In this document: piece after piece, positions 1-64,000 of the stretch
Numbering within the stretch: the stretch's first letter is position 1
How the letters are laid out: each line of letters opens with the position of its first letter
Assembly: GCF_011769525.1 (NCBI RefSeq)
Contig: NZ_CP050440.1
Location: forward strand, 5,581,501-5,645,500
Length of the DNA: 64,000 nt
Reading direction: 5' to 3'
Origin: Tolypothrix sp. PCC 7910
GTDB lineage: Bacteria; Cyanobacteriota; Cyanobacteriia; Cyanobacteriales; Nostocaceae
Notes under the pieces: model-generated
What the model was told of the DNA's origin: nothing
The model's database searches: none
Seen by the model: only the letters and a program-made list of their open reading frames with translations
Position numbers and translations under genes: made by a program

Positions 1-882
1 AGCAACATCGCAATTTGTGGGGTTTATCTTACCGCCTCCAGCAACTATACCTTTGATAAACTCATCCTTGAAAGATTGAGTATCGATTGATTTTGAGTCT
101 GCACAAATAGCAATATTGTTTTTACGCGCCGTTTTAATGGTGTAATTAGCCAGGCTAGCAGCAAATGAGCCATTACTAGGAACAGTACGAAATATATAAT
201 TACCAATACCAGAGAGATTTTGTGCTGTGCTGCTGGGAGAAATCATCACTAATCCCCCCTCTTGGTAAATTGGTGCAGCCGCAATAGAAGCATTACTAGA
301 GTTATGTCCGACTACAGCTAGAATGCTAGGATCTTGGACAAATTGCTTGGCAATCTGTTGAGCTTGGTTAGCCTCATTATCATCGTTAGCGATCGCCACC
401 TGCAAAAGTTTACCCTTGATACCACCGCTACGATTGACTTCATCTTGAGCCTGGGCTACACCTCGGAGAATTTCTTTTGCCACATCTAAATTCCCGCCGA
501 TAGGTACACTCACGGCAATTTTCAGGGAATTAGTATTTTTTGTCTGTGAATTATTTAAATAAATTAAGCTTTCTGGATCGTTGCGGTGTTTTTGCAGCGA
601 TGATTTTAACTTGGTGCTAGCAGTAGCAAAATCGCCTTTCGCAAAAGCTTGTACTCCTGCTTCTTTATCAGCACTCGTATCAGCAGCCACTAAAATTTTC
701 CCACCTAAACTGATTCGCTGTGATTGAGAACCTCCGTTAATTGGTTGCGAACTATTCCCAGGTATTAAGGAAGTCAAACTGTTACCGGAAAATTGATTCC
801 ACAACCACAAGCCCAAACCTAATACACCAGTAGTACACAGCAGAGATAAAATTAGCAGCTTAGTTTCTTTCTGAGAATTCAT
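1..882 (-). CDS. ABC transporter substrate-binding protein, branched-chain amino acid type (3' end missing)
   Basis: The gene runs off the left edge; 294 codons are visible and the stop is outside. The start is the ATG complementary to 880-882. After a short basic N-terminus comes one membrane/signal segment (about residues 9-27). A short TPR-like stretch around 75-100 follows (VQAFAKGDFATASTKL). Then a periplasmic-binding fold of the LivK/Peripla_BP_6 type begins with KIAVSVPIGGNLDVAKEILRG and continues with AVVGHNSSNASIAAAPIYQ and GIGNYIFRTVPS. Such proteins bind amino acids or amides outside the membrane, or act as sensor domains. An N-terminal anchor plus a TPR-like linker is common in cyanobacterial stand-alone versions, so a transport role is inferred and not proven. 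No permease or ATPase gene is visible next to it. The domain call is firm; the ligand is unknown. Confidence 0.85.
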   Translation of the reverse strand, partial: MNSQKETKLLILSLLCTTGVLGLGLWLWNQFSGNSLTSLIPGNSSQPINGGSQSQRISLGGKILVAADTSADKEAGVQAFAKGDFATASTKLKSSLQKHRNDPESLIYLNNSQTKNTNSLKIAVSVPIGGNLDVAKEILRGVAQAQDEVNRSGGIKGKLLQVAIANDDNEANQAQQIAKQFVQDPSILAVVGHNSSNASIAAAPIYQEGGLVMISPSSTAQNLSGIGNYIFRTVPSNGSFAASLANYTIKTARKNNIAICADSKSIDTQSFKDEFIKGIVAGGGKINPTNCDVA

Positions 883-992
883 AAGTTATTGATATAGATT
901 GCTCGGTAGAGTTGGTATTTTCTCTACTAACTACAATCAAAACGAAGAGAATAGGCAAACCCTGTAACTCAATAACAGCTTACCGCGATCGC

Positions 993-1087
993 GGGGGTTG
1001 GGGACTGGGGATTAGGGACTGGGGACTGGGGATTAGGAAGAAACACCAATTACCAATTACCAATTACCCATTCCCAATTGCCCATTG
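993..1087. repeat. STRR array (heptanucleotide repeats) between the binding-protein gene and argB
   Basis: Tandem GGGGACT/GGGGATT heptamers are followed by CCAATTA-type heptamers. They fill most of the spacer between the divergent binding-protein gene and argB. They give a spurious short reading frame on the plus strand, which I do not accept as a gene. Confidence 0.8.
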
Positions 1088-1149
1088 TTACCAGTTCCAA
1101 AGTCTTCTACACTGACTGCATAGGTTTTAAGTCTTAAAAGCTCCTCATA

Positions 1150-2043
1150 ATGGTCAACGATACTGAGTACATTAGGCAAACTGAAGCCACTCGTGTACAG
1201 GTGCTTAGCGAAGCTCTGCCTTATATTCAACAGTTCGCCGGACGTACTGTTGTTGTCAAATATGGCGGTGCGGCGATGAAAGATAGCACCCTCAAAGATC
1301 AGGTGATCCGCGATATTGTATTCTTATCCTGCGTCGGCTTGCGCCCGATTTTAGTCCACGGTGGCGGCCCGGAAATTAACAGTTGGTTAGATAAGCTGGG
1401 AATTGAAGCGCAATTTAAGAATGGTTTGCGAGTCACTGATGCGCCCACAATGGATGTGGTGGAAATGGTATTAGTGGGTCGAGTTAATAAGGAAATTGTT
1501 GAACTGATTAACCAAGCTGGCGGTTTGGCTGTGGGACTCTGCGGTAAAGATGGTAATCTCATCACAGCCCGTCCCCAAGGCCAAGAAGGTATCGGCTTTG
1601 TTGGGGAAGTCAGTAATGTCAATATCAAAATTTTAGAAACTCTAGCTAGCAATGGCTATATTCCCGTTGTGTCTAGTGTCGCCGCCGACGAGACAGGACA
1701 AGCTTATAACATAAACGCTGATACCGTTGCTGGGGAAATAGCAGCAGCTTTAGGTGCAGAAAAGTTAATTTTACTGACTGACACCAGAGGTATTTTAAAA
1801 GATTACAAAGATCCGTCTACTTTGATCCCCAAAGTGGATATACCCGAAGCGAGAGATTTAATCGCCACGGGTGTAGTTAGCGGAGGGATGATTCCGAAGG
1901 TCAATTGCTGTGTGCGATCGCTCGCTCAAGGAGTCAAGGCTGCACATATCATTGATGGTCGCATTCCCCACGCTTTGCTGTTGGAAATCTTTACTGATGT
2001 TGGTATTGGAACTATGATTCTCGGTTCCCAATTTAGAGGCTGA
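1150..2043 (+). CDS. argB: Acetylglutamate kinase
   Basis: Phosphorylates N-acetyl-L-glutamate with ATP, the second step of arginine synthesis in the cytoplasm. The length (297 aa) is normal. The amino-acid-kinase signature [10 protein letters not shown] lies at residues 34-43, with the catalytic-type Lys at 37. HGGGPEIN (70-77) forms the substrate/phosphate loop. [15 protein letters not shown] near 195-210 is the conserved nucleotide-side motif. The extended N-terminal helix ([17 protein letters not shown]) is typical of the arginine-feedback-inhibited hexameric class. In cyanobacteria this class is also activated by the PII protein; that is family knowledge and is not visible here. It is preceded by an STRR-filled spacer and appears to be transcribed alone. 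The ATG start gives the expected N-terminus. Confidence 0.97.
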
Positions 2044-2079
2044 TTAGCTCTTGGTTGGGCAGTTTGCCCAACCACAAAA

Positions 2080-2517
2080 TTACCAAGGATAAAGTATATT
2101 GACGCGCGATCGCCCTCTGAATGGTTGATTATATCCAGGATGACGGTCAAATACTGGATTTCTGATTGTTGAATCGCGGAAGATGGGGTTCACGACAGAG
2201 GGAGTATTTAAACCCGGATAGATAGTATTCTGCTGATATTGTGGATAAGTATAGATGGTAGTTGTGGGATAACGGTAATCATTGCGTTGGCGATATCGGT
2301 AATTATTGTTCCAGTGTGTTCTTCCTCTCGCCGGATTTATACGTATATGATGATAGCCCTGATTACCATAAACAAAGGAATCATCTAAGTGTGTTTGTCT
2401 TCCACCATTAATAATAATCACCGATTGAGCAGCAGCAGGGGCAATGGTAGCGCTGAGTAATGCCAGAGTGAGGCCTGCACCCAGCCAATTCCGTTGTAAG
2501 TCTTTGATTCTAGCCAT
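2080..2517 (-). CDS. Small secreted protein, unknown function
   Basis: 145 aa. A clear signal peptide runs over about residues 1-31 (basic start, LGAGLTLALLSATIAPAAAQ), with a likely cut after AAA. The mature part is rich in Asn, Tyr, Arg and Pro, including RPTHWNN-like and YRYRQRNDYRYP runs, and has no recognisable catalytic motif. It is convergent with argB, 36 nt from its stop. I do not recognise a named family; a periplasmic or extracellular structural role is only a guess. The composition is low-complexity but the reading frame, signal peptide and ATG are convincing. Confidence 0.75.
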   Translation of the reverse strand: MARIKDLQRNWLGAGLTLALLSATIAPAAAQSVIIINGGRQTHLDDSFVYGNQGYHHIRINPARGRTHWNNNYRYRQRNDYRYPTTTIYTYPQYQQNTIYPGLNTPSVVNPIFRDSTIRNPVFDRHPGYNQPFRGRSRVNILYPW

Positions 2518-2881
2518 ATTTTGCTTCCCCAGAAATTTGATCGACTGAAATTTTCAGTAGCTGCTGATTGTTGGTAATTGAACGATTTGTTTACTAACTG
2601 TTTACGGGTTTTTCATCAGTACTTCAGTGCTGACTACGAAAATGATTTGCCCATGAACGTTAGTGTGCATTTTTTAACATACCTCAGTAGTGCATCTTTA
2701 GTACTGCTGCGGTGATTAAGAAATATTGAAAAAGTACAGGTAACTATTTCGATAAAAATTTTAGCTAGTCTCGTGAAATTCCACATCCATCTAAAGGTAG
2801 GGGTAGTTCATTTGTGCTATATACCCCGAAAACATTTCCCAATGATTGCTGACATTGGCACAATAAATTTAAGAACTACTG
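2518..2881. other. Intergenic region between divergent genes
   Basis: 364 nt separate the secreted-protein gene (minus) from the TPR gene (plus). It must hold both promoters. I see AT-rich sequence and several direct near-repeats of CAGTRCTGA/AGTACTG type, but no site I can name. Confidence 0.5.
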
Positions 2882-3415
2882 ATGTGTGTACAGAACGTGA
2901 ATGCAGAAAGTTTAGAACTTGCCAGATCTCGCTATCAAGCTGGGCGAGTTGCTTTTGAAAATGGGCAATACCGAGAAGCTGTGGAGAATCTGGAAAAAGC
3001 CAGCGCCCTCTTGTCTCGAAATTCTCGCTTTGGGGGCGAAGTACAAATTTGGCTGGTAACAGCTTATGAAGCTGCGGGAAGAACAGAGGATGCGATCGCC
3101 CTTTGCGAACAACTTAAACGCCATCCCTACTCAGAAACCAGTAAACAAGCCCGGCATTTACTCTACATCTTAAAAGCACCGAAGCTGAAAAGACCCAGCG
3201 AATGGATGACAGAAATTCCCGATTTGGGTAAATTACCCGAAAACGAATCGCAAATTCGCGTATCTGTCAAGCCGCGCCCAGCTGCTAGCACCAAAAAACC
3301 AGAACCGGAATTTGTTGATCTCAGCCAAGTCAATACCAAAGATAACCGCTTTATCTGGTTGGCATTAATTGTCATCGGGGCAATTCTGGGATACTTGGTT
3401 TGGCTGAATGTTTAA
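2882..3415 (+). CDS. TPR-containing membrane-anchored protein
   Basis: 177 aa. Residues about 10-95 form two to three TPR-like helical pairs (ARSRYQAGRVAFENGQYREA, then VQIWLVTAYEAAGRTEDAIAL). A Pro/Lys-rich linker follows. One C-terminal transmembrane helix (about 158-175, WLALIVIGAILGYLVWL) ends at the last residue, so it is tail-anchored. TPR modules scaffold protein contacts; no enzymatic motif is present. The DUF3153 lipoprotein gene lies 256 nt downstream on the same strand, so both may act in the same envelope process. This is context only, and the function is unknown. Confidence 0.85.
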   Translation: MCVQNVNAESLELARSRYQAGRVAFENGQYREAVENLEKASALLSRNSRFGGEVQIWLVTAYEAAGRTEDAIALCEQLKRHPYSETSKQARHLLYILKAPKLKRPSEWMTEIPDLGKLPENESQIRVSVKPRPAASTKKPEPEFVDLSQVNTKDNRFIWLALIVIGAILGYLVWLNV

Positions 3416-3540
3416 TTGTCAAAAGTCACAGAGATCCGATTAATCGCGTTTGTACAAAAGTCAAAAGTCCAAAGTTTAAAACTTTTGGATGTGGATTTTC
3501 CATCTATATCTCTCAGGTGGGAAAATAAGCATTGGGATTG

Positions 3541-3645
3541 TAAAGGATGAAGGATGAAAGTTTTGCAATATTTATGCTCTATTCATTTATCTGTGGGTTA
3601 ATTTCATACTTTAGCCCTCATACTTTATCCTTCATCCTTCAAAAT
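3541..3645. repeat. Inverted STRR pair (AAGGATG / CATCCTT heptamers)
   Basis: Heptamers AAGGATG at 3543-3558 face CATCCTT heptamers at 3627-3639, with 13 bp of perfect complementarity, across a spacer of about 70 nt. The same arrangement recurs at 14580-14700 and partly at 40693-40773. Confidence 0.7.
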
Positions 3646-3671
3646 CTGATACTAGCGGAGACTTATTATTG

Positions 3672-4595
3672 ATGAATTCGTCATATCTAGGAAAAGTTTT
3701 CCATTGGTTAGTGACACAGTTAAGTTTTGTTATAAAAAAAAGAGAATTGTTAACAAAATTTGCTGCTCGTAAATCAAATAATTCTATGCTTTTCTCCTCG
3801 CAACAAAGCAGCAACGCCAAAACACCAAAACCGATTTTGTGGGTAGTCGTATTAGCATCATTACTGTTAACTGGTTGTGTGCAGTATGACGTAGGCGTGA
3901 ACTTTAGTAACTCCAATCACGGGGAATTGGTGCAGCATATTAAATTAGGAGAAAGGCTCACCAGTTTTAGTGGCGACTATGTTTATGAATGGTTAAACAG
4001 TATAGAACGCCGCGCCCGTAAACTAGAAGGAAAAGCAAAGCGAATTTCTCCCGAAGAAGTAATTGTGACGATTCCCTTCACTAATGGGCAAGAATTACAA
4101 GAAAAATTTAATGAGTTTTTTAGCTCCCGCATCAATCAAAAAACTGAGCCTGTAGCCGCTGAATCGGACTCAGAACTACCAAAAGTTGAATCTAACTTAC
4201 TCATAGAGGAGAACAACTTTTTACTATTGGTACGTAATCGCTTAATTTATGATTTAGATTTGCGATCGCTCTCTCTAATTGCTAGTGATGGTAATGTTTT
4301 AGCAAACGCAGGTTCAATTCTCGATTTGAATTTTAGTTTGAAAACCCCATTGGGAGCGCAAAACATCCCCATTGGGGAAAATCCCATCGATCCAGAAAAA
4401 ACTAACAATCAACTTGTGTGGAAGTTGAGAACTGGGGAACTAAACCACATAGAAGTAGTTTTTTGGCTCCCTAGCCCCCTTGGTATTGGTGCGTTGCTAA
4501 TTGCTTTGTTTGTCTGGGGTGGTATCTATCTCAGATATACATTTATGCCTGATCCAAGACTTCAGTTTGCGCCAAAAGCAGCAGTATCAGAATAG
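3672..4595 (+). CDS. DUF3153 family lipoprotein
   Basis: Conserved cyanobacterial envelope protein. From the ATG at 3672 it is 307 aa. A TTG lies just upstream at 3669, and an internal ATG at 3786 would place a conventional lipoprotein signal nearer the N-terminus. The segment WVVVLASLLLTGC holds a lipobox (LLTGC), then a mature domain beginning VQYDVGVNFSNSNHGELVQHI. A C-terminal transmembrane helix (about 270-290, IGALLIALFVWGGIYL) precedes a short tail, so the protein probably has a large loop outside the cytoplasm. A GGAG at 3657-3660 favours the 3672 start; the lipobox favours 3786. The biochemical role of DUF3153 is not known to me. Confidence 0.82.
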   Translation: MNSSYLGKVFHWLVTQLSFVIKKRELLTKFAARKSNNSMLFSSQQSSNAKTPKPILWVVVLASLLLTGCVQYDVGVNFSNSNHGELVQHIKLGERLTSFSGDYVYEWLNSIERRARKLEGKAKRISPEEVIVTIPFTNGQELQEKFNEFFSSRINQKTEPVAAESDSELPKVESNLLIEENNFLLLVRNRLIYDLDLRSLSLIASDGNVLANAGSILDLNFSLKTPLGAQNIPIGENPIDPEKTNNQLVWKLRTGELNHIEVVFWLPSPLGIGALLIALFVWGGIYLRYTFMPDPRLQFAPKAAVSE

Positions 4596-4685
4596 TGCTG
4601 AGTGCTGAGATGAGAATAGCGTCTTTAGTGAGAGAGGCGACTGGCCTTGACAAGTCCAAGCGAGTTTTTAAGTTTGGACTCTTGT

Positions 4686-4709
4686 AGAGACGCGATTAAT
4701 CGCGTCTCT
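4686..4709. repeat. 24-bp perfect palindrome (GACGCGATTAATCGCGTC core)
   Basis: A perfect palindrome sits between the DUF3153 gene and pdxH, which converge. It may act as a two-way terminator. Related palindromes occur at 21048-21067 and 26707-26730. Confidence 0.75.
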
Positions 4710-4725
4710 CCTACTCAGCACTTAA

Positions 4726-5370
4726 TTAAGGAGATAAACGCTCAATTTTCCAATCGCCATTATCTAAACGAGTATAAAGCAGGCGATCGTGTAAGCGGCT
4801 GGGACGGCCTTGCCAAAACTCAATTTCTGTGGGAATGATACGCAAGCCTCCCCAATTCAAAGGTCGAGGAATCTCCTGAGTTTCATATTTGTCCTGCAAT
4901 TCTTGCAAGCGCTGCTCTAAAACTTCTCGGCTTTCTATCACCTCACTTTGATTAGAAGCCCATGCACCCAAGCGACTATTTTCGGGACGGCTGTAAAAAT
5001 ATTGATCTGATTCAGCCTCCGAAACTTTCTCCACCTGTCCTGTAATGCGAACTTGACGTTCTAGTTCCGCCCACCAAAACACTAATGCAGCTTGGGGGTT
5101 TTCTGCTAGTTCTTGACCTTTACGGCTGTTATAGTTGGTAAAGAATACAAAGCCTCGCTCATCAAAATTTTTCAGTAGTACCATTCTTGCCGAGGGTTTA
5201 CCGTCGGGCATAGCTGTAGCCAGAGTCATGGCGTTAGGTTCGGGAAGTTGGGCCGCCAGTGCCTGATCGAACCATTGTTTAAATTGTATAAAAGGATTAG
5301 GATTAACCTCAGTTTCACTCAAATCTTGTAGAGTATAGTCTTTACGAAGGTCAGCTATGGTTTGATTCAT
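4726..5370 (-). CDS. pdxH: Pyridoxamine 5'-phosphate oxidase
   Basis: FMN-dependent oxidase that turns pyridoxamine- or pyridoxine-phosphate into pyridoxal phosphate. At 214 aa it is the usual length. Visible signatures: the N-terminal PLP-oxidase helix ([19 protein letters not shown]), the FMN-binding block [19 protein letters not shown] with SRKGQEL, and [22 protein letters not shown]. The C-terminal dimerisation domain ends in [19 protein letters not shown] and WKIERLSP, both diagnostic. It is a single gene, convergent with the DUF3153 gene. Confidence 0.97.
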
Positions 5371-5560
5371 GGTGATGTACTTCCCTGGTATTTAGATCAG
5401 CTTTAATAGATGTCTTTATTCAAAATATCTTTTATGGTCAGCGCCAACACCTATTGAGCAATTTTTTTCGAGAAATCTTGAAAAAATCTTGCATCTGATA
5501 CCAAATTAGGATAAATAATATTTTTTGAGATAACGCGAGAAGCTTGTTGGGAAAGACTTT

Positions 5561-5600
5561 CAATCTAAAATCCACAATCTAAAATCCAAAATTTAAAATT
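5561..5600. repeat. AAAATCT/AAAATCC heptamer array
   Basis: Tandem seven-base units immediately before the permease start at 5604. The same motif is found inside the coding sequence at about 18710-18740. Confidence 0.7.
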
Positions 5601-5603
5601 GAT

Positions 5604-6707
5604 ATGATCCGCCGTTCAGCCTCCCTTCAAAGTTTATTAATTTACGGTCTGAGCGGCCCGATTATCGCTCTTAATGTGTGGCTGTTGTCGGTAGTGTTTC
5701 ACTATTTCCAGCATCCCATCACTATCCTCAGTTGTGCGGCAATTCTGGCTTTTTTATTAAATTATCCGGTACAGTTCTTTCAACGCGCACGTATCACCCA
5801 CACTCAGGCGGTAATTATTGTTTTGCTTGTCACTTTTACATTAGTAGTGATTTTGGGTGTCACATTAGTACCCCTGCTACTTGACCAAACAATTCAACTT
5901 TTAAATAAAATTCCGGATTGGTTAACTAGTAGTCAAAGAAATCTAGAACATGTTGAGGCTTTAGCAAAACAGCGACGCTTACCGATAAATTTGCAAGTGG
6001 TGAGTACTCAAATTAATGCTAATATCCAAAATTTGGTGCAACAGTTAGCTTCAGGTGCAGTAGGATTTGCTGGCACACTACTCTCAGGAATACTGAATTT
6101 GGTTTTAGTGGTCGTGCTAGCCTTTTATATGCTCATATATGGCGATCGCGTCTGGGCTGGCCTGGTCAGTCTGTTACCTTCTAATATTAGAGTTCCTTTA
6201 ACAACATCCTTACGATTAAATTTTCAGAACTTTTTCCTCAGTCAGTTGTTGTTAGGGCTATTTATGGTAGTGACCTTAGCACCAATTTTCATAGTTCTGC
6301 AGGTACCATTTGCTTTACTGTTTGCCATAGTAATTGGCATAGGGGAACTTATTCCCTTTGTGGGTGCAACTCTTGGTATTGGTTTAGTGACAATACTAGT
6401 TCTGCTACAAAATTGGTGGTTAGCAGTTCAAGTTGCTTTGTCGGCAATTCTCTTGCAGCAAGTTAAAGATAATTTGTTAGCGCCTAAATTACTTGGTGAC
6501 TTCATCGGACTAAATCCTATATGGATTTTTGTAGCCATTTTAATGGGTTTTGAAATAGCTGGTTTATTAGGAACACTTGTTGCCGTTCCCATTGCCGGAA
6601 CTATTAAAGGAACATTTGACGCTCTTAAAACTGGTGAATCTGGTAACTTTGTCTCACATTTTTCTATTAACTATACATCTGGCTTTGATGAAGAAAGTAA
6701 AAGTTAG
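5604..6707 (+). CDS. AI-2E/PerM family membrane permease
   Basis: 367 aa with about seven to eight hydrophobic segments. There are two at the N-terminus (about 10-60), one near 65-90, then a central amphipathic loop (about 95-150). The conserved C-terminal block includes LLSGILNLVLVVVLAFYMLIYGDRVW, IGIGELIPFVGATLGIG and the ending LLGTLVAVPIAGTIKGTFD. This pattern fits the AI-2 exporter-like/DUF20 superfamily. Members export varied solutes or act in Na+/H+ exchange; the substrate cannot be read from sequence. The start lies directly after an STRR array, with no strong Shine-Dalgarno sequence visible. The gene appears to stand alone. Confidence 0.9.
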   Translation: MIRRSASLQSLLIYGLSGPIIALNVWLLSVVFHYFQHPITILSCAAILAFLLNYPVQFFQRARITHTQAVIIVLLVTFTLVVILGVTLVPLLLDQTIQLLNKIPDWLTSSQRNLEHVEALAKQRRLPINLQVVSTQINANIQNLVQQLASGAVGFAGTLLSGILNLVLVVVLAFYMLIYGDRVWAGLVSLLPSNIRVPLTTSLRLNFQNFFLSQLLLGLFMVVTLAPIFIVLQVPFALLFAIVIGIGELIPFVGATLGIGLVTILVLLQNWWLAVQVALSAILLQQVKDNLLAPKLLGDFIGLNPIWIFVAILMGFEIAGLLGTLVAVPIAGTIKGTFDALKTGESGNFVSHFSINYTSGFDEESKS

Positions 6708-7200
6708 AAAAGTGGTGATTGGTAATTGGTAAAACTTAGAATCCTCCAATTTTCTTTGATGTAAAATCTAAAATTTATATAGTATGAAAAAAATAAAAAA
6801 AGCAAAATTTACTGAAAAAAATGTAAAAATCGGGTATTTTATAATACTTTATTCACTTATATAAAAGTATAAAAATCTCATGTTAGAGTTCATTGACTGT
6901 TGTGAGAATTACACTATTAGACGTTCAGGGTGCAATCAATGTCTTATCCAAAATGCTGCAAGATAAAACTTGCAAAATCTAAAATTACCATTCACAATGA
7001 TCATAAAAGTAATTACCTGCTAGATATAAAGTATAATTTATTACAAAATATTCTAATTTCATGAGACAGGTAAGACCTGTGCTAATTTTTATCTACGATA
7101 CTAGCAAGTCATTCTTTCACAATATGAAGCATAATTGCTAGCCGAATAAATCCAGTGTTAAAGCTAGACACTTTTTGACTTAATTACTCAAAATTAATTA
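6708..7200. other. AT-rich intergenic region
   Basis: About 490 nt of very AT-rich sequence upstream of scpA. No reading frame, repeat array or strong hairpin that I can support. Confidence 0.5.
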
Positions 7201-8031
7201 ATGGATGCGTCCGAGCTATTAGAAACAATTACACTTCTGATCAAGCAAGCTGAACAAGGAGAAATTGATCCTTGGGATGTCCAAGTAATTGAGGTAATTG
7301 ACCGTTATTTAGAACTAATGGCACCGCAGGCCACAGCTAGAGGCTATGAAGCCGATTTATCTCAATCTGGACAAGCTTTTTTATCAGCATCAATGCTGGT
7401 GTTATTTAAAGCAAATACCTTGATGCAATTACAATCAGCCGCAGACGAACAAGAACTGATACTTGATGATGCACTGCTAGAAAGTGAAAATGGGCTGTTA
7501 CATCCAGTTAATCGTCTGCCTTTAGAGCATCATTTGCGTCGTCGTCCAGCCGCAATGCCACCACCCAAACGTCGTGTGACTCTGCAAGAATTAATTGAGC
7601 AGTTGCAGATCATGGCGAATCAGCTCAAACTTGTCCAAAAAACTAGCAAACCAGTCCGTCCTCGCCGCCAGCCTACCGTGCAAAGTATGCGAGCCGCGCT
7701 AGAACTGGCACACCAAGAAAATCTGACGGAAGTAGCTGGAGAACTAGAGCAAGTATTACAGCTGTCTGCACAAAAATTGCATTTGGAACAAAATTGTTTG
7801 AATTTGGAACAGCTTGTGGAATTATGGATCGAGAGTAAAAAGCCATACCAAAATGTTTCTGCCCATACATCAGCACATAGCCACTTGGTTAGTGTGTTCT
7901 GGGCGCTACTACTGCTATCAGCTCAATCCAAAGTAGAGCTATTGCAAGAAGAGTTTTACCAAGAAATTAAAATTCGGTTACTGATAGATTCAGCAAACAC
8001 CCACCAACCTTTGGAGCAGCCGATGAACTGA
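7201..8031 (+). CDS. scpA: Segregation and condensation protein A
   Basis: Kleisin subunit that bridges SMC and ScpB in bacterial condensin. 276 aa. The N-terminal kleisin helix region is recognisable (ELLETITLLIKQAEQGEIDPWDVQVIEVIDRYLELM), followed by LSQSGQAFLSASMLVLFKANTLM, the conserved ScpA block. The C-terminal part (about 210-265) contains HLVSVFWALLLLSAQSKVELLQEEFYQEIKI, the winged-helix region that contacts SMC heads. The middle basic segment (RRRPAAMPPPKRRV) is divergent, as usual in cyanobacteria. No scpB or smc lies nearby. The ATG follows an AT-rich leader. Confidence 0.92.
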   Translation: MDASELLETITLLIKQAEQGEIDPWDVQVIEVIDRYLELMAPQATARGYEADLSQSGQAFLSASMLVLFKANTLMQLQSAADEQELILDDALLESENGLLHPVNRLPLEHHLRRRPAAMPPPKRRVTLQELIEQLQIMANQLKLVQKTSKPVRPRRQPTVQSMRAALELAHQENLTEVAGELEQVLQLSAQKLHLEQNCLNLEQLVELWIESKKPYQNVSAHTSAHSHLVSVFWALLLLSAQSKVELLQEEFYQEIKIRLLIDSANTHQPLEQPMN

Positions 8032-8258
8032 GAAATATTCATCCACTTATTTTAGATAATTTAGAGACTAAGGTGCCATCAAACCCAAAGTCTAGGTAAA
8101 TTTAAAAAGTAAGCCATTGCTCGTCATTTGACGATGCCGTTAGATGCAAATATCAGCAAATTCCCCTAATCTGTGCTATCAGGGATGAATAAAAAGAATA
8201 AACCAATGAAGTATAACTTGTTGACAGTAAACTGGCCTGTGGTTGAGGAATAATCTTT

Positions 8259-9425
8259 ATGAAGGCGATGATTCTTGCAGCGGGTAAAGGTACTCGTGTC
8301 CGTCCGATTACCTATACAATCCCCAAACCGATGATTCCTATACTGCAAAAACCAGTAATGGAATTTTTACTTGAGCTGTTACGCCAGCATGGCTTTGACC
8401 AAATTATGGTCAATGTTAGCCATTTGGCTGAGGAAATCGAAAACTATTTCCGTGATGGTCAACGGTTTGGCGTACAAATTGCCTATTCTTTTGAAGGGCA
8501 AATTGTGGACGGTACACTGGTGGGAGAAGCAGTTGGGTCTGCTGGAGGGATGCGGCGTATCCAAGACTTCTCGCCGTTTTTCGACGATACCTTTGTGGTA
8601 TTGTGCGGTGATGCTTTGATTGACTTGGATTTAACAGAAGCAGTCAAGTGGCATCGAGCGAAAGGGTCGATCGCGACAATTATTACGAAATCTGTTCCCA
8701 AGGAAGAAGTTTCTAGCTACGGTGTAGTCGTAACTGATGACGACAGGCGAATAAAAGCTTTCCAAGAAAAACCCTCAACCGAAGAAGCCCTCAGCACCAA
8801 CATCAACACAGGGATTTACATCTTTGAGCCGGAAGTATTTAAGTATATCCCCTCTGGCATTGAGTACGACATTGGTAGTCAACTATTCCCTAAACTTGTA
8901 GAAATTGGCGCGCCTTTCTACGGTATCCCAATGGATTTTGAATGGGTAGATATTGGTAAAGTACCAGACTACTGGCGGGCGATTCGTGGTGTATTGCTAG
9001 GTGAAATTAAAAACGTCCAAATCCCGGGACATGAAGTTGCACCTGGAATTTATACTGGCTTAAACGTCGCTGTCAATTGGGACAAAGTCGATATTACAGG
9101 CCCAGTTTATATTGGTGGGATGACCAGAATCGAAGACGGCGCTAAAATAGTCGGCCCGGCGATGATTGGCCCCAATTGCTGGATTTGTAGCGGGGCGACA
9201 GTAGAAAACAGCGTGATTTTTGAATGGTCACGCCTCGGCCCTGAAGTTCGCCTGATAGATAAATTAGTGTTTGGGCGTTACTGCGTCGATAAAACTGGAG
9301 CCACCATTGATGTGCAAGCAGCAGCCTTAGACTGGTTGATTACTGATGCACGTCAGTCACCACCATCTCATACCCCAGTAGAACGACAAGCGATCGCAGA
9401 ATTGCTCAATACGACTGCTATTTAG
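8259..9425 (+). CDS. NDP-sugar pyrophosphorylase (mannose-1-phosphate guanylyltransferase-like)
   Basis: 388 aa. The N-terminal nucleotidyltransferase domain starts MKAMILAAGKGTRVRPIT, the canonical NTP-binding loop, followed by IPKPMIPILQKPVMEF. VVLCGDALIDLDL supplies the metal-binding Asp, and NTGIYIFEPEV and FEWVDIGKVPDYWRA complete the sugar-phosphate site. The C-terminal third is a left-handed beta-helix-like region with hexapeptide character (DGAKIVGPAMIGPNCWICSGATVENSVIF). It makes a nucleotide-sugar for polysaccharide or glycolipid synthesis. The sugar and base are uncertain; GDP-mannose or UDP/dTDP-glucose are possible. Unlike the longer cyanobacterial form fused to a phosphomutase, this copy has no mutase domain. 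It is convergent with speA. Confidence 0.88.
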   Translation: MKAMILAAGKGTRVRPITYTIPKPMIPILQKPVMEFLLELLRQHGFDQIMVNVSHLAEEIENYFRDGQRFGVQIAYSFEGQIVDGTLVGEAVGSAGGMRRIQDFSPFFDDTFVVLCGDALIDLDLTEAVKWHRAKGSIATIITKSVPKEEVSSYGVVVTDDDRRIKAFQEKPSTEEALSTNINTGIYIFEPEVFKYIPSGIEYDIGSQLFPKLVEIGAPFYGIPMDFEWVDIGKVPDYWRAIRGVLLGEIKNVQIPGHEVAPGIYTGLNVAVNWDKVDITGPVYIGGMTRIEDGAKIVGPAMIGPNCWICSGATVENSVIFEWSRLGPEVRLIDKLVFGRYCVDKTGATIDVQAAALDWLITDARQSPPSHTPVERQAIAELLNTTAI

Positions 9426-9535
9426 GGCATGGGGCATGGGGCATGGGGCATTGGTAATGGGTAATTGGATTTTCTGCTTGTCCCCAATACCCAATCCCCA
9501 GTCCCCAGTCCCCAATCCCCAGTCCCCCAGCCCCT
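9425..9535. repeat. STRR array between convergent genes
   Basis: GGGGCAT units followed by CCCCAGT/CCCCAAT heptamers fill the whole spacer between the pyrophosphorylase stop and the speA stop. Confidence 0.8.
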
Positions 9536-11552
9536 AACTATTCAAATACGTGTATCGTCTCAGACTTTGCTCGTAAGTTTGTAGAAGTCGCTGAGATTCT
9601 GCTAGGGTGATGCGCTTTTCCTCCAAGGCTTTTTCACAACGCTGGCGGATGTTTTCTACCATGTCTTCAGAATCGTACTGCACGTAGCTAACTACTTCGC
9701 TCATGGTATCGCCTTTGACGACATGTTCAATTTGGTAACCTTTGGGGGTCAATTGAATGTGAACTGCGTTAGTGTCGCCAAATAGGTTGTGTAGATTACC
9801 CATGATTTCTTGGTAAGCTCCACTGAGGAACATTCCCAAATAATAGGGTTCTCCTGGTTTAAAGGTGTGCAGTTCTAAAACAGATTTGACATCACGCAAA
9901 TCAATAAAGCGGTCAATTTTGCCATCACTATCACAGGTGAGGTCTGCCAAAATTCCCCGGCGAATCGGTTCTTCGTCTAAACGGTGTATGGGCATAATCG
10001 GGAATAATTGGTCGATTGCCCAACAATCTGGTGCTGATTGAAACACCGAAAGATTAGCGTAGTAGATGGAAGCCATAATTTGCTCTAGGTCTTCCAGTTC
10101 ATCGGGTACGTATTCTTGCTGTCTAGTGATGTTTAAAATTTTCTGACAACAAGCCCAGTAGAGGCGTTCGGCTTTCGCCCGTTCTCTTAGGCGTAAAATA
10201 CCCAAGTTGAAACGGCTAATGGCTTCTTCTTTAAATTGGGCTGCGTCGTGATAAAACTCCTGATAATTTTCTTTGTTAATCGATTGATAGGTTTCCCAGA
10301 GGTAATTAATAATTGGAGATTCGCCTTCTTGTGGCGGTTCTGGGGTATCGAGGGGGACATCGCTGGTACTGAGAACATCAAAAATTAATACCGATTGATG
10401 GGATGCGATCGCTCTACCACTTTCACTAATCAGGGTAGGTACGGGAATTTGCCGTTCGGCACAGGTATCTTTTAACTCTGCCACGATGTCGTTGGCATAG
10501 TTTTGCATATTGTAGTTTTTCGAGGCGTAGAAGTTAGTTTGAGAGCCGTCATAATCCACACCCAAGCCACCACCGACATCGAGATATTTCATATCTGCCC
10601 CCAGCATGGCCAACTCTACGTAAATACGGCTGGCTTCTTGGATGGCATCTTTAATCACATTAATGGCTGAAATCTGCGAGCCGATATGGAAATGCATCAG
10701 CTGCAAAGAATCGAGTAGATTAGCTTCGCGTAACTTGTCAACCGCCTCGATTACCTCAGGCATAGTTAGACCAAATTTAGCGCGATCGCCACTGGAGCTA
10801 CCCCAGCGTCCCATCCCTTGAGTACTGAGTTTAGCCCGTACCCCTAAGATAGGTTTAATACCTAACTGACGGTTAGCCGCAATTACTAAATCTACCTCTT
10901 CAATTTGCTCTAGGACAATAATCGGTGTTTGCCCTAGCCTTTGAGCCAACATTGCCGTTTCGATGTATTCTCGGTCTTTGTAGCCATTGCAAATTAATAA
11001 TGCGCCTGGAGTATCCAATATCGCCAGAGCAATCATTAATTCCGGTTTGGAACCAGCTTCTAAGCCAAATTGATGCGGCTTACCAAATCTGACCAAATCC
11101 TCAATCAAATGCCGTTGCTGGTTGCACTTGACTGGAAATACACCACGGTAAACACCAGGATAGTTATAGCGAGCGATCGCCTTCGCAAAACAAGCATTTA
11201 AACGCTCAATCCGGTCTTCCAAAATGTCTGAAAAGCGAATCAACATCGGCAGACCTAAATTACGCTGCTTCAAAGCGTTGACCAATTCAAACAAATCCAA
11301 AGAACCACCGCGATCGCCTTTTGGGGAAACAGTGACATGACCAGCCGCGTTAATCGAAAAATAGGGTTGTCCCCAACCTTCGATGCGATACAGGGCTTCG
11401 CTGTCCTCAATTTTCCAAGCGCGAGGCGAATCATCAGTGATAGTACTAGGCGCTAAAAGCTTTTTTGGCTTATGGTTTTTCACTTCTGGTTTGTGTCCAT
11501 TAGACGGCAGCTTAACTATCTCTTCAGATGTAGCAGTTGACTCAACACCCAT
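9534..11552 (-). CDS. speA: Biosynthetic arginine decarboxylase
   Basis: PLP enzyme converting arginine to agmatine, the entry to polyamine synthesis. At 672 aa it has the full SpeA length. The alanine-racemase-like barrel contains YRGVFPVKCNQQRHLIEDL with the PLP Lys at about 142. Further motifs are FGLEAGSKPELM, LHFHIGSQISAI-type (here MHFHIGSQISAINVI), DVGGGLGVDYDGS, and SESGRAIASHQSVLIFDV. The C-terminal beta domain holds TCDSDGKIDRF and YYLGMFLSGAYQEIMGNLHNLFG. About the first 45 residues are a poorly conserved Lys-rich leader. It lies alone on the minus strand. Confidence 0.97.
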   Translation of the reverse strand: MGVESTATSEEIVKLPSNGHKPEVKNHKPKKLLAPSTITDDSPRAWKIEDSEALYRIEGWGQPYFSINAAGHVTVSPKGDRGGSLDLFELVNALKQRNLGLPMLIRFSDILEDRIERLNACFAKAIARYNYPGVYRGVFPVKCNQQRHLIEDLVRFGKPHQFGLEAGSKPELMIALAILDTPGALLICNGYKDREYIETAMLAQRLGQTPIIVLEQIEEVDLVIAANRQLGIKPILGVRAKLSTQGMGRWGSSSGDRAKFGLTMPEVIEAVDKLREANLLDSLQLMHFHIGSQISAINVIKDAIQEASRIYVELAMLGADMKYLDVGGGLGVDYDGSQTNFYASKNYNMQNYANDIVAELKDTCAERQIPVPTLISESGRAIASHQSVLIFDVLSTSDVPLDTPEPPQEGESPIINYLWETYQSINKENYQEFYHDAAQFKEEAISRFNLGILRLRERAKAERLYWACCQKILNITRQQEYVPDELEDLEQIMASIYYANLSVFQSAPDCWAIDQLFPIMPIHRLDEEPIRRGILADLTCDSDGKIDRFIDLRDVKSVLELHTFKPGEPYYLGMFLSGAYQEIMGNLHNLFGDTNAVHIQLTPKGYQIEHVVKGDTMSEVVSYVQYDSEDMVENIRQRCEKALEEKRITLAESQRLLQTYEQSLRRYTYLNS

Positions 11553-11670
11553 TTATTCCTGACCTCTGTGTTTCACCCACGAATTTTCAATTTAACGCAT
11601 TCATTTGCGATCGCATATGCACCCAGAGATAATTTCTGAGATAAACTCTGATTGGTCAAGAGTCGTGTGT

Positions 11671-11760
11671 TACTAGTCATTAGTCATTGGTCATTTGTCA
11701 TTAGGGCCAAAATCCCTCAAGTATCAACAAATGACAAGGAACTAAGGACAAAGAACAAAA
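11671..11760. repeat. STRR array (TCATTNG heptamers)
   Basis: TCATTAG/TCATTGG/TCATTTG heptamers face the complementary AAATGAC type within about 50 nt, giving weak inverted symmetry. It lies in the shared upstream region of speA and ndk. Confidence 0.7.
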
Positions 11761-11803
11761 GATAATTGATCTTGAAAAATTTATTAAGTTTTCGGAGATA
11801 GCT

Positions 11804-12253
11804 TTGGAACGCACATTTTTGGCAATTAAACCCGACGGCGTACAACGCGGACTAGTCAGCGAAATTATCGGTCGTTTTGAAAAAAAAGGTTTTACCCTCG
11901 TGGGTTTGAAGCTGCTTCACCCCAGTCGGGAATTAGCTGAACAACATTATGACGTTCACCGCGAAAGACCCTTCTTTGCAGGATTAGTCGAATTTATCAC
12001 CTCAGGCCCTGTAGTAGCGATGGTTTGGGAAGGTGAAGGTGTAATCGCCTCTGCAAGAAAGCTGATTGGTGCAACCAACCCCCTAAACGCCGAACCAGGA
12101 ACCATTCGCGGCGATTTGGGGATCAACATTGGTCGCAACATCATCCACGGTTCCGATGCTCCGGAAACAGCGCAAAAAGAAGTTGCTCTGTGGTTTAAGG
12201 ATGAAGAATTAGTTAACTGGAAACCAGAAGTGACTCCTTGGTTGCACGAGTAG
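11804..12253 (+). CDS. ndk: Nucleoside diphosphate kinase
   Basis: Transfers gamma-phosphate from ATP to NDPs through a phosphohistidine. 149 aa, the normal length. The start [22 protein letters not shown] is the family N-terminus and is read from a TTG codon (11804), preceded by CGGAGA at 11793-11798. The active site is [11 protein letters not shown] with the phospho-acceptor His at 115. [20 protein letters not shown] and GTIRGDLG are the nucleotide-binding blocks. It is divergent from speA and convergent with terC. Confidence 0.98.
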
Positions 12254-12367
12254 GGAGTTAGGGAATGGGGACTGGGGACTGGTGACTGGGGATTGGGGAT
12301 TGGTGACTGGGGGAAATAATTATGCCCATTACCCATGATCAATGCCCAATGCCCCATCCCCCATTCC
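12254..12367. repeat. STRR array between ndk and the TerC gene
   Basis: GGGGACT/GGTGACT/GGGGATT heptamers followed by CCCAATG/CCATTAC types; the two halves are roughly complementary. They occupy the entire convergent spacer. Confidence 0.8.
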
Positions 12368-13093
12368 CTACTTTGGTACTTCCGTTTTTTCAGGCAATTC
12401 TTGGGGTACTTCTATGTTTGTGCGTTTGGAAAATCCCCAAGCTAGGATAAGACCGATCGCAGTAATCATTAACCATTCGGGTGGAACTAAGCTATCGTTT
12501 ACCACCTTCAATAACAGACGCAAACCTACAAATGCCACAGTAATATAGCCTGCGTCTTCTAGGTTTTCAAATTCGTCTAACCAACGAATAAATAATTCCG
12601 CCATGAAGCGCAGGGTAATGATCCCAATGGTTGCACCTGTTAGCACCAACCATCTTTCTTGAGAAACTGCGATCGCAGTTGTCACGCTATCTAAAGAAAA
12701 TGCCATATCAGTAAAAGCTATTACTGGTATCGCCTGCCACAAAGAACTAAAACGCGGCCCGTGATGGTGATTCTCTTCATCTGTTTCTTGGGACGTGAAA
12801 TGTTGGAATACTAGCCATAGTAGATAAGCAGCACCCAGAAGTTCAAATTGCCAAAGGTTTTGTACCCAAGTAGCCGTCAGGATTAATGTAATCCGTAGCA
12901 CATAGGCAACAACCAAGCCCAAATTCAGCGCCTGACGCTCAACTTTTTTGTCTTCCAATCCTTGAGCGATCGCAGCGAGGGCGATCGCATTATCAGCAGA
13001 TAGCACCGCTTCTAAAAACACCAGGATAAGCAGAACTATAGGAGCTTCAACGCTAAAGTGAAAATGAAGATAATCAAAAATTTGGTCTAGCAT
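12368..13093 (-). CDS. TerC family integral membrane protein
   Basis: 241 aa with about seven hydrophobic helices. The family marks are LVFLEAVLSADNAIALAAIAQGL with its acidic ADNA motif near the N-terminus, and the internal repeat PVIAFTDMAFSLDSVTTAIAVSQ with the matching SLDSV motif. Between them is a His/Glu-rich loop (DEENHHHGPRF). TerC proteins are linked to metal (Mn2+) export, to tellurite resistance, and in plants to thylakoid protein insertion. Acidic residues in the two inverted repeats would suit metal binding. Which role applies here is inference. A Lys/Glu-rich tail ends the protein. Confidence 0.92.
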   Translation of the reverse strand: MLDQIFDYLHFHFSVEAPIVLLILVFLEAVLSADNAIALAAIAQGLEDKKVERQALNLGLVVAYVLRITLILTATWVQNLWQFELLGAAYLLWLVFQHFTSQETDEENHHHGPRFSSLWQAIPVIAFTDMAFSLDSVTTAIAVSQERWLVLTGATIGIITLRFMAELFIRWLDEFENLEDAGYITVAFVGLRLLLKVVNDSLVPPEWLMITAIGLILAWGFSKRTNIEVPQELPEKTEVPK

Positions 13094-13597
13094 TCCAAGT
13101 ATCTCAAGCAGCGTAAATTAAAAATTAACAGGAGCAACGAATTTCATCCTCTAAAGTGCAAGCAATTGCTACTTTTATCCAGCTTAACGTGGCTGTGGTT
13201 GATTCTAAAGACTCTGGAATTGGCGTAATCACAGGGTAGTTAGAGTCTGTTGAGTGTAGCATGACACACCAGAAGTCTTAACATTCTCTTAAAAAAACTC
13301 TCTATAAATCAAGTACGGAAATACCCAAATTAATTCCTATCTACCGACTTGTTGCAAAAAGCTAGGATCTATATAAAAACTTTTATTTGATTGACTGTTA
13401 CTTGATGTCATACCAATTTCAGGTTTAAGAACACAACATTTTTGGAACCAGACAATTAATTGATATGACAAATCACAAGCCCATAAATAAGAACGTAGCC
13501 CTCAAGATGACCGAAAGCGTTGAAAAATAGGATTTTCTCTAAGATTCTGACTGGTAGGAGGTATTACTATAAAGACAATACTTTAGGAATCTTAATA
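13094..13597. other. Intergenic region upstream of the hydrolase
   Basis: About 500 nt between the divergent terC and hydrolase genes. It must contain both promoters. No array, long hairpin or credible small ORF was seen. Confidence 0.5.
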
Positions 13598-14488
13598 ATG
13601 AATTTAACTACCCAGCAGTTACCTTCAGTCACTTTAGAAAAATTCCTTTGGACTTGGCGAGGTTATAAAATTCAGTACACTGTCATGGGTACAGGAGAAC
13701 CCCTTGTACTAGTGCATGGCTTTGGCGCTTCTATGGGACATTGGCGCAAAAATATCCCAGTTTTAGCAAAGGCTGGTTATCAAGTTTTCGCTGTAGATTT
13801 GTTGGGTTTTGGTGGTTCCGAAAAAGCACCAATTGATTACAGCCTAGAAATTTGGGTAGAACTGCTCAAAGATTTTTGGTATGCACACATCAAACAACCT
13901 GCCGTATTTATCGGTAACTCCATTGGTGCATTAATTAGCTTAATGGTACTGGCAGAACATCCAGAAATTGCTGCAGGTGGTGTTTTAATTAACTCTGCTG
14001 GTGGTTTGAGCCATCGTCCCCATGAATTGAACCCACCGCTACGGGTTGTGATGGCAGCATTCAACAGAGTAGTGCGATCGCCCCTCACAGGCAAGCTTGT
14101 CTTTAACCGCATCCGTCAAAAATCCCAAATTCGCCGCACACTTTATCAGGTTTATCGTAACCGAGAAGCTGTTACTGATGAATTAGTTGATTTACTTTAT
14201 ACCCCAGCTTGCGATCCAGGCGCGCAGAAAGTCTTTGCATCGATTCTTACAGCCCCTGCTGGGCCTACTCCTGGGGAACTTTTGCCTAAGGTTGAACGTC
14301 CTTTATTAGTAATTTGGGGTGCTGACGATCCTTGGACACCAATTACGGGGGCAAAGATTTACGAAGAAGCGCGTGAGAATGGTAAAGCCATCAAAGTTAT
14401 CCCCATTCCCAACGCTGGTCATTGTCCTCATGATGAAGTTCCAGATATTGTCAATTCCCAAATTGTGGATTGGCTAGCGCAAAGGTGA
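13598..14488 (+). CDS. Alpha/beta fold hydrolase
   Basis: 296 aa from the ATG at 13598. An in-frame TTG at 13520 would add 26 residues, but AGGA at 13585-13588 and the usual N-terminus support 13598. The core shows the oxyanion loop VHGFGASMGHW, the nucleophile elbow FIGNSIGALISL (Ser in G-N-S-I-G), an acid in WGADDPWTP and the catalytic His in NAGHCPHDEVPD. The cap domain (about 140-220) is rich in basic residues. Similar cyanobacterial proteins resemble plant plastid hydrolases; some act on chlorophyll or ester substrates, but the substrate is not evident. It appears monocistronic. Confidence 0.9.
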   Translation: MNLTTQQLPSVTLEKFLWTWRGYKIQYTVMGTGEPLVLVHGFGASMGHWRKNIPVLAKAGYQVFAVDLLGFGGSEKAPIDYSLEIWVELLKDFWYAHIKQPAVFIGNSIGALISLMVLAEHPEIAAGGVLINSAGGLSHRPHELNPPLRVVMAAFNRVVRSPLTGKLVFNRIRQKSQIRRTLYQVYRNREAVTDELVDLLYTPACDPGAQKVFASILTAPAGPTPGELLPKVERPLLVIWGADDPWTPITGAKIYEEARENGKAIKVIPIPNAGHCPHDEVPDIVNSQIVDWLAQR

Positions 14489-14579
14489 TGATTTCGCGCA
14501 TGGGCATCTTTTAGATGTCTATGCGCCTTTGTGACAAGGTGCTATTAACTTGTTAGCAATCCACATCAACCCCTGAAGT

Positions 14580-14700
14580 CTGAAGTTAAAGGATAAAGGA
14601 TGAAACAAGATGCAAGTTATATCCATGAGCATTCAGAGTCATAGTAGAGGTAATTTCACACTTCATACCTCATACTTCATCCTTTAGCCTTCAGCCTTCA
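14580..14700. repeat. Inverted STRR pair (AAGGATA/AAGGATG and CATACTT/ATCCTTT)
   Basis: AAGGATAAAGGATGAA near 14587-14604 faces CTTCATACCTCATACTTCATCCTTT near 14660-14686. This is the same interrupted-palindrome design as at 3541-3645, and it lies just before the kinase gene. Confidence 0.7.
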
Positions 14701-14732
14701 ATTGACCAAATCAAATTGTGTGGTAATTGTCT

Positions 14733-15791
14733 ATGGGACTTGATGTGCAAAATGGATATCAAGGGAATATTCCCGTCAATAAATATCCAGATTTTTCTCA
14801 GCAAGGCTATCAAGTTATCCGAGAACTAGGACGCAATCGACAAGCAGGACGTACTACGTATTTAGCTCATGCGCTTAAAACTGAGCAAAAAATCGTAATT
14901 AAAGAGTTCCGTTTTGCCAATGCGATTCCTGATTCGTCAGTTGTAAAAGCTTATGAAAGTGAAATTGCAATTCTTCAACAAATAAATCATTCACGCATTC
15001 CCCACTATGTCGATTCTTTTGCAACACCATCGGGTTTTTATATGTTGCAGGAATATAAAAATGCTCCTTCTTTAGTTTCACAATGTAACTTTCAGCCAGA
15101 AGAAATCAAAAAAGTTGCTATCTCAGTTTTAGAAATTTTGGTTGATTTACAAAAGCGAGTTTCTCCAATTATCCATCGGGATATAAAACCAGAAAATTTG
15201 TTAGTTGATCAGCAATTCAACGCTTACTTAGTAGATTTTGGTTTGGCTCGCAACAAAGGGGAAAAAATGACTCTCAGCAGTTTTGCTGTTGGCACCCCAG
15301 GTTTTATGCCACCAGAAGAACAATTTGGTTATCCTTTAACAGAAGCATCAGATTTATATAGTTTAGGAGCAACATTGATTTGCTTACTGACTAATACTCG
15401 TTCTGTAAATATTAGTCATTTAATTGATGATAAGTATCGCTTTAATGTGCAAAAAATACTGCCTCAAATCAACCCATATTTCAAGCACTGGCTAATGAAA
15501 ATGGTAGAACATAAACGCCAGCATCGATATGCTAATGCAGTAGTTGCTTTAGAAGTATTAAAAACAATTCCAGTACTTGGAAATGCTACAGCATTGGAGA
15601 ATTTAGCGGCTACTATCAAAACTAGAAAGAAAATTTTTGTGTTGGGATTAGCAACTATTGGTACAATCGCTACTGCTGGAAAAACCTTGATAATAGCCCA
15701 ATCAGAAACTACAAATAAGCAAGCACTAGAAGCAAGAGAATGTCACGCATTTAATGCAATTGCTAGTTGTCTCAATAAACCCAACCATTAA
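14733..15791 (+). CDS. Membrane-anchored serine/threonine protein kinase
   Basis: 352 aa from ATG 14733; a TTG two codons upstream is possible. It is a Hanks-type kinase. The glycine-loop region is ELGRNRQAGRTTYLA, the ATP Lys lies in KIVIKEF, and the catalytic loop is IIHRDIKPENLLVD. The DFG-equivalent is VDFGLAR, and the activation end is GTPGFMPPEEQFGY followed by SDLYSLGATLICLL. The kinase domain fills about residues 30-280. One hydrophobic segment (about 300-322) and a short tail with two Cys follow, so the kinase should face the cytoplasm. It lies just before two STAND-like ATPase genes on the same strand and could signal to them. That link is only contextual; 209 nt and a MITE-like element separate them. 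Confidence 0.93.
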   Translation: MGLDVQNGYQGNIPVNKYPDFSQQGYQVIRELGRNRQAGRTTYLAHALKTEQKIVIKEFRFANAIPDSSVVKAYESEIAILQQINHSRIPHYVDSFATPSGFYMLQEYKNAPSLVSQCNFQPEEIKKVAISVLEILVDLQKRVSPIIHRDIKPENLLVDQQFNAYLVDFGLARNKGEKMTLSSFAVGTPGFMPPEEQFGYPLTEASDLYSLGATLICLLTNTRSVNISHLIDDKYRFNVQKILPQINPYFKHWLMKMVEHKRQHRYANAVVALEVLKTIPVLGNATALENLAATIKTRKKIFVLGLATIGTIATAGKTLIIAQSETTNKQALEARECHAFNAIASCLNKPNH

Positions 15792-15798
15792 GAGAGCA

Positions 15799-15930
15799 TT
15801 TATAAAGTGAAACTTCAGTAGGGTGTGTTACGGCTATGAAAGGATGTAGGACACAGAGACAATGAAATTTAGCCGTAACGCACCGCCGCGTAGATGGTGC
15901 GTTAGGCGCTGAGTATATAATTTACTTCAG
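15799..15930. mobile_element. MITE-like element, deleted copy
   Basis: Begins with TTTATAAAGTGAA (15799-15811). It contains the inverted pair GTTACGGCTA (15827-15836) and TAGCCGTAAC (15870-15879), and GCGTTAGGCGCT at the far end. About 90 bp (15818-15910) closely match, in reverse orientation, the copy at 52715-52807. The right terminal repeat is degraded (TTTACTTCAG at 15921-15930), and the second palindromic arm present in the other copy is missing. Confidence 0.7.
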
Positions 15931-16000
15931 GTGAATAATACGCTGTTATAGTAAACTGCCTTTAGCAAATCAACTTGCTTGCAGTAATTTTGACAGCGTT

Positions 16001-17662
16001 GTGAAGAAAATCCTGATTTTATCTGCTAATCCTACGAATACAGACAAACTACGCCTGGATGAAGAAGTGCGGGAAATTCAGGCTGGTTTGGAACGCGCCA
16101 GAAGCCGAGATCAGTTTGAAATTATCACGAAATGGGCAGTCAGGACTGATGATTTACGGCGTGCGCTTTTAGATTATGAACCGGAGATAGTTCACTTTTC
16201 TGGGCATGGTGCGGGAAATCAAGGTTTGGCGTTAGAAAATAATGCTGGAGAAATGCAGTTAGTAAGTACGGCTGCGTTGGCAAGATTATTTAAGTTATTT
16301 AAAAATCAGATTGAGTGTGTATTGTTGAATGCTTGTTATAGCGAAGTACAAGCTGTAGCGATTCATCAACATATTGATTGTGTAGTGGGTATGAGTCAAG
16401 CGATTGGCGATCGCGCGGCGATTGAATTTGCTGTAGGCTTTTATGATGCGCTGGGGGCCGATAGAACCTATGAGGAAGCTTATGAGTTTGGTTGTACTGC
16501 TATTGATTTAGAGAATATTCCTGAGTCGGCAACCCCAGTGTTAAAAAGTAGGAATAATTTAACAGATAATTCAGAAACGAATCAAGGAACTTCTCAAAAA
16601 TCAACACCGGAAGTCAAAGTAATTACTCTAGAAAATCCTGAAGGGCAAGTACCTCTAGATTCTGCTTTTTATGTTGAGCGTCCGCCAATTGAAACGGACT
16701 GTTATGAAACTATTCTCAAACCTGGGGCATTAATTAGGATTAAAGCGCCTCGGCAGATGGGTAAAACTTCTTTGATGACGCGGATTCTTAATCATGCTCA
16801 TCAACATGATTATCAATATGCATCTGTGAATTTTCAATCAGCAGATGCCGAGTTTCTGAGTAGCTTGGATTTATTTTTACAGTGGTTTTGTGCCAGTATC
16901 ACTAATGAATTAAATATTCCTGTGAAGTTAGAAGATTATTGGCAGGGGATTTTGGGTAGCAAAAATAAATGTACAAATTACTTTCAACGCTATTTATTAC
17001 CTGCAATTAATAGTCCTATTGCTTTGGGATTGGATGAAGTAGATGAAGTTTTCAAACATCCGGTAATTGCGGCAGATTTTTTTGGCTTGCTACGGGCTTG
17101 GCATGAACGCTCAAAAAATGAAGTAGTCTGGAAAAATCTCAGGTTGGTGATTGCTCATTCTAAAGAAGTTTACATTCCATTAAATATTAATCAGTCACCT
17201 TTTAATGTGGGTTTACCAATTGAATTACCAGATTTAAATCATTCACAAGTACAGGATTTAGTCAAGCGTCACGGTATAAATTGGCCTGATTCCCAGGTGG
17301 AAGAATTAAGAAAATTGGTTGATGGTCATCCTTATTTAGTGAGGGTAGCACTTTATGAAATTGCTCGTGGTAGGATCACCCTGCCGAAACTACAGCAAAT
17401 TGCCGCCACAGAAGAAGGCCCTTATAGCGATCATTTGCGTCGCCATTGGCTAAATTTGCAAATAGACGCAGAGTTATTAGCTGCAATTGCACAAGTAGTA
17501 ACAGCAGATTCTCCTGTGAATGTGGGAGTAGAAGCAGCGTTTAAACTCCGCAGTATGGGACTGGTGAAATTTCAGGGTAATGATGTGATACCTTTGTGTG
17601 ATTTATATAGGCAATATTTTTCTGCGCGCCTGGGAATTAAACAAGGCAATTCCCCCACATAA
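16001..17662 (+). CDS. CHAT-protease domain fused to an AAA-like (AAA_35) STAND ATPase
   Basis: 553 aa from a GTG. Residues 1-185 are a caspase-like CHAT domain. It starts KKILILSANPTNTDKLRLDEEV, with EIVHFSGHG (catalytic-type His69) and CVLLNACYSE (catalytic-type Cys112), so the His/Cys dyad is intact. After a linker, residues about 215-540 match the AAA_35 (AAA-like) family: DSAFYVERPPIETDCYE, Walker A at APRQMGKTSLM (about 250), and Walker B-like ALGLDEVDEVF. A winged-helix-like tail contains HPYLVRVALYEIARGRI. The design is a sensor ATPase controlling a protease, as in bacterial STAND/caspase conflict systems. The next gene carries the same ATPase family with WD40 repeats 230 nt away, suggesting a functional pair. 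Target and trigger are unknown. Confidence 0.88.
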   Translation: MKKILILSANPTNTDKLRLDEEVREIQAGLERARSRDQFEIITKWAVRTDDLRRALLDYEPEIVHFSGHGAGNQGLALENNAGEMQLVSTAALARLFKLFKNQIECVLLNACYSEVQAVAIHQHIDCVVGMSQAIGDRAAIEFAVGFYDALGADRTYEEAYEFGCTAIDLENIPESATPVLKSRNNLTDNSETNQGTSQKSTPEVKVITLENPEGQVPLDSAFYVERPPIETDCYETILKPGALIRIKAPRQMGKTSLMTRILNHAHQHDYQYASVNFQSADAEFLSSLDLFLQWFCASITNELNIPVKLEDYWQGILGSKNKCTNYFQRYLLPAINSPIALGLDEVDEVFKHPVIAADFFGLLRAWHERSKNEVVWKNLRLVIAHSKEVYIPLNINQSPFNVGLPIELPDLNHSQVQDLVKRHGINWPDSQVEELRKLVDGHPYLVRVALYEIARGRITLPKLQQIAATEEGPYSDHLRRHWLNLQIDAELLAAIAQVVTADSPVNVGVEAAFKLRSMGLVKFQGNDVIPLCDLYRQYFSARLGIKQGNSPT

Positions 17663-17663
17663 A

Positions 17664-17695
17664 GTAGGGTGTGTTGTCGCGCAGCGCAACGCACC
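17664..17695 (+). terminator. REP-like hairpin after the CHAT gene
   Basis: GGTGTGTTG and CGCAACGCACC pair around a GC-rich loop, starting right after the stop codon. It belongs to the same sequence family as the hairpin at 53906-53932. There is no T-run, so a terminator role is inferred. Confidence 0.45.
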
Positions 17696-17892
17696 GTCAA
17701 AAATGTCATGAATTTAGATTTATCAAACTGATTCAAATGTGTAATTCCGCAATATGCTCTATCCGATTTATTTGCTTTAGATAGTCGAGATGACCTTTAT
17801 ACAGTCATCAAAATATTAAAACGCCTAGCTGATTTAATTCGTAATTCATAGTTCGTAATTGATAGATTTCATCTGCTAACCTGCCCACATTT

Positions 17893-20637
17893 ATGACAAA
17901 GTACCAGTATCAAGTCGGGGGTAGTTTGCCCCAAGATGCGCCAACTTATGTCAGACGACAAGCTGACGATGACATCTATGCAGGCTTGACTCAGGGTGAA
18001 TTTTGTTACGTCCTCAATTCGCGGCAGATGGGGAAATCTAGCTTGCGGGTGCAGGTGATGCAGCGCTTACAGGCGGAGGGGTTTGCCTGTGCCAATATTG
18101 ATATTACTGCGATCGGGACGGCAGATATTACCCCAGAACAGTGGTATGCGGGGGTGATTGATACCCTGGTGGGGAGTTTGAATCTTTATACTAGTTTTGA
18201 TTTAGATACTTGGTGGACTGAGAATGGTTTGCTTTCTCCGGTGCAGCGTTTGAGTAAGTTTATTGAAACGGTTTTACTCAAAACAATTACCGAAAAGATT
18301 GTGATTTTTATTGACGAAATTGACAGCATTCTCAGTCTTTCGTTCAATTTAGATGACTTTTTTGCAGTGATTCGCGATTGTTATAACCGCAGAGCCACCC
18401 ATGCAGATTATAATCGCCTGACTTTTGCTTTGATTGGGGTGTCTACCCCCTCAGACCTAATTCAAGATAAACGTCGCACTCCTTTTAATATAGGACGGGC
18501 AATTGATTTAACCGGGTTTCAACTCCATGAGGCGGAACCTTTGGCGCGGGGGTTGGCGGCGGTGGGGGATTCTGGGGAATTGATGCGGGTGGTGTTGGCG
18601 TGGACGGGGGGACAGCCGTTTTTAACGCAGAAGGTTTGTAAGTTGGTGATTGGGGAGTGGGGATTGGGGACTGGGGACTGGGGATTGGGGATTGGGGGAG
18701 GGGGAGAAGAATCTAAAATCCAAAATCTAAAATCTGAAATTGAGTTGTGGGTGGAGGATTTGGTGAGGCGGCGGATTATTGAGAATTGGGAGGCGCAGGA
18801 TGAGCCGGAGCATTTGAAGACGATTCGCGACAGGATTATGGCGAGGGGGGAAGAGAGGACTGGGCGATTGTTGGCGTTGTGTCAGCAGATTTCGCAGCAG
18901 GGAGAGATTGCGGCTGATGATAGTGCTGAACAAACTGAGTTGCGGTTGACGGGATTGGTGGTGAAGCGGGAAGGGAAGCTGCGAATTTATAACCGGATTT
19001 ACGCTGAGGTGTTTAAGCAGGAATGGAGTGAAAAGCTTTTGGCAAAGCTGCGCTCCTATTCTGATGCTTTTAATGCTTGGGTGGAGTCGCAACAACAAGA
19101 TGAGTCGCGGTTGTTGCGGGGAAAGACTTTGCAGGATGCTCAAGAATGGGCGAGGGGTAAAAGTTTAAGCGATTTGGATTATCGGTTTTTGGCTGCTAGT
19201 CAGGAATTAGAAAAGCGCGATGTGCAAAGGCGCTTGGAGGCGGAAGAACAGGCGAAGCAAGTTTTGGCTGAGGCGAACCGCAAAGCTAATCGGCGGATTC
19301 AAGTTGGTTCTGTGGTGCTGGGTTTGGCGGTGGTGGGGGCTGTTGTATCGTTAATGTTGGCTCAATATCAATTAGGGCAAGCACGATTAGCTAGGACGGA
19401 AACGAATCAGGCGCAAACAGAGTTAAAACAAGCGAAGCAAGAAACAGAAGTAACTAAGCAAGATAATCAACGGATATTAACAGAGAATCAAAAAATATCC
19501 AGCGACAATAAAAAGATATCGGCACAAGCAGAACAGGCAAAACGGAATCTGAATAATGCTGAACTAAACCTGAAAACTGCAAATGCTAAGGTGAATGATG
19601 CACAGCAAAACGTGAGAGTAGCGGAAAGCAAAGTCAAAGCAGCTAACGCCCAAGTTAGTCAAGCTGAAGTACAGGCAAAGGAAGCAGTTCAACAACGACA
19701 AGTAGCACAACAGCAGCGTGAAGAAGCTGTTGCAGGTTTAAATCGGGCTAGGGAAGAACAAAAGCTGGCGCAACAAGAATTACAAACAGCTAAAACTGCT
19801 CTGAATGCAGCTGTTAATGCCCGTGCAAAGGCTGATGAAGAGCGAAAAATTGCTTTAAAGGCTACCCAATTAGAACAAGATGGAACAAATGCTTTGCGAG
19901 TGTTTACATCTTCAAGAGAAATAGAGGGGTTACTGTTAGCAGTGCAGACTGGAGAACAACTAAAAACTCTAGTAAAGGATCAAAAATCTTTAGCAGATTA
20001 TCCTGCTTATAGCCCTTTGTTTAGTTTACAAACCATTTTGTTAAATATTCGGGAGCAAAATCGTTTGGAAGGGCATAGCAATTCGGTCATCAGCGTCATC
20101 TTCAGCCCAGATGGCAAAACTTTAGCTTCCGCCAGTGATGACGGAACCATCAAATTGTGGAATCGGGACACAGGCAAAAAAATTTCCACTCTGATTGGGC
20201 ATAGTAATGCAGTCAACAGCGTTGTCTTCAGTCCCGATGGCAAAACTTTAGCTTCCGCCAGTCGTGACAACACCATCAAATTGTGGAATCGAGACACAGG
20301 CAAAGAAATTTCCACTCTGACTGGACATACCTCTTGGGTCTTCAACGTCGTCTTCAGCCCGGATGGTAAAACTTTAGCTTCCGCTAGTGATGACAAGACC
20401 ATCAAATTGTGGAATCGAGACACAGGCAAAGAAATTTCTACCCTGACTGGCCATAGCGATGGGGTCAACAGCGTCGTCTTCAGCCCCGATGGCAAAACTT
20501 TAGCTTCCGCCAGTGTTGACAACACCATCAAATTGTGGAATCTGAGTCTTGATGATTTATTAGCCCAGGGTTGCAGTTGGCTGAAGGTTTATTTTATTAC
20601 CCATCCTGATGAGGCGAAGGTGTGTAAGGGGAGGTAG
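17893..20637 (+). CDS. AAA-like (AAA_35) ATPase with transmembrane, coiled-coil and WD40 repeats
   Basis: 914 aa. Residues about 5-400 are an AAA_35 ATPase: start YQYQVGGSLPQDAPTYVRRQ, Walker A-like LNSRQMGKSSLRV (about 42-54), Walker B-like IVIFIDEIDSI, and HLKTIRDRIM in the helical end. A transmembrane helix (about 469-491, VGSVVLGLAVVGAVVSLML) follows. A long coiled coil (about 495-665) is rich in Gln/Ala/Glu/Lys. Four near-identical 42-residue WD40 repeats (about 727-890; VFSPDGKTLASAS...TIKLWN) complete the protein. This is a STAND-type sensor: WD40 blades detect a ligand, the membrane segment anchors, and the ATPase switches. Residues about 253-284 (GEWGLGTGDWGLGIGGGG plus SKIQNLKSEIE) are encoded by STRR arrays. 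The gene probably acts with the preceding CHAT/AAA protein. Confidence 0.9.
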   Translation: MTKYQYQVGGSLPQDAPTYVRRQADDDIYAGLTQGEFCYVLNSRQMGKSSLRVQVMQRLQAEGFACANIDITAIGTADITPEQWYAGVIDTLVGSLNLYTSFDLDTWWTENGLLSPVQRLSKFIETVLLKTITEKIVIFIDEIDSILSLSFNLDDFFAVIRDCYNRRATHADYNRLTFALIGVSTPSDLIQDKRRTPFNIGRAIDLTGFQLHEAEPLARGLAAVGDSGELMRVVLAWTGGQPFLTQKVCKLVIGEWGLGTGDWGLGIGGGGEESKIQNLKSEIELWVEDLVRRRIIENWEAQDEPEHLKTIRDRIMARGEERTGRLLALCQQISQQGEIAADDSAEQTELRLTGLVVKREGKLRIYNRIYAEVFKQEWSEKLLAKLRSYSDAFNAWVESQQQDESRLLRGKTLQDAQEWARGKSLSDLDYRFLAASQELEKRDVQRRLEAEEQAKQVLAEANRKANRRIQVGSVVLGLAVVGAVVSLMLAQYQLGQARLARTETNQAQTELKQAKQETEVTKQDNQRILTENQKISSDNKKISAQAEQAKRNLNNAELNLKTANAKVNDAQQNVRVAESKVKAANAQVSQAEVQAKEAVQQRQVAQQQREEAVAGLNRAREEQKLAQQELQTAKTALNAAVNARAKADEERKIALKATQLEQDGTNALRVFTSSREIEGLLLAVQTGEQLKTLVKDQKSLADYPAYSPLFSLQTILLNIREQNRLEGHSNSVISVIFSPDGKTLASASDDGTIKLWNRDTGKKISTLIGHSNAVNSVVFSPDGKTLASASRDNTIKLWNRDTGKEISTLTGHTSWVFNVVFSPDGKTLASASDDKTIKLWNRDTGKEISTLTGHSDGVNSVVFSPDGKTLASASVDNTIKLWNLSLDDLLAQGCSWLKVYFITHPDEAKVCKGR
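18651..18740 (+). repeat. STRR arrays inside the AAA-WD40 coding sequence
   Basis: GGGGATT/GGGGACT heptamers (about 18655-18705) are followed by AATCTAA/AATCCAA heptamers (about 18710-18740). Both families are normally intergenic in this window. The reading frame stays open. Confidence 0.85.
20071..20562 (+). repeat. 126-bp tandem repeats encoding WD40 blades
   Basis: Units start at 20071, 20197, 20323 and 20449 (the last truncated). Each encodes 42 residues and they are nearly identical at the DNA level, indicating recent duplication or gene conversion. Confidence 0.9.
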
Positions 20638-21086
20638 AGAGGTGAGGGAGATGAGGGGGATGAGGGGGATGAGGAGGATGAGGGAGATGGGGGGTGAGTA
20701 TTTCTGATGGAAATCAGTATAAATGTAGAGGGGAAGGGGAGTGATGAGTAATTTTAGGCTACGATTTGTGTTTTGAATGCGGAGTTTCTTGTTTGAAATG
20801 AGAATGTTCCTGTTTGGAACGAGAATGTTCTTGTTTGAAATGAGAATGTTCTTGCTGGGAATGAGAATGTTCCTGTTTGAAACGAGAATGTTCTTGTTTG
20901 GAACGAGAATGTTCTTGCTGGGAATGAGAGTGTTTCTGTTCAGAACTCGGAGTTTCTTGTTTAGAAGGCGGAGTTTCCTGTTTTGAACGGGAATTTTGTC
21001 AGCGCGAAGCTATGGGGAAAATGAAAGACGCGATGAATGGGAATGAAAGACGCGATGAATCGCGTCTCTACAAGGGGTGACTTTAA
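20638..21086. repeat. Minisatellite region: GGGGGATGA units and 21-bp tandem repeats
   Basis: 20640-20700 has nine-base GAGGGGGAT-type units. About 20777-20986 has ten imperfect 21-bp units of the form AATGAGAATGTTCTTGTTTGG. The second array is open in one frame and would give a heptad repeat (MRMFLFG-like), but there is no ribosome site and the composition is implausible, so I treat it as non-coding. A palindrome of the GACGCGAT/ATCGCGTC family follows at 21048-21067. Confidence 0.75.
21048..21067. repeat. Palindrome AGACGCGAT-GA-ATCGCGTCT
   Basis: Nine-base arms with a two-base centre, 20 nt after the end of the minus-strand barrel gene. It belongs to the same family as 4686-4709 and may serve as its terminator. 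Confidence 0.65.
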
Positions 21087-22706
21087 TTAAAATTGGCCTA
21101 GCTCTAAGTTGTAATTAAGGCTGAAGAACCAACCATTAAAATCTATGTTGGGGGCGCTTGAACCGCCAAAGCTAACGCCAGTCTGAAGGTTAAGATTGCT
21201 ATTTCTGGAGACTCGATAGGTTAAATGCCCAAATAAGCGGTGAAATTCGTCTTCGCGGGCATCGGGACGATTGGTAAAATTTGACAGGTTGAACTGATAG
21301 TTAATGCCAACTTGTAGGGGTTTTTGTACGTAGTAGCTTAAAGATAACCACAAAGAGTTAATAATCCGACTACGGCTTTCTGGGTCGGCAAAACTGACGC
21401 TTAATCCGTAGAAGCTATCGAGAAATAATTTGGAACTTAGGGGATCTCGCCGCCCTACAGATAAGCGGATGGAGTTTTCACTTAAGAAGCGATCGCCTGA
21501 TTTGAAAGTATCACTGTTGTTGGCGTAGAATAACATCTGATTACTCCACGCAAGTTCTCCATACATTCGGCGTGATAGTTGTCGGTACAAACTTACATTA
21601 AATCTCAACTGATTGTAATCATAAAGTGATTGATTGAGATAATGAATCTGGGTGCCGTCAATGGAACCACTGATATAAGTCTTAGAACTCAAAGGGAAAT
21701 ATGCAGAGGCTAATGTTAATCCATAAAAAATTAAGCTGTCTTGGATAGGGTCAACATTTGAAGAAAAAATGTTATCTGAATGAAAGAAGCCGACACGACC
21801 CTCTAGAGTACCTATAGGTTGAAACTGCGGTACAGGTGTTTCTATTGGTGTTGGGGGCTGTTGTTCTAGGGGTGGTGCTTCTACTATTGTTCGTGGCTTT
21901 ACCCGCAATCCCAATTCTAGATTGTTCGTTTCTGATGGTGATTGTGTTTGTTGTTGCAATCTCTGCCTTAGCCTTTCTAATCTTTGAGAATAATTAGGCT
22001 GGGGAGTTTCTAAGAGTTGCTCTATTTGCGATGGCGAAGGACTGGGAACGGTATTAGGCTGTACTTCTAATGGTGGCGGATCGTTTGCTGGTGGATTATT
22101 TGGTGGCGGATTGTTTGGTTGTCCTACATTTGCGGGATTTGCGGGTGCTTCGGGGGTTGAAGTATTGGGCGCTTCTGGATTAACTTGCGCTGTTGCTTGT
22201 CCTGGCTTACTCGAATCGGGTATTCGTTGTGAATATAAAATTTTTAAGTTACTTGGCTGTTTACACAAGTTGTCTTGACAGTTGAAATTAGGTTTCCCGG
22301 CTTCCACAGCAGCGTCAAGTAAGGATGATTGCAAAGAGTTAGCGGATTTAAGAAATTTTTTTAAACAACTATCGCCTTGATTAAAGCTCAGAATGTCAAT
22401 CGGCTGAGAGAAGAATATTCTGTGCGCCGACTTTGGTACCTTGTGAATGTTATGTATATTTGCTAACTCTGGTAGTTGATAATTATTTGTATTAGCTTGA
22501 GGTTGTTCGCATCCCTCAGTAGCAATTTGTGCGATCGCTAAAGATGTGACGTTTAATGCTACAGTTTTTGGCAGACTTAATCCACTTGCTAAGTCCCTCT
22601 GAGAACTTGCAGCCCATACTTTATCTACTCTGATGCAATACCAGTTTGCACCACCAATAGTTAAAAAAAGCGCAAATAAAAAGTTTTTCCAGCCCTTAGA
22701 TTGCAT
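21087..22706 (-). CDS. Outer-membrane beta-barrel protein with Pro-rich linker
   Basis: 539 aa. An N-terminal signal-like segment (FLFALFLTIGGANWYCIRV, about 9-30) is followed by a poorly conserved region, then a Pro/Asn/Gln-rich linker (about 175-290; NPPPNNPPANDPPPLE). Residues about 300-539 show alternating polar/aromatic strands, such as GRVGFFHSDNIFSS, KTYISGSIDGTQIHYLNQ, RMYGELAWSNQMLFY and LSLSYYVQKPLQVGINYQF. The last residue is Phe (LELGQF), the usual outer-membrane assembly signal. This suggests a barrel of roughly 12-16 strands; the transported solute, if any, is unknown. It is divergent from the FecR-domain gene and 402 nt away from it, so the two could be linked in envelope sensing or secretion. 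Confidence 0.78.
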   Translation of the reverse strand: MQSKGWKNFLFALFLTIGGANWYCIRVDKVWAASSQRDLASGLSLPKTVALNVTSLAIAQIATEGCEQPQANTNNYQLPELANIHNIHKVPKSAHRIFFSQPIDILSFNQGDSCLKKFLKSANSLQSSLLDAAVEAGKPNFNCQDNLCKQPSNLKILYSQRIPDSSKPGQATAQVNPEAPNTSTPEAPANPANVGQPNNPPPNNPPANDPPPLEVQPNTVPSPSPSQIEQLLETPQPNYSQRLERLRQRLQQQTQSPSETNNLELGLRVKPRTIVEAPPLEQQPPTPIETPVPQFQPIGTLEGRVGFFHSDNIFSSNVDPIQDSLIFYGLTLASAYFPLSSKTYISGSIDGTQIHYLNQSLYDYNQLRFNVSLYRQLSRRMYGELAWSNQMLFYANNSDTFKSGDRFLSENSIRLSVGRRDPLSSKLFLDSFYGLSVSFADPESRSRIINSLWLSLSYYVQKPLQVGINYQFNLSNFTNRPDAREDEFHRLFGHLTYRVSRNSNLNLQTGVSFGGSSAPNIDFNGWFFSLNYNLELGQF

Positions 22707-23108
22707 CTTTGATGGCGTTGATCGCGTTTTCCCAACGTAGATCCAGAAGCTAACTCGGCAATTCCTAATTTAAATATCAAATTTCCGATTAACTTATCCC
22801 TGATGTTTACTTCTCTTACCGAAAAGTCTTAATTAAGATTCAAGATTACTATATATGATATTGGTACTACTTCAACCAAAAGAGCAAAAACATTAAATTT
22901 TATTATACATTTAAGTATTAATGTATTAAGTTTAAAATAAGGATGATAAAGTTTCGGAGCATTTTATTAAAATACACTGACGAAACTCAGCCTTATTAGA
23001 TGCTTTACTTAAAAAAGTATAAATTATAACCAACAGAATAGAATCTCAACCCAGAATTTATTTTTACAAATATTCAGTATTAATTAAATCTTCTGAGTCT
23101 CTAAAACT
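22707..23108. other. Divergent promoter region
   Basis: 402 nt between the barrel and FecR genes, strongly AT-rich from 22780 onwards. No repeat array; specific sites could not be identified. Confidence 0.45.
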
Positions 23109-24986
23109 ATGCTGCAAAAATTTTTACCACTTTTAGTAATTGGGCTGTGGGGAACTATAGTCTTGCCTTTGTCAGGACGGGCAAATGCAACTACCCCTCT
23201 AACCAGAGCTGAGATTCAGGAATTACGTAACTTAGTGCAGCTAATTCCCAGAAATGGGCCCAAGAGGCGACCAGCACGCAAAGCAGATGCAATGACACCT
23301 GGAGATGGTTTATCCACTGGTAGAAAGTCCCTTGCAGATTTACGCTTTAACGATGGTTCTTTAGCACGGGTTGGAGAACAAGCAATATTTCAGTTTTTAC
23401 CCAAAACTCGTAACTTTCGACTTACAAATGGGACTGTATTGTTGCTGATTCCACCTGGTAGGGGACAAACACGTATACAAACACCAAATGCAGCAGCAGC
23501 AATTCGGGGTTCAGCATTATTTGTCCGCTATGACGAACAAACCGATACTACAATTGTCGGCGCTCTTACAAATAGTGGTATAGAAGTCTCTAATAAAGCT
23601 TCTCAAAGTCAGGTGCTCGAAGCAGGGCAACTGATGGTTATTGTTAAAGGTAGATTTCAGGGTTTATACGATTTTGATCTCAGAAATTTTTATGAAACTA
23701 GCGATTTAGTGCGAGGACTTGATTTAACTAGACAAAATCTTGCACCAACACCAGATCCTGCGATCGCTAGTGTTCAAGCTGAAACCGCAGCCGCCGTAGC
23801 TACACAAACTCCACTTAAAGGTGAGGGAGTTGTCGAAAATCCTTCATTTTTACAACTAACAGCTAGTTCAGCAAGTTCTACCACCGAAGATAGTAAAAGC
23901 CAAACTAGTAACGCAACTAATAGCGAAACTAATAAAGAAGAGTCTTCATTAAACACGACCCAAGAAGCTCTGCCATTAGAATCCATTGTGGACACAGGAC
24001 AAGCCCAATCAGATGAGCAGCTAAGTAATAATAGTAATTCTGTTGAAACTACTCAAACTTCCACAAAACCACAAATCCCTTCATCAAAGCCTAGTGAGCC
24101 AGTAACACAGCCCAAGCCAGATAACCAACCGGGACAACCCAAACCCAATCCTCAGCCTGAGCCACCTAAGCCAGATAACCAACCGGGACAACCCAAGCCT
24201 AATCCTCAGCCTGAGCCGCCTAAGCCAGATAACCAACCGGGGCCCAAGCCTAATCCTCAGCCTGAGCCACCTAAGCCAGATAACCAACCGGGACAACCCA
24301 AACCCAATCCTCAGCCTGAGCCGCCTAAGCCAGATAACCAACCGGGGCCCAAGCCTAATCCTCAACCTGAGCCACCTAAGCCAGATAACCAACCGGAACA
24401 ACCCAAACCCAATCCTCAGCCTGAGCCGCCTAAGCCAGATAACCAACCGGGACAACCCAAACCCAATCCTCAGCCTGAGCCGCCTAAGCCAGATAACCAA
24501 CCGGGGCCCAAGCCTAATCCTCAACCTGAGCCACCTAAGCCAGATAACCAACCGGAACAACCCAAACCCAATCCTCAGCCTGAGCCGCCTAAGCCAGATA
24601 ACCAACCGGGGCCCAAGCCTAATCCTCAGCCTGAGCCGCCTAAGCCAGATAACCAACCGGGACAACCCAAACCCAATCCTCAGCCTGAGCCGCCTAAGCC
24701 AGATAACCAACCGGGGCCCAAGCCTAATCCTCAACCTGAGCCACCTAAGCCAGATAACCAACCGGAACAACCCAAACCCAATCCTCAGCCTGAGCCGCCT
24801 AAGCCAGATAACCAACCAGAACAACCCAAACCCAATCCTCAGCCTGAGCCGCCTAAGCCAGATAACCAACCAGAACAACCCAAACCCAATCCTCAGCCTG
24901 AGCCGCCTAAGCCGGATGTTGACCCACCCAAACCGGATGTTGACCCACCCAAGCCTGAGCAACCTCCAGAAAGACCAACAACCTAA
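23109..24986 (+). CDS. FecR-domain secreted protein with Pro-rich repeat tail
   Basis: 625 aa. A signal peptide (about 1-28, LPLLVIGLWGTIVLPLSGRANA) leads into a FecR-like beta domain, about 55-200. Its recognisable parts are SLADLRFNDGSLARVGEQAIFQF, NGTVLLLIPPGRGQTRIQTPNAAAAIRGSALFV and ALTNSGIEVSN. A Ser/Thr-rich spacer (about 235-330) follows. The tail is about 15 repeats of 17-18 residues (core NPQPEPPKPDNQPG), ending PKPDVDPPKPEQPPERPTT. FecR domains sense or bind in the periplasm, and cyanobacterial copies lack the sigma-regulator partner. The stiff proline tail could span the peptidoglycan, as in TonB. There is no C-terminal anchor. The antisense frame across the repeat is open only because the repeat is periodic. 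Confidence 0.85.
   Translation: MLQKFLPLLVIGLWGTIVLPLSGRANATTPLTRAEIQELRNLVQLIPRNGPKRRPARKADAMTPGDGLSTGRKSLADLRFNDGSLARVGEQAIFQFLPKTRNFRLTNGTVLLLIPPGRGQTRIQTPNAAAAIRGSALFVRYDEQTDTTIVGALTNSGIEVSNKASQSQVLEAGQLMVIVKGRFQGLYDFDLRNFYETSDLVRGLDLTRQNLAPTPDPAIASVQAETAAAVATQTPLKGEGVVENPSFLQLTASSASSTTEDSKSQTSNATNSETNKEESSLNTTQEALPLESIVDTGQAQSDEQLSNNSNSVETTQTSTKPQIPSSKPSEPVTQPKPDNQPGQPKPNPQPEPPKPDNQPGQPKPNPQPEPPKPDNQPGPKPNPQPEPPKPDNQPGQPKPNPQPEPPKPDNQPGPKPNPQPEPPKPDNQPEQPKPNPQPEPPKPDNQPGQPKPNPQPEPPKPDNQPGPKPNPQPEPPKPDNQPEQPKPNPQPEPPKPDNQPGPKPNPQPEPPKPDNQPGQPKPNPQPEPPKPDNQPGPKPNPQPEPPKPDNQPEQPKPNPQPEPPKPDNQPEQPKPNPQPEPPKPDNQPEQPKPNPQPEPPKPDVDPPKPDVDPPKPEQPPERPTT
24112..24911 (+). repeat. 51/54-bp tandem repeats in the FecR gene
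   Basis: About 15 units coding PKPNPQPEPPKPDNQPG, with or without a leading Gln. Two unit lengths alternate in places, giving a higher-order period of 105 bp. DNA identity between units is very high. Confidence 0.9.
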
Positions 24987-24990
24987 AAAT

Positions 24991-25022
24991 ATGATGTTGC
25001 TTATATAACTAAGCAACATCAT
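24991..25022. terminator. Perfect 13-bp stem hairpin after the FecR gene
   Basis: ATGATGTTGCTTA (24991-25003) pairs perfectly with 25010-25022 around a 6-nt loop, starting 5 nt after the stop. Confidence 0.65.
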
Positions 25023-25043
25023 GTATTACACTTAGCAAGATAT

Positions 25044-25083
25044 AGGGAAGTCGGCTCTACCTGACTTCCCTAAATTTATTTAA
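25044..25083 (+). terminator. Rho-independent-like terminator
   Basis: AGGGAAGTC (25044-25052) pairs with GACTTCCCT (25063-25071), followed by AAATTTATTT. It is a second hairpin behind the FecR gene. Confidence 0.6.
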
Positions 25084-25321
25084 AATAATAGGAAATATTC
25101 TTGTGTATTTAAATACTAAAGTCTCAAGTAATGATTATCAATAGTAGCCAATATTATCAAAGCAAAAGTCAGATTTGCTCTGATTGTGGAGTATCTGCTA
25201 GCGCTAGATTAAATCAAGAACAGGACTTACATAGGTTAGCTTAATATCTTTATTTAGTTAAATTTAATCTGCCGTGTAAGTTTTTGGAAGCTTAATTGTT
25301 GCGAAAGAGATACATAAATTT
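25084..25321. other. Leader region of gor
   Basis: AT-rich spacer without arrays; presumably contains the gor promoter. Together with the two hairpins it makes up the 335-nt gene-free stretch. Confidence 0.4.
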
Positions 25322-26701
25322 ATGACTTTTGATTACGATCTATTTGTCATTGGTGCTGGTTCTGGGGGTTTGGCAGCTTCTAAACGAGCAGCTAGCTATG
25401 GAGCAAAAGTGGCGATCGCAGAACATGATTTAGTCGGCGGAACTTGTGTGATTCGCGGTTGCGTTCCCAAAAAGCTCATGGTCTACGGTTCTCATTTTCC
25501 GGCACTGTTCAGTGATGCTGCTGGCTATGGCTGGAAAGTAGGTGATGCTCAATTAGACTGGGAACACTTCATTACTTCTATAGATAAAGAAGTCCGGCGG
25601 TTGTCTCAACTACATATCAGCTTTTTAGAAAAAGCTGGTGTCACACTAATTCCTGGTCGAGCTAGTTTCGTAGACCCCCACACTGTAGAAGTTGGCGATC
25701 GCAAATTTACAGCAGACAAAATTTTAATTGCTGTTGGTGGACGACCTCTCAAACCAGATTTACCAGGGATAGAATATGCAATTACCTCTAACGAAATTTT
25801 TCACCTCAAAGAACAACCAAAGCATATAGCCATCATTGGTGCTGGTTACATCGGTACAGAATTTGCTGCGATTATGCGGGGTTTAGGTTGCCAAGTTACA
25901 CAAATTAATCGCCAAGATCAGATTTTGGCAGGTTTTGATGAAGATATCCGTACTGGTATTCAAGAAGGAATGAGCAACCACGGCATTCGCATTATTCCGA
26001 ATACCTTGGTAACATCTGTTGAGCCTGTACCAGAAGGATTAAAGTTATCTTTATCTGGGGAAAATCAAGAACCAGTGATTGCTGATGTGTTTTTAGCCGC
26101 AACTGGCCGGGTTCCGAATGTAGATGGACTGGGTTTAGAAAATGCGGGGCTTAAAATTGTCGCCAGTGCTGAAGAAGGCCACGGATATGGGACAGCAAAG
26201 GCGATCGCAGTTAATGAGTATAGTCAAACTAATCAACCCAATATTTATGCGGTTGGTGATGTCACAGATAGGTTGAATTTAACACCAGTTGCTATAGGAG
26301 AAGGCCGCGCTTTCGCGGATAGTGAATTTGGTAATAATCGCCGCGAGTTTAGTCATCATAATGTAGCTACAGCTATCTTTTCCAATCCGGAAGCAGCTAC
26401 CGTTGGGTTAACTGAAGCTGAGGCTAAGGTAAAACTCGGTGATGATGGTGTGACAATTTTTCGTACCCGTTTCCGTCCCATGTACTACAGTTTAACGGGT
26501 GCCCAAGAAAGAACCATGATGAAGTTGGTAGTGGATGCTAGAACCGATCAAGTTCTAGGCGCTCACATGGTAGGGGATAATGCAGCAGAAATCATTCAAG
26601 GTATAGCAATCGCTGTCAAAATGGGCGCAACTAAAAAAGACTTTGATGCTACTGTGGGCATACATCCCTCAGCCGCCGAAGAATTCGTCACAATGCGGTA
26701 A
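25322..26701 (+). CDS. gor: Glutathione-disulfide reductase
   Basis: FAD enzyme that reduces GSSG with NADPH in the cytoplasm. 459 aa, the normal length. The FAD Rossmann motif is VIGAGSGGLAASKRA (9-23). The redox-active disulfide is GGTCVIRGCVPKKL (Cys42, Cys47). A second dinucleotide fold starts IAIIGAGYIGTEFAA, and the second FAD motif is IYAVGDVTDRLNLTPVA. The C-terminal active site HPSAAEEFVTMR supplies the proton-relay His/Glu. The missing GxGxxA-Arg specificity pattern was not checked, but the GCVPKKLMVYGS block and overall fit favour glutathione over dihydrolipoamide or mercury. It is followed closely by a YqiA-like gene. Confidence 0.95.
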   Translation: MTFDYDLFVIGAGSGGLAASKRAASYGAKVAIAEHDLVGGTCVIRGCVPKKLMVYGSHFPALFSDAAGYGWKVGDAQLDWEHFITSIDKEVRRLSQLHISFLEKAGVTLIPGRASFVDPHTVEVGDRKFTADKILIAVGGRPLKPDLPGIEYAITSNEIFHLKEQPKHIAIIGAGYIGTEFAAIMRGLGCQVTQINRQDQILAGFDEDIRTGIQEGMSNHGIRIIPNTLVTSVEPVPEGLKLSLSGENQEPVIADVFLAATGRVPNVDGLGLENAGLKIVASAEEGHGYGTAKAIAVNEYSQTNQPNIYAVGDVTDRLNLTPVAIGEGRAFADSEFGNNRREFSHHNVATAIFSNPEAATVGLTEAEAKVKLGDDGVTIFRTRFRPMYYSLTGAQERTMMKLVVDARTDQVLGAHMVGDNAAEIIQGIAIAVKMGATKKDFDATVGIHPSAAEEFVTMR

Positions 26702-26706
26702 GTTTG

Positions 26707-26730
26707 ATACAGACGCGATCGCGTCTGTAT
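26707..26730. repeat. 24-bp perfect palindrome centred on HIP1
   Basis: ATACAGACGC-GATC-GCGTCTGTAT, 5 nt after the gor stop. Likely a terminator-like or repetitive palindrome; the HIP1 octamer is its centre. Confidence 0.75.
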
Positions 26731-26754
26731 TGAAAATACTGGCTGAGTTGAATT

Positions 26755-27408
26755 TTGAATCACTTTATTTACTTACACGGTTTTGCATCTAGTCCTCATT
26801 CTGCCAAAGCCAAAGATATTAGCGATCGCTTTGCCCAAATTCATACAAAGCTAACAATTCCCGATTTAAATGCAGGCAATTTTTCTCACTTGACAATCAC
26901 TCGTCAGATCAATCAAGTTGCAGCAGAATTTCCTGATGATTCTGCACCTGTAACGCTGATTGGTTCGAGTTTGGGCGGTTTAACGGCTGCTCATTTAGGG
27001 CAAAAATACCCCCAAGTGCAAAGTTTGGTTTTATTAGCGCCAGCTTTTGGGTTTTTATCTCATTGGTTACCCAAGCTAGGAAATGAACAGGTACAGTATT
27101 GGCAACAAGAAAAATACCTCATGGTTTATCACTATGGGGAAGGGCGATCGCTACCTTTAAGTTACGATTTCGTTACAGATGCCCAGCAATATCAAGAAGA
27201 GGTTTTGCAACGCCCTATTCCTACCTTAATTTTGCATGGCAAAAATGATGAAGTCATTCCTATTAAAGCCAGTCGTGAATTTGCAATATCTCGTCCTTGG
27301 GTGAATTTAGTAGAACTGGACAGCGATCATGCTCTAGGAAACGTCATGGCAGAAATATGGCAAGCAATTCATCTCTTCTGCCAATTACCCGGCAGCTGTA
27401 AAATATGA
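26755..27408 (+). CDS. YqiA/YcfP-like alpha/beta esterase
   Basis: 217 aa, read from a TTG at 26755 (NHFIYLHGFASSPHSAKA). The family marks are the early YLHGFASSP oxyanion segment, the nucleophile elbow LIGSSLGGLTAAHL (Ser in G-S-S-L-G), the acid near LILHGKNDEVIPI, and the His in ELDSDHALGNV. Small UPF0227-type esterases of this kind act on short acyl esters in vitro; the natural substrate is unknown. No ATG gives the conserved N-terminus, so the TTG is preferred. It lies 53 nt after gor with a palindrome between them. Confidence 0.82.
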   Translation: MNHFIYLHGFASSPHSAKAKDISDRFAQIHTKLTIPDLNAGNFSHLTITRQINQVAAEFPDDSAPVTLIGSSLGGLTAAHLGQKYPQVQSLVLLAPAFGFLSHWLPKLGNEQVQYWQQEKYLMVYHYGEGRSLPLSYDFVTDAQQYQEEVLQRPIPTLILHGKNDEVIPIKASREFAISRPWVNLVELDSDHALGNVMAEIWQAIHLFCQLPGSCKI

Positions 27409-27430
27409 ACTTCTCACATTAATTAAATTA

Positions 27431-27505
27431 ATATCATTAGTCATTTGTCCTAGGTCTTTTACTAATGACAAATGACAAATGACTAATGACCAATGACTCT
27501 TGACT
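27431..27505. repeat. STRR array (TCATTTG / AATGACA heptamers)
   Basis: TAGTCATTTGTCC faces a run of AATGACAAATGACAAATGAC units, forming an inverted arrangement just before hisC. Confidence 0.75.
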
Positions 27506-27512
27506 ATAAACT

Positions 27513-28661
27513 ATGCTTCCCTTCATCCGATCAGATTTAGCACAATTTACAGCTTACAAGCCCCATCCCAGCAGTGATACAGCCGAAGCAGTCGAGACCA
27601 AGTTTGATCGGCTAGATACTAATGAAAGTCCTGATGATTTGCCGCCAGAGTTAAAAGAAAAGCTGGCTTGGACTTATCAGCAAGTGATTGAAACAAATCG
27701 TTACCCAGATGGGGGACATGAAACACTCAAACAAGCGATCGCGCAGTATGTTCATGAGTCAGCAGCTCTTTCATCATCGCAAATTACCTCTGGCAATATT
27801 TCTGTGGGTAATGGTTCCGATGAATTAATCCGTTCTTTATTAATCGCTACTTGTTTGGGTGGAGAAGGGAGTATTTTAGTTGCCAATCCTACTTTCTCTA
27901 TGTACGGGATTTTGGCAAAAACTTTGGGTATTCCAGTTGTAGAAGTGGGTAGGAATGAAAGTAATTTTGAGATAGATTTACCAGCAGCACAATCTGCGAT
28001 CGCTCAAACTCAAAACCCGCCAATTCGGGTAGTGTTTGTAGTACATCCTAATTCCCCAACTGCAAATTGTCTAACTGCGGCAGAGTTAGCATGGTTAAGA
28101 AGTCTCAGCACAAACATTTTGGTAGTAATTGATGAGGCTTACTTTGAATTTAGCCAGAATAGTTTAGTGGGAGAATTAGCACAGCGTCCTAACTGGGTTA
28201 TCCTGCGGACTTTTTCCAAGGCTTTTCGGTTAGCAGCTTTGCGTGTTGGTTATTGTGTTGCTCATCCAGATGCGATCGCTATTTTAGAAAAAGTCCGCTT
28301 ACCCTACAACCTCCCCAGTTTTTCTATCGCCGCAGCATTGTTAGCTTTGCAAAACCGCCAACTTTTACTCGATTCAATTTCCCAAACACAGACTGAACGC
28401 AATCAGTTGATCGCGGCTTTAAAAGAATATCCCAACTTACAAGTTACAGCCAGCGACGCTAACTTTATTTACTTGCAAGTTAGAGCCAATCAAAGCAACT
28501 CACAAGACACAGCTTTAAAAAGTCTTCATCAGGAATTGAGAAATTCTGGCACACTTGTACGGCTGTTAAGCGGAGGATTACGAATTACTATTGGCTCCAA
28601 AGCAGAAAACGCCCGTACCCTCAATCGGCTACAGGCTGCTGTGGCAAATCTTCATTTTTAA
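27513..28661 (+). CDS. hisC: Histidinol-phosphate aminotransferase
   Basis: PLP transaminase of histidine synthesis, converting imidazole-acetol phosphate to histidinol phosphate. 382 aa. Key blocks are [19 protein letters not shown] (the N-x-N/T-E-x-P motif), [62 protein letters not shown], and the PLP-Lys site [30 protein letters not shown] near the end binds the phosphate. Many cyanobacteria have two HisC-like enzymes; aromatic aminotransferase activity is an alternative. It stands alone, with STRRs upstream. Confidence 0.94.
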
Positions 28662-28674
28662 AACAATAATTTAC

Positions 28675-29229
28675 TTAGTAATTAAATCTACTGTCTAATT
28701 CGCTGCCCAAACGTCTTACTACTCCCACAGTTTGTGGGAGTACACCTACTAAAAGGGCAAAAGTAACATCTGGTATACGAGCTACGGTTTCTGGTGGAAA
28801 GTATTGTTCAAATTGATCGAGAATCTTTTGAACTCTTTGTTGAGGCACTGGATTTTCTGTAATTTGTTTAATTAAGCGAATCCATTGCCTTCTAATTAAA
28901 TAAGCTTTCTGACGCTCCTCATAAGATTCAGCATTTAATAAAGAGAGATTGCCAATCGGTAGTACGCTTTGGCAATCACAATCATATTCTCCTCCCACAG
29001 CAGCCCCAGGCCCAGCAAACTCTGCATGGTAGCGCTTATAGAGAATTAAACCATTCCGTTTTCGACTGTTGACTATGAAAACTTTTCCAGTATTTAGCAG
29101 GGTAAGGATATCTGAGCCGTGTGATTGCTCAGTTCCATCTGGCATGACAAGATGGTCAAGGACACTGGTGTCAGGAGAATAGGTTGATACCATAGCAATC
29201 TGATAGCGTCGGCGTTGTTCGCTATCCAT
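28675..29229 (-). CDS. Conserved hypothetical protein
   Basis: 184 aa, no signal peptide or membrane helix, so probably cytoplasmic. The N-terminal half is beta-rich and contains RKRNGLILYKRYHAEFAGP, with the unusual short Cys pair YDCDCQSVLPI near 82-90. The C-terminal half is helical and Arg-rich (EERQKAYLIRRQWIRLIKQI), ending VGVLPQTVGVVRRLGSEL. I do not recognise a named domain. It is convergent with hisC (13 nt between stops). The reading frame has normal codon use and a good ATG, so it is very likely real. Confidence 0.8.
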   Translation of the reverse strand: MDSEQRRRYQIAMVSTYSPDTSVLDHLVMPDGTEQSHGSDILTLLNTGKVFIVNSRKRNGLILYKRYHAEFAGPGAAVGGEYDCDCQSVLPIGNLSLLNAESYEERQKAYLIRRQWIRLIKQITENPVPQQRVQKILDQFEQYFPPETVARIPDVTFALLVGVLPQTVGVVRRLGSELDSRFNY

Positions 29230-29940
29230 GTTTTCTCAGATTTGCGAATAATTGAGTAGTAGTATGCACTGAAAGCAGGAACTTGCTGTTAAAGCAAAGT
29301 TAATTTTTGATTTTTCTTATTATCAAGAATTTTATGGTCAATTTGGCTAAGATAGCAATAATTAGATCGGTCTGAGCAATTAAGTAATCATATTTTATGA
29401 GATTTAGCTGGATTTGTCTCTCACTAAAGTGTACTTTTTTTAAAGTTTTTATAAAGATCAATATCTTAAATACAAAGTTATTATGAGGGATTAATAATTA
29501 AATGTAGTAAGTTTTATTTAAAAATCTATTATTTTCACTTTGTATATATTTAGAAATATTTACTATTAATTTTGTATATAAAGTAGGATTAAAATATTGC
29601 TAAATTAGCCAGCTTATATTTTTTGTATCCTAATAATTTAGTCTTAACACAACGTAAGAAGAAAAATTTATTCTTTTAATTAAATCTCAATCAAGCAATT
29701 TTTTATTTATTATAAGGCTAACTATATAAGCTACACAGCATTTTATCTATCTGTTTTGCTTAATCCCAATTAGGCAATCAAGTTCAACATCAAAATTCAC
29801 ATTCAAGGCAATTTCAAACTAAAGATTTATCACTTGGTAATATTACTATAAACAATCAAAAATTTGTTTGGAATTACTATTGTTGGCATTCCTACGGATT
29901 AGGAATACTATCCTTTAATTAATTATGGATGATTCATCAT
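29230..29940. other. AT-rich non-coding region
   Basis: About 700 nt, more than 70% A+T by eye, full of stops in all frames. No array, no GC-rich hairpin, no tRNA. Confidence 0.5.
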
Positions 29941-30597
29941 TTAAATAATTGAATTATTCTTGAGATGCTTATGCAATAATATTTGACTTGAGTATTTAGG
30001 GAAGAAAAGATTCCAGTGAGATTCAACTTTATGTACTTGATATCCTAGCTTTAAATAAAGCTGTCTTGCCTGATGGTTTCGTTCTAAAACATGAAGATAT
30101 AAATCCTGAAACCCCCACTCCTGACAGACTTTTTCACAATTCGTTAGTAAGCTTGAGGCTACACCATGTCTACGATATTGTGGGCTAACAGCTAAATTAG
30201 ATAGATATGGAAAAGTTTTCCCCATTTGTGTCCATGCATCACTAAAACGTACCGCAAGTTCTACGGTTCCTACGAGGTTATTAACGCCTCTAGTAGTATC
30301 AGTAGCAACTAAACAAACGTGATGGGGTAAAGGAGAAGCTAGGCGCTGCTTCAAGTCTTCATAAATTCCCAAACGTATTAATGGAAAAGCCCATCCCCAA
30401 AGGCCATGTTGAGAGTGAAAGCTTTCAGTAATAATTTGAGCAACACTATAAAGATCGGCAGTGGTTGCAGCACGAATTTGGAATTGCCGCTCAGACTGGT
30501 TGGCGGAAACTGTAACAGGTTCTTGGTGATATGAGTGGAAAAACCAGGATGTCAAGGCTAGTTTAGTATTTATTGGATTAAACGAGAATTTTTTCAA
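29941..30597 (-). CDS. GNAT family N-acetyltransferase
   Basis: 218 aa. Residues about 35-200 form the acetyl-CoA-dependent fold: FQIRAATTADLYSVAQIITESF (first beta-alpha), NLVGTVELAVRF, then the acetyl-CoA loop LSNLAVSPQYRRHGVASSLLTNCE (motif A, R-R-H-G-V-A), FQDLYLHVLERNHQARQLYLKLGYQ (motif B). The first 30 residues are a variable leader. The substrate is unknown; similar cyanobacterial and plastid proteins acetylate protein N-termini or lysines. It is isolated, with long non-coding stretches on both sides. Confidence 0.88.
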   Translation of the reverse strand: MKKFSFNPINTKLALTSWFFHSYHQEPVTVSANQSERQFQIRAATTADLYSVAQIITESFHSQHGLWGWAFPLIRLGIYEDLKQRLASPLPHHVCLVATDTTRGVNNLVGTVELAVRFSDAWTQMGKTFPYLSNLAVSPQYRRHGVASSLLTNCEKVCQEWGFQDLYLHVLERNHQARQLYLKLGYQVHKVESHWNLFFPKYSSQILLHKHLKNNSII

Positions 30598-31826
30598 GTA
30601 TGCTAATACACCCTATAAACTTTGTGAAAAATATCAGCGGCTCAAAGCATTGAATTTGCCATGTGGCTGCAAATTATCATTTAGTCATAAAGCCAACAAA
30701 CTGCAAAGCCCTTTTGAAAAATAGACAGTGCATGTTATTGCTTTAATTAATTGTTGTACACCTTGATATAGATAATATAGATTACTTGGGTAATTTTTCA
30801 AGGTGATAACGTACTCTGCTGGCTTTTGGGTAATCTATTGACAGGTTATACCATTTCTCTCAATTATGACTACTGATAATTTGCTGGTGCTGCCCATCTG
30901 TATTTTGTTTTTTCTCAGGCTCATAGCAACAAAACAGATATTTATGGAGATAAGAGCGACAACAACCAAATTCTTGGGCATGAGAGCGGGTAAGCTTGGC
31001 AGATAATTCCTTGGGAATCTTATGAAAAAGACTATTCCTTGATGGTGTTGATGGGAGGACTACCATGTCTGTCTTTTAGCCTCAGCGTTACCGCCTCTGT
31101 CTACAGCAACCAATTTCAAATTGACTGTCTAGGGTGAGTAAGTTGAGAGGAAAGATTGCCCTTTGTGGTTAGTGCAAATGCCTAAATTGATTATGGGTTT
31201 GCGCCCCTAGACACCCTACTCTAGTTGCTAACAAAATAGTTTTGATATAGGTGTAAAACTATACGGATATTTAACTATAAGCTAAACTAGCTCTGAAAAT
31301 CTCGGCAGTCGAGGTCTCTTATCGGTAGGTATGGAAGATTATCGGCCCAACAGATTAAATTAGAAAAAATTAATTGTCTAATTGTATACTTAGCGGTTAC
31401 GTCGGATTTTTGTCATATTGCTTACTCTAGCATGATTAGCATAAATAAAATTTACTGACAAGTGTTAGAGTCACAGCTGCAACGGGAAAACTTAATATGC
31501 AGCTACAGATGGATTTTTGAGCCAGCCTTGAGCGCTGTATGTGTTTAGTATTTTCACAGTTCTCGCCGGAGGTGAGGGAAGATTTGGCAGCTATCAACTC
31601 TGTAAAACCAAAACTGAATATCAAAGCAATTACCTTGCTTGAGAGCGAATCGCAATCTTTACAAGCCATTGAGGCCAATTACAGTGAGTAAATACTTTCA
31701 CACTCAGCACTCATGTAGCCAAACAGCCTTATTGGTCACAATGCTCTGCTCTTACCTGACTCAGAAACATCCCTGTCTGATCAGATTATTCTTTATCCAA
31801 CTGCCGTTGCAGCAGGAAAGCGGTGC
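30598..31826. other. Long non-coding region upstream of cyaC
   Basis: About 1.2 kb with no convincing gene. A 9-bp inverted pair, TGTCTAGGG (31126-31134) and CCCTAGACA (31205-31213), encloses about 70 nt. Short frames at 30860-31066 and 31436-31678 lack support. The length suggests a long 5' leader or a complex promoter for cyaC. Confidence 0.4.
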
Positions 31827-34800
31827 ATGAAATCCCAACAAGCAAACAGTAAGCCGAAAATATTGGTTGTCGATGATGAGCCAGACAACCTTGACTTGCT
31901 TTACCGCACCTTTTATCGCGAATATAAGGTGCTAAGGGCAACTTCTGGTCCTGCCGCACTAGATCTACTGGCACAAGAAGGAGAAGTCTCAGTTATTATC
32001 TCCGATCAGCGGATGCCAATCATGAGCGGTACAGAATTTTTAAGCCTCACAGCCACTCAATATCCAGATATTATCCGGATTATCTTAACTGGCTACACTG
32101 ATGTCGAAGACTTAGTAGAAGCCATCAATGCTGGCAAAGTCTTCAAATATGTCACCAAACCGTGGGAAGCAGAGGAACTTAAAGGTGTAGTACGCCAGGC
32201 ATTGGATACTCATAATGTCCTCAAAGCCCGTACCCGCGAACTGACGCGTACACTCCGTCAAGAATCACTGCTGAATACTGTTACGAATACAATTCGTAGT
32301 GCTTTAGACTATCGGCAAATTTTACAAACAATTGTCGATACAGTGGGTCATATGCTGGAAGTAGATGTGTGTTTGTTACGTCCCTTCCAGGATGAACAGT
32401 TGGTAGATGAAGGATTTATTTACCAGAAAGCTCAACAAGAAGCAAAGGAAGTAGAGACAGAACAGGAAACGCAGCCAAATGAAATAGTAAAATCTTCATC
32501 TTCTTCTTTTCCCACCTCATCCTTGTTGGCTGAGACAGTCTGGGAAACTCGCGAAGTCCAAGTTATTCATAATGTCGAAGATGATGAACGAATTCAGGGC
32601 AATAGTCCGGAACTGGAACAGCGAAGCGCAGCTTTTTTAGCAGCTAATATCTGCTCTAGTTTAGTTGTGCCGTTGATTTGTCAACAAGAACTCATGGCAG
32701 TGCTAGCGCTACACCAATGCTCTCAACCCCGCATCTGGAGAGAAGAGGAAGTGCAGTTGGTGTTGATGGTAGCGGATCAGGCAGCTCTGGCTTTATCTCA
32801 AGCTTATACCTATGAACAAGTACGCGCTCTTGCTAAACGAGAGTCGTTAATTAATACAATTACTACAGCAATTCGCTCAAGCTTAGATCCTCAAGATATC
32901 TTTGCGGCTATTACTGAACAACTGGGACAGGCCTTACAAGTCAATGGCTGCATTTTATCTTTATGGACTGAGGAAGATGAGTTTGTGGAATGTGTGGGGT
33001 TATATGACAGTTCTCAATATTTAGAACATACTCTAAAGTCAGTTCAAGAAACACTATTAAGTAACAATAATCATACAAACCAGGAATTACCTCATTCTCA
33101 AGCTCCAATTAGGCATAATCCCATTCTGCAAGAGATTTTGCGGACACAGGAGCCAGTAGTAATTACTGATATGAGTAACTGTACTGACGAAATCAAAGGA
33201 TTTGATTTGCCTTTGAAAAAGCCAGCGCGATCGCTAATGATTGTTCCCTTATTAGCAGATGGTAAGTGTATTGGTAGTATTACCCTGCGTGAAGGTAGCA
33301 AAACACGCCGATGGTTATCATCGGAGATCCAACTAGCTAAAGCTGTGGCAGCTCAAGCGGCGATCGCAGTCCAACAATCACGTCTATACCAAAAGACACG
33401 TGACCAAGCAGAACGCTTATTACAATTAGATAAACAAAAAACTGAATTTTTCCAAAATATTTCCCATGAGTTCCGCACTCCCATCACCTTAATTCAAGGG
33501 CCTTTAGAGTCAGCAGTAAATAATGGTGATGGATTGTCTTACGCCCAAAGTGCGATCGCTTTGCGTAACTCACGGCGATTGCTCAGACTAGTAAATCAAC
33601 TACTGGATCTGCAACGCTTAGATGCAGGGAGGATGCAGCCTAGTTTCCGTCCTTGCGATTTGGTCGATTTTGTCAACCAAATTGTGGAATCTTTTCGCCC
33701 CTACTGTGAGAAAAAGGGACTGCAACTAGTTTCGGAATTGGGTGCCTGTTCTCAAGTTTACTTAGATATAGAAAAATTTGATAAGGTCGTTTACAACCTG
33801 CTATCAAATGCCATGAAGTTTACTCCCGAAGGTGGGATGATTACGATCAGGCTCATATCTCAAGATGATAGTTGCATATTACAAGTACAAGATACTGGAA
33901 TTGGCATAGTTAAAGAACAAATTCCCTACCTGTTTGAGCGCTTCCGCCAAGCTGAAGGTTCAGAAAACCGTTCCTATGAAGGCAGTGGTTTAGGTTTGGC
34001 TTTAGTCAAAGAATTGGTTGAACTGCATGGTGGTCAAATAACCGTAGAATCTGTATATGGTCAAGGTACGACTTTTACACTATGGTTGTTAACTGGTAGT
34101 ACTCACTTACCCACACAGCAAGTACAGGAAACTCCAGCAGAGTTGAATACTAGCCGCGCCAGTGTGGAATTGGCTGATTTAGAATTAGTTGAGCCAACCC
34201 CAGAAAATATCGAAAGCTTGCCGAAAGAATTAGTACCTACCCCTGACAACCCAGAGTCTCAAGGGTATAAAGATGGTAGTCTTTTGAATAGTGGTCACTC
34301 AATTTTAGTTGTTGATGACAATCCAGATTTACGAACCTACGTATCTGAAATCATTCGCAGTAATGGCTATCAAGTACATACAGCCCGTAATGGTGCCGAA
34401 GGATTTAAAATAGCTCAAAAAATTGCGCCCAGCCTAATCATTACGGACTTGATGATGCCCTTGGTGACAGGGCTACAAATGATTCAGATGATCCGCAGTG
34501 AAGAGAAATTGAAAGGAACACCCATCATTCTGCTCACGGCAAAAGTAGATGAAGAAACTAGAATTGCAGGGACGGAACATGGTGCAGATGCTTATTTAGC
34601 TAAACCATTTAATGACAGAGAACTTCTGGCAGAAGTTAGAAACCTGTTAGCTTTGAAAGAAAATGAACGCCGGGTTGTGGAGTTAAATACCTACCTAACA
34701 GAGTCAGTACTCAAGCGCTTTTTGCCTCCTGTATTGGTCAAGAAAGCTGCAATGGGAGATTTGACTCTAGATTTACGACCAGAACCACGTTTAATTACAG

Positions 34801-35375
34801 TCTTGTTTAGTGACATAGTTGGTTTTACCCAGCTAGCAAATACTCTCAGATCACGAAGAGTAGCAGAGTTGCTGAATGAGTATTTAGAAGCTATGACCAA
34901 GACTGTGTTTGACAATGGCGGCACTGTTGATAAATTTATGGGAGATGCAATATTAGCTTTATACGGAGCGCCAGAAGAATTAACTCCGAATGAACAAGTG
35001 CGTCGTGCTATCAATACTGCTAGAGCAATGCACAGCGCATTAGATGAGTTGAATCGACGCTGGCAAGACCAAGGCATATTTGACGCTAACGGGCATGCTG
35101 GTGTTAAATTCCGTTGTGGTATTCACCAAGGTACTGCAGTTGTGGGTATGTTTGGCAGTGCCGAACGTGCTGACTATACTGCTATTGGCCCCAGTGTGAA
35201 TATTGCTGCTAGATTGCAAGCTGCTGCTATTCCCGGTACTATCTTAGTTTCTGCTGCTGTCGCAGATTATCTACAAGATGAAGAAATTACTAAAGTCAGT
35301 CCTTTAGAACTCAAAGGAGTAGACGAAACGGTTCTGACTTTTGCTGTCAGATCGGAGATAATGGCTAATCGCTGA
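31827..35375 (+). CDS. cyaC: CyaC-type hybrid histidine kinase / adenylate cyclase
   Basis: 1182 aa, makes cAMP under phosphorelay control. Domains in order: receiver 1 (about 10-130, phospho-Asp60 in IISDQRMP, ending KPW); GAF 1 (about 155-335) and GAF 2 (about 345-515); a histidine kinase with H-box FFQNISHEFRTPITLIQ (His547) and ATPase boxes NLLSNAMKFTPEGG, DTGIGIVKEQIPYLFERFRQ and GSGLGLALVKELVELHGG; receiver 2 (Asp874 in IITDLMMP); and a class III cyclase from about 985. Cyclase metal Asp residues are 996 (FSDIVGF) and about 1040 (MGDAILALYGAPEE), with the Asn/Arg of GPSVNIAARLQA. The domain order matches CyaC described in Anabaena and Spirulina, the main cAMP producer linked to light and respiration/motility control. 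No transmembrane segment. Confidence 0.95.
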   Translation: MKSQQANSKPKILVVDDEPDNLDLLYRTFYREYKVLRATSGPAALDLLAQEGEVSVIISDQRMPIMSGTEFLSLTATQYPDIIRIILTGYTDVEDLVEAINAGKVFKYVTKPWEAEELKGVVRQALDTHNVLKARTRELTRTLRQESLLNTVTNTIRSALDYRQILQTIVDTVGHMLEVDVCLLRPFQDEQLVDEGFIYQKAQQEAKEVETEQETQPNEIVKSSSSSFPTSSLLAETVWETREVQVIHNVEDDERIQGNSPELEQRSAAFLAANICSSLVVPLICQQELMAVLALHQCSQPRIWREEEVQLVLMVADQAALALSQAYTYEQVRALAKRESLINTITTAIRSSLDPQDIFAAITEQLGQALQVNGCILSLWTEEDEFVECVGLYDSSQYLEHTLKSVQETLLSNNNHTNQELPHSQAPIRHNPILQEILRTQEPVVITDMSNCTDEIKGFDLPLKKPARSLMIVPLLADGKCIGSITLREGSKTRRWLSSEIQLAKAVAAQAAIAVQQSRLYQKTRDQAERLLQLDKQKTEFFQNISHEFRTPITLIQGPLESAVNNGDGLSYAQSAIALRNSRRLLRLVNQLLDLQRLDAGRMQPSFRPCDLVDFVNQIVESFRPYCEKKGLQLVSELGACSQVYLDIEKFDKVVYNLLSNAMKFTPEGGMITIRLISQDDSCILQVQDTGIGIVKEQIPYLFERFRQAEGSENRSYEGSGLGLALVKELVELHGGQITVESVYGQGTTFTLWLLTGSTHLPTQQVQETPAELNTSRASVELADLELVEPTPENIESLPKELVPTPDNPESQGYKDGSLLNSGHSILVVDDNPDLRTYVSEIIRSNGYQVHTARNGAEGFKIAQKIAPSLIITDLMMPLVTGLQMIQMIRSEEKLKGTPIILLTAKVDEETRIAGTEHGADAYLAKPFNDRELLAEVRNLLALKENERRVVELNTYLTESVLKRFLPPVLVKKAAMGDLTLDLRPEPRLITVLFSDIVGFTQLANTLRSRRVAELLNEYLEAMTKTVFDNGGTVDKFMGDAILALYGAPEELTPNEQVRRAINTARAMHSALDELNRRWQDQGIFDANGHAGVKFRCGIHQGTAVVGMFGSAERADYTAIGPSVNIAARLQAAAIPGTILVSAAVADYLQDEEITKVSPLELKGVDETVLTFAVRSEIMANR

Positions 35376-35449
35376 GAGTAGACTGGATTTTAAAGCGTTA
35401 GTTTAGTAAAGAGTAAGAGCGCCCAATCAAATCCAGTTTGAAATTTAAT

Positions 35450-36553
35450 ATGACACCATCGGTTGCAGATAAAACTTCATCTTCAGTTAAGGACAGGAGA
35501 CGACATACAGACCCGCCTAGTTTATGGGTTGCAGTCGTCATCGGTTCACTGAGCCTACATTTGCTAGCCTTCTGGCTGATCCGCTCATATCAGTCAAGTT
35601 TATTGTGGCGACAGCAAAGCAAAGCTGCAATTCCAGTTGAGGTGATAGAAATTGCTTCGCAACCGAAATCAAAAGCAAAAACCAGAACACAAGTAAAACC
35701 TGTTAATTCTCAAACAAAACCAGTATCTACAAATAAAAAGTTACAACCAAAAAATTCTTCCAAACCAGTAGTAGTTAAAACCGATAGGTTAGCAAAAAAT
35801 TCAAGTCCCACTGTTCCAGATCAAAATGCTGTAGCTTTGGCTGAACAGCGCCAACGTCAACTGGCTGAACAACAGCAACGCGAACTGGCTGAGCAGCGTC
35901 AACGTCAACTGGCTGAACAACAACAACGCGAACTGGCTGAGCAGCGTCAACGTCAACTGGCTGAACAACAACAACGCGAACTAACTGAGCAGCGTCAACG
36001 TCAACTGGCTGAACAACAACAACGCGACCTGGCTGAGCAGCGTCAACGTCAACTGGCTGAACAACAACAACGCGAACTAGCCGAGCAGCGTCAACGTCAG
36101 TTGGCTGAACAACAACAACGCGAGAACTCAAGTAATCTTAATAATCTCGAATCACCTTCTACACCATCTAATACAGCGGGTGGAAGATTAGTTGCAAGTT
36201 TAGTTGGAGAACCTCAACAGGAAGACAGAGGTATAGTTGCTCACCCAGCTAAAATTAAACCCAGCAACCAGCCATTTAGCAAAGGTCTGGAATATGTAAA
36301 GTATATAGAAAAAAAAATTGGCGAGCCTGTAGAAGTGACAGCGCTATTAACAATTTCAGAGAAAGGTAAACTTGAGATGGTTACTGTCATAGATAAAAGC
36401 ATTTCTGAAGAACAAAAAAGCTACTATGAAGACTTTTTAGCCAGTCAAGTATTAAATAACTGGGAATTTGAACCTGCTTATGACAAAGATCCCAACGATC
36501 CCAAACCTAGTAATCTGATAGTACGTATCCGACTACAGCCGCTACCTGAATAA
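35450..36553 (+). CDS. TonB/TolA-like protein with Gln-rich repeats
   Basis: 367 aa from ATG 35450; a TTG at 35438 is in frame. One N-terminal membrane helix (about 27-47, WVAVVIGSLSLHLLAFWLI) is followed by a basic/Pro linker. A 96-residue helical repeat of six units (AEQRQRQLAEQQQREL) comes next. The C-terminal domain (about 270-367) resembles TonB: GEPVEVTALLTISEKGKLEMVTVIDKS and LNNWEFEPAYDKDPNDPKPSNLIVRIRL. Such proteins span the periplasm and energise or brace outer-membrane machines. It follows cyaC by 74 nt on the same strand, so cotranscription is possible. ExbB/ExbD are not nearby. Confidence 0.83.
   Translation: MTPSVADKTSSSVKDRRRHTDPPSLWVAVVIGSLSLHLLAFWLIRSYQSSLLWRQQSKAAIPVEVIEIASQPKSKAKTRTQVKPVNSQTKPVSTNKKLQPKNSSKPVVVKTDRLAKNSSPTVPDQNAVALAEQRQRQLAEQQQRELAEQRQRQLAEQQQRELAEQRQRQLAEQQQRELTEQRQRQLAEQQQRDLAEQRQRQLAEQQQRELAEQRQRQLAEQQQRENSSNLNNLESPSTPSNTAGGRLVASLVGEPQQEDRGIVAHPAKIKPSNQPFSKGLEYVKYIEKKIGEPVEVTALLTISEKGKLEMVTVIDKSISEEQKSYYEDFLASQVLNNWEFEPAYDKDPNDPKPSNLIVRIRLQPLPE
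35840..36127 (+). repeat. 48-bp tandem repeats in the TonB-like gene
   Basis: Six nearly identical units encoding 16 residues each; the last ends in an Asn codon. They are long enough to allow length variation by slippage. Confidence 0.9.
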
Positions 36554-36607
36554 ATTAAAGCTTGAATTGTAAATACTGCTGTGCTATAATATTGAAGTTG
36601 GAAATTT

Positions 36608-36678
36608 GCGGGCGTAGTTTAGTGGTAAAACTATAGCCTTCCAAGCTATTAATGCGGGTTCGATTCCCGCCGCCCGCT
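36608..36678 (+). tRNA. tRNA-Gly (TCC)
   Basis: Acceptor stem GCGGGCG pairs with CGCCCGC. The anticodon stem ATAGC/GCTAT carries loop CTTCCAA (anticodon TCC). The T arm is GCGGG-TTCGATT-CCCGC. About 71 nt, no encoded CCA, discriminator T. Confidence 0.95.
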
Positions 36679-36764
36679 TTAGATATAAAATAGTTGTAAA
36701 GCTTACTAGTAAAGCTTTGCAGAAGTTAGTAAATTTTTTCAACGCAGAGGTAAACTCGAACCAA

Positions 36765-36830
36765 ATTGCTATTCGCGCAGCGTCTCCGCCGGATAAGGAG
36801 AAGGAGAAAGCTACGCAGAGTTAAAGGGTT
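36765..36830. repeat. Dispersed palindromic repeat fragment
   Basis: CGCGCAGCGTCTCCGCCGG followed by GGAGAAGGAGAAAGCTACGC resembles the GC-rich dispersed repeat at 63450-63670. Confidence 0.45.
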
Positions 36831-36869
36831 TCTAAAGCGAATGTCCTAAAAACTAAGGAAATTCTATCC

Positions 36870-37421
36870 TTAGTTATTCTGGGAAACTGGTGTTTTTAAC
36901 ACGCTGGGTATAGCTTCAATCACCCTCTCAGCAATTTGTTCTGGTGTTTCACTTTTATTAATAGTGATTTGTAAATCTGCTTGGGAATAAAGTGGTTGTC
37001 TTTGTTCTAGAAGCGATCGCAACTTTTCCCTAGGGTCAACATCGTGCAACAATGGCCTTGTGTCATCGGCTTCTAATCGGCTGTAAAGTATATCTACTGG
37101 TGCATCTAGCCAAACAATCAAGCCGTGGTGCAAGTAACTCCAGTTTTCTTGACGCGTGACAATCCCCCCACCAGTTGCGATCGCCAATTTAGTAAAAGAA
37201 CACACCTGTGATAACACATCGCTTTCCAACTGACGAAAGGCTGCTTCTCCCGATTCAGCAAATAGCTGATTAATTGATTTTCCGGCTACTTGAACAATGA
37301 CATCATCAGTATCTACAAATCCATAACTTAAGTGTTTTGCTAATAAGCGCCCTACTGTCGTCTTCCCACTACCCATCATCCCAATCAAATACAGGTTAAC
37401 CCCTTGTAATAAACTACTCAC
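36870..37421 (-). CDS. aroK: Shikimate kinase
   Basis: 183 aa, the normal length. Phosphorylates shikimate with ATP in the chorismate pathway. P-loop LIGMMGSGKTTVGRLLA (about 12-28), shikimate-binding DTDDVIVQVAGKSINQLF (Asp-Thr-Asp) and GEAAFRQLESDVL, then VIATGGGIVTRQENW-like ATGGGIV. The LID region holds RPLLHDVDPREKL. It stands alone after an STRR-rich region. Confidence 0.96.
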   Translation of the reverse strand: MSSLLQGVNLYLIGMMGSGKTTVGRLLAKHLSYGFVDTDDVIVQVAGKSINQLFAESGEAAFRQLESDVLSQVCSFTKLAIATGGGIVTRQENWSYLHHGLIVWLDAPVDILYSRLEADDTRPLLHDVDPREKLRSLLEQRQPLYSQADLQITINKSETPEQIAERVIEAIPSVLKTPVSQNN

Positions 37422-37479
37422 CAGTTGCTGCGCTCCAATTATCAGTTATCAGTTGTATTAACTCCTAACTTTATCAGTA

Positions 37480-37578
37480 GATTGGGGATTGGGGACTAGG
37501 GATTGGGGATGAGGGAGATATAACAAATGTTTAATCCCAAACACTAAACCCAATTACCCATTACCAATTACCAAACCC
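37480..37578. repeat. STRR array upstream of aroK
   Basis: GGGGATT/GGGGACT heptamers followed by CCAATTA/CCATTAC heptamers between aroK and the NB-ARC gene. Confidence 0.75.
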
Positions 37579-37590
37579 CAAATCACAAAT

Positions 37591-39192
37591 TTAAATCTCT
37601 AGGTTGAGGCAATTATCTCTAATAAAATTTTTTAAGTTTTCTGTCAAAATTGTCTGGCTCATACTTAAGTAGCTATCTTTCCCGTGAGTTAAATTTAAGT
37701 TTTCCTCAATTAGTCGTTCAACTAAATACTCGATTAACACTGGACTCAGGGAAAAGCGAGATGCTTGTTTTTCGATTAGCGATCGCTTCTGTAATAATTC
37801 CATTGCTTCTAAAATTAATCTTTGTGAAGTTAAGGGTGATAATCCCGGCAGTACTGTATCTTTTTGTAGCTGCCTAATAGATAAAAAGCTGGGATGGAGA
37901 GACAGCCAGTACAAAAGGTATTTTTCTATCTGAGATAAACGTTGGAACTGCTGGTCTAAAATAGCTCTTATTTCACCAAAAACTACAGTTTCTTGAGCTA
38001 TAAACTCAGATATATTGCCAGCAAACAATTCTTGAATTGTGGTTGCTGCCAATTTAATAAATAATGGATTCCCTGCATACCTTTCCACTAATGCGCTGCA
38101 CTCGTCTGGTATTGATTTATGAGTTAAGCCTTTTGCTTTGAGTATTAAGATACTTTCTTGCTGAGTTAAACCACTTAATTTTAGAGAACGAATCGGTAAT
38201 CGTTCTCCTTCTAAAGCAGCAATTTCTTGAGGTTTTTCTCTACTAATCAAGACCACACAACTTTGATGTTGTATATCTCCTAATCGTTTAATTAACTCTC
38301 TATAACCTTCATATTCTTGACGGTAACGAATTTGAGATATTAGGTAATTAGGAGTATTTTTTATACCTATCTTTTCAGAGCGATCGCTACTTTCTAAAAT
38401 CGCATCTAGATGATCAAATACAATTAGACACCGACAAGAACGTAAACCATCTACTACTTGCCAAATTTTACTTTCTAAGGTGTTTGGACTATTGGAATGA
38501 GAAGTTGGAAAAATAACTTGAATTAGTTGATCTAGCAATACCTCTAAAGGAGGAGCAAAATTTAGCGATCGCCAAATCACATACTCAAACTGTTCCTGAA
38601 TTTCTTCTACTAACTTGGTGGAAAATGCAGTTTTCCCAATTCCACCCATACCTAAGATGACCACTAACCGACAGCGCTCTTGCAAAATCCAATCTTGAAT
38701 TTGCATCAGTTCTTGCGTTCGTCCGTGGAACATAGTAGTATTTATGGCTGGATCACTATGTTGTATAAGTGTTGATTCATGAGAAGATAAATTAAAATCT
38801 TTATCTTTGTTTATTTTTATAGAACTAATTACTGGTTGTAAATGAAACCAACCTTTCTTATAACCTGCTTTTTCTAGCAACTGAGTTACCCGGCTCCAAG
38901 TTTTAACTTTGACTGAGTCTCCCACCTGATTACTCAGCATTTCTTCTATATATTTATATAATCCGTTAGATAGATAAACTCTAACAGTGCTGCTACTTCC
39001 ACTTTGATAAACTACTTTGGCAATTTCCGCTGGACTACAACCACAAAGCAAACCTCGTAGAAATTTCTTTTCTACAGGTGTCAAAGCTTTTCCTTTAGCT
39101 GATGCCAAATCTACGTATAACTTTTCTAACTCCCAATAATTTTTAGCTTCTATAAAATCGTCTTCCATTCGAGTAGAACCATCGGTTGCCAT
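37591..39192 (-). CDS. NB-ARC STAND ATPase with N-terminal helical domain, no sensor repeats
   Basis: 533 aa. The N-terminal 115 residues (LEKLYVDLASAKGKALTPVEKKFLRGLL...SPAEIAKVV...VRVYLSNGLYKYIEEML) form the helix-turn-helix-like domain that leads many cyanobacterial NB-ARC/WD40 proteins. The NB-ARC ATPase (about 150-430) has FHGRTQELMQIQDWI, Walker A LGMGGIGKTAFS (Gly181-Thr188), Walker B RCLIVFDHLDAIL and GNPLFIKLAATTIQEL with the expected GxP. A winged-helix region (about 430-500) follows, and then the protein ends without WD40 or TPR repeats. Related proteins usually carry sensor repeats, so this may be a short form or may use a partner. Its role is not known; regulatory or defence signalling is inferred from STAND architecture. 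Confidence 0.85.
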   Translation of the reverse strand: MATDGSTRMEDDFIEAKNYWELEKLYVDLASAKGKALTPVEKKFLRGLLCGCSPAEIAKVVYQSGSSSTVRVYLSNGLYKYIEEMLSNQVGDSVKVKTWSRVTQLLEKAGYKKGWFHLQPVISSIKINKDKDFNLSSHESTLIQHSDPAINTTMFHGRTQELMQIQDWILQERCRLVVILGMGGIGKTAFSTKLVEEIQEQFEYVIWRSLNFAPPLEVLLDQLIQVIFPTSHSNSPNTLESKIWQVVDGLRSCRCLIVFDHLDAILESSDRSEKIGIKNTPNYLISQIRYRQEYEGYRELIKRLGDIQHQSCVVLISREKPQEIAALEGERLPIRSLKLSGLTQQESILILKAKGLTHKSIPDECSALVERYAGNPLFIKLAATTIQELFAGNISEFIAQETVVFGEIRAILDQQFQRLSQIEKYLLYWLSLHPSFLSIRQLQKDTVLPGLSPLTSQRLILEAMELLQKRSLIEKQASRFSLSPVLIEYLVERLIEENLNLTHGKDSYLSMSQTILTENLKNFIRDNCLNLEI

Positions 39193-39660
39193 TAGCGTTA
39201 TTTATGTAATTAATGTAACTAAGGCAATATACTAACGATTCTTCTATGAAATCGGATTAAATTAACGATAAATTTATAACGAATTTAATAACATTCGTTA
39301 GGTGACTTAGCGGTTCTTGCTTGGTTATCTTTAGGCTTAACGGAAATTTAATAAAGATTGTTTGAAACTTTAAGCGCACAAATACTGTCAATCTAAATAG
39401 CTAAGACTTGTCTTTGTTGGAGCGATTTTAGTTAACCATAATACTGTGTTTTTAGTAGCACAGCGGAAGCATTCTCAGATTGAGTTCTTACAAGCTTTCT
39501 TCTCTCAATTTAGCAGACAAAGGTGTAAATGATGACTTACTTTCAAAAAAAGATTATACAAAAAACTTTTGCCAACTTAATACTTTAGTCACAAAAACTA
39601 CTGTAAAGCTCATCTGAGTCAGTCCAGAGAAATCAATGTGGTATGTATGAGGTGCGAACC
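39193..39660. other. Intergenic region, divergent promoters
   Basis: AT-rich spacer with repeated AACGA/TCGTTA motifs near 39230-39300 (for example AACGATAAATTTATAACGAAT and CATTCGTTAG), close to the NB-ARC gene start. They might form an operator, but I cannot name one. Confidence 0.4.
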
Positions 39661-39855
39661 ATGACTCGAATTCGTGACGTTGTGCAAAAAGCTTTAGCAT
39701 GTGGTTATCTAACTGTAGAGGCAGAAAATCAATTAAGACAGCTGTTGACTACTCGATATGATTTGGAAGATTTTAACGCTTTCATGACTTTGCAGGAAGC
39801 CGCTATGAATGGTAATGTCAAGCAAGAATCCCGTGAGCGTTGCGGTATTAAGTAG
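39661..39855 (+). CDS. Small conserved cyanobacterial protein
   Basis: 64 aa from the ATG at 39661, where an AGGTG lies about 8 nt upstream; a farther ATG at 39643 adds six residues. The sequence is helical and charged (TRIRDVVQKALACGYLTVEAENQLRQLL...YDLEDFNAFMTLQEAAMNG). It resembles small soluble proteins widespread in cyanobacteria, with no catalytic motif. Function unknown. It is convergent with the LapA-like gene. Confidence 0.7.
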   Translation: MTRIRDVVQKALACGYLTVEAENQLRQLLTTRYDLEDFNAFMTLQEAAMNGNVKQESRERCGIK

Positions 39856-39982
39856 CCACTATCAATTGTGAAATTTGTCGTTGGTATTTGGCATTGGGTG
39901 TGTCAAGAGTCAAGATTCAAGATTCAACAGTCAAAAGATATTTATCTTCCTTGTAATCCTTGTCACCCCAACTACCCAATCC

Positions 39983-40687
39983 CTACTTACGGGGACGCTC
40001 ATTCTCATCTTGGAAATCATCTTCGTCTTCAAAGAAGCTCCAATCATCGTCATCATCATTTTCTTGGTTAGGAGTTGGGGGTTGATAAGGGGGAATGATA
40101 ACTCGGTAATCCGCATCGTAAATTGATTCAGTCTTTCCTACTGACGTATTTTTTGGTTCGCGGTAGTTGTAGGAATAAACGGAACCAGATTTAGAAGAAC
40201 TTTGAGGTTGCTGGGGACGTTCGTAGGATTTAGATTCGGCAAAATCTTGAGATTGCTGTTGGGTGTTAGATGCTTCTCGAGGATTTTGCTCAAAATTCCA
40301 GTCATCATCTTGATTATTTGTATTCCAGTCATCAAACTCATCATTAGAAGTATTTTCTGTGTTGCTGGCTGGTGGTGGGGTACTAGTAGGGGGAGGAGTA
40401 GTTTCTTTTCTAAAGGTTGTTTTAGTACGTGGTGAGGCTGTTGTGGATTTAAAGCGAGTTTGACGTGGCTGACCAACAAAATAATTTGATATTTTAAACA
40501 AGCTAGTAATGAATACAGATGTTAAAGCCCCAGCTGCAGTTGCAAATAACATCCACATCGCTAATGGTAATGCTTGAGTCCGCATACCCAAAAATACTAA
40601 CGATATAGGAGGTGACCAATTTTGAGTTAACAACAGCGTTAGCCCCCCCAAAATAGCCACTAGCAGAATTAAGCGAATCACATTCAT
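39983..40687 (-). CDS. LapA-like two-helix membrane protein with disordered tail
   Basis: 234 aa. The first about 75 residues hold two hydrophobic helices, VIRLILLVAILGGLTLLLTQNW and LPLAMWMLFATAAGALTSVFITSLF, as in LapA/DUF1049 proteins. The remainder is low-complexity: Pro/Thr-rich, then Asn/Asp/Gln-rich, with a conserved-looking YDADYRVIIPPYQPP near the end and an acidic DDDDDWSFFEDEDDF tail. It should sit in the inner or thylakoid membrane with a long cytoplasmic tail. No function is known to me. It follows ubiX on the same strand after an 83-nt STRR-filled gap. Confidence 0.8.
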   Translation of the reverse strand: MNVIRLILLVAILGGLTLLLTQNWSPPISLVFLGMRTQALPLAMWMLFATAAGALTSVFITSLFKISNYFVGQPRQTRFKSTTASPRTKTTFRKETTPPPTSTPPPASNTENTSNDEFDDWNTNNQDDDWNFEQNPREASNTQQQSQDFAESKSYERPQQPQSSSKSGSVYSYNYREPKNTSVGKTESIYDADYRVIIPPYQPPTPNQENDDDDDWSFFEDEDDFQDENERPRK

Positions 40688-40692
40688 AGAAA

Positions 40693-40773
40693 TTTAGTAA
40701 AGGATAAAGATAAAGGATGAAGGATAAAGCTGAAGGATTACTTCATACTTCATACTTCATACTTCATACTTTA
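40693..40773. repeat. STRR array (AAGGATA and CATACTT heptamers)
   Basis: AAGGATA/AAGGATG units followed by four tandem CATACTT units; fills the ubiX to LapA-like spacer. Confidence 0.8.
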
Positions 40774-41391
40774 ACGATGACCTTGCCATCGCTGAATGGG
40801 GATACAGTCAATATCAAGTTGATCTAAAACACGGGCTACTACAAAATCAACTAAATCCTCAATGGTTTGGGGTTGGTGATACCAAGCAGGAATGGCAGGA
40901 ACAACTCTGACTCCAGCTTCAGCCAAAGCGGTTAAGTTACGCAGGTGAATCAAACTAAAAGGAGTTTCACGAGGAACAATTACCAGCTTTCGACTTTCTT
41001 TGATTTGGACATCAGCTGCCCGTTCTAGTAAATCTGAACTCAAGCCGACTGCGAGTTTGGCAACAGTACTCATACTACATGGCATGATGACCATGCCTAA
41101 AGTACGAAAGGAACCGCTGGCGATTCCTGCTCCCACATCACTCCAAGGATGGCAGTAGAGTTTACCAGAATTGCTCACGCCAGCTTGTTCGCGCCAGAAT
41201 TTCTCTTGAGCTGCTGGTTCTGCTGGCATCCGAATATCCTGTTCTGATTGCCAAACCATGTAAGTAGATTTAGAAGCCACCAGTTCAATTTGATAGTTTG
41301 CTGCTAGCAGATATTTCAAAGCACGAACGGCGTAAATCAAACCGGATGCGCCGGATACGCCTAAAATCAAGGGATAAGTATTATGGGACAC
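40771..41391 (-). CDS. ubiX: Flavin prenyltransferase UbiX
   Basis: 206 aa. Makes prenylated FMN for UbiD decarboxylases. N-terminal FMN loop GVSGASGLIYAVRALKYL (about 9-26), TVAKLAVGLSSDLLERAADVQIKE and RKLVIVPRETPFSLIHLRNLTALAEAGV, the diagnostic dimethylallyl-phosphate/FMN blocks, and PAIPAWYHQPQTIEDLVDFVVARVLDQL at the end. It starts 17 nt after the RNase II/R gene on the same strand, so the two are probably cotranscribed. No ubiD is in the window. Confidence 0.95.
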   Translation of the reverse strand: MSHNTYPLILGVSGASGLIYAVRALKYLLAANYQIELVASKSTYMVWQSEQDIRMPAEPAAQEKFWREQAGVSNSGKLYCHPWSDVGAGIASGSFRTLGMVIMPCSMSTVAKLAVGLSSDLLERAADVQIKESRKLVIVPRETPFSLIHLRNLTALAEAGVRVVPAIPAWYHQPQTIEDLVDFVVARVLDQLDIDCIPIQRWQGHR

Positions 41392-41408
41392 TTTATTTTT
41401 ACAAGTAT

Positions 41409-43763
41409 TTACTCATCCTCTTCGTAAGGTTCTAAGTCCACGGGATCAAGATGACTTGATAGATAGATGTCTGATAAATCGTCATTTGGAGTACTGACAT
41501 CTAAGCCTTTGGCTACACCATCACTCCCAACTGTGACTAAATCAATTTGCTGGCGGTAATAATCGACACTCTTAACTTGTACAGAGACGCGATCGCCTAA
41601 TCTGTAAGAAGCACGGTTTTTCCGTCCAAACAGGGCTTGTTGTCTGGCGCGATATTCGTACCAGTCGTCTTTGAGCGAACTAACATGTACTAGCCCTTCA
41701 ACGCGTAGTGGTATACCTAAATGACCGCTAGCTGCAACTTCCGCTGCAGGAACTTCAATTTCCACAAAGAAACCGTAGGATTGCACGCCAGTAATTACAC
41801 CCTGAAAAACTTGACCGATGCGTTGTTTCATCAGTTGGGCTTTTTGCAGTCCAGCTAAATCGGCTTCTGCTTCTTGAACTTCTTTTTCTCTGTCGTTAAT
41901 TTGGATAATTACCCGCGTTAAATCGCTTTGCAGTTCTTGTTGCAATTCTGGCGGTAAGACATTCCAATTAATTTCTAAGTGAGAAGAAGAATGGCGCAAG
42001 TTTACACGTTCTTTCACCCGGGTATTGCGGCGATCGCGTCCGTGTTCCAACAACGAATAATACACTCGTTGCAACAGCAAATCGGGGTAACGTCGTAAGG
42101 GGGCTGTAAAGTGGAGATATTGCGGTAAAGCCAGTCCAAAGTGCGCCCCTTTGGTAGTAGTGTAACTCGATGGCTTCAGGGTATCTTGCAACAAGTAGGT
42201 CAAAACTTGCTCAGATGCAGATTCCACAAAAGCCCTGGTTAAATGCTGATAATCTAGGGGTTGGATATCTACTTCTGGTTCTAGCGCCAGTTCCACACCT
42301 AGATTTATTGCCAATTTCAGCATTTCTTGCACATCTTCAGCATCTGGTGTGCCTTGGACGCGCCAAATAGCAGGGACTCCCAAGGCGCTGAAGTGAGTAG
42401 CTGTTAGTTGATTGACTAACAGTACTAATTCTGTTAGCAGCGAATGTACGGGTAAATCATTAACTACCACAGCTCCCAAAATCCCTTCATCGTAGTAGGG
42501 GTTTTGATTAGGCGGCAAATTTAACTGTAAGCTACCGCGAGCCAAACGCACCTGTTTCACGGCTTTCCGTAACTCTTCTAGGGTTTGTAGAGTTTGGACA
42601 ACCTGCTCAGATTGCTTGTGAGTATCACCATTGAGGATGGCTTCAGCTTGTTGTTTATTGAGAGCAGTATCTACCTGAATTACGCTGGGTTGAATTTCCC
42701 AATCTATGACTTCGCCGGTTTTGGGGTCGATGTTAATTAAAAATGACAGGGTTAAGCGATCGCTGCCGGCGACTAAAGAACAGCGATCGGCTACCGCATC
42801 TGGTAACATCGGCAGTACTAATTCTCCCAAATACACAGACCGGCCGCGCTTGAGGGCTTCCCGGTCGAGAGCTTCGTCTGGTTGAATATAGTGGGACACA
42901 TCGGTAATATGTACCCCCAAACGCCAAGCACCATTAGCAGTTTTTTCCACACTAAAAGCATTTTCTACGACTTTGGGATCGCCATTCGCTCCCGCGATCG
43001 TCAGAGTAAATAAACTGCGTAAATCTAGCCGATTTTTCAAGTCGGCTTTCAATAGTCTTTTTGGTAACTTGGTAGCGGCTTCGGCTACAGACTCAGAGAA
43101 ATTACGGGCTAAATCATGTTTACAAGTAACTAAATCGATATCAGCCGCCGCTTCTGCATCGCTTCCCAAGATTTGCACAACTCGGCCCAGTGGCGGATAT
43201 TGTGCCAAGGGATAACGTAGTACTTCTACATGGGCTAGGTGATCGAGGGCCTCTTCTAATTTCATGCCGTTTGTTTGCAGCTTCAATTCAAACAGCAAGC
43301 GATCATCAAGAGGAACTGCGCGGAAGCCGCTTTCTACTTGCTTAATCCGGGCTAGTAAAGTGTGATTAGAGCGTTCAAGAATCAGCTTCACCTCGCCTTC
43401 AGGGGAGCGACGACGGCTACCTTCTTTGAGGACTCTGACCAAAACGCGATCGCCATTCCACGCATTACTAAGATGGCTTTCACGGATGTAAATATCCTCA
43501 GCCCCTTCCACATCTTGAATTGCGAAGCAAAAACCCTTACTAGAACAACGGAGTTTGGCTTCAATCAATCCTTCTTCGGTCAGGCGGCGATATTTGCCCC
43601 GTTCTTTAACTAGAATTCCGATTTTCTCTAATATGTCTAGAGCAATGTGAAGTTTTTGTAAACTGTTTTCATCCTCGCAGCCAAGTTTCTTTTCCAAAAC
43701 TTTACGAGCTACCAATTTATCATCGGTGAAATTGGCAAGGAGTGTAGCGATTGAAAATTCCAT
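41409..43763 (-). CDS. rnr: RNase II/RNase R family exoribonuclease
   Basis: 784 aa. Processive 3'-5' RNA degradation. An N-terminal winged-helix-like segment (KVLEKKLGCEDENSLQKLHIALDIL) is followed by a cold-shock-type region (about 60-180). The RNB catalytic domain (about 240-560) has the acidic cluster LGVHITDVSHYIQPDEALDREALKRGRSVYL and VLPMLPDAVADRCSLVAG, later FTAPLRRYPDLLLQRVYYSLL. A C-terminal S1 domain runs about 645-725 (GQVFQGVITGVQSYGFFVEIE ... GLVHVSSLKDDWY) with an acidic tail. S1 placement and length fit RNase R/VacB better than RNase II. It lies upstream of ubiX. Its leader (43764-44110) is highly structured. Confidence 0.94.
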   Translation of the reverse strand: MEFSIATLLANFTDDKLVARKVLEKKLGCEDENSLQKLHIALDILEKIGILVKERGKYRRLTEEGLIEAKLRCSSKGFCFAIQDVEGAEDIYIRESHLSNAWNGDRVLVRVLKEGSRRRSPEGEVKLILERSNHTLLARIKQVESGFRAVPLDDRLLFELKLQTNGMKLEEALDHLAHVEVLRYPLAQYPPLGRVVQILGSDAEAAADIDLVTCKHDLARNFSESVAEAATKLPKRLLKADLKNRLDLRSLFTLTIAGANGDPKVVENAFSVEKTANGAWRLGVHITDVSHYIQPDEALDREALKRGRSVYLGELVLPMLPDAVADRCSLVAGSDRLTLSFLINIDPKTGEVIDWEIQPSVIQVDTALNKQQAEAILNGDTHKQSEQVVQTLQTLEELRKAVKQVRLARGSLQLNLPPNQNPYYDEGILGAVVVNDLPVHSLLTELVLLVNQLTATHFSALGVPAIWRVQGTPDAEDVQEMLKLAINLGVELALEPEVDIQPLDYQHLTRAFVESASEQVLTYLLQDTLKPSSYTTTKGAHFGLALPQYLHFTAPLRRYPDLLLQRVYYSLLEHGRDRRNTRVKERVNLRHSSSHLEINWNVLPPELQQELQSDLTRVIIQINDREKEVQEAEADLAGLQKAQLMKQRIGQVFQGVITGVQSYGFFVEIEVPAAEVAASGHLGIPLRVEGLVHVSSLKDDWYEYRARQQALFGRKNRASYRLGDRVSVQVKSVDYYRQQIDLVTVGSDGVAKGLDVSTPNDDLSDIYLSSHLDPVDLEPYEEDE

Positions 43764-43839
43764 GCAGTGAACCGACCTTTGGTCAAAACATCATTTTTCT
43801 TTGAATCTGTTGTTTCCTGTATACCCTCACGGACTACAG

Positions 43840-44110
43840 ATACGAGCTAGAAACTAAATACCCGCAAGCAGGGATTCTGAAGTTCCAGGGGATGTTGCCC
43901 ACTCACCCTGCGAAAAGGCGCAGAAGTGACTACATTCTCACTGCACGACAATCTCAGAATTCACCTGCGGTTGAGTTCCTTCATCCAGTCCAACGGACAA
44001 AGCACGCCTGATCAGATTTTGCCCCATTAGGTAATTACGCGACCGATTTTTGAGATGCTTGGATGGTAGAACTTTCCATGCTGCTCAAAAACGCTATGCA
44101 GGGGAACAGG
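43840..44110. ncRNA. Strongly structured region upstream of rnr, candidate ncRNA or leader
   Basis: The outer stem pairs ATTCTGA at 43874-43880 with TCAGAAT at 43954-43960, extended by CCGC/AGG (43862-43872) with CCTGCGG (43964-43970). It encloses an asymmetric bubble and an inner hairpin: CACT/CTGCG at 43900-43912 pairing with CGCAG/AGTG at 43919-43928, loop AAAAGG. Further hairpins lie at about 43989-43999 (GTCC-AAC-GGAC) and 44053-44090. GC content is above that of the flanks. The stem-bubble-stem plan recalls 6S RNA, but I cannot confirm this or assign the strand. A 5' leader of rnr on the minus strand is the alternative. Confidence 0.4.
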
Positions 44111-44869
44111 TGTTTAATTGTCTAGACTGAAGGTACTTTTACGGCATTAGACTCTGATTGTTACCTAGGAGAAACTGCCGATAAACCCAATTTTCCCATA
44201 TGTAGAATCGGTCACAATTAGGTAAGCAGCTTAAGATACAGTGAGGGCGAACCTTATCTTCATTATTGTAGATTTAGAGCGCACTTCCAGAAAATAGTTC
44301 TGCATATCGAATTGGGTAATTAGTATAGCATTGAAGGCGATCCTACTCAGATTTTGCCATCAGTAGCTAAAAATTTTCTCGCAAAAGAGCTACTGCTACA
44401 ATCAGGACACAGGAGCGAGGTGCCAGTAGTACTTTGATTTATAAGAGCATAGTAAAGTACGCGATCGCCAGCTAGAGTTTTTGCTCCAGACCTATTACTT
44501 GATAAGTTTTGTTTAAGAAGATGTCGATTATTCATTGCCGAGTACGTAGTTAACACTTCAGTGCTAGACAGTTCTAATGGACTGACTACATATCTCTCAA
44601 CATTTTTTTGGTGCAATACTAGTACACTAGTTAGAAATAAAGCTACTATTCAAAATAGACAAAAGCTGATTACATAAGCTTTTTGACTTTTAAATGCCGC
44701 ATAGTGGCACTAGTACATCACTGTAGAAATCAACAGAGCATCTCACAAAGTCTCATCAGTTCAAAATACAATTCTTGTGACTTTTACTTACTCTGTAGCG
44801 GTACTAGCTTGTATACATAGGTAGTATCAACCCCCTTTATTCAACAGTCTTAAAATTGGTGGCAGTATT
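44111..44869. other. Non-coding region upstream of the possible dsRNA-binding-like gene
   Basis: No convincing gene. A frame at 44347-44616 (minus) has only a TTG start and no family features. ACTAGT-AC-ACTAGT near 44620 and GTACTAG motifs near 44710 and 44800 are short direct or inverted repeats of unknown meaning. Confidence 0.4.
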
Positions 44870-45742
44870 ATGTTGGCTCAATTCCAGAGCTTGTATCCCA
44901 AAGGTAGTCTTATTTCTGAGTTAGTGCAAATTTTTCAAGGAAAATATATTGTCCGCGTTAGTGTCCAAATCGAAGGCGTAACCCGCGCTACTGGTTTAGC
45001 AGCCGCAGAAACAATAGAAGCAGCAGAAGATCACGCCAGAAATCGGGCCTTAATGGTTTTGGGGGTAGCAAATGCGCCCCAGGAAACAGTGGTAACTCCG
45101 CCACCACCCACATCGCCGATGCAGACTCCCCCTTCCCTGAGCAAGACGAGTAAGCTTCATGAGTCTGCCTCTTCTCCTAGCAAAGAACCAGACTTTGTTA
45201 GTAGTAAGTGGTCAGTACCCAGCGATAAAGAAGTATTAATTCTGCCTAATAATGGACAGTACAACCTACCAGATACCGTTACCACCAACATCCAAAGTAC
45301 AAGTAAATCCGATACTTACAGTTTGGAATTCGGTCAACCATTGCCGATAAATACTGAATTAGAAGCCCAGTTTGATACCTCAGGCGACTTAGACATTACA
45401 TCTAGCAGCGAACCAGAAATTTTACCTTTACCAGACATTACCCCAAGTAATGTCAAACCCTTTACACCCCGTAATTACAGTTCCTCGGAAGATGTGGGAA
45501 CGCCAACAGTAACAACAGGGAAGAAGAAGAAGAAAAGCGAACCAGTAGATTTATCTGATGTCATTGCTAAAACGGATGTCGAACTTCAGCGCTTGGGCTG
45601 GACACCAGAACAGGGAAGGGAGCATTTAATTAAAACCTATGGTAAGCGCGGGCGAACTTTGCTGACTGAAGATGAATTACACGGATTTCTTCAATACTTA
45701 GAATCTCAACCCACACCAAAAGATCCGTTAATGGGATTTTGA
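44870..45742 (+). CDS. Conserved cyanobacterial protein with possible dsRNA-binding-like N-terminus
   Basis: 290 aa. Residues about 1-70 (LAQFQSLYPKGSLISELVQIFQGKYIVRVSVQIEG...AAETIEAAEDHARNRALMVLG) have the alpha-beta-beta-beta-alpha look of a dsRBD-like or ribosomal S5-like fold. A long Pro/Ser/Thr-rich variable region follows. A conserved C-terminal helical domain (about 225-280) reads DLSDVIAKTDVELQRLGWTPEQGREHLIKTYGKRGRTLLTEDELHGFLQYL. The gene is typical of cyanobacteria, but no function is known to me. The RNA-binding idea is fold-level inference only. It is terminated by a clear hairpin. Confidence 0.8.
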   Translation: MLAQFQSLYPKGSLISELVQIFQGKYIVRVSVQIEGVTRATGLAAAETIEAAEDHARNRALMVLGVANAPQETVVTPPPPTSPMQTPPSLSKTSKLHESASSPSKEPDFVSSKWSVPSDKEVLILPNNGQYNLPDTVTTNIQSTSKSDTYSLEFGQPLPINTELEAQFDTSGDLDITSSSEPEILPLPDITPSNVKPFTPRNYSSSEDVGTPTVTTGKKKKKSEPVDLSDVIAKTDVELQRLGWTPEQGREHLIKTYGKRGRTLLTEDELHGFLQYLESQPTPKDPLMGF

Positions 45743-45747
45743 TGGGT

Positions 45748-45907
45748 TTGTCATTTGTCACTTGTCTTTTGTCCTTTGTTGTTAATAAATACCCCCCTTA
45801 ACTTTCTTTCCTGAGTGGTGAAGAGGTTTGAAGGGGGGTTTTGATTAATGGGATCAACGAAGGTCTATCACCACTAAAACAAATGACCAATGACCAATGA
45901 CTAATGA
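45748..45907. repeat. STRR arrays flanking a terminator
   Basis: TTTGTCA/TTTGTCC heptamers (about 45748-45780) and AATGACC/AATGACT heptamers (about 45880-45907) stand on either side of the hairpin, in complementary orientation. Confidence 0.75.
45791..45842 (+). terminator. Rho-independent-like terminator
   Basis: ACCCCCCTT (45791-45799) pairs with AAGGGGGGT (45831-45839), followed by TTTT. It sits 50 nt after the stop of the preceding gene. Confidence 0.75.
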
Positions 45908-46513
45908 CTACACAACAGCCATTGGTCGGCTACCTGCGGAATGACGGTCAATAACTTGGTCAATTAAGCCATAGTCTCTAGCTTCTTCTGGCGACATAAA
46001 GAAGTCACGTTCAGTATCTTCCGCAATGCGCTCAAGTGGTTGACCTGTGTGGTCGGCTAAATAGTCGTTTAGCCGGCGCTTGTGGTACAAAATTTCCCGC
46101 GCTTGAATTTCAATATCAGTTGCTTGACCCTGCGCGCCACCTAAAGGTTGATGAATCATAATCCGAGAATGGGGTAGACTCATCCGCTTACCCTTAGTAC
46201 CTGCACTGAGCAGAAAAGCGCCCATGCTGGCAGCTAATCCGGTACAAATAGTACAGACATCAGGGCGGATATGCTTCATAGTATCAAAAATGCCCATACC
46301 AGCAGTTACCGAACCGCCTGGAGAGTTGATGTACAAATAAATATCTTTCTCCGGGTCTTCAGCATCTAAAAACAGTAGTTGGGCAACAATCAAGTTCGCT
46401 ATGGAGTTATCAACCTGTTGTCCTAAAAAGATAATCCGTTCACGCAATAGGCGTGAGTAGATATCAAAGGCGCGTTCGCCGCGACCCGATTGTTCAATGA
46501 CTATAGGAATCAT
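45908..46513 (-). CDS. clpP: ATP-dependent Clp protease proteolytic subunit
   Basis: 201 aa. Serine protease ring that degrades proteins handed over by ClpC/ClpX. N-terminus [30 protein letters not shown] is canonical. The catalytic triad is complete: Ser96 ([12 protein letters not shown]), His121 (MIHQPLGG) and Asp170 ([10 protein letters not shown]). [21 protein letters not shown] is the handle helix. Cyanobacteria carry several ClpP/ClpR paralogues; the complete triad makes this an active ClpP, but the paralogue number cannot be given. Single gene; STRRs on both sides. Confidence 0.97.
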
Positions 46514-47026
46514 GCAGCCTACTTGTAGCTATTTAAATCCATTTTATCGAGCGCAACGGCTAATTGTTGGGATTTGGGGTTTGTCATTTGTTATTTGTCA
46601 TTGGTCATTTGTTATTGGTTAAGAGTCAAGGGTCAAAAGTTATTTATCTCCAGTCCCCATTACCCCTAATCCCCACTACCTGCGGTCGTGGGGGCCCCGA
46701 GTTCCCCAATCCCCAGTCCCCAATCCCTTCTATCGGGCACTTTTTTTCATTGTATGAGTCTGAATACTTATCCCGTAATCACGCTCACCAACCCTGAAAT
46801 ATCAGGGTGTGCTGCAAAAGCTTTGTAGCAGAGCGATCCAAAGCATCAACAAATCAAATTAGTCAGTGGTTTTTGTCATGTATTGGTAACATTTTCAACA
46901 TTTCTTTAGTATTGCTTTGGGCAATTATCCGGAATATTTACTAAATTCCGGTAATGCAATAGTACGGGGTGTAGTTAAAGTAACGAATCTATCTAGAAAC
47001 GCTGTCCACCGAAAGGGAGACCTGCC
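46514..47026. other. Non-coding region with STRRs
   Basis: 46575-46735 holds TTTGTCA/TTTGTTA heptamers, then CCCCATT/CCCCAGT/CCCCAAT heptamers. The remainder is AT-rich with no gene. Confidence 0.6.
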
Positions 47027-47182
47027 ATGCTGGAAAAACTTGTGCAAGCCGCCATCATCACTTTCATACTCCACCTAATAGCAGGAATTAACCCAAATAC
47101 TAGAGTTGAGACAAAAGCAGTCATGCCTATGTCGGAAACACCAGCTTCAATTGTCAGCTTACTGTTTCCCTCTTTGCGCTAA
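47027..47182 (+). CDS. Small hydrophobic protein (51 aa)
   Basis: ATG at 47027 with a strong AGGGAGA ribosome site at 47014-47020, six bases upstream. 51 codons: MLEKLVQAAIITFILHLIAGI forms one membrane helix, then a short polar middle and a second weakly hydrophobic end (IVSLLFPSLR). No known family. A 14-bp perfect inverted repeat 88 nt after the stop would end its transcript. Good translation signals make a real small membrane protein likely but unproven. Confidence 0.5.
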   Translation: MLEKLVQAAIITFILHLIAGINPNTRVETKAVMPMSETPASIVSLLFPSLR

Positions 47183-47269
47183 GAAGATTTTGTGAATTAC
47201 TACGAACTGGTTTCGCATTCTCTACACTTTTTGCTTCTTGACTTCAGTCACTACTATTACTGCTATACA

Positions 47270-47320
47270 GTTACCCCTTTAACTTTTCTGGCTCAAGCTT
47301 GATTTTGTTAAAGGGGTAAC
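47270..47320 (+). terminator. 14-bp perfect inverted repeat
   Basis: GTTACCCCTTTAAC (47270-47283) pairs perfectly with 47307-47320, followed by TTGTTTTAA. Likely terminator of the small ORF transcript. Confidence 0.65.
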
Positions 47321-47676
47321 TTGTTTTAACCCCATGTATTTACAGGTGGGAGAGCGATCGCCACAAGCTTAGCAATGTGCTTGATAGTACTCAGCCCACA
47401 AATGCGGAAACTCTCACTACATAAATCAAAAACAGTAGTGCGATCGCTTTGCTTAGGTGTGTAACCCAGCAGACTGCATTTATGTACACGGCCATTTCAT
47501 CTCCATTTTGTAAATATTTTGTTATACTAATTAACATAACTACATAAATCCGTCACACTCATGGGCTATACCCCTAAACAAGGGAATGCCCAATACCTCA
47601 GTGAGTGTATGACCTACTGACATTAGCGAGGTAATTAGCTTTAGACAAAGATAGCCAGTATTAACCTTCTAGTTGT

Positions 47677-47691
47677 CGCCCAATTTGGGCG
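47677..47691 (+). promoter_or_regulatory. Hairpin directly before the nblA ribosome site
   Basis: CGCCCA (47677-47682) pairs with TGGGCG (47686-47691) around a 3-nt loop, ending 1-2 nt before the AGGAG at 47693-47697. It could set mRNA stability or translation of nblA. Confidence 0.45.
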
Positions 47692-47703
47692 CAGGAGTCA
47701 GCG

Positions 47704-47901
47704 ATGAATCAGCCCATCAAATTATCTTTAGAACAAGAATTTAGCCTGAGAAGCTTTGCTAACCAAGTGCAGTACATGTCTCATGAACAAGCCCAGGCAT
47801 TTTTGCTCAAACTGTATGAGCAGATGTTGATTCAAGAAGCAAATTACAAAGAATTGCTGAAGCAGGAGTGGAAACTAGATTCAGGCGCATTCTCTGGGTA
47901 A
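47704..47901 (+). CDS. nblA: Phycobilisome degradation protein NblA
   Basis: 65 aa. Small helical adaptor that binds phycobiliproteins and the Clp machinery and triggers antenna breakdown under nitrogen or other starvation. The sequence MNQPIKLSLEQEFSLRSFANQV and the block MSHEQAQAFLLKLYEQMLIQEANYKELLK are diagnostic of the family, which averages about 60 residues. A strong AGGAG lies 7 nt before the ATG, a hairpin just before it and a terminator behind. An active ClpP gene lies 1.2 kb away, a fitting though probably coincidental neighbour. Confidence 0.96.
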   Translation: MNQPIKLSLEQEFSLRSFANQVQYMSHEQAQAFLLKLYEQMLIQEANYKELLKQEWKLDSGAFSG

Positions 47902-47971
47902 AACTAGGAAGCAAATATAGAAATACAGTTTGATTTTTGAAAAAATTCTCACTTGAAGTTTATTTGTAGGC

Positions 47972-48007
47972 AATGCCCACCATAGTAGGGTTTTGATGGG
48001 CATTTTT
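47972..48007 (+). terminator. nblA terminator
   Basis: AATGCCCA (47972-47979) pairs with TGGGCATT (47997-48004) and runs into TTT, 70 nt after the nblA stop. Confidence 0.75.
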
Positions 48008-48139
48008 GACACTAAGTGTATTCTTCACAAGAACATAAAACGAGGTAAGAGCTTGCTAGCATGACTACTGGAGTATGTCTTCACCTAGCTCAGAGGCGTT
48101 GATAATGAAGCCTAAGAAGTTTTGCGGAGGCAAATCTCT

Positions 48140-48949
48140 ATGTTTAACAGCCTGACAAGTTTAACCAATTCTACTGACGGTGATTGGGGAGAGCGTTTAC
48201 TTAACACTGTTGCTAGTAAAACAATTCGCTACTTATTTACTCAAAGCGAGTTAGTAGAAGTCTTTGTCCAATGCCATCCTTCAAGTAAACTTTTGCAAGG
48301 TAGCATCGATAGTTTCAAAATGAATGGACGAGGACTGGTTATTCACGGAGATTTCAGGGCCGAAGAATTATCCTTTCAGACCGATGCTGTAGTAATTGAT
48401 TTCAGCAACGTTTTAAGAGGAAAACTGACTCTCAAGCAACCCACCCAAGCTATTGCTAAAGTTACCCTATCAGAAGCAAGTATTAACCAAGCTTTTAAGG
48501 CAGAACTAGTGAAGAAGCGGCTGCAAAATCTTTTGCTACCTGCTTTAAGTGATATACCGGGGGGTGAGGTGGTATCCTTTGAAGCTATACAGTTCCATCT
48601 GTTACCCAACAATCGGGTGCAGATTTTAGCTCAGGCCAACCTCAGCAACGGCGAAATCGTGCCGATTAGCTTAAGTGCAACCATAACAATTGAGCGGCGA
48701 CGTAGGCTTAATTTCTGCGATCCGAAGTTTGAAGCCGCTACCGTGCCAGAATCTCAATGGAAAATTTCTCAAACCTTAAGCGCCTCATTAGCTGAAATTT
48801 TGGATCAGATGGTCGATTTGGAGAGCTTTGATCTTGATGGCATGACTATGCGGCTCAACCGATTAGAAACTCAAGGTAAACAATTAATTTTCACTGGCTA
48901 CGCGCAAATTGAACGTATTCCTACTAGTGGTACAGCAACTCAAAATTAA
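48140..48949 (+). CDS. DUF2993 (LmeA-like) protein
   Basis: 269 aa from the ATG at 48140, preceded by GGAGG at about 48127-48130; a TTG at 48122 is in frame but overlaps the ribosome site. The DUF2993 domain covers nearly the whole protein: LVEVFVQCHPSSKLLQGSIDSFKMNGRGLVIHGDFRAEELSFQTD, then LTLKQPTQAIAKVTLSEASINQAF. Actinobacterial LmeA binds phospholipids at the membrane; for cyanobacteria the role is unknown. No signal peptide is evident. Its 3' end overlaps the convergent coiled-coil gene by 26 nt. Confidence 0.88.
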   Translation: MFNSLTSLTNSTDGDWGERLLNTVASKTIRYLFTQSELVEVFVQCHPSSKLLQGSIDSFKMNGRGLVIHGDFRAEELSFQTDAVVIDFSNVLRGKLTLKQPTQAIAKVTLSEASINQAFKAELVKKRLQNLLLPALSDIPGGEVVSFEAIQFHLLPNNRVQILAQANLSNGEIVPISLSATITIERRRRLNFCDPKFEAATVPESQWKISQTLSASLAEILDQMVDLESFDLDGMTMRLNRLETQGKQLIFTGYAQIERIPTSGTATQN

Positions 48950-49196
48950 CGGTTGATGCTCCTGCGGCTTGGGCGCGCGCCTCAAAGTGTTTAACTACAT
49001 CTTCATAAGTACTTTCCTTGAGAATTTTATTTTCAGCTTGAACTTGCTCTAACTGAGTTCTTACCGCTTCCAGTTGTGACGCTAAAGCGGCTGACTTCTG
49101 ATATTGAAATTTTAAGGCCAGCTTTGCATTGGTTAACAGTGCTTTGTAATCTAGCTGTTTTTCGTTTTGAATTGCTTCAGATTCCTGGTTATCCAT
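48924..49196 (-). CDS. Small coiled-coil protein
   Basis: 90 aa. Residues about 15-65 form a heptad-rich helix (YKALLTNAKLALKFQYQKSAALASQLEAVRTQLEQVQAENKIL). No signal or membrane segment. Convergent overlap of 26 nt with the DUF2993 gene. Likely a structural or scaffolding protein in the cytoplasm, but not a family I can name. Confidence 0.75.
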   Translation of the reverse strand: MDNQESEAIQNEKQLDYKALLTNAKLALKFQYQKSAALASQLEAVRTQLEQVQAENKILKESTYEDVVKHFEARAQAAGASTVNFELLYH

Positions 49197-49367
49197 AAAA
49201 AAATATAATCAATTAATTTTCATTCATTAAATAAATTTAATATTTTATTAAGTTAAGTTTATGAACAATAAATGCAAATTTTATCCATAAAATCAGTAGT
49301 TTTCAAAATAAGGCAAGGCTTGGGAACGATAGACTGAGCAAAGAAGGCAACTCACTCCCATCTGCTC

Positions 49368-51446
49368 ATGACTAATCGTCTTGTTGAAGCTAAGAGTCTC
49401 TATCTCCGCAAACACGCTGAGAACCCTATTGATTGGTGGTCTTGGTGCGATGAAGCACTAGCAACTGCAAAGGAAAAGAATCTACCTATCTTTCTTTCTA
49501 TTGGCTACTCTAGTTGTCACTGGTGTACTGTCATGGAAGGTGAAGCTTTTTCTGACTTGGCTATTGCTGAGTACATGAATGCTAATTTTCTGCCCATCAA
49601 AGTAGATAGGGAAGAAAGACCAGATATCGATAGCATTTATATGCAAGCTTTGCAAATGATGAGTGGTCAGGGAGGATGGCCATTAAATGCATTTCTCTCT
49701 CCCGATGATTTAGTTCCGTTTTACGCTGGTACTTATTTTCCGTTAGAACCGCGTTACGGCCGTCCCGGGTTTTTGCAAGTTTTACAAGCAATTCGGCGCT
49801 ACTACGATACAGAAAAAAATGATTTGCAACAACGCAAAGCTGTAATTACTGAAGCCCTCCTCACCTCGGCTGTGTTGCAAGATGGTACAGGCGGGGATGT
49901 TGCAGAAAATGAATTACTTCGCAAAGGTTGGGAAACTTGCACTGCAATAATTACGCCTAACCCATCTGGGAATAGTTTTCCGATGATTCCCTATGGCGAA
50001 TTAGCATTACGTTTAAATCGGTTAAATTTTCCATCACGGTATGATGGTGTACAAGTTGTTACTCAACGTGGGCTAGATTTAGCACTGGGCGGGATTTTTG
50101 ACCATGTGGCTGGTGGTTTCCACCGTTATACTGTCGACCCTACATGGACAGTACCCCATTTTGAAAAGATGCTCTACGACAATGGTCAAATTGTGGAGTA
50201 TTTAGCGAATTTGTGGAGTGCAGGAGTAGAAGAACCAGCATTTGAGAGAGCGATCGCTAAAACTGTACAATGGCTGAAAAGGGAAATGACCGCTCCTGAA
50301 GGTTATTTCTACGCCGCGCAAGATGCTGATAGTTTCACCAACTCCACCGCTGTAGAACCCGAGGAAGGCGCATTTTACGTTTGGAGTTACAGCGAACTAG
50401 AAGAACTGCTCACAGGTGAGGAACTCGCGGAATTACAACAGGAATTTACAGTTAGCGCTAATGGCAACTTTGAAGGGCAGATTGTGTTGCAACGGCAATA
50501 TTCAGGCAAACTAAGTGACACCTTAGAAATCTCTCTACATAAGTTATTTACGGCTAGATACGGTGTAAATGCTGAATCATTAGATACATTTCCGCCTGCA
50601 CGCGATAACTTAGAAGCCAAAACCACTAATTGGCCAGGACGCATTCCCTCAGTCACAGATACAAAGATGATTGTGGCTTGGAATAGCTTGATGATTTCTG
50701 GTTTAGCAAGGGCTGCGGGAGTATTTCAACAAGCATCATATTTAGAAATAGCAGCAAAAGCAGCAAACTTCATTCTGGTGCATCAGTTTGTGGATGGGCG
50801 TTTTCACCGGCTGAATTATGACAATCAACCCCATCTTTTAGCGCAGTCTGAAGATTACGCATTTTTTATTAAAGCGCTACTAGATTTACACCAAGCTTCT
50901 TTGGGGATGGGAAATGTATCTTCCCCGACATTTTGGTTAGAAAAAGCGATCGCACTGCAAGATGAATTCAACGAATTTCTCTGGAGTGTAGAATTAGGCG
51001 GCTACTACAACGCCGCAATTGATGCTAGTCAAGATTTAATCGTCCGCGAACGCAGTTATGCAGATAATGCTACACCCTCAGCCAACGGTATTGCGATCGC
51101 TAATCTTGTCCGTCTCACTTTACTTACTGATAATCTGGATTATCTAAATTTAGCTGAACAAGGTTTAAAAGCCTTTCGGAGTGTGATGAGTAGTGCTACT
51201 CAAGCTTGTCCCAGTTTATTTACAGCTTTAGATTGGTATCGAAATTCAACTTTGATTCGCACTAGCACTACTGAACATATCAAGTCTTTCATCCCTAAGC
51301 ATTTGCCTACGGTGGTGTTTGCAGCAGTATCAAATTTGCCAGACAACAGTATTGCCTTAGTTTGCCAAGGTTTGAAATGTCTTGCACCAGCAGAAAGCGT
51401 AGAACAAATGTGGCAACAAGTGCAGCAGAGTCAGAGTAGGGGATAG
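49368..51446 (+). CDS. YyaL/DUF255 thioredoxin-domain protein
   Basis: 692 aa. N-terminal thioredoxin-like domain (about 1-120): LVEAKSLYLRKHAENPIDWW and the C-x-x-C site SIGYSSCHWCTVMEGEAF, then NANFLPIKVDREERPDID and MSGQGGWPLNAFLSPD. The remaining about 550 residues are a helical glycosidase-like barrel: GGIFDHVAGGFHRYTVDPTWTVPHFEKMLYDNGQ, AWNSLMISGLARAAGVF, and ATPSANGIAIANLVRL. Members are widespread from bacteria to humans (SPATA20). The activity is not settled, although a redox or sugar-related role is suspected. It is followed by mobA after an STRR spacer. Confidence 0.93.
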   Translation: MTNRLVEAKSLYLRKHAENPIDWWSWCDEALATAKEKNLPIFLSIGYSSCHWCTVMEGEAFSDLAIAEYMNANFLPIKVDREERPDIDSIYMQALQMMSGQGGWPLNAFLSPDDLVPFYAGTYFPLEPRYGRPGFLQVLQAIRRYYDTEKNDLQQRKAVITEALLTSAVLQDGTGGDVAENELLRKGWETCTAIITPNPSGNSFPMIPYGELALRLNRLNFPSRYDGVQVVTQRGLDLALGGIFDHVAGGFHRYTVDPTWTVPHFEKMLYDNGQIVEYLANLWSAGVEEPAFERAIAKTVQWLKREMTAPEGYFYAAQDADSFTNSTAVEPEEGAFYVWSYSELEELLTGEELAELQQEFTVSANGNFEGQIVLQRQYSGKLSDTLEISLHKLFTARYGVNAESLDTFPPARDNLEAKTTNWPGRIPSVTDTKMIVAWNSLMISGLARAAGVFQQASYLEIAAKAANFILVHQFVDGRFHRLNYDNQPHLLAQSEDYAFFIKALLDLHQASLGMGNVSSPTFWLEKAIALQDEFNEFLWSVELGGYYNAAIDASQDLIVRERSYADNATPSANGIAIANLVRLTLLTDNLDYLNLAEQGLKAFRSVMSSATQACPSLFTALDWYRNSTLIRTSTTEHIKSFIPKHLPTVVFAAVSNLPDNSIALVCQGLKCLAPAESVEQMWQQVQQSQSRG

Positions 51447-51540
51447 GGATTGGGGACTGGGGACTGGGGATTAGGTAGATGAGGGAGATGAGGGAGATAT
51501 AAAAAATGCCAAACACCAAACACCAAACAACAAACACCAA
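51440..51540. repeat. STRR and tandem arrays upstream of and into mobA
   Basis: GGGGACT heptamers, ATGAGGGAG nonamers and AACACCA heptamers. The last array begins about 51512 and continues into the mobA reading frame. Confidence 0.8.
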
Positions 51541-52150
51541 ATTAACAGCAATTGTGCTTGCGGGTGGTCAAAGTGCGCGGATGGGTGAAGATAAAGCTTT
51601 GCTCAAAATTCAAGGAATACCTTTGTTGGAGCGTGTTTGTACCATTGCTCAAGCTTGTGCTGATACCGTTTATATAGTTACTCCTTGGCCAGAACGCTAT
51701 CAAAACTTGCTTCTCCCTGATTGTAAATTTATTCAAGAATCCCCCTCATCCCCAGTACCCAGTCCCCAGTACCCAGTCCCCAGTACCCAATACCACGGCC
51801 CCTTAGTCGGATTTGCTCAAGGACTAGCGCAGGTGCAAACGAATTGGGCGCTACTGCTGGCTTGCGATTTACCTAGGTTAAGGGTTGAGGTGCTGCAAGA
51901 GTGGGTAGCTAGATTAGATAGTGTGGGGGATGATGCGATCGCAGCTTTGGCTCATCATGCAAAAGGATGGGAACCTCTGTGTGGTTTTTATCGCCAAAGA
52001 TGTTTACCAGAACTCTTAGAGTTTATCAATCAAGGCGGGCGATCGTTTCAACAGTGGTTGAAGCAACATTCTGTGCAAGTTTTGCCTTTGCGGGAACCAG
52101 AAATGCTGTTTAACTGTAATAGTCCAGAAGATGTGTGGAAAGTTAACTAA
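51506..52150 (+). CDS. mobA: Molybdenum cofactor guanylyltransferase
   Basis: 214 aa. Joins GMP to molybdopterin to make the guanine dinucleotide cofactor. GTP-binding loop AIVLAGGQSARMGEDKALLKIQGIPLLERV (about 14-43), LLLACDLPRLRVEVL with the metal Asp, then CGFYRQRCLPELLEFINQGGRSFQQWL. The first 12 residues are encoded by an AACACCA heptamer array. The segment about residues 78-95 (SSPVPSPQYPVPSTQYH) is encoded by CCCAGTC/CCCAGTA-type STRRs. It lies in a loop between core motifs, so the enzyme may tolerate it. Expected family length without the insert would be nearer 195. Confidence 0.93.
   Translation: MPNTKHQTTNTKLTAIVLAGGQSARMGEDKALLKIQGIPLLERVCTIAQACADTVYIVTPWPERYQNLLLPDCKFIQESPSSPVPSPQYPVPSTQYHGPLVGFAQGLAQVQTNWALLLACDLPRLRVEVLQEWVARLDSVGDDAIAALAHHAKGWEPLCGFYRQRCLPELLEFINQGGRSFQQWLKQHSVQVLPLREPEMLFNCNSPEDVWKVN
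51737..51793 (+). repeat. STRR array inside mobA
   Basis: Tandem CCCAGTA/CCCAGTC heptamers remain in frame and encode Pro/Ser/Tyr-rich residues between two conserved blocks. Confidence 0.85.
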
Positions 52151-52634
52151 ATTTCCATGTGCGTAATAGCAGCTTCTTTGTTCCCGCACTCTTTATGAAT
52201 GTGAAGTATAAATTATAAAAACTTCTACCTTCGATAGCAGAAATCAAGGCTTGATGAAGCATTTTTTCAAGTAAAATAATTTACTATAAACTATCTATAA
52301 TTTCTAAATATTTGTTCTTGTTTGAACAATATTTTAACTACTTATTAACCTATATTAAATATAGTATTTCTCAATAAACCTTGTATAGTTACTGGCGAGT
52401 AGCACTGCCACACCTGATTCAGGATTTTTGGCTAGTGTTATTACTCGTCTTTTTTTATTTATACTAAAATGTATAATACATTACAGAAATATAGAGAATA
52501 TGTTGCTTGCCTCTCTCTTAGATTTATAAAATATATAATTTGTATCTATAGATTTCATTGAATTTTACATAGTAAATTTTAGGATACTCATCAAATTTAA
52601 ATTTCAAATTATTTACTAAAAATACAAGAGGTTA
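52151..52634. other. AT-rich non-coding region
   Basis: About 480 nt of very AT-rich sequence with stops in all frames. No hairpin of note before the MITE-like element at 52635; together they fill most of the 842-nt gap before 52993. Confidence 0.5.
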
Positions 52635-52826
52635 TTTATAAAGTAAAAATAAAATTATTGTAGGATGCGTTAGGCGCTGGTTTCCAATATGATTTGTCAT
52701 GAAAAAACTATCCTAGCGCCTAACGCATCATCCATCCGGCGGTGCGTTACGGCTAAATTCCATTGTCTCTGTGTCCCAAATCCTTTCATAGCCGTAACAC
52801 ACCCTACTTAAGATTTACTTTATAAA
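52635..52826. mobile_element. MITE-like element, intact copy (192 bp)
   Basis: Perfect 13-bp terminal inverted repeats: TTTATAAAGTAAA (52635-52647) and TTTACTTTATAAA (52814-52826). Inside are two palindromic arms: GATGCGTTAGGCGCT (52664-52678) with its perfect complement at 52715-52729, and GTTACGGCTA (52746-52755) with TAGCCGTAAC (52789-52798). No open reading frame. The right part matches the element at 15799-15930. Confidence 0.75.
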
Positions 52827-52992
52827 TGGACTCTAATTCTCATTAATTTATTACTGACTCATACCAATTTGAAAAAATCATGCGACAGATTGTAGGGGCA
52901 AGGCCTTGTCCTCTAGAATATTCTTGATGTGTCGCAAACATTATTTGATTTGGTATAAGTTATCTAAACCCCAATATAATTACTAAGGATTC

Positions 52993-53895
52993 ATGATGCT
53001 TCGTCGTTGGATATTATCTACTTTAGCAATTTTACTAAGTATCTTTTTGTTTGCTTGTAATTCTGCAAATATTCAGCAGCCATCGGATAAATCAACTGCT
53101 AACTCTAATTCTCAAGCTTTAGCAAAAGTATCAGCAAAAAGAGTTGTGGCGCTATCTTCGCTATCTGCTGATATTATTTATCAACTCGATAAAACTAAAT
53201 TAGTAGGTATTACTGGTAGCAAATTATTTAAAAATGACCCTAATTTTGCTAATATTCCTCGCGTGAGTGAAGGGCAAACTCCCCCTAATTTGGAAAAAAT
53301 TATTGCCTTACAGCCAGATTTAGTAATTGGTGCAGAAGGCTTTTCTAATCAGCCAATTGAAAAACTCAAGCAATTGGGAATTTCTACTATTCTCACCCAA
53401 GTTAATAGTTGGGAATCTCTAGAAAAATTGACACAAAAACTTGCTGAGTTAATTGATGTAGATCCTCAGCCTTTATTAAATCGCTACACAAGCTTTTTAG
53501 CAGATAAAGCAACTCATAACCCTTCTACTTTAGTGCTTGTTAGCCGTCAACCAATTTTAGCTCCGAATAAAAATAGTTGGGCTGGAGATTTACTCACTAA
53601 ATTTGATGCCAAAAACTTAGTTGCAGACTTTCAGGGTAAAAGTCCCATTGGTGGGTATGTGACGCTTTCGGCTGAGAAAGTTTTGGAAGCAAATCCAGAT
53701 GTTTTAATTGTCGTAAATAGTACAGATCCTCAGCTTTTAGATTCTTTGAAAAAAGAAGCTTTTTGGCAGCAATTACAAGCAACTAAAAATAATCGAGTTT
53801 ATAGTTTTGATTATTATGGTTTGGTGAATCCTGGCAGTATAGATGCAATTCAAAAGGCTTGCCAGAAACTCACACAAGTTTTATCTTCATCATAA
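52993..53895 (+). CDS. Siderophore/heme/cobalamin-type binding lipoprotein
   Basis: 300 aa. Lipoprotein signal WILSTLAILLSIFLFACNS (lipobox-like LFAC, Cys about 22). The mature domain is a PF01497-type metal-chelate binding fold: KRVVALSSLSADIIYQLDKTKLVGITG, PRVSEGQTPPNLEKIIALQPDLVIGAEGFSNQPIEKLKQLGISTI, VLEANPDVLIVVNSTDPQ, NNRVYSFDYYGLVNPGSIDAIQKACQKL. It binds ferric-siderophore, heme or vitamin B12 for an ABC importer; the ligand cannot be chosen from sequence. No permease lies beside it. Convergent with the FTR1 gene, which supports an iron role. Two adjacent ATGs at 52993 and 52996 are both usable. Confidence 0.88.
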   Translation: MMLRRWILSTLAILLSIFLFACNSANIQQPSDKSTANSNSQALAKVSAKRVVALSSLSADIIYQLDKTKLVGITGSKLFKNDPNFANIPRVSEGQTPPNLEKIIALQPDLVIGAEGFSNQPIEKLKQLGISTILTQVNSWESLEKLTQKLAELIDVDPQPLLNRYTSFLADKATHNPSTLVLVSRQPILAPNKNSWAGDLLTKFDAKNLVADFQGKSPIGGYVTLSAEKVLEANPDVLIVVNSTDPQLLDSLKKEAFWQQLQATKNNRVYSFDYYGLVNPGSIDAIQKACQKLTQVLSSS

Positions 53896-53905
53896 AATTT
53901 TTGAT

Positions 53906-53932
53906 GGTGCGTTACGCTGAAGCTAACGCACC
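53906..53932. terminator. REP-like hairpin between convergent genes
   Basis: GGTGCGTTA (53906-53914) pairs with TAACGCACC (53924-53932), with GCT/AGC extending the stem. It begins 10 nt after the binding-protein stop and may serve both strands. Same family as 17664-17695. Confidence 0.6.
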
Positions 53933-53957
53933 CTACTTTTGGTTATTGTACAGATGG

Positions 53958-54905
53958 TTATTGTACAGAGCGCAAATTCTTTGTATCTTGAGCAGAAGAA
54001 TTACCTGTAATACTGCGGAAGTAAAGACCGCCAACTGTCAGTAAAAATGTCAAATAGCCTACTGCTTGTACGAGATAGAGATTGTCTCTGTAGCCAAATA
54101 AGGACTTGAGAATGATGCCGGGGAATTGTTCATCGGGCAAGATTTTAGAAGTATTTAAAACCATCGGCCCTAAAATACAAGAGTGAATTTTAGTAAAGCG
54201 TTCGTAGTAAAAACAAAGGCTTTCTGTTGCGCGGCTGCTGAGTGCTAAATTAGCAATACCATCGTCAAAATGTTTCAATGCAGAAACTACTAATCCAGCA
54301 ACTATCAAAACTAATAAAACGCCCATAACTTGGAAAAATTGGCGAATATTAATTTTGACACCCCATTTAAACAAGAGTACGCCAATCACTACTGCTGAGA
54401 ATAAACCACCAATGGCACCCAACGCAGGCATAAATCCTTGTTGAAAATTAGCGGCAATAAATAAAACAGTTTCAAAACCTTCGCGAATTACTGCAATTAA
54501 AATTAATGTAAAAACACCCCAACCTGCATTCGAGTTTTGTGTTAGTGCTTCGGTAACAGCACCCTCAACTGTAGCTTTCATAAATCTGGCTTGCTTCGTC
54601 ATCCAGATTAACATCCAACTGAGCATGACTATTGCCAAAACACTAAAAGTGCCTTCCATTATTGGCTCAACTACCGAAGTATATTGAGGATTAATTGCGC
54701 CTAAGATTTGAATTAACCAAGTAAAAATTACACCTATAAGCGCGCTTAAAAGAACACCAACACCAACACCCGCATATACCCAAGAATTGAGTCGAGATTG
54801 TTTGGCTTTTTTCAGCAAAGCCAGCACAATTCCCACTACGAGAGCAGCTTCTACTCCTTCTCTGAGCGTAATTACAAAAGTAGGTAAGGCAGTACTAAAA
54901 TTCAT
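53958..54905 (-). CDS. FTR1-family iron permease
   Basis: 315 aa from the ATG at 54903-54905. A longer frame back to 54956 is encoded by an STRR array and is rejected. Seven transmembrane helices. Two iron-handling motifs are visible: TLREGVEAALVVGIV (REGxE) in helix 1 and AVIREGFETVLFIAANFQQG in helix 4. In the Ftr1/EfeU family these glutamates relay Fe3+ through the membrane. Partners supply ferric iron by oxidation: a ferroxidase (Fet3-like) or EfeO/EfeB. Here a multicopper oxidase and an EfeO-like protein lie upstream in the same orientation. A 160-residue loop near the C-terminus (SLCFYYERFTKIHSCILGPM) is unusual and carries two Cys. Confidence 0.93.
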   Translation of the reverse strand: MNFSTALPTFVITLREGVEAALVVGIVLALLKKAKQSRLNSWVYAGVGVGVLLSALIGVIFTWLIQILGAINPQYTSVVEPIMEGTFSVLAIVMLSWMLIWMTKQARFMKATVEGAVTEALTQNSNAGWGVFTLILIAVIREGFETVLFIAANFQQGFMPALGAIGGLFSAVVIGVLLFKWGVKINIRQFFQVMGVLLVLIVAGLVVSALKHFDDGIANLALSSRATESLCFYYERFTKIHSCILGPMVLNTSKILPDEQFPGIILKSLFGYRDNLYLVQAVGYLTFLLTVGGLYFRSITGNSSAQDTKNLRSVQ

Positions 54906-54907
54906 TG

Positions 54908-54990
54908 TTTGTCCTTTGTCCTTCGTCCTTCGTCCTTCGTCATTAGTCTTTAGCAATAACTAGTGACTAATGACTAATGACTAACGACAA
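54908..54990. repeat. STRR array
   Basis: TCCTTCG/TCATTAG heptamers and AATGACT heptamers between the FTR1 and ferritin-like genes. Confidence 0.8.
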
Positions 54991-55425
54991 TTAACTGAAA
55001 TCACGTAACATTTTCTTCAATTCAAGATTATGCATCTCTTCTTGACCAATCATGCCACGGGCAAACTCTTCTAAATAAATGCTGGCATTTGTGACAGTAT
55101 CTAAAAGAGCCTTATATAAATCTAGCGCTTTCTTTTCGTGGGATAAGCTTTCTGCCAAGATATCTTTGACTGAATGCTTGTAGGTTTCTTCCATTGGGGC
55201 GATTTTCAAGGAAGGATGTCCATCTAAACCCGTCAGAATTTCTCCTACTTGTTGAGCATGAAGTAACGATTCACTAGCTTGTGCTTTGAAAAAAGCCACG
55301 ATTGGTAAGCGATTAGGGCCAGTTACCATCAGGGAATAATGTGTATAACGCACTACTCCTGCTAGTTCAAATTCCATGATGGCATTGAGTAGATCAATGG
55401 TCTTTTTTTGGTCAAGTTCTTGCAT
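54991..55425 (-). CDS. Ferritin-like / bacterioferritin-type protein
   Basis: 144 aa, all helical, no signal. Four-helix bundle with ligand-type residues: ELAGVVRYTHYSLMVTG (Glu, His), QASESLLHAQQVGEIL (E-x-x-x-x-x-H), LSHEKKALDLYKALL and FARGMIGQEEMHNLELKKML (E-E-x-x-H). The spacing fits a diiron centre of bacterioferritin or the DUF305-like ferritin group. It would oxidise and store iron in the cytoplasm after entry through FTR1. It starts 85 nt upstream of the permease ATG. A heme ligand Met as in Bfr cannot be fixed by eye. Confidence 0.88.
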   Translation of the reverse strand: MQELDQKKTIDLLNAIMEFELAGVVRYTHYSLMVTGPNRLPIVAFFKAQASESLLHAQQVGEILTGLDGHPSLKIAPMEETYKHSVKDILAESLSHEKKALDLYKALLDTVTNASIYLEEFARGMIGQEEMHNLELKKMLRDFS

Positions 55426-55599
55426 CAGTTGTTAATTTCAGCAAAGGTTACGAATGTAGAGTAATGAGAAATAAGTTAGAAGTTATACTTTTTTGAAGTG
55501 TTAAAAGTTGAAACGAGCTTCACTTTTAACTTCTAAATATTTCCTCACTATTCACTCATTTTAAACTCGTCTATCTACATCTCTGATCCGGCAGAATTG

Positions 55600-56640
55600 C
55601 TATTGTTGTGCTTGGGTGCTAGTTTTGTCAATCACTATTTGCGAGTTTTGCTCAATGGTTTTGATTAGCTTGGTGACATCTTCAGGAGTTTTCACTGGGC
55701 TAGCTGGCGGGATGGCGGCAGGCCAAACTTTGACTAAATCAGCAAAACTTGCTTCTATTGCTTTATTAGCTTCAGGGCTGGTTTGGGCTACCTGGCTAGC
55801 AATGCTCTTATATAAGTCATTAGCGTAGACGACAAAGCCACGAGAATCTTGATATTCAATTGCTGCGGCTATTTTACCATTGGCGATCGCAGCTCCATAT
55901 TCTGAGTTGGCTGAATCTAATAAGCCGTTAATTACCTGGAGTACGAATCCTGGCTTGGAACGTTGCGCTTCTGGTAAAGTTGCGATCGCGCCATCTACGG
56001 CTTGTACAGAAGTGGTAAAATCTGTTTTCAGTTTGGGATTCTTGGGATTAGATTTGACTAAATCTTGCAAACTCACCAAAGTAGTCTTAAATTCTTTGAC
56101 CTTGCGTTCATTTAATTCCTCTTCGACATCAACATAAATTTCCTCAACTGGATGTCCAATATGAGGTTCAGCCTGTTTGGGTTGATTTTGATCCAAAAGT
56201 TCTTTTGCTACTAACAGATGTCCTTTCATTAACCCCAATTTGGTCATGTAATCAACATCTTTCGCCTCACCTGTGAGTACGACTTCTTGCACAGTTACCA
56301 TATCTTTGATTTGGTCAAACTGTTCTTGATTAATTACCTTCTTACTTACCAAATCCTCTGGAGTTGCGTAGGGACGGCTGGCTTGAATTTTGTTTGATAA
56401 CGCCGGAACCCCTAGCTTGGCTTCAAACTTATCTAACTCTGACAAGATAGCAGTGTTGATATTAATTTTTGCTTTGCTACCGTGATTGCTATGGCTTCCT
56501 GTTTCCGTAACTTGAGTGGTGGAGCTAGTTGCAACTGGTGCGGGTGCATTACTAGCAGTTGGCGTAGTATTATTACAAGAACTAAGAGAAACGATAGCAC
56601 AAGCAGAAATAGCCAAGCAGAGATAGCGTAATTTAATCAT
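55600..56640 (-). CDS. Lipoprotein with helix-hairpin-helix and EfeO-like helical domain
   Basis: 346 aa. Lipoprotein signal YLCLAISACAIVSLSSCNN (Cys about 22), then a Ser/Thr/Ala spacer. Residues about 58-110 are ComEA-like helix-hairpin-helix (KININTAILSELDKFEAKLG...ATPEDLVSKKVINQEQFDQI). From about 125 a helical bundle resembles EfeO/imelysin proteins and holds an H-x-x-E motif, HIGHPVEEIYVDVEEELNERK (His/Glu near 160), and DYMTKLGLMKGHLLVAKEL. EfeO partners of FTR1 bind Fe and Cu in the periplasm. Fusing it to a DNA-binding-type module is unusual; here it may act as a protein-protein adaptor. It is 174 nt before the ferritin-like gene. Confidence 0.82.
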   Translation of the reverse strand: MIKLRYLCLAISACAIVSLSSCNNTTPTASNAPAPVATSSTTQVTETGSHSNHGSKAKININTAILSELDKFEAKLGVPALSNKIQASRPYATPEDLVSKKVINQEQFDQIKDMVTVQEVVLTGEAKDVDYMTKLGLMKGHLLVAKELLDQNQPKQAEPHIGHPVEEIYVDVEEELNERKVKEFKTTLVSLQDLVKSNPKNPKLKTDFTTSVQAVDGAIATLPEAQRSKPGFVLQVINGLLDSANSEYGAAIANGKIAAAIEYQDSRGFVVYANDLYKSIASQVAQTSPEANKAIEASFADLVKVWPAAIPPASPVKTPEDVTKLIKTIEQNSQIVIDKTSTQAQQ

Positions 56641-56942
56641 TGTTGCTCCTACAAAGTTTTCCAGCCGATAATTTAATGACTTCCAGAGATTATCAAAATC
56701 TATTGATAGTATTTATCATTAGGTATTATTTTGATTTATCACAAATGCAATCCTTTATCAACTAATAGCCAAGATTGCGATTGTATCTTAATGATTTTTC
56801 CAGTTTTGATTGATAATTTTTCTAGCTAATGCAAGGTATTATGGGGTTTCCCAGGTAAAAGCCTGGGAATGCTAAAATTAAAACACAAGAAAATCTAATC
56901 AGACTCCGTATTAGCTATCATTCTTGATGCTGTATGGGGTCT
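56641..56942. other. Spacer with a hairpin
   Basis: 302 nt of AT-rich sequence. The stem TTCCCAGG (56848-56855) with CCTGGGAA (56862-56869) could end or weaken transcription between the oxidase part and the permease part of the cluster; no T-run follows on the minus strand. Confidence 0.5.
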
Positions 56943-57137
56943 TTACTTTACAGAATTATTGGCAATATGTCCGTCTAATTGCAAAGATTTGACGTGATAA
57001 CCGTGGAATTTTGGCTTTTGACTCACGCGTATCATTGCGATGGGATAAGTAGCAGCTAATAGGCTAAAAACCCCTACTAACATCCAGATATATTTGTGCA
57101 TTTCTCTGCTAGAAATCCGACTCTTTTCTATCTCCAT
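56943..57137 (-). CDS. Small single-pass membrane protein
   Basis: 64 aa. One helix (about 15-36, YIWMLVGVFSLLAATYPIAMI) with a basic N-terminus and a short soluble tail outside (VSQKPKFHGYHVKSLQLDGHIAN) that has several His residues. ATG start; 25 nt after the end of the next gene upstream. Not a family I know. The His-bearing tail could touch metal, as guessed from the neighbours. Confidence 0.7.
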   Translation of the reverse strand: MEIEKSRISSREMHKYIWMLVGVFSLLAATYPIAMIRVSQKPKFHGYHVKSLQLDGHIANNSVK

Positions 57138-57162
57138 AACTTAAAATTTCCTTGATTTTTGA

Positions 57163-57636
57163 TTAACTCAACGGTAGGTAGGGAAATAAGGGATGCCAAC
57201 TCATAGCAGTAGCTGCAATGATTAAAGTAGACATCCAAAAAAATATAGTTCTGGGTCTAATTTTTTTGTTATTCCATAACACAGAAAGAATAAACCAACT
57301 CACCAGCCAGGCAATTAACAACATTGTTTCTTTGCCTGTATAACTACCAATATTTCCCCATATTTTGCTGGGGTTATGGCTTCCTGGTATCCAACTACCA
57401 AGATTCCAAACCATATTTTCGATATCTTTCGAGGTATCAGATAAGTGATGAGTAACCATCATCGTAAAACATCCAATCCCCACACTTAAAAATGCTGCTG
57501 CTGCTGGCCCAAAAACAGATGGAGGATTATTTGAACCTGCGGCTAAAATTCCGGGAAAATTTTTTAATCTCTGCCAAATACGACTGTATAAAGGTGCAAA
57601 TTGTAATTCCTCACTACGATATTTTTGTCTACTCAT
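57163..57636 (-). CDS. Three-helix membrane protein, unknown family
   Basis: 157 aa. Soluble N-terminus (EELQFAPLYSRIWQRLKNFPG), then about three helices: FGPAAAAFLSVGIGCFTMMVTHHL, MLLIAWLVSWFILSVLW and TIFFWMSTLIIAATAMSW, with a loop IENMVWNLGSWIPGSHNPSK between the first two. His pairs (VTHHLSD, MSWHPLFPYLP) near helix ends could hold heme or metal. 48 nt after the preceding gene, so in the same operon. Confidence 0.75.
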   Translation of the reverse strand: MSRQKYRSEELQFAPLYSRIWQRLKNFPGILAAGSNNPPSVFGPAAAAFLSVGIGCFTMMVTHHLSDTSKDIENMVWNLGSWIPGSHNPSKIWGNIGSYTGKETMLLIAWLVSWFILSVLWNNKKIRPRTIFFWMSTLIIAATAMSWHPLFPYLPLS

Positions 57637-57684
57637 CTAAACATCCTTAACGTAAATCATTGATTGCAGTTTTGGTATTTGCTT

Positions 57685-58308
57685 TTATAAAGCATGGATT
57701 TTCGCAATACCAAGTCCTGTCACTAATCCACCCATAGAAAAAAACATCATCGCCATTAAAGCTACACAAGTAGCTGTTAGAATTGGACTATTTTGCTTTT
57801 CTAAAATAGAGTCACCATACTTCCACAAAACCCAAGTACAAGCTACTCCTAAGGGCAGAGTAAACAACACGCTAAATTCGTGATACTCCATTAATACGTA
57901 TTGAGTTAATGGCGAGTTTTCTTTGAGCCAAGCGCGCGCACCACCAAACTCTAAACCTGCACGATAACGCATATATGCTAGGTTACCTGTAGCGATCCCC
58001 AAAAAGGTAATTAGACTCGACCAAAAAGTTAAAGTACGCATTTGAGGCAGAATATTACTAACTCCTCGCAGTAAAGGGAATGCTAAATGTCCTGTGTAAA
58101 CAGCAACCACTGTTGCTAGTAATGCACCAAAACCATGAATTGTCCCCATCCATCTTTGCCAAGGACTAGGATGCAATAAATTCATGAATGGCAAAAACAA
58201 AAATATTCCCGCAGATAAAATGCTTAATCCATAAACAGCGACTTGTGCAATATCTAGCTGTCGTGGAAACTGCCTGGAACCAGAATCGACTTGTGAATCT
58301 AACACCAT
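57685..58308 (-). CDS. Multi-helix membrane protein (DUF4079-like)
   Basis: 207 aa from the ATG at 58306-58308; an upstream frame from 58377 lacks support. About five helices: VAVYGLSILSAGIFLFLPFM, MGTIHGFGALLATVVAVYTGHLAFPLL, LTFWSSLITFLGIATGNLAYM, FSVLFTLPLGVACTWVLWKYG, ILTATCVALMAMMFFSMGGLVTGLG. His residues in the helices (TIHGFGA, YTGHLAF, EYHEFSV) are spaced like heme ligands in b-type cytochrome-like proteins. This might be electron-accepting partner of the oxidase; inference only. It follows the oxidase gene by 82 nt. Confidence 0.75.
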   Translation of the reverse strand: MVLDSQVDSGSRQFPRQLDIAQVAVYGLSILSAGIFLFLPFMNLLHPSPWQRWMGTIHGFGALLATVVAVYTGHLAFPLLRGVSNILPQMRTLTFWSSLITFLGIATGNLAYMRYRAGLEFGGARAWLKENSPLTQYVLMEYHEFSVLFTLPLGVACTWVLWKYGDSILEKQNSPILTATCVALMAMMFFSMGGLVTGLGIAKIHAL

Positions 58309-58390
58309 AAACGACACCGAGTAATTCAAAAATAGCTGTTGACTATTAGTAGTCAACAGCAAACACAGTTGATGCAATCGTTAAAGATTG

Positions 58391-59380
58391 CTAGACCACT
58401 TCAAATACACCCATACAACCGTTTTCTGCGATCGCATCTTGATGGGGATGAAACATATATTTCCCTGGATAGCGAAATGCAAATTCCAAAATATGCCTTT
58501 CAGCTACACCCATCGTGATCACATCAGCTTTCTCACTAGGAGTCATCGTCATGCCAGTACGATAGACATCAAAGAAGTTGGCATGAAGATGAAATGTCAC
58601 GGCTGGATCGTATTCAATGATATTAAGGACATAGAGCCGAATTAACTGATCTTTGTAAATTCGGATGGGATTGTCCATGTAGTGGTGAGGCAAACCATTG
58701 AAAGCGTAATATTCATTACGGCTATCATCATTAATGTCATACCCAGCCATGACCAACACAATTTCATCGGCTGGCGGACGGGGTTTTGGCGGATCGATGA
58801 TAAACATCCCATATAACCCCTTAGCAATGTGACGGGTAACTGGCTCAATATGGCAGTGATATAAATGAACGCCGTAGGGTTCGGCATCAAATTCATAAAT
58901 TGTCGCACTTCCATTACTTACTGGGCGGATACCATCCATATCTGATGAATGAACCCCATGAAAGTGTAAAGAGTGGGAATGTCCTGCCTTATTGAGAAAT
59001 AATATCCGTACCCGTTCGCCTTGTTTGACGCGTAGTGTTGGCCCTGGTATGTGACCGTTTAAATCCCAGATGTTATAGGATACGGCACTATTAAGCTGAA
59101 TAACGGAAGTCCCAGCAGTTAACTGAAATTCTCGAATAGTACGTCCATTCTCTTGCTTTAATGTCCCATAATCGAAATTTCTTAGCATCTTCATGGGTTG
59201 GGTAACTCCCTCAGATGCCGCAATTTCCGGGGGTGGGACTTTGACGATGGACTTACTATTGACACTCGTTGCGTGCCAAAGTGCTGCTGCTCCCGCCATA
59301 CAAGTACCACCTAAACCCAGCTTTAGTAATTGACGACGACTCCAAAATTGTTCTTTTCCCAAAGCCAAGTTATTGGGCAT
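58391..59380 (-). CDS. Tat-exported multicopper oxidase
   Basis: 329 aa. Twin-arginine signal WSRRQLLKLGLGG (about 13-25) with a hydrophobic stretch. Two cupredoxin domains. Copper motifs: SLHFHGVHSSD (H-x-H), YGVHLYHCHIEPVTRHIAKGLYGM (H-C-H...H...M, type-1 Cys plus trinuclear His), VTFHLHANFF (H-x-H), and the last block YMFHPHQDAIAENGCMGVF, where the usual H-C-H has become H-P-H. So the second domain keeps the copper-cluster His residues but has no type-1 Cys. The length and domain count suit a two-domain laccase-type or nitrite-reductase-like oxidase. As first gene of the FTR1 cluster it may be a ferroxidase. Confidence 0.88.
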   Translation of the reverse strand: MPNNLALGKEQFWSRRQLLKLGLGGTCMAGAAALWHATSVNSKSIVKVPPPEIAASEGVTQPMKMLRNFDYGTLKQENGRTIREFQLTAGTSVIQLNSAVSYNIWDLNGHIPGPTLRVKQGERVRILFLNKAGHSHSLHFHGVHSSDMDGIRPVSNGSATIYEFDAEPYGVHLYHCHIEPVTRHIAKGLYGMFIIDPPKPRPPADEIVLVMAGYDINDDSRNEYYAFNGLPHHYMDNPIRIYKDQLIRLYVLNIIEYDPAVTFHLHANFFDVYRTGMTMTPSEKADVITMGVAERHILEFAFRYPGKYMFHPHQDAIAENGCMGVFEVV

Positions 59381-60306
59381 GACATTAAATAACGGTTAGC
59401 GCTAGAATGGGAAGTTGCAAAAGATTTGCAATTACTCTTGGTATATTAGAGTGATTAAGAATTATTGTCAATAAATTTGTAAATCTTTTCTCACCAAAAA
59501 TCCCCTCCACTTTTTTGTGGATGTCAACAATTTTTGACTTTCAGGTGTAGAGAAATAAGTGTTAGCAGAGAAGCAAGCTAAGGTGTGTAATTGCAGGAAA
59601 TTTAGTACTGCCCTAAAAATAACCCTTAGATGATATTAAATTTTATTAATGTAATTTAAATTATATTGAGAATTTTACAGCAGATTGCAAGTTGGTGAAG
59701 TACAGATAATTGTAAGGGCAACGCACAGCCTTGCCCCGAAGTCCATACCTCATTTACCTAAAATACGCTGTATTTTTAGTATTCTTTATAGTCTTTTAAC
59801 CCTGATTTACTCATAGAAAATTTGCTCTCAGGGTAATATTAAATACTTTTAAATGATCTATCTCCAAAAAAATCTCAGATTTACTGATGAGACAGAATTA
59901 AATATCACTAATTTGTCTCATACGGATCTTTGATATAAAGATAAATCTATTTTTAGCTCTAGCTTTTTCGCATAGATAAATATTAAATTAATTTGCGTCT
60001 AAACATAGATAAATATAAATATTCGTCAATTAGCTAAAAGCCTAAACTCTAGCCTTAGCACCTAGTAACATGATATTTTCACTAATTTTAGTATGTAATC
60101 TAAAAATAAAATTAATAAAAGTTGATATATTAAAAAATAAGTATATTATTTAACGCATATTGTATTGTCAATCTGTCGGAAGTATCAGGATAAAATCCCC
60201 CAAGAGGGCATTGTAAAAAGGGTAAGTTTTCTGCTTTTTATTAATTTAATGCCGCAATTACATTGAGTAATTTGTGTGAATCAAAACATCATACACGGGG
60301 CAAATC
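59381..60306. other. Intergenic region between the oxidase and cbiM
   Basis: 926 nt, AT-rich, no convincing ORF. A short CCCCC-AAGA-GGG hairpin lies near 60198-60210. I looked for a B12 box (GCCACTG-type) and saw none. The divergent promoters must be here. Confidence 0.45.
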
Positions 60307-61230
60307 ATGCATATTCCTGATGGATTTGTTTCTATGCCCGTAGCAGGGGCTACGGGTGTAGCGAGTGCGGCAGCACTCTTGATTGCATTGAGGCGATCGC
60401 AAGACGCTTTTGGGATTCGTCGCGCTCCAGTACTGGGTTTAACTACAGCGTTTATTTTCGCTGCCCAGATGATTAATTTCCCTGTAGCAGGGGGTACTAG
60501 TGGACATTTATTAGGAGGAACCTTAGCAGCAGTTATTTTAGGCAGTCCTTGGGCTGGAGCATTATGCATCGCGACGGTATTAATTATTCAAGCAGTGCTG
60601 TTTGCCGATGGAGGAATTACAGCCTTAGGTGCAAATATTTTGAATATGGCCTTTATTGGTGTTTGGGTTGGTTGGGGGTTAACTCAAACTTTGCAAAGAC
60701 TTTTAGGAGGGTCGAGACAGCGCTTACCCCTAGCAGCTGGAATTGCATCTGGTGTGAGCGTAGTAGTAGCAGCCATAGCTTGTGCCTTGGAGTTAGCTCT
60801 TTCTGGAACCGCACCGATAGCTATAGTTTTACCAGCCATGACTGGTACTCATATTCTAATTGGTATTGGTGAAGGGCTCATTACGGGTAGCGTGTTAGTT
60901 TACCTCGCTAGACAGAGACCAGATTTATTACCAGGGGAACAGCAGCAATTTCGCGGTTGGTCAATACCTGTTGTTACTATTTTTTTAGTAGCAGGTGTAC
61001 TATCGCTTTTTGCCTCAGCTTGGCCAGATGGCTTAGAAAGAGTTGCTGAGAACTTAGGCTTTATCAACTTAGCCCATAAAGTACGGGTAATTGTGCCCAC
61101 ACCTTTAGCTGATTACGGTATACAGGGATTAGGCACGATTGGCACCAGTATTGCTGGGCTGGTGGGAGCTGCTGTTTGCTTTGCTGTCGCCTTTGGCATA
61201 GCCAAGGTAGTGAGACCGAATAATGCTTAA
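60307..61230 (+). CDS. cbiM: ECF transporter S component for cobalt/nickel, CbiM-type with CbiN-like tail
   Basis: 307 aa. N-terminus MHIPDGFVSMPVAG is the metal-binding start of CbiM/NikM, where the amino group of Met1, His2 and later His ligands hold the metal. Six to seven helices, with TSGHLLGGTLAAVILGSPWAGALC and QAVLFADGGITALGANILNMAFIG being the family core. The last third (about 220-305) has two more helices and WPDGLERVAENLGF, the CbiN/NikN (PDGLE) motif, so M and N functions are fused. Cobalt or nickel cannot be decided by eye. It overlaps cbiQ by 8 nt. Confidence 0.94.
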   Translation: MHIPDGFVSMPVAGATGVASAAALLIALRRSQDAFGIRRAPVLGLTTAFIFAAQMINFPVAGGTSGHLLGGTLAAVILGSPWAGALCIATVLIIQAVLFADGGITALGANILNMAFIGVWVGWGLTQTLQRLLGGSRQRLPLAAGIASGVSVVVAAIACALELALSGTAPIAIVLPAMTGTHILIGIGEGLITGSVLVYLARQRPDLLPGEQQQFRGWSIPVVTIFLVAGVLSLFASAWPDGLERVAENLGFINLAHKVRVIVPTPLADYGIQGLGTIGTSIAGLVGAAVCFAVAFGIAKVVRPNNA

Positions 61231-61888
61231 CATCTCCCTACCATTACGTTTGCAACTGTCGCTGGTGATTGTCATCGGCGCAGCTTTATTAAAGCATCAT
61301 ACTTGGCCCTACTTGGCTGTTTATGGTGCGATCGCACTTTTGTGGGCCTGGTTGTTGCGCGTACATCTTCCCCATCTGGGAAAATTACTCGGTACGGAGT
61401 TGCTGTTTTTATCTTTACTAGCTTTGCCCTTAGGGTGGGAACGGGCTAGCTTTTTGCTGGTTCGTTCTGTGATCTGTTTAATTGTGATGAACAGTTTCTT
61501 GTTAACTTTACCTGCTCATAGTTTCGGCATTGCGCTGAAAAGCTTACCTTTACCATTACCGTTAAAGGAGAATTTGCTATTAGCTGGACAATATCTAGAA
61601 ATTTTATTGTCAGAAGTCACAAGAATGCAGCGCAGCGCCCAATTGCGGGGTCTTAATGGTTCTGCTGGCTGGCTGCGTTACGCTAGTGCAGCTATGATTG
61701 GAGCCTTATATCTCCGAAGTTTGGAACGGGCAGAACGAGTTTACACCGCAATGATCGCTCGTGGTTACAACGGTCAGTTACCAATAGACTCAGCATTAAG
61801 GCCAAAAGAGCGACTGGCTTTATTAGTAGCTTGTGCGATCGCTGCTTGTTTAACCATCAGTTCCTATCAGTTAGCAGTTAACAGTTAG
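61223..61888 (+). CDS. cbiQ: ECF transporter T component
   Basis: 221 aa. Transmembrane coupling protein of the cobalt/nickel importer. Several helices, then the cytoplasmic coupling helices with the two Ala-Arg-Gly type signatures, SAQLRGLNG (AQLRG-like) and MIARGYNGQLPID (ARG). These grip the ATPase. It begins inside cbiM (8-nt overlap), indicating translational coupling. Confidence 0.92.
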   Translation: MLNISLPLRLQLSLVIVIGAALLKHHTWPYLAVYGAIALLWAWLLRVHLPHLGKLLGTELLFLSLLALPLGWERASFLLVRSVICLIVMNSFLLTLPAHSFGIALKSLPLPLPLKENLLLAGQYLEILLSEVTRMQRSAQLRGLNGSAGWLRYASAAMIGALYLRSLERAERVYTAMIARGYNGQLPIDSALRPKERLALLVACAIAACLTISSYQLAVNS

Positions 61889-61943
61889 CAGTCAACATTC
61901 AACAGTCAGTAACAGCGCAGTTGTGAATTTTGAGTTGTGAATT

Positions 61944-62708
61944 TTGAAATCTTTAACATCTAATCCCCAATATCCCATCCATCATCCCCACCCTACTGTA
62001 GTGGAGGTGGAGAACTTGGTATATGCCTATCCCAATCAAGAGCCAGTATTGCGCGACATTTCTTTTACATTAAAAGCAGGCGATCGCGTGGCTTTGATGG
62101 GAGCAACAGGTTCGGGCAAAAGCACTTTGCTAGAGAATCTCATCGGCTTAAAACAACCGCAAAGTGGGAGAATTAGCATTAATGGCATTCCCGTAGAATA
62201 TAAAACTCTATCCCAAGTGCGTCGTCACATCGGCTTTGCTTTTCAAGATGCCAACGACCAATTGTTTATGCCCACCATCTTAGAAGATATTACCTTTGGG
62301 CCACGTAATTATGGTGTTTCACCAGCATTAGCAATTGATCGGGCGCGTCAGTTATTAGCTGATTTTGGCTTAGAAGCCTACGCCAACCGTTCGGCTCATC
62401 AACTTTCTGGGGGACAAAGACGCTTGGTTGCTCTCGCCGCGATTTTAGCTCTAGAACCTGCAATTTTGATTTTAGATGAGCCTACTAACGGTCTCGATCC
62501 TGCATGGCGGCGACATCTAGCACAAGTGTTATTAAAATTGCCAGTGCAGGTAATTTTAATCGCCTCCCATGACCTCAATTGGTTAGGTAAAGTGACTCAA
62601 CGCGCTTTGGTACTGGCTGGCGGGCAGATTCCCATAGACACAGACATTCAGCCACTTTTAAAAGATGGGCAGACCTTAGATCGGTTGGGTTTACCAGTAG
62701 ATTGGTAA
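61944..62708 (+). CDS. cbiO: ECF transporter ATP-binding protein
   Basis: 254 aa read from a TTG at 61944; a GTG at 62000 is a weaker alternative, and no strong ribosome site is visible. Walker A LMGATGSGKSTLLENLIGL (about 50-70), Q-loop GFAFQDANDQLFMPTI, ABC signature HQLSGGQRRLVALAAIL, Walker B AILILDEPTNGLDPAWR, H-loop IASHDLNWLGK. The FQDANDQLF block is typical of ECF ATPases. Lies 55 nt after cbiQ. The N-terminal 17 residues are Pro/His-rich and partly encoded by STRR-like CCCCAAT sequence. Confidence 0.93.
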   Translation: MKSLTSNPQYPIHHPHPTVVEVENLVYAYPNQEPVLRDISFTLKAGDRVALMGATGSGKSTLLENLIGLKQPQSGRISINGIPVEYKTLSQVRRHIGFAFQDANDQLFMPTILEDITFGPRNYGVSPALAIDRARQLLADFGLEAYANRSAHQLSGGQRRLVALAAILALEPAILILDEPTNGLDPAWRRHLAQVLLKLPVQVILIASHDLNWLGKVTQRALVLAGGQIPIDTDIQPLLKDGQTLDRLGLPVDW

Positions 62709-62718
62709 TTTATTAATC

Positions 62719-62748
62719 AAAAGCGGGATAATACTTATTCCCGCTTTT
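62719..62748 (+). terminator. cbiMQO terminator
   Basis: AAAAGCGGGA (62719-62728) pairs with TCCCGCTTTT (62739-62748), ten perfect pairs, 10 nt after the cbiO stop, with a T-rich 3' arm. Confidence 0.8.
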
Positions 62749-62870
62749 GGCTGTCGTAGTAGTCCCTAGCCTCTAACCTAGTAATCTGATGAAGTAACCA
62801 ATTTAAGTCACAACATGATTGTGAAAATATTAGGTACTATTATTTGGATTTTATTGCTAGTGGTGAATTA

Positions 62871-63350
62871 ATGTTTGTTTCACGTAAATATACTGTTATT
62901 GTTCCTGTTAGCTTGAGTATCGCATTGCTCATGGCTGGATGTAATGAAAATAAAGCTTCTCAGTGTCAGCGACTAATTCAAGCAGTGAATGAAGGTAATT
63001 CTCTAATTGACAAGAAAAAAGGACAGCAAGTAATCACCAGTGTGCAACTGTCCAAAGATTTACAAGCCGTAACCAAATCCATAGAAGACTTAAACTTAAA
63101 AGATCCTAAGTTACAAGAATTTCAGGGCCGATTTGCCAAGGTGTTCCGGAATTTGAGTCAAGCGATCGCTAAAGCAGCTCAGGCGCTTGGTTTAGCTAAA
63201 AACGCCGAAGCCTCAGAAGTAGGTAGAGAAAAACTCCAAAAAGCCAGAACAGAAATTGACACAGCGCTAACAGCAGCCGCTAAAACCGCTGGTAAGGATT
63301 CTGATAAGTTAGTAGGCGATCTCAATAAGTATTGTCGTCAACCAGAGTAA
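62871..63350 (+). CDS. Small helical lipoprotein
   Basis: 159 aa from ATG 62871; a TTG at 62844 is in frame. Lipoprotein signal YTVIVPVSLSIALLMAGCNE (lipobox MAGC). The mature part is helical and Lys/Ala/Gln-rich (VQLSKDLQAVTKSIEDLNLKDPKLQEFQGRF, SQAIAKAAQALGLAKNAEAS), ending with CRQPE, which has one Cys that could pair with the early CQRLIQ. Common in cyanobacteria but of unknown role. No link to the Co/Ni transporter is evident beyond position. Confidence 0.8.
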   Translation: MFVSRKYTVIVPVSLSIALLMAGCNENKASQCQRLIQAVNEGNSLIDKKKGQQVITSVQLSKDLQAVTKSIEDLNLKDPKLQEFQGRFAKVFRNLSQAIAKAAQALGLAKNAEASEVGREKLQKARTEIDTALTAAAKTAGKDSDKLVGDLNKYCRQPE

Positions 63351-64000
63351 CAGACTTCCTACCAAAAAATATCCCATGATTGTCTAAGCAGGGGTAGGGG
63401 AAGAAAAAAATATGAGCTGAGTAAATTATCTAATTTACTTTCTGGAAGTCCCTAGTACCGCAAGGCGGAATTCAAAATTCGTCTTCTCCCAAAGGGAGAG
63501 GCTACGCCAAGAAAAGTTTGACGGCAGTTGCTACAAGTCGGGGAACCGCAAGGGCGCACTGCCTCCTCAACGGGGGGAACCCCCGCACGCAACTTTTGTC
63601 TTCTCTACGAGAGGCTGCGCCAACGACACGCTACGCGTAGCTTGCTTCTCCGCAGGAGTACGCAAAATTCAAAATGAATACAGCGTAAGCGTTTTGTGAG
63701 TTTAGAATATTCTGATTTTTATCGATCAGTAGAAGGTAAAGAAAAAATAGGAAAAGGGACAAAAATAGATGATTCTCCCTTTTCCTGTATTCTCTGATCT
63801 CCATGTCTAGAAATTAAGCAAAATACTGACTGCGTTTTTAAAATACACAGGTAATACATTACAGATGTGCGCCCTAGTTATAATCTTTATCTTGTTCTGA
63901 TGTAGCCTTTCGTAAATCAGTTCAAATCTGCTGCATATAAAAATAGGCTGTTTCTGAATATGTATTTTTTCTCTATTAAATGTGCTTTTTGTGACTTATA
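63351..64000. repeat. Repeat-rich non-coding tail of the window
   Basis: About 63450-63670 is a GC-rich mosaic of short palindromes: TCTCCC-AAA-GGGAGA, CTCT-AC-GAGAG, CTACGCGTAG and GAATTC-type ends (AATTCAAAATTC, AAAATTCAAAATG) flanking it. This is a cyanobacterial dispersed palindromic repeat. A short relative lies at 36765-36830. The rest to 64000 is AT-rich with no gene. Confidence 0.6.

Follow-up and report, generated by a model that had tools for sequence, protein, structure and literature searches.

Seven minus-strand genes in the analysed window (64,000 nt from Tolypothrix sp. PCC 7910) join a multicopper oxidase (MCO) to an FTR1 permease and probably form a bacterial version of the Fet3-Ftr1 importer. 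Judged from the sequence, it is fairly likely that this island works as an oxidase-dependent iron importer in the manner of Fet3-Ftr1, built from other parts. In the usual view an FTR1 permease depends on a partner that oxidises its iron, and to our knowledge this partner is rarely known outside yeast. As a conserved system the island has good support; with the substrate and the transport that we infer for it, it would be a newly recognised form of oxidase-coupled FTR1 uptake. The genes and boxes are arranged as follows:

52993-53895, plus strand: substrate-binding lipoprotein (SBP), convergent neighbour of the heme/B12/siderophore type (Peripla_BP_2, 94.5 bits)
53958-54905 (ORF to 54956), minus strand: FTR1 iron permease, likely ATG at 54905, two REGxE motifs (PF03239, 186.5 bits)
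54991-55425, minus strand: ferritin-like (Bfr-type) protein, five of six ferroxidase ligands (Ferritin PF00210, 68.6 bits)
55600-56640, minus strand: HHHlp, lipoprotein with helix-hairpin-helix (HHH) domain, lipobox LSSC22 (HHH_3, 30.7 bits)
56704-56718, minus strand: box TGATAAATACTATCA resembling a FUR-family operator, 64-78 nt ahead of HHHlp, differing from the 7-1-7 consensus at 2 positions
56943-57137, minus strand: TM64, third gene of a three-gene membrane module, 64 aa, shorter version of a membrane-anchored protein that otherwise has 200-280 aa
57163-57636, minus strand: TM157, the module's second gene, for a membrane protein
57685-58308 (ORF to 58377), minus strand: TM230, helical membrane protein without family match, first gene of the module
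58391-59380, minus strand: two-domain MCO, Tat-exported, type C (Cu-oxidase_2, 98.7 bits; Cu-oxidase_3, 78.0 bits)
59456-59470, minus strand: box TGACAATAATTCTTA resembling a FUR-family operator, 76-90 nt ahead of MCO, recurring in Nostocaceae

All Pfam scores quoted for the island proteins lie above the family cut-offs. The genes named in the original prediction are found in place with the expected domains, although its five minus-strand genes are in fact seven, including the overlooked TM64, which belongs to a cluster of 27 relatives. The spacing suggests two units, MCO-TM230-TM157-TM64 and, after a gap of ~300 bp, HHHlp-ferritin-FTR1. The chelate-binding lipoprotein gene said to face the island does lie on the plus strand and encodes a Peripla_BP_2 protein. 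It is closest to IsdE/BtuF-type binding proteins, yet stays under every equivalog cut-off; the gene is convergent and not co-transcribed with the island.

In the mechanism that we propose, the Tat-exported type C MCO would oxidise Fe2+ with O2 outside the inner membrane. The His/Glu site of HHHlp would bind the oxidation product and the HHH domain would help to bring it to the dedicated FTR1, which would move the iron inward via its REGxE sites. In Nostocaceae the Bfr-like ferritin would take up the iron inside, and the two units, both under putative FUR control, would respond to metal supply. Fe2+ as the substrate, the hand-over, the direction of transport and the identity of the binding FUR protein are the parts that we infer. 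The predicted oxidase-FTR1 importer gains from the conserved gene order, the near-exclusive FTR1 clade, the iron-linked alternative neighbours and the FUR-type boxes, whereas the EfeO label, a canonical ferritin site, an altered H-P-H chemistry and the placing of the membrane genes in the oxidase unit find no support in their predicted form.

Oxidase, lipoprotein, ferritin and membrane module

The MCO consists of two cupredoxin domains within 329 aa and not of the three domains of Fet3. Both its Tat motif SRRQLLK, which together with the Cu-oxidase domains bears out the predicted Tat-exported oxidase, and the H-P-H of domain 2 can be read directly in the sequence. The T1 set (H136, C176, H184) lies solely in domain 1 and is invariant across 45 sequences, as are the eight trinuclear-cluster histidines (H139, H141, H175, H177, H264, H266, H311 and H313); the axial position Met192 is not invariant. 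A T1 set in domain 1 only and eight trinuclear histidines are the marks of a type C two-domain MCO. Type C is defined by T1 copper in the N-terminal domain (PMC13151041), and eight of eight earlier-found cyanobacterial two-domain laccases are of this type (PMC3192119). The nearest solved structure is the two-domain MCO 3gdc (E 4e-86). Domain 2 reads H311-P-H313 with no T1 Cys; 3gdc and 7rab show H-A-H at this site, also without that Cys. Since type C carries its T1 copper in domain 1, the H-P-H is the normal state and no lesion. Hence the absence of the second-domain Cys had been noticed correctly, but the altered chemistry suspected from it does not follow, as relatives of known structure share this absence.

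HHHlp combines an HHH domain (56-115) with a conserved helical domain (about 122-345; structure model pLDDT 86.5), and H141, H160, H163, E167, E247, Y248, E262 and D265 are invariant. The original label "EfeO-like" is not established for it. A Pfam M75 search gave no match for the HHHlp of this island, and only 3/48 members of its alignment match M75, at E 0.0018 or weaker. The GxHxxE motif is absent: HHHlp reads IGHPVEE, with H163xxE166 present and the Gly one position off. Moreover, the N-terminal cupredoxin (CUP) domain of EfeO is missing and the HHH domain stands in its place. Foldseek compared the HHHlp model to EfeO with a probability of 0.75 but E 0.5, the comparison with VIA (Z 7.6, rmsd 7.7 over 191) scored below unrelated helical bundles, and hhalign of the HHHlp profile against cyanobacterial M75 returned a probability of 28%. 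The modelled helical domain appears only weakly similar to EfeO/EfeM. HHHlp is not to be filed as EfeO, yet it may do the same job. HHHlp (13) and M75 (17) never occur together in 59 genomes (p 0.012, uncorrected), and one genome (G096) has a linked-group FTR1 with its ferritin next to an imelysin (M75) and a di-haem oxidoreductase, which take the place of HHHlp and MCO. A plasmid protein search with HHHlp yielded one alphaproteobacterial match, adjoining a di-haem CCP/cupredoxin gene.

HHHlps bearing the HHH domain are FTR1-linked in 34/34 cases compared to 1/10 without it (the exception is G183), and the domain is absent in all nine unlinked HHHlps, a pattern that amounts to few independent events. 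As its presence tracks the linkage, the HHH domain may serve the contact with FTR1. The HHHlps from pairs without a neighbouring FTR1, which lack HHH, mostly carry a GGEGGE linker, which is also found in 9/13 cyanobacterial M75 proteins.

The predicted ferritin is confirmed as a member of PF00210, but its ferroxidase site is not canonical, with one Glu missing. E18, H56, E97, E129 and H132 are invariant ligands. In the alignment, Ser53 (Ser in 30/30 sequences) stands where the bridging Glu51 would be, directly preceded by an invariant Glu, and Leu54 takes the position of the heme Met52; the six ferroxidase ligands plus heme Met of a bacterioferritin are therefore incomplete. Iron storage by this protein is plausible from its sequence. 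No export signal was seen by inspection.

TM230-TM157-TM64, taken before as part of the oxidase unit, is a separate module, whose third gene has a long form of about 200-280 aa. Where MCO and HHHlp are missing, it also occurs beside cbiM and beside ferritin-FTR1. With the TM230 model, Foldseek returned no match under E 0.1. As no more than a guess, the conserved histidines of TM230 (H58, H74 and H143, numbered from the shorter start) could be those of a heme protein.

Conservation, permease lineage and regulation

We surveyed 145 genomes of the class, counting the MCO at E up to 1e-60. It is present in 49/145 genomes, and intact HHHlp is encoded in 46, all of them with MCO. The three genomes with MCO and no HHHlp comprise one case at a contig end and two of the ZIP-linked type; HHHlp without MCO occurs in none, and 96 genomes have neither gene (Fisher p 1e-34, uncorrected for ancestry). 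Both genes lie side by side in 41/46 genomes, so the gene-order conservation is far beyond chance, and FTR1 is next to HHHlp in 35. The order MCO-HHHlp-FTR1 is kept over many families with differing flanks, and ferritin joins in Nostocaceae. The recurring unit, by counts uncorrected for shared ancestry, is MCO, HHHlp and FTR1. In two Nostocaceae without MCO (G013 and G039) only HHHlp fragments remain, beside ferritin-FTR1, which looks like joint loss. FTR1 is entirely absent from two genomes with MCO-HHHlp. Near several pairs without a neighbouring FTR1 lies a gene for an iron uptake porin (NF033921) or for a PiuC/YbiX-type Fe2+-dependent dioxygenase (PRK05467).

The identity of the permease is as predicted: PF03239 scores 186.5 bits against a cut-off of 25.3, and both REGxE motifs (R32EGxE36 and R158EGxE162) are present and conserved in 85 sequences. 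The EfeU equivalog NF041756 was tried and rejected (191.6 bits, below the cut-off of 255). The island permease is the single FTR1 of the genome. In a quickly built FTR1 tree of 86 sequences without bootstrap, 47/48 HHHlp-linked sequences fall into one group of 51 rows (SH-aLRT 96), with 5 label changes observed vs 28.5 in shuffles. The partnered FTR1s thus are almost one clade by sequence, apart from the stand-alone FTR1s. Many genomes also possess a stand-alone FTR1 outside the linked group, and FTR1 without any such MCO is common among cyanobacteria.

Upstream of MCO and HHHlp, sites close to TGANAATNATTNTCA are found far above shuffles and other genes. FUR-type boxes with ≤ 3 mismatches precede 37% of the MCO genes (4% in shuffles) and 56% of the HHHlp genes (7% in shuffles). 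There was no comparable gain in mean mismatch for 250 other genes and no box enrichment upstream of FTR1 or of SBP. The Anabaena FurA consensus is AAATAAATTCTCAATAAAT (PMC4005646); it shows weaker enrichment than the 7-1-7 core, and the island boxes fit the general 7-1-7 form better. As this form is common to several FUR-family proteins, we claim FUR-family control and do not specify the metal; the boxes could serve Zur or PerR. Their type suggests repression at plentiful metal. Exact FUR-type palindromes number 5 in the own genome vs 7 for a reversed-pattern control and lie mostly within unrelated genes, so the regulon is not identifiable by exact palindromes.

Sister oxidases and alternative explanations

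The main points against an importer are the ZIP-paired sister MCOs, the two FTR1-less MCO-HHHlp genomes, the MCO-less FTR1s and the imperfect FurA fit. In 10/10 cases examined, a small sample picked from top plasmid hits, a ZIP-type metal transporter comes after the sister MCO outside the clade. Such pairs are seen in Arthrobacter, Nocardia, Rhodococcus, Rubrobacter, Deinococcus and three Bacillaceae, the transporter being ZIP by annotation or similarity. Two divergent cyanobacterial MCOs likewise precede a ZIP-type transporter, and one branch (SH-aLRT 100) separates the ZIP-linked from the HHHlp/FTR1 MCOs. ZIP-type transporters usually carry divalent ions, and prior ferroxidation would make little sense for these partners.

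The main rival, which we consider unlikely, is that the MCO acts as a cuprous oxidase in copper handling and that its neighbours link iron uptake with the copper status. A similar case is Nitrososphaera viennensis, in which Cu limitation mildly induces a related two-domain MCO located next to a ZIP-type permease; for the MCO1-ZIP pairs of ammonia-oxidising archaea a role in copper uptake was proposed (PMC7785015). Moreover, the sister MCOs often lie on plasmid metal-resistance stretches near CopZ, CopC or P-type ATPases. In the cyanobacterial clade, however, HHHlp and FTR1 are the constant partners, with ferritin, porin or PiuC, and no recurrent copper gene was seen in the neighbourhoods.

Alternatively, MCO and ferritin could oxidise and park excess Fe2+, with FTR1 as a recovery route. 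Ferroxidation lowers Fenton chemistry, and ferritin belongs to the Nostocaceae version of the unit. Against this, the ferritin shows no export signal and an altered ferroxidase site, and the FUR-type boxes point to repression under ample metal supply, which makes such a detoxification rather improbable. Adjacency by descent alone, with no joint function, would explain the very stable order in Nostocaceae by relatedness; it is quite improbable given the recurrence of MCO-HHHlp-FTR1 in many families with different flanks, the co-occurrence and the clade structure. A copper nitrite reductase or other nitrogen-oxide enzyme is hardly credible: the NirK similarity (TIGR02376, 76.8 bits) is far under the cut-off of 296.3 bits and does not establish this identity, the eight trinuclear histidines are retained and the nearest structures are MCOs.

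Returning to the importer, it is a serious though tentative possibility that an analogue of Fet3-Ftr1 was put together independently in cyanobacteria. A metal-oxidising two-domain MCO, whose sisters serve ZIP-type transporters, would have become linked with an FTR1 lineage of its own and with a new family of lipoproteins that combine HHH and a metal-binding helical domain, and would be the missing re-oxidase for cyanobacterial FTR1 uptake.

Comparison with known systems

Cyanobacteria have a very high iron demand, and the oxidase-lipoprotein-permease unit would tie copper to their iron supply. Being conserved and made of three removable genes, it renders the question of the FTR1 oxidising partner testable in these organisms. 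For bacterial FtrC this partner was described as unknown (PMC11966278). Synechocystis cFTR1 (slr0964) is an FTR1 iron permease like that of the island, the latter being a member of the HHHlp-linked group. For cFTR1 a reduction/re-oxidation route has been suggested (Xu 2016, as cited in PMC11221513 and PMC7676907), and a review names oxygen, no enzyme, as re-oxidant (PMC7676907). The island could supply the oxidase absent from current cyanobacterial FTR1 models; we found no description of an MCO-FTR1 link in cyanobacteria in the literature searched.

3gdc from Arthrobacter FB24 is of the same enzyme class as the island MCO and also has an adjacent metal permease, ZIP-type there in contrast to HHHlp and FTR1 here. 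Archaeal MCO1-ZIP pairs likewise place an MCO by a ZIP-type metal permease, a likeness in gene pairing. EfeUOB and EfeUOB/M share with the island an FTR1-family permease that is joined by an oxidoreductase and by a helical partner outside the cytoplasm. However, the island has an MCO instead of the EfeB peroxidase, and HHHlp is without CUP domain, GxHxxE or M75 match. In yeast Fet3p-Ftr1p, as in the island, an MCO is paired with an FTR1 permease, and Fe2+ oxidation precedes transport, as we propose here. The island differs by its two-domain Tat-exported MCO with T1 in domain 1, compared to the three-domain Fet3, and by an additional lipoprotein. The pairing of MCO and FTR1 likely arose separately from that of yeast.

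The membrane module and the cobalt/nickel importer

Between the multicopper oxidase (MCO) and the helix-hairpin-helix (HHH) lipoprotein lie three membrane genes, and an importer is encoded divergently from the MCO.

56943-58308 (-): three-gene membrane module TM230-TM157-TM64
60307-62708: cbiM-cbiQ-cbiO-like cobalt/nickel ECF importer

The module, for which no Pfam match was obtained, recurs at loci L065, L072 and L162, is found almost exclusively in cyanobacteria; its TM64 also has a long form of ~250 aa. cbiM is often divergent from it and ferritin-FTR1 often adjoins. In Nostocaceae the importer is a common neighbour of the MCO, and in Microcoleus-type genomes perfect or near-perfect TGATAATNATTATCA boxes (FUR-family operator-like sites) are located 5' of cbiM.

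MCO loci outside the FTR1 group

In all non-FTR1 loci examined (L198-L205, L147, L148) a ZIP-type transporter directly follows the type C two-domain MCO. In several of them a DtxR/MntR-like 'metal-dependent transcriptional regulator' lies alongside.

Repeat arrays elsewhere in the window

An array of 54-bp repeats (24110-24917), over which the opposite strand likewise stays open, encodes the Pro-rich PKPDNQPGQPKPNPQPEP tail of a FecR-like secreted protein. Near-identical 126-bp WD40 repeats (20071-20542) close a 914-aa ATPase-WD40 protein.

M75 proteins and the HHH lipoprotein

GGEGGE repeat linkers are common to HHH-less versions of the lipoprotein and cyanobacterial imelysin (M75) lipoproteins (alignments A4, A5; e.g. 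L138, L212). One locus differs in composition.

G096 L159, 4879-9032: FTR1-ferritin with adjoining M75 lipoprotein and DHOR di-haem oxidoreductase

Here the latter two apparently take the place of HHH lipoprotein and MCO.
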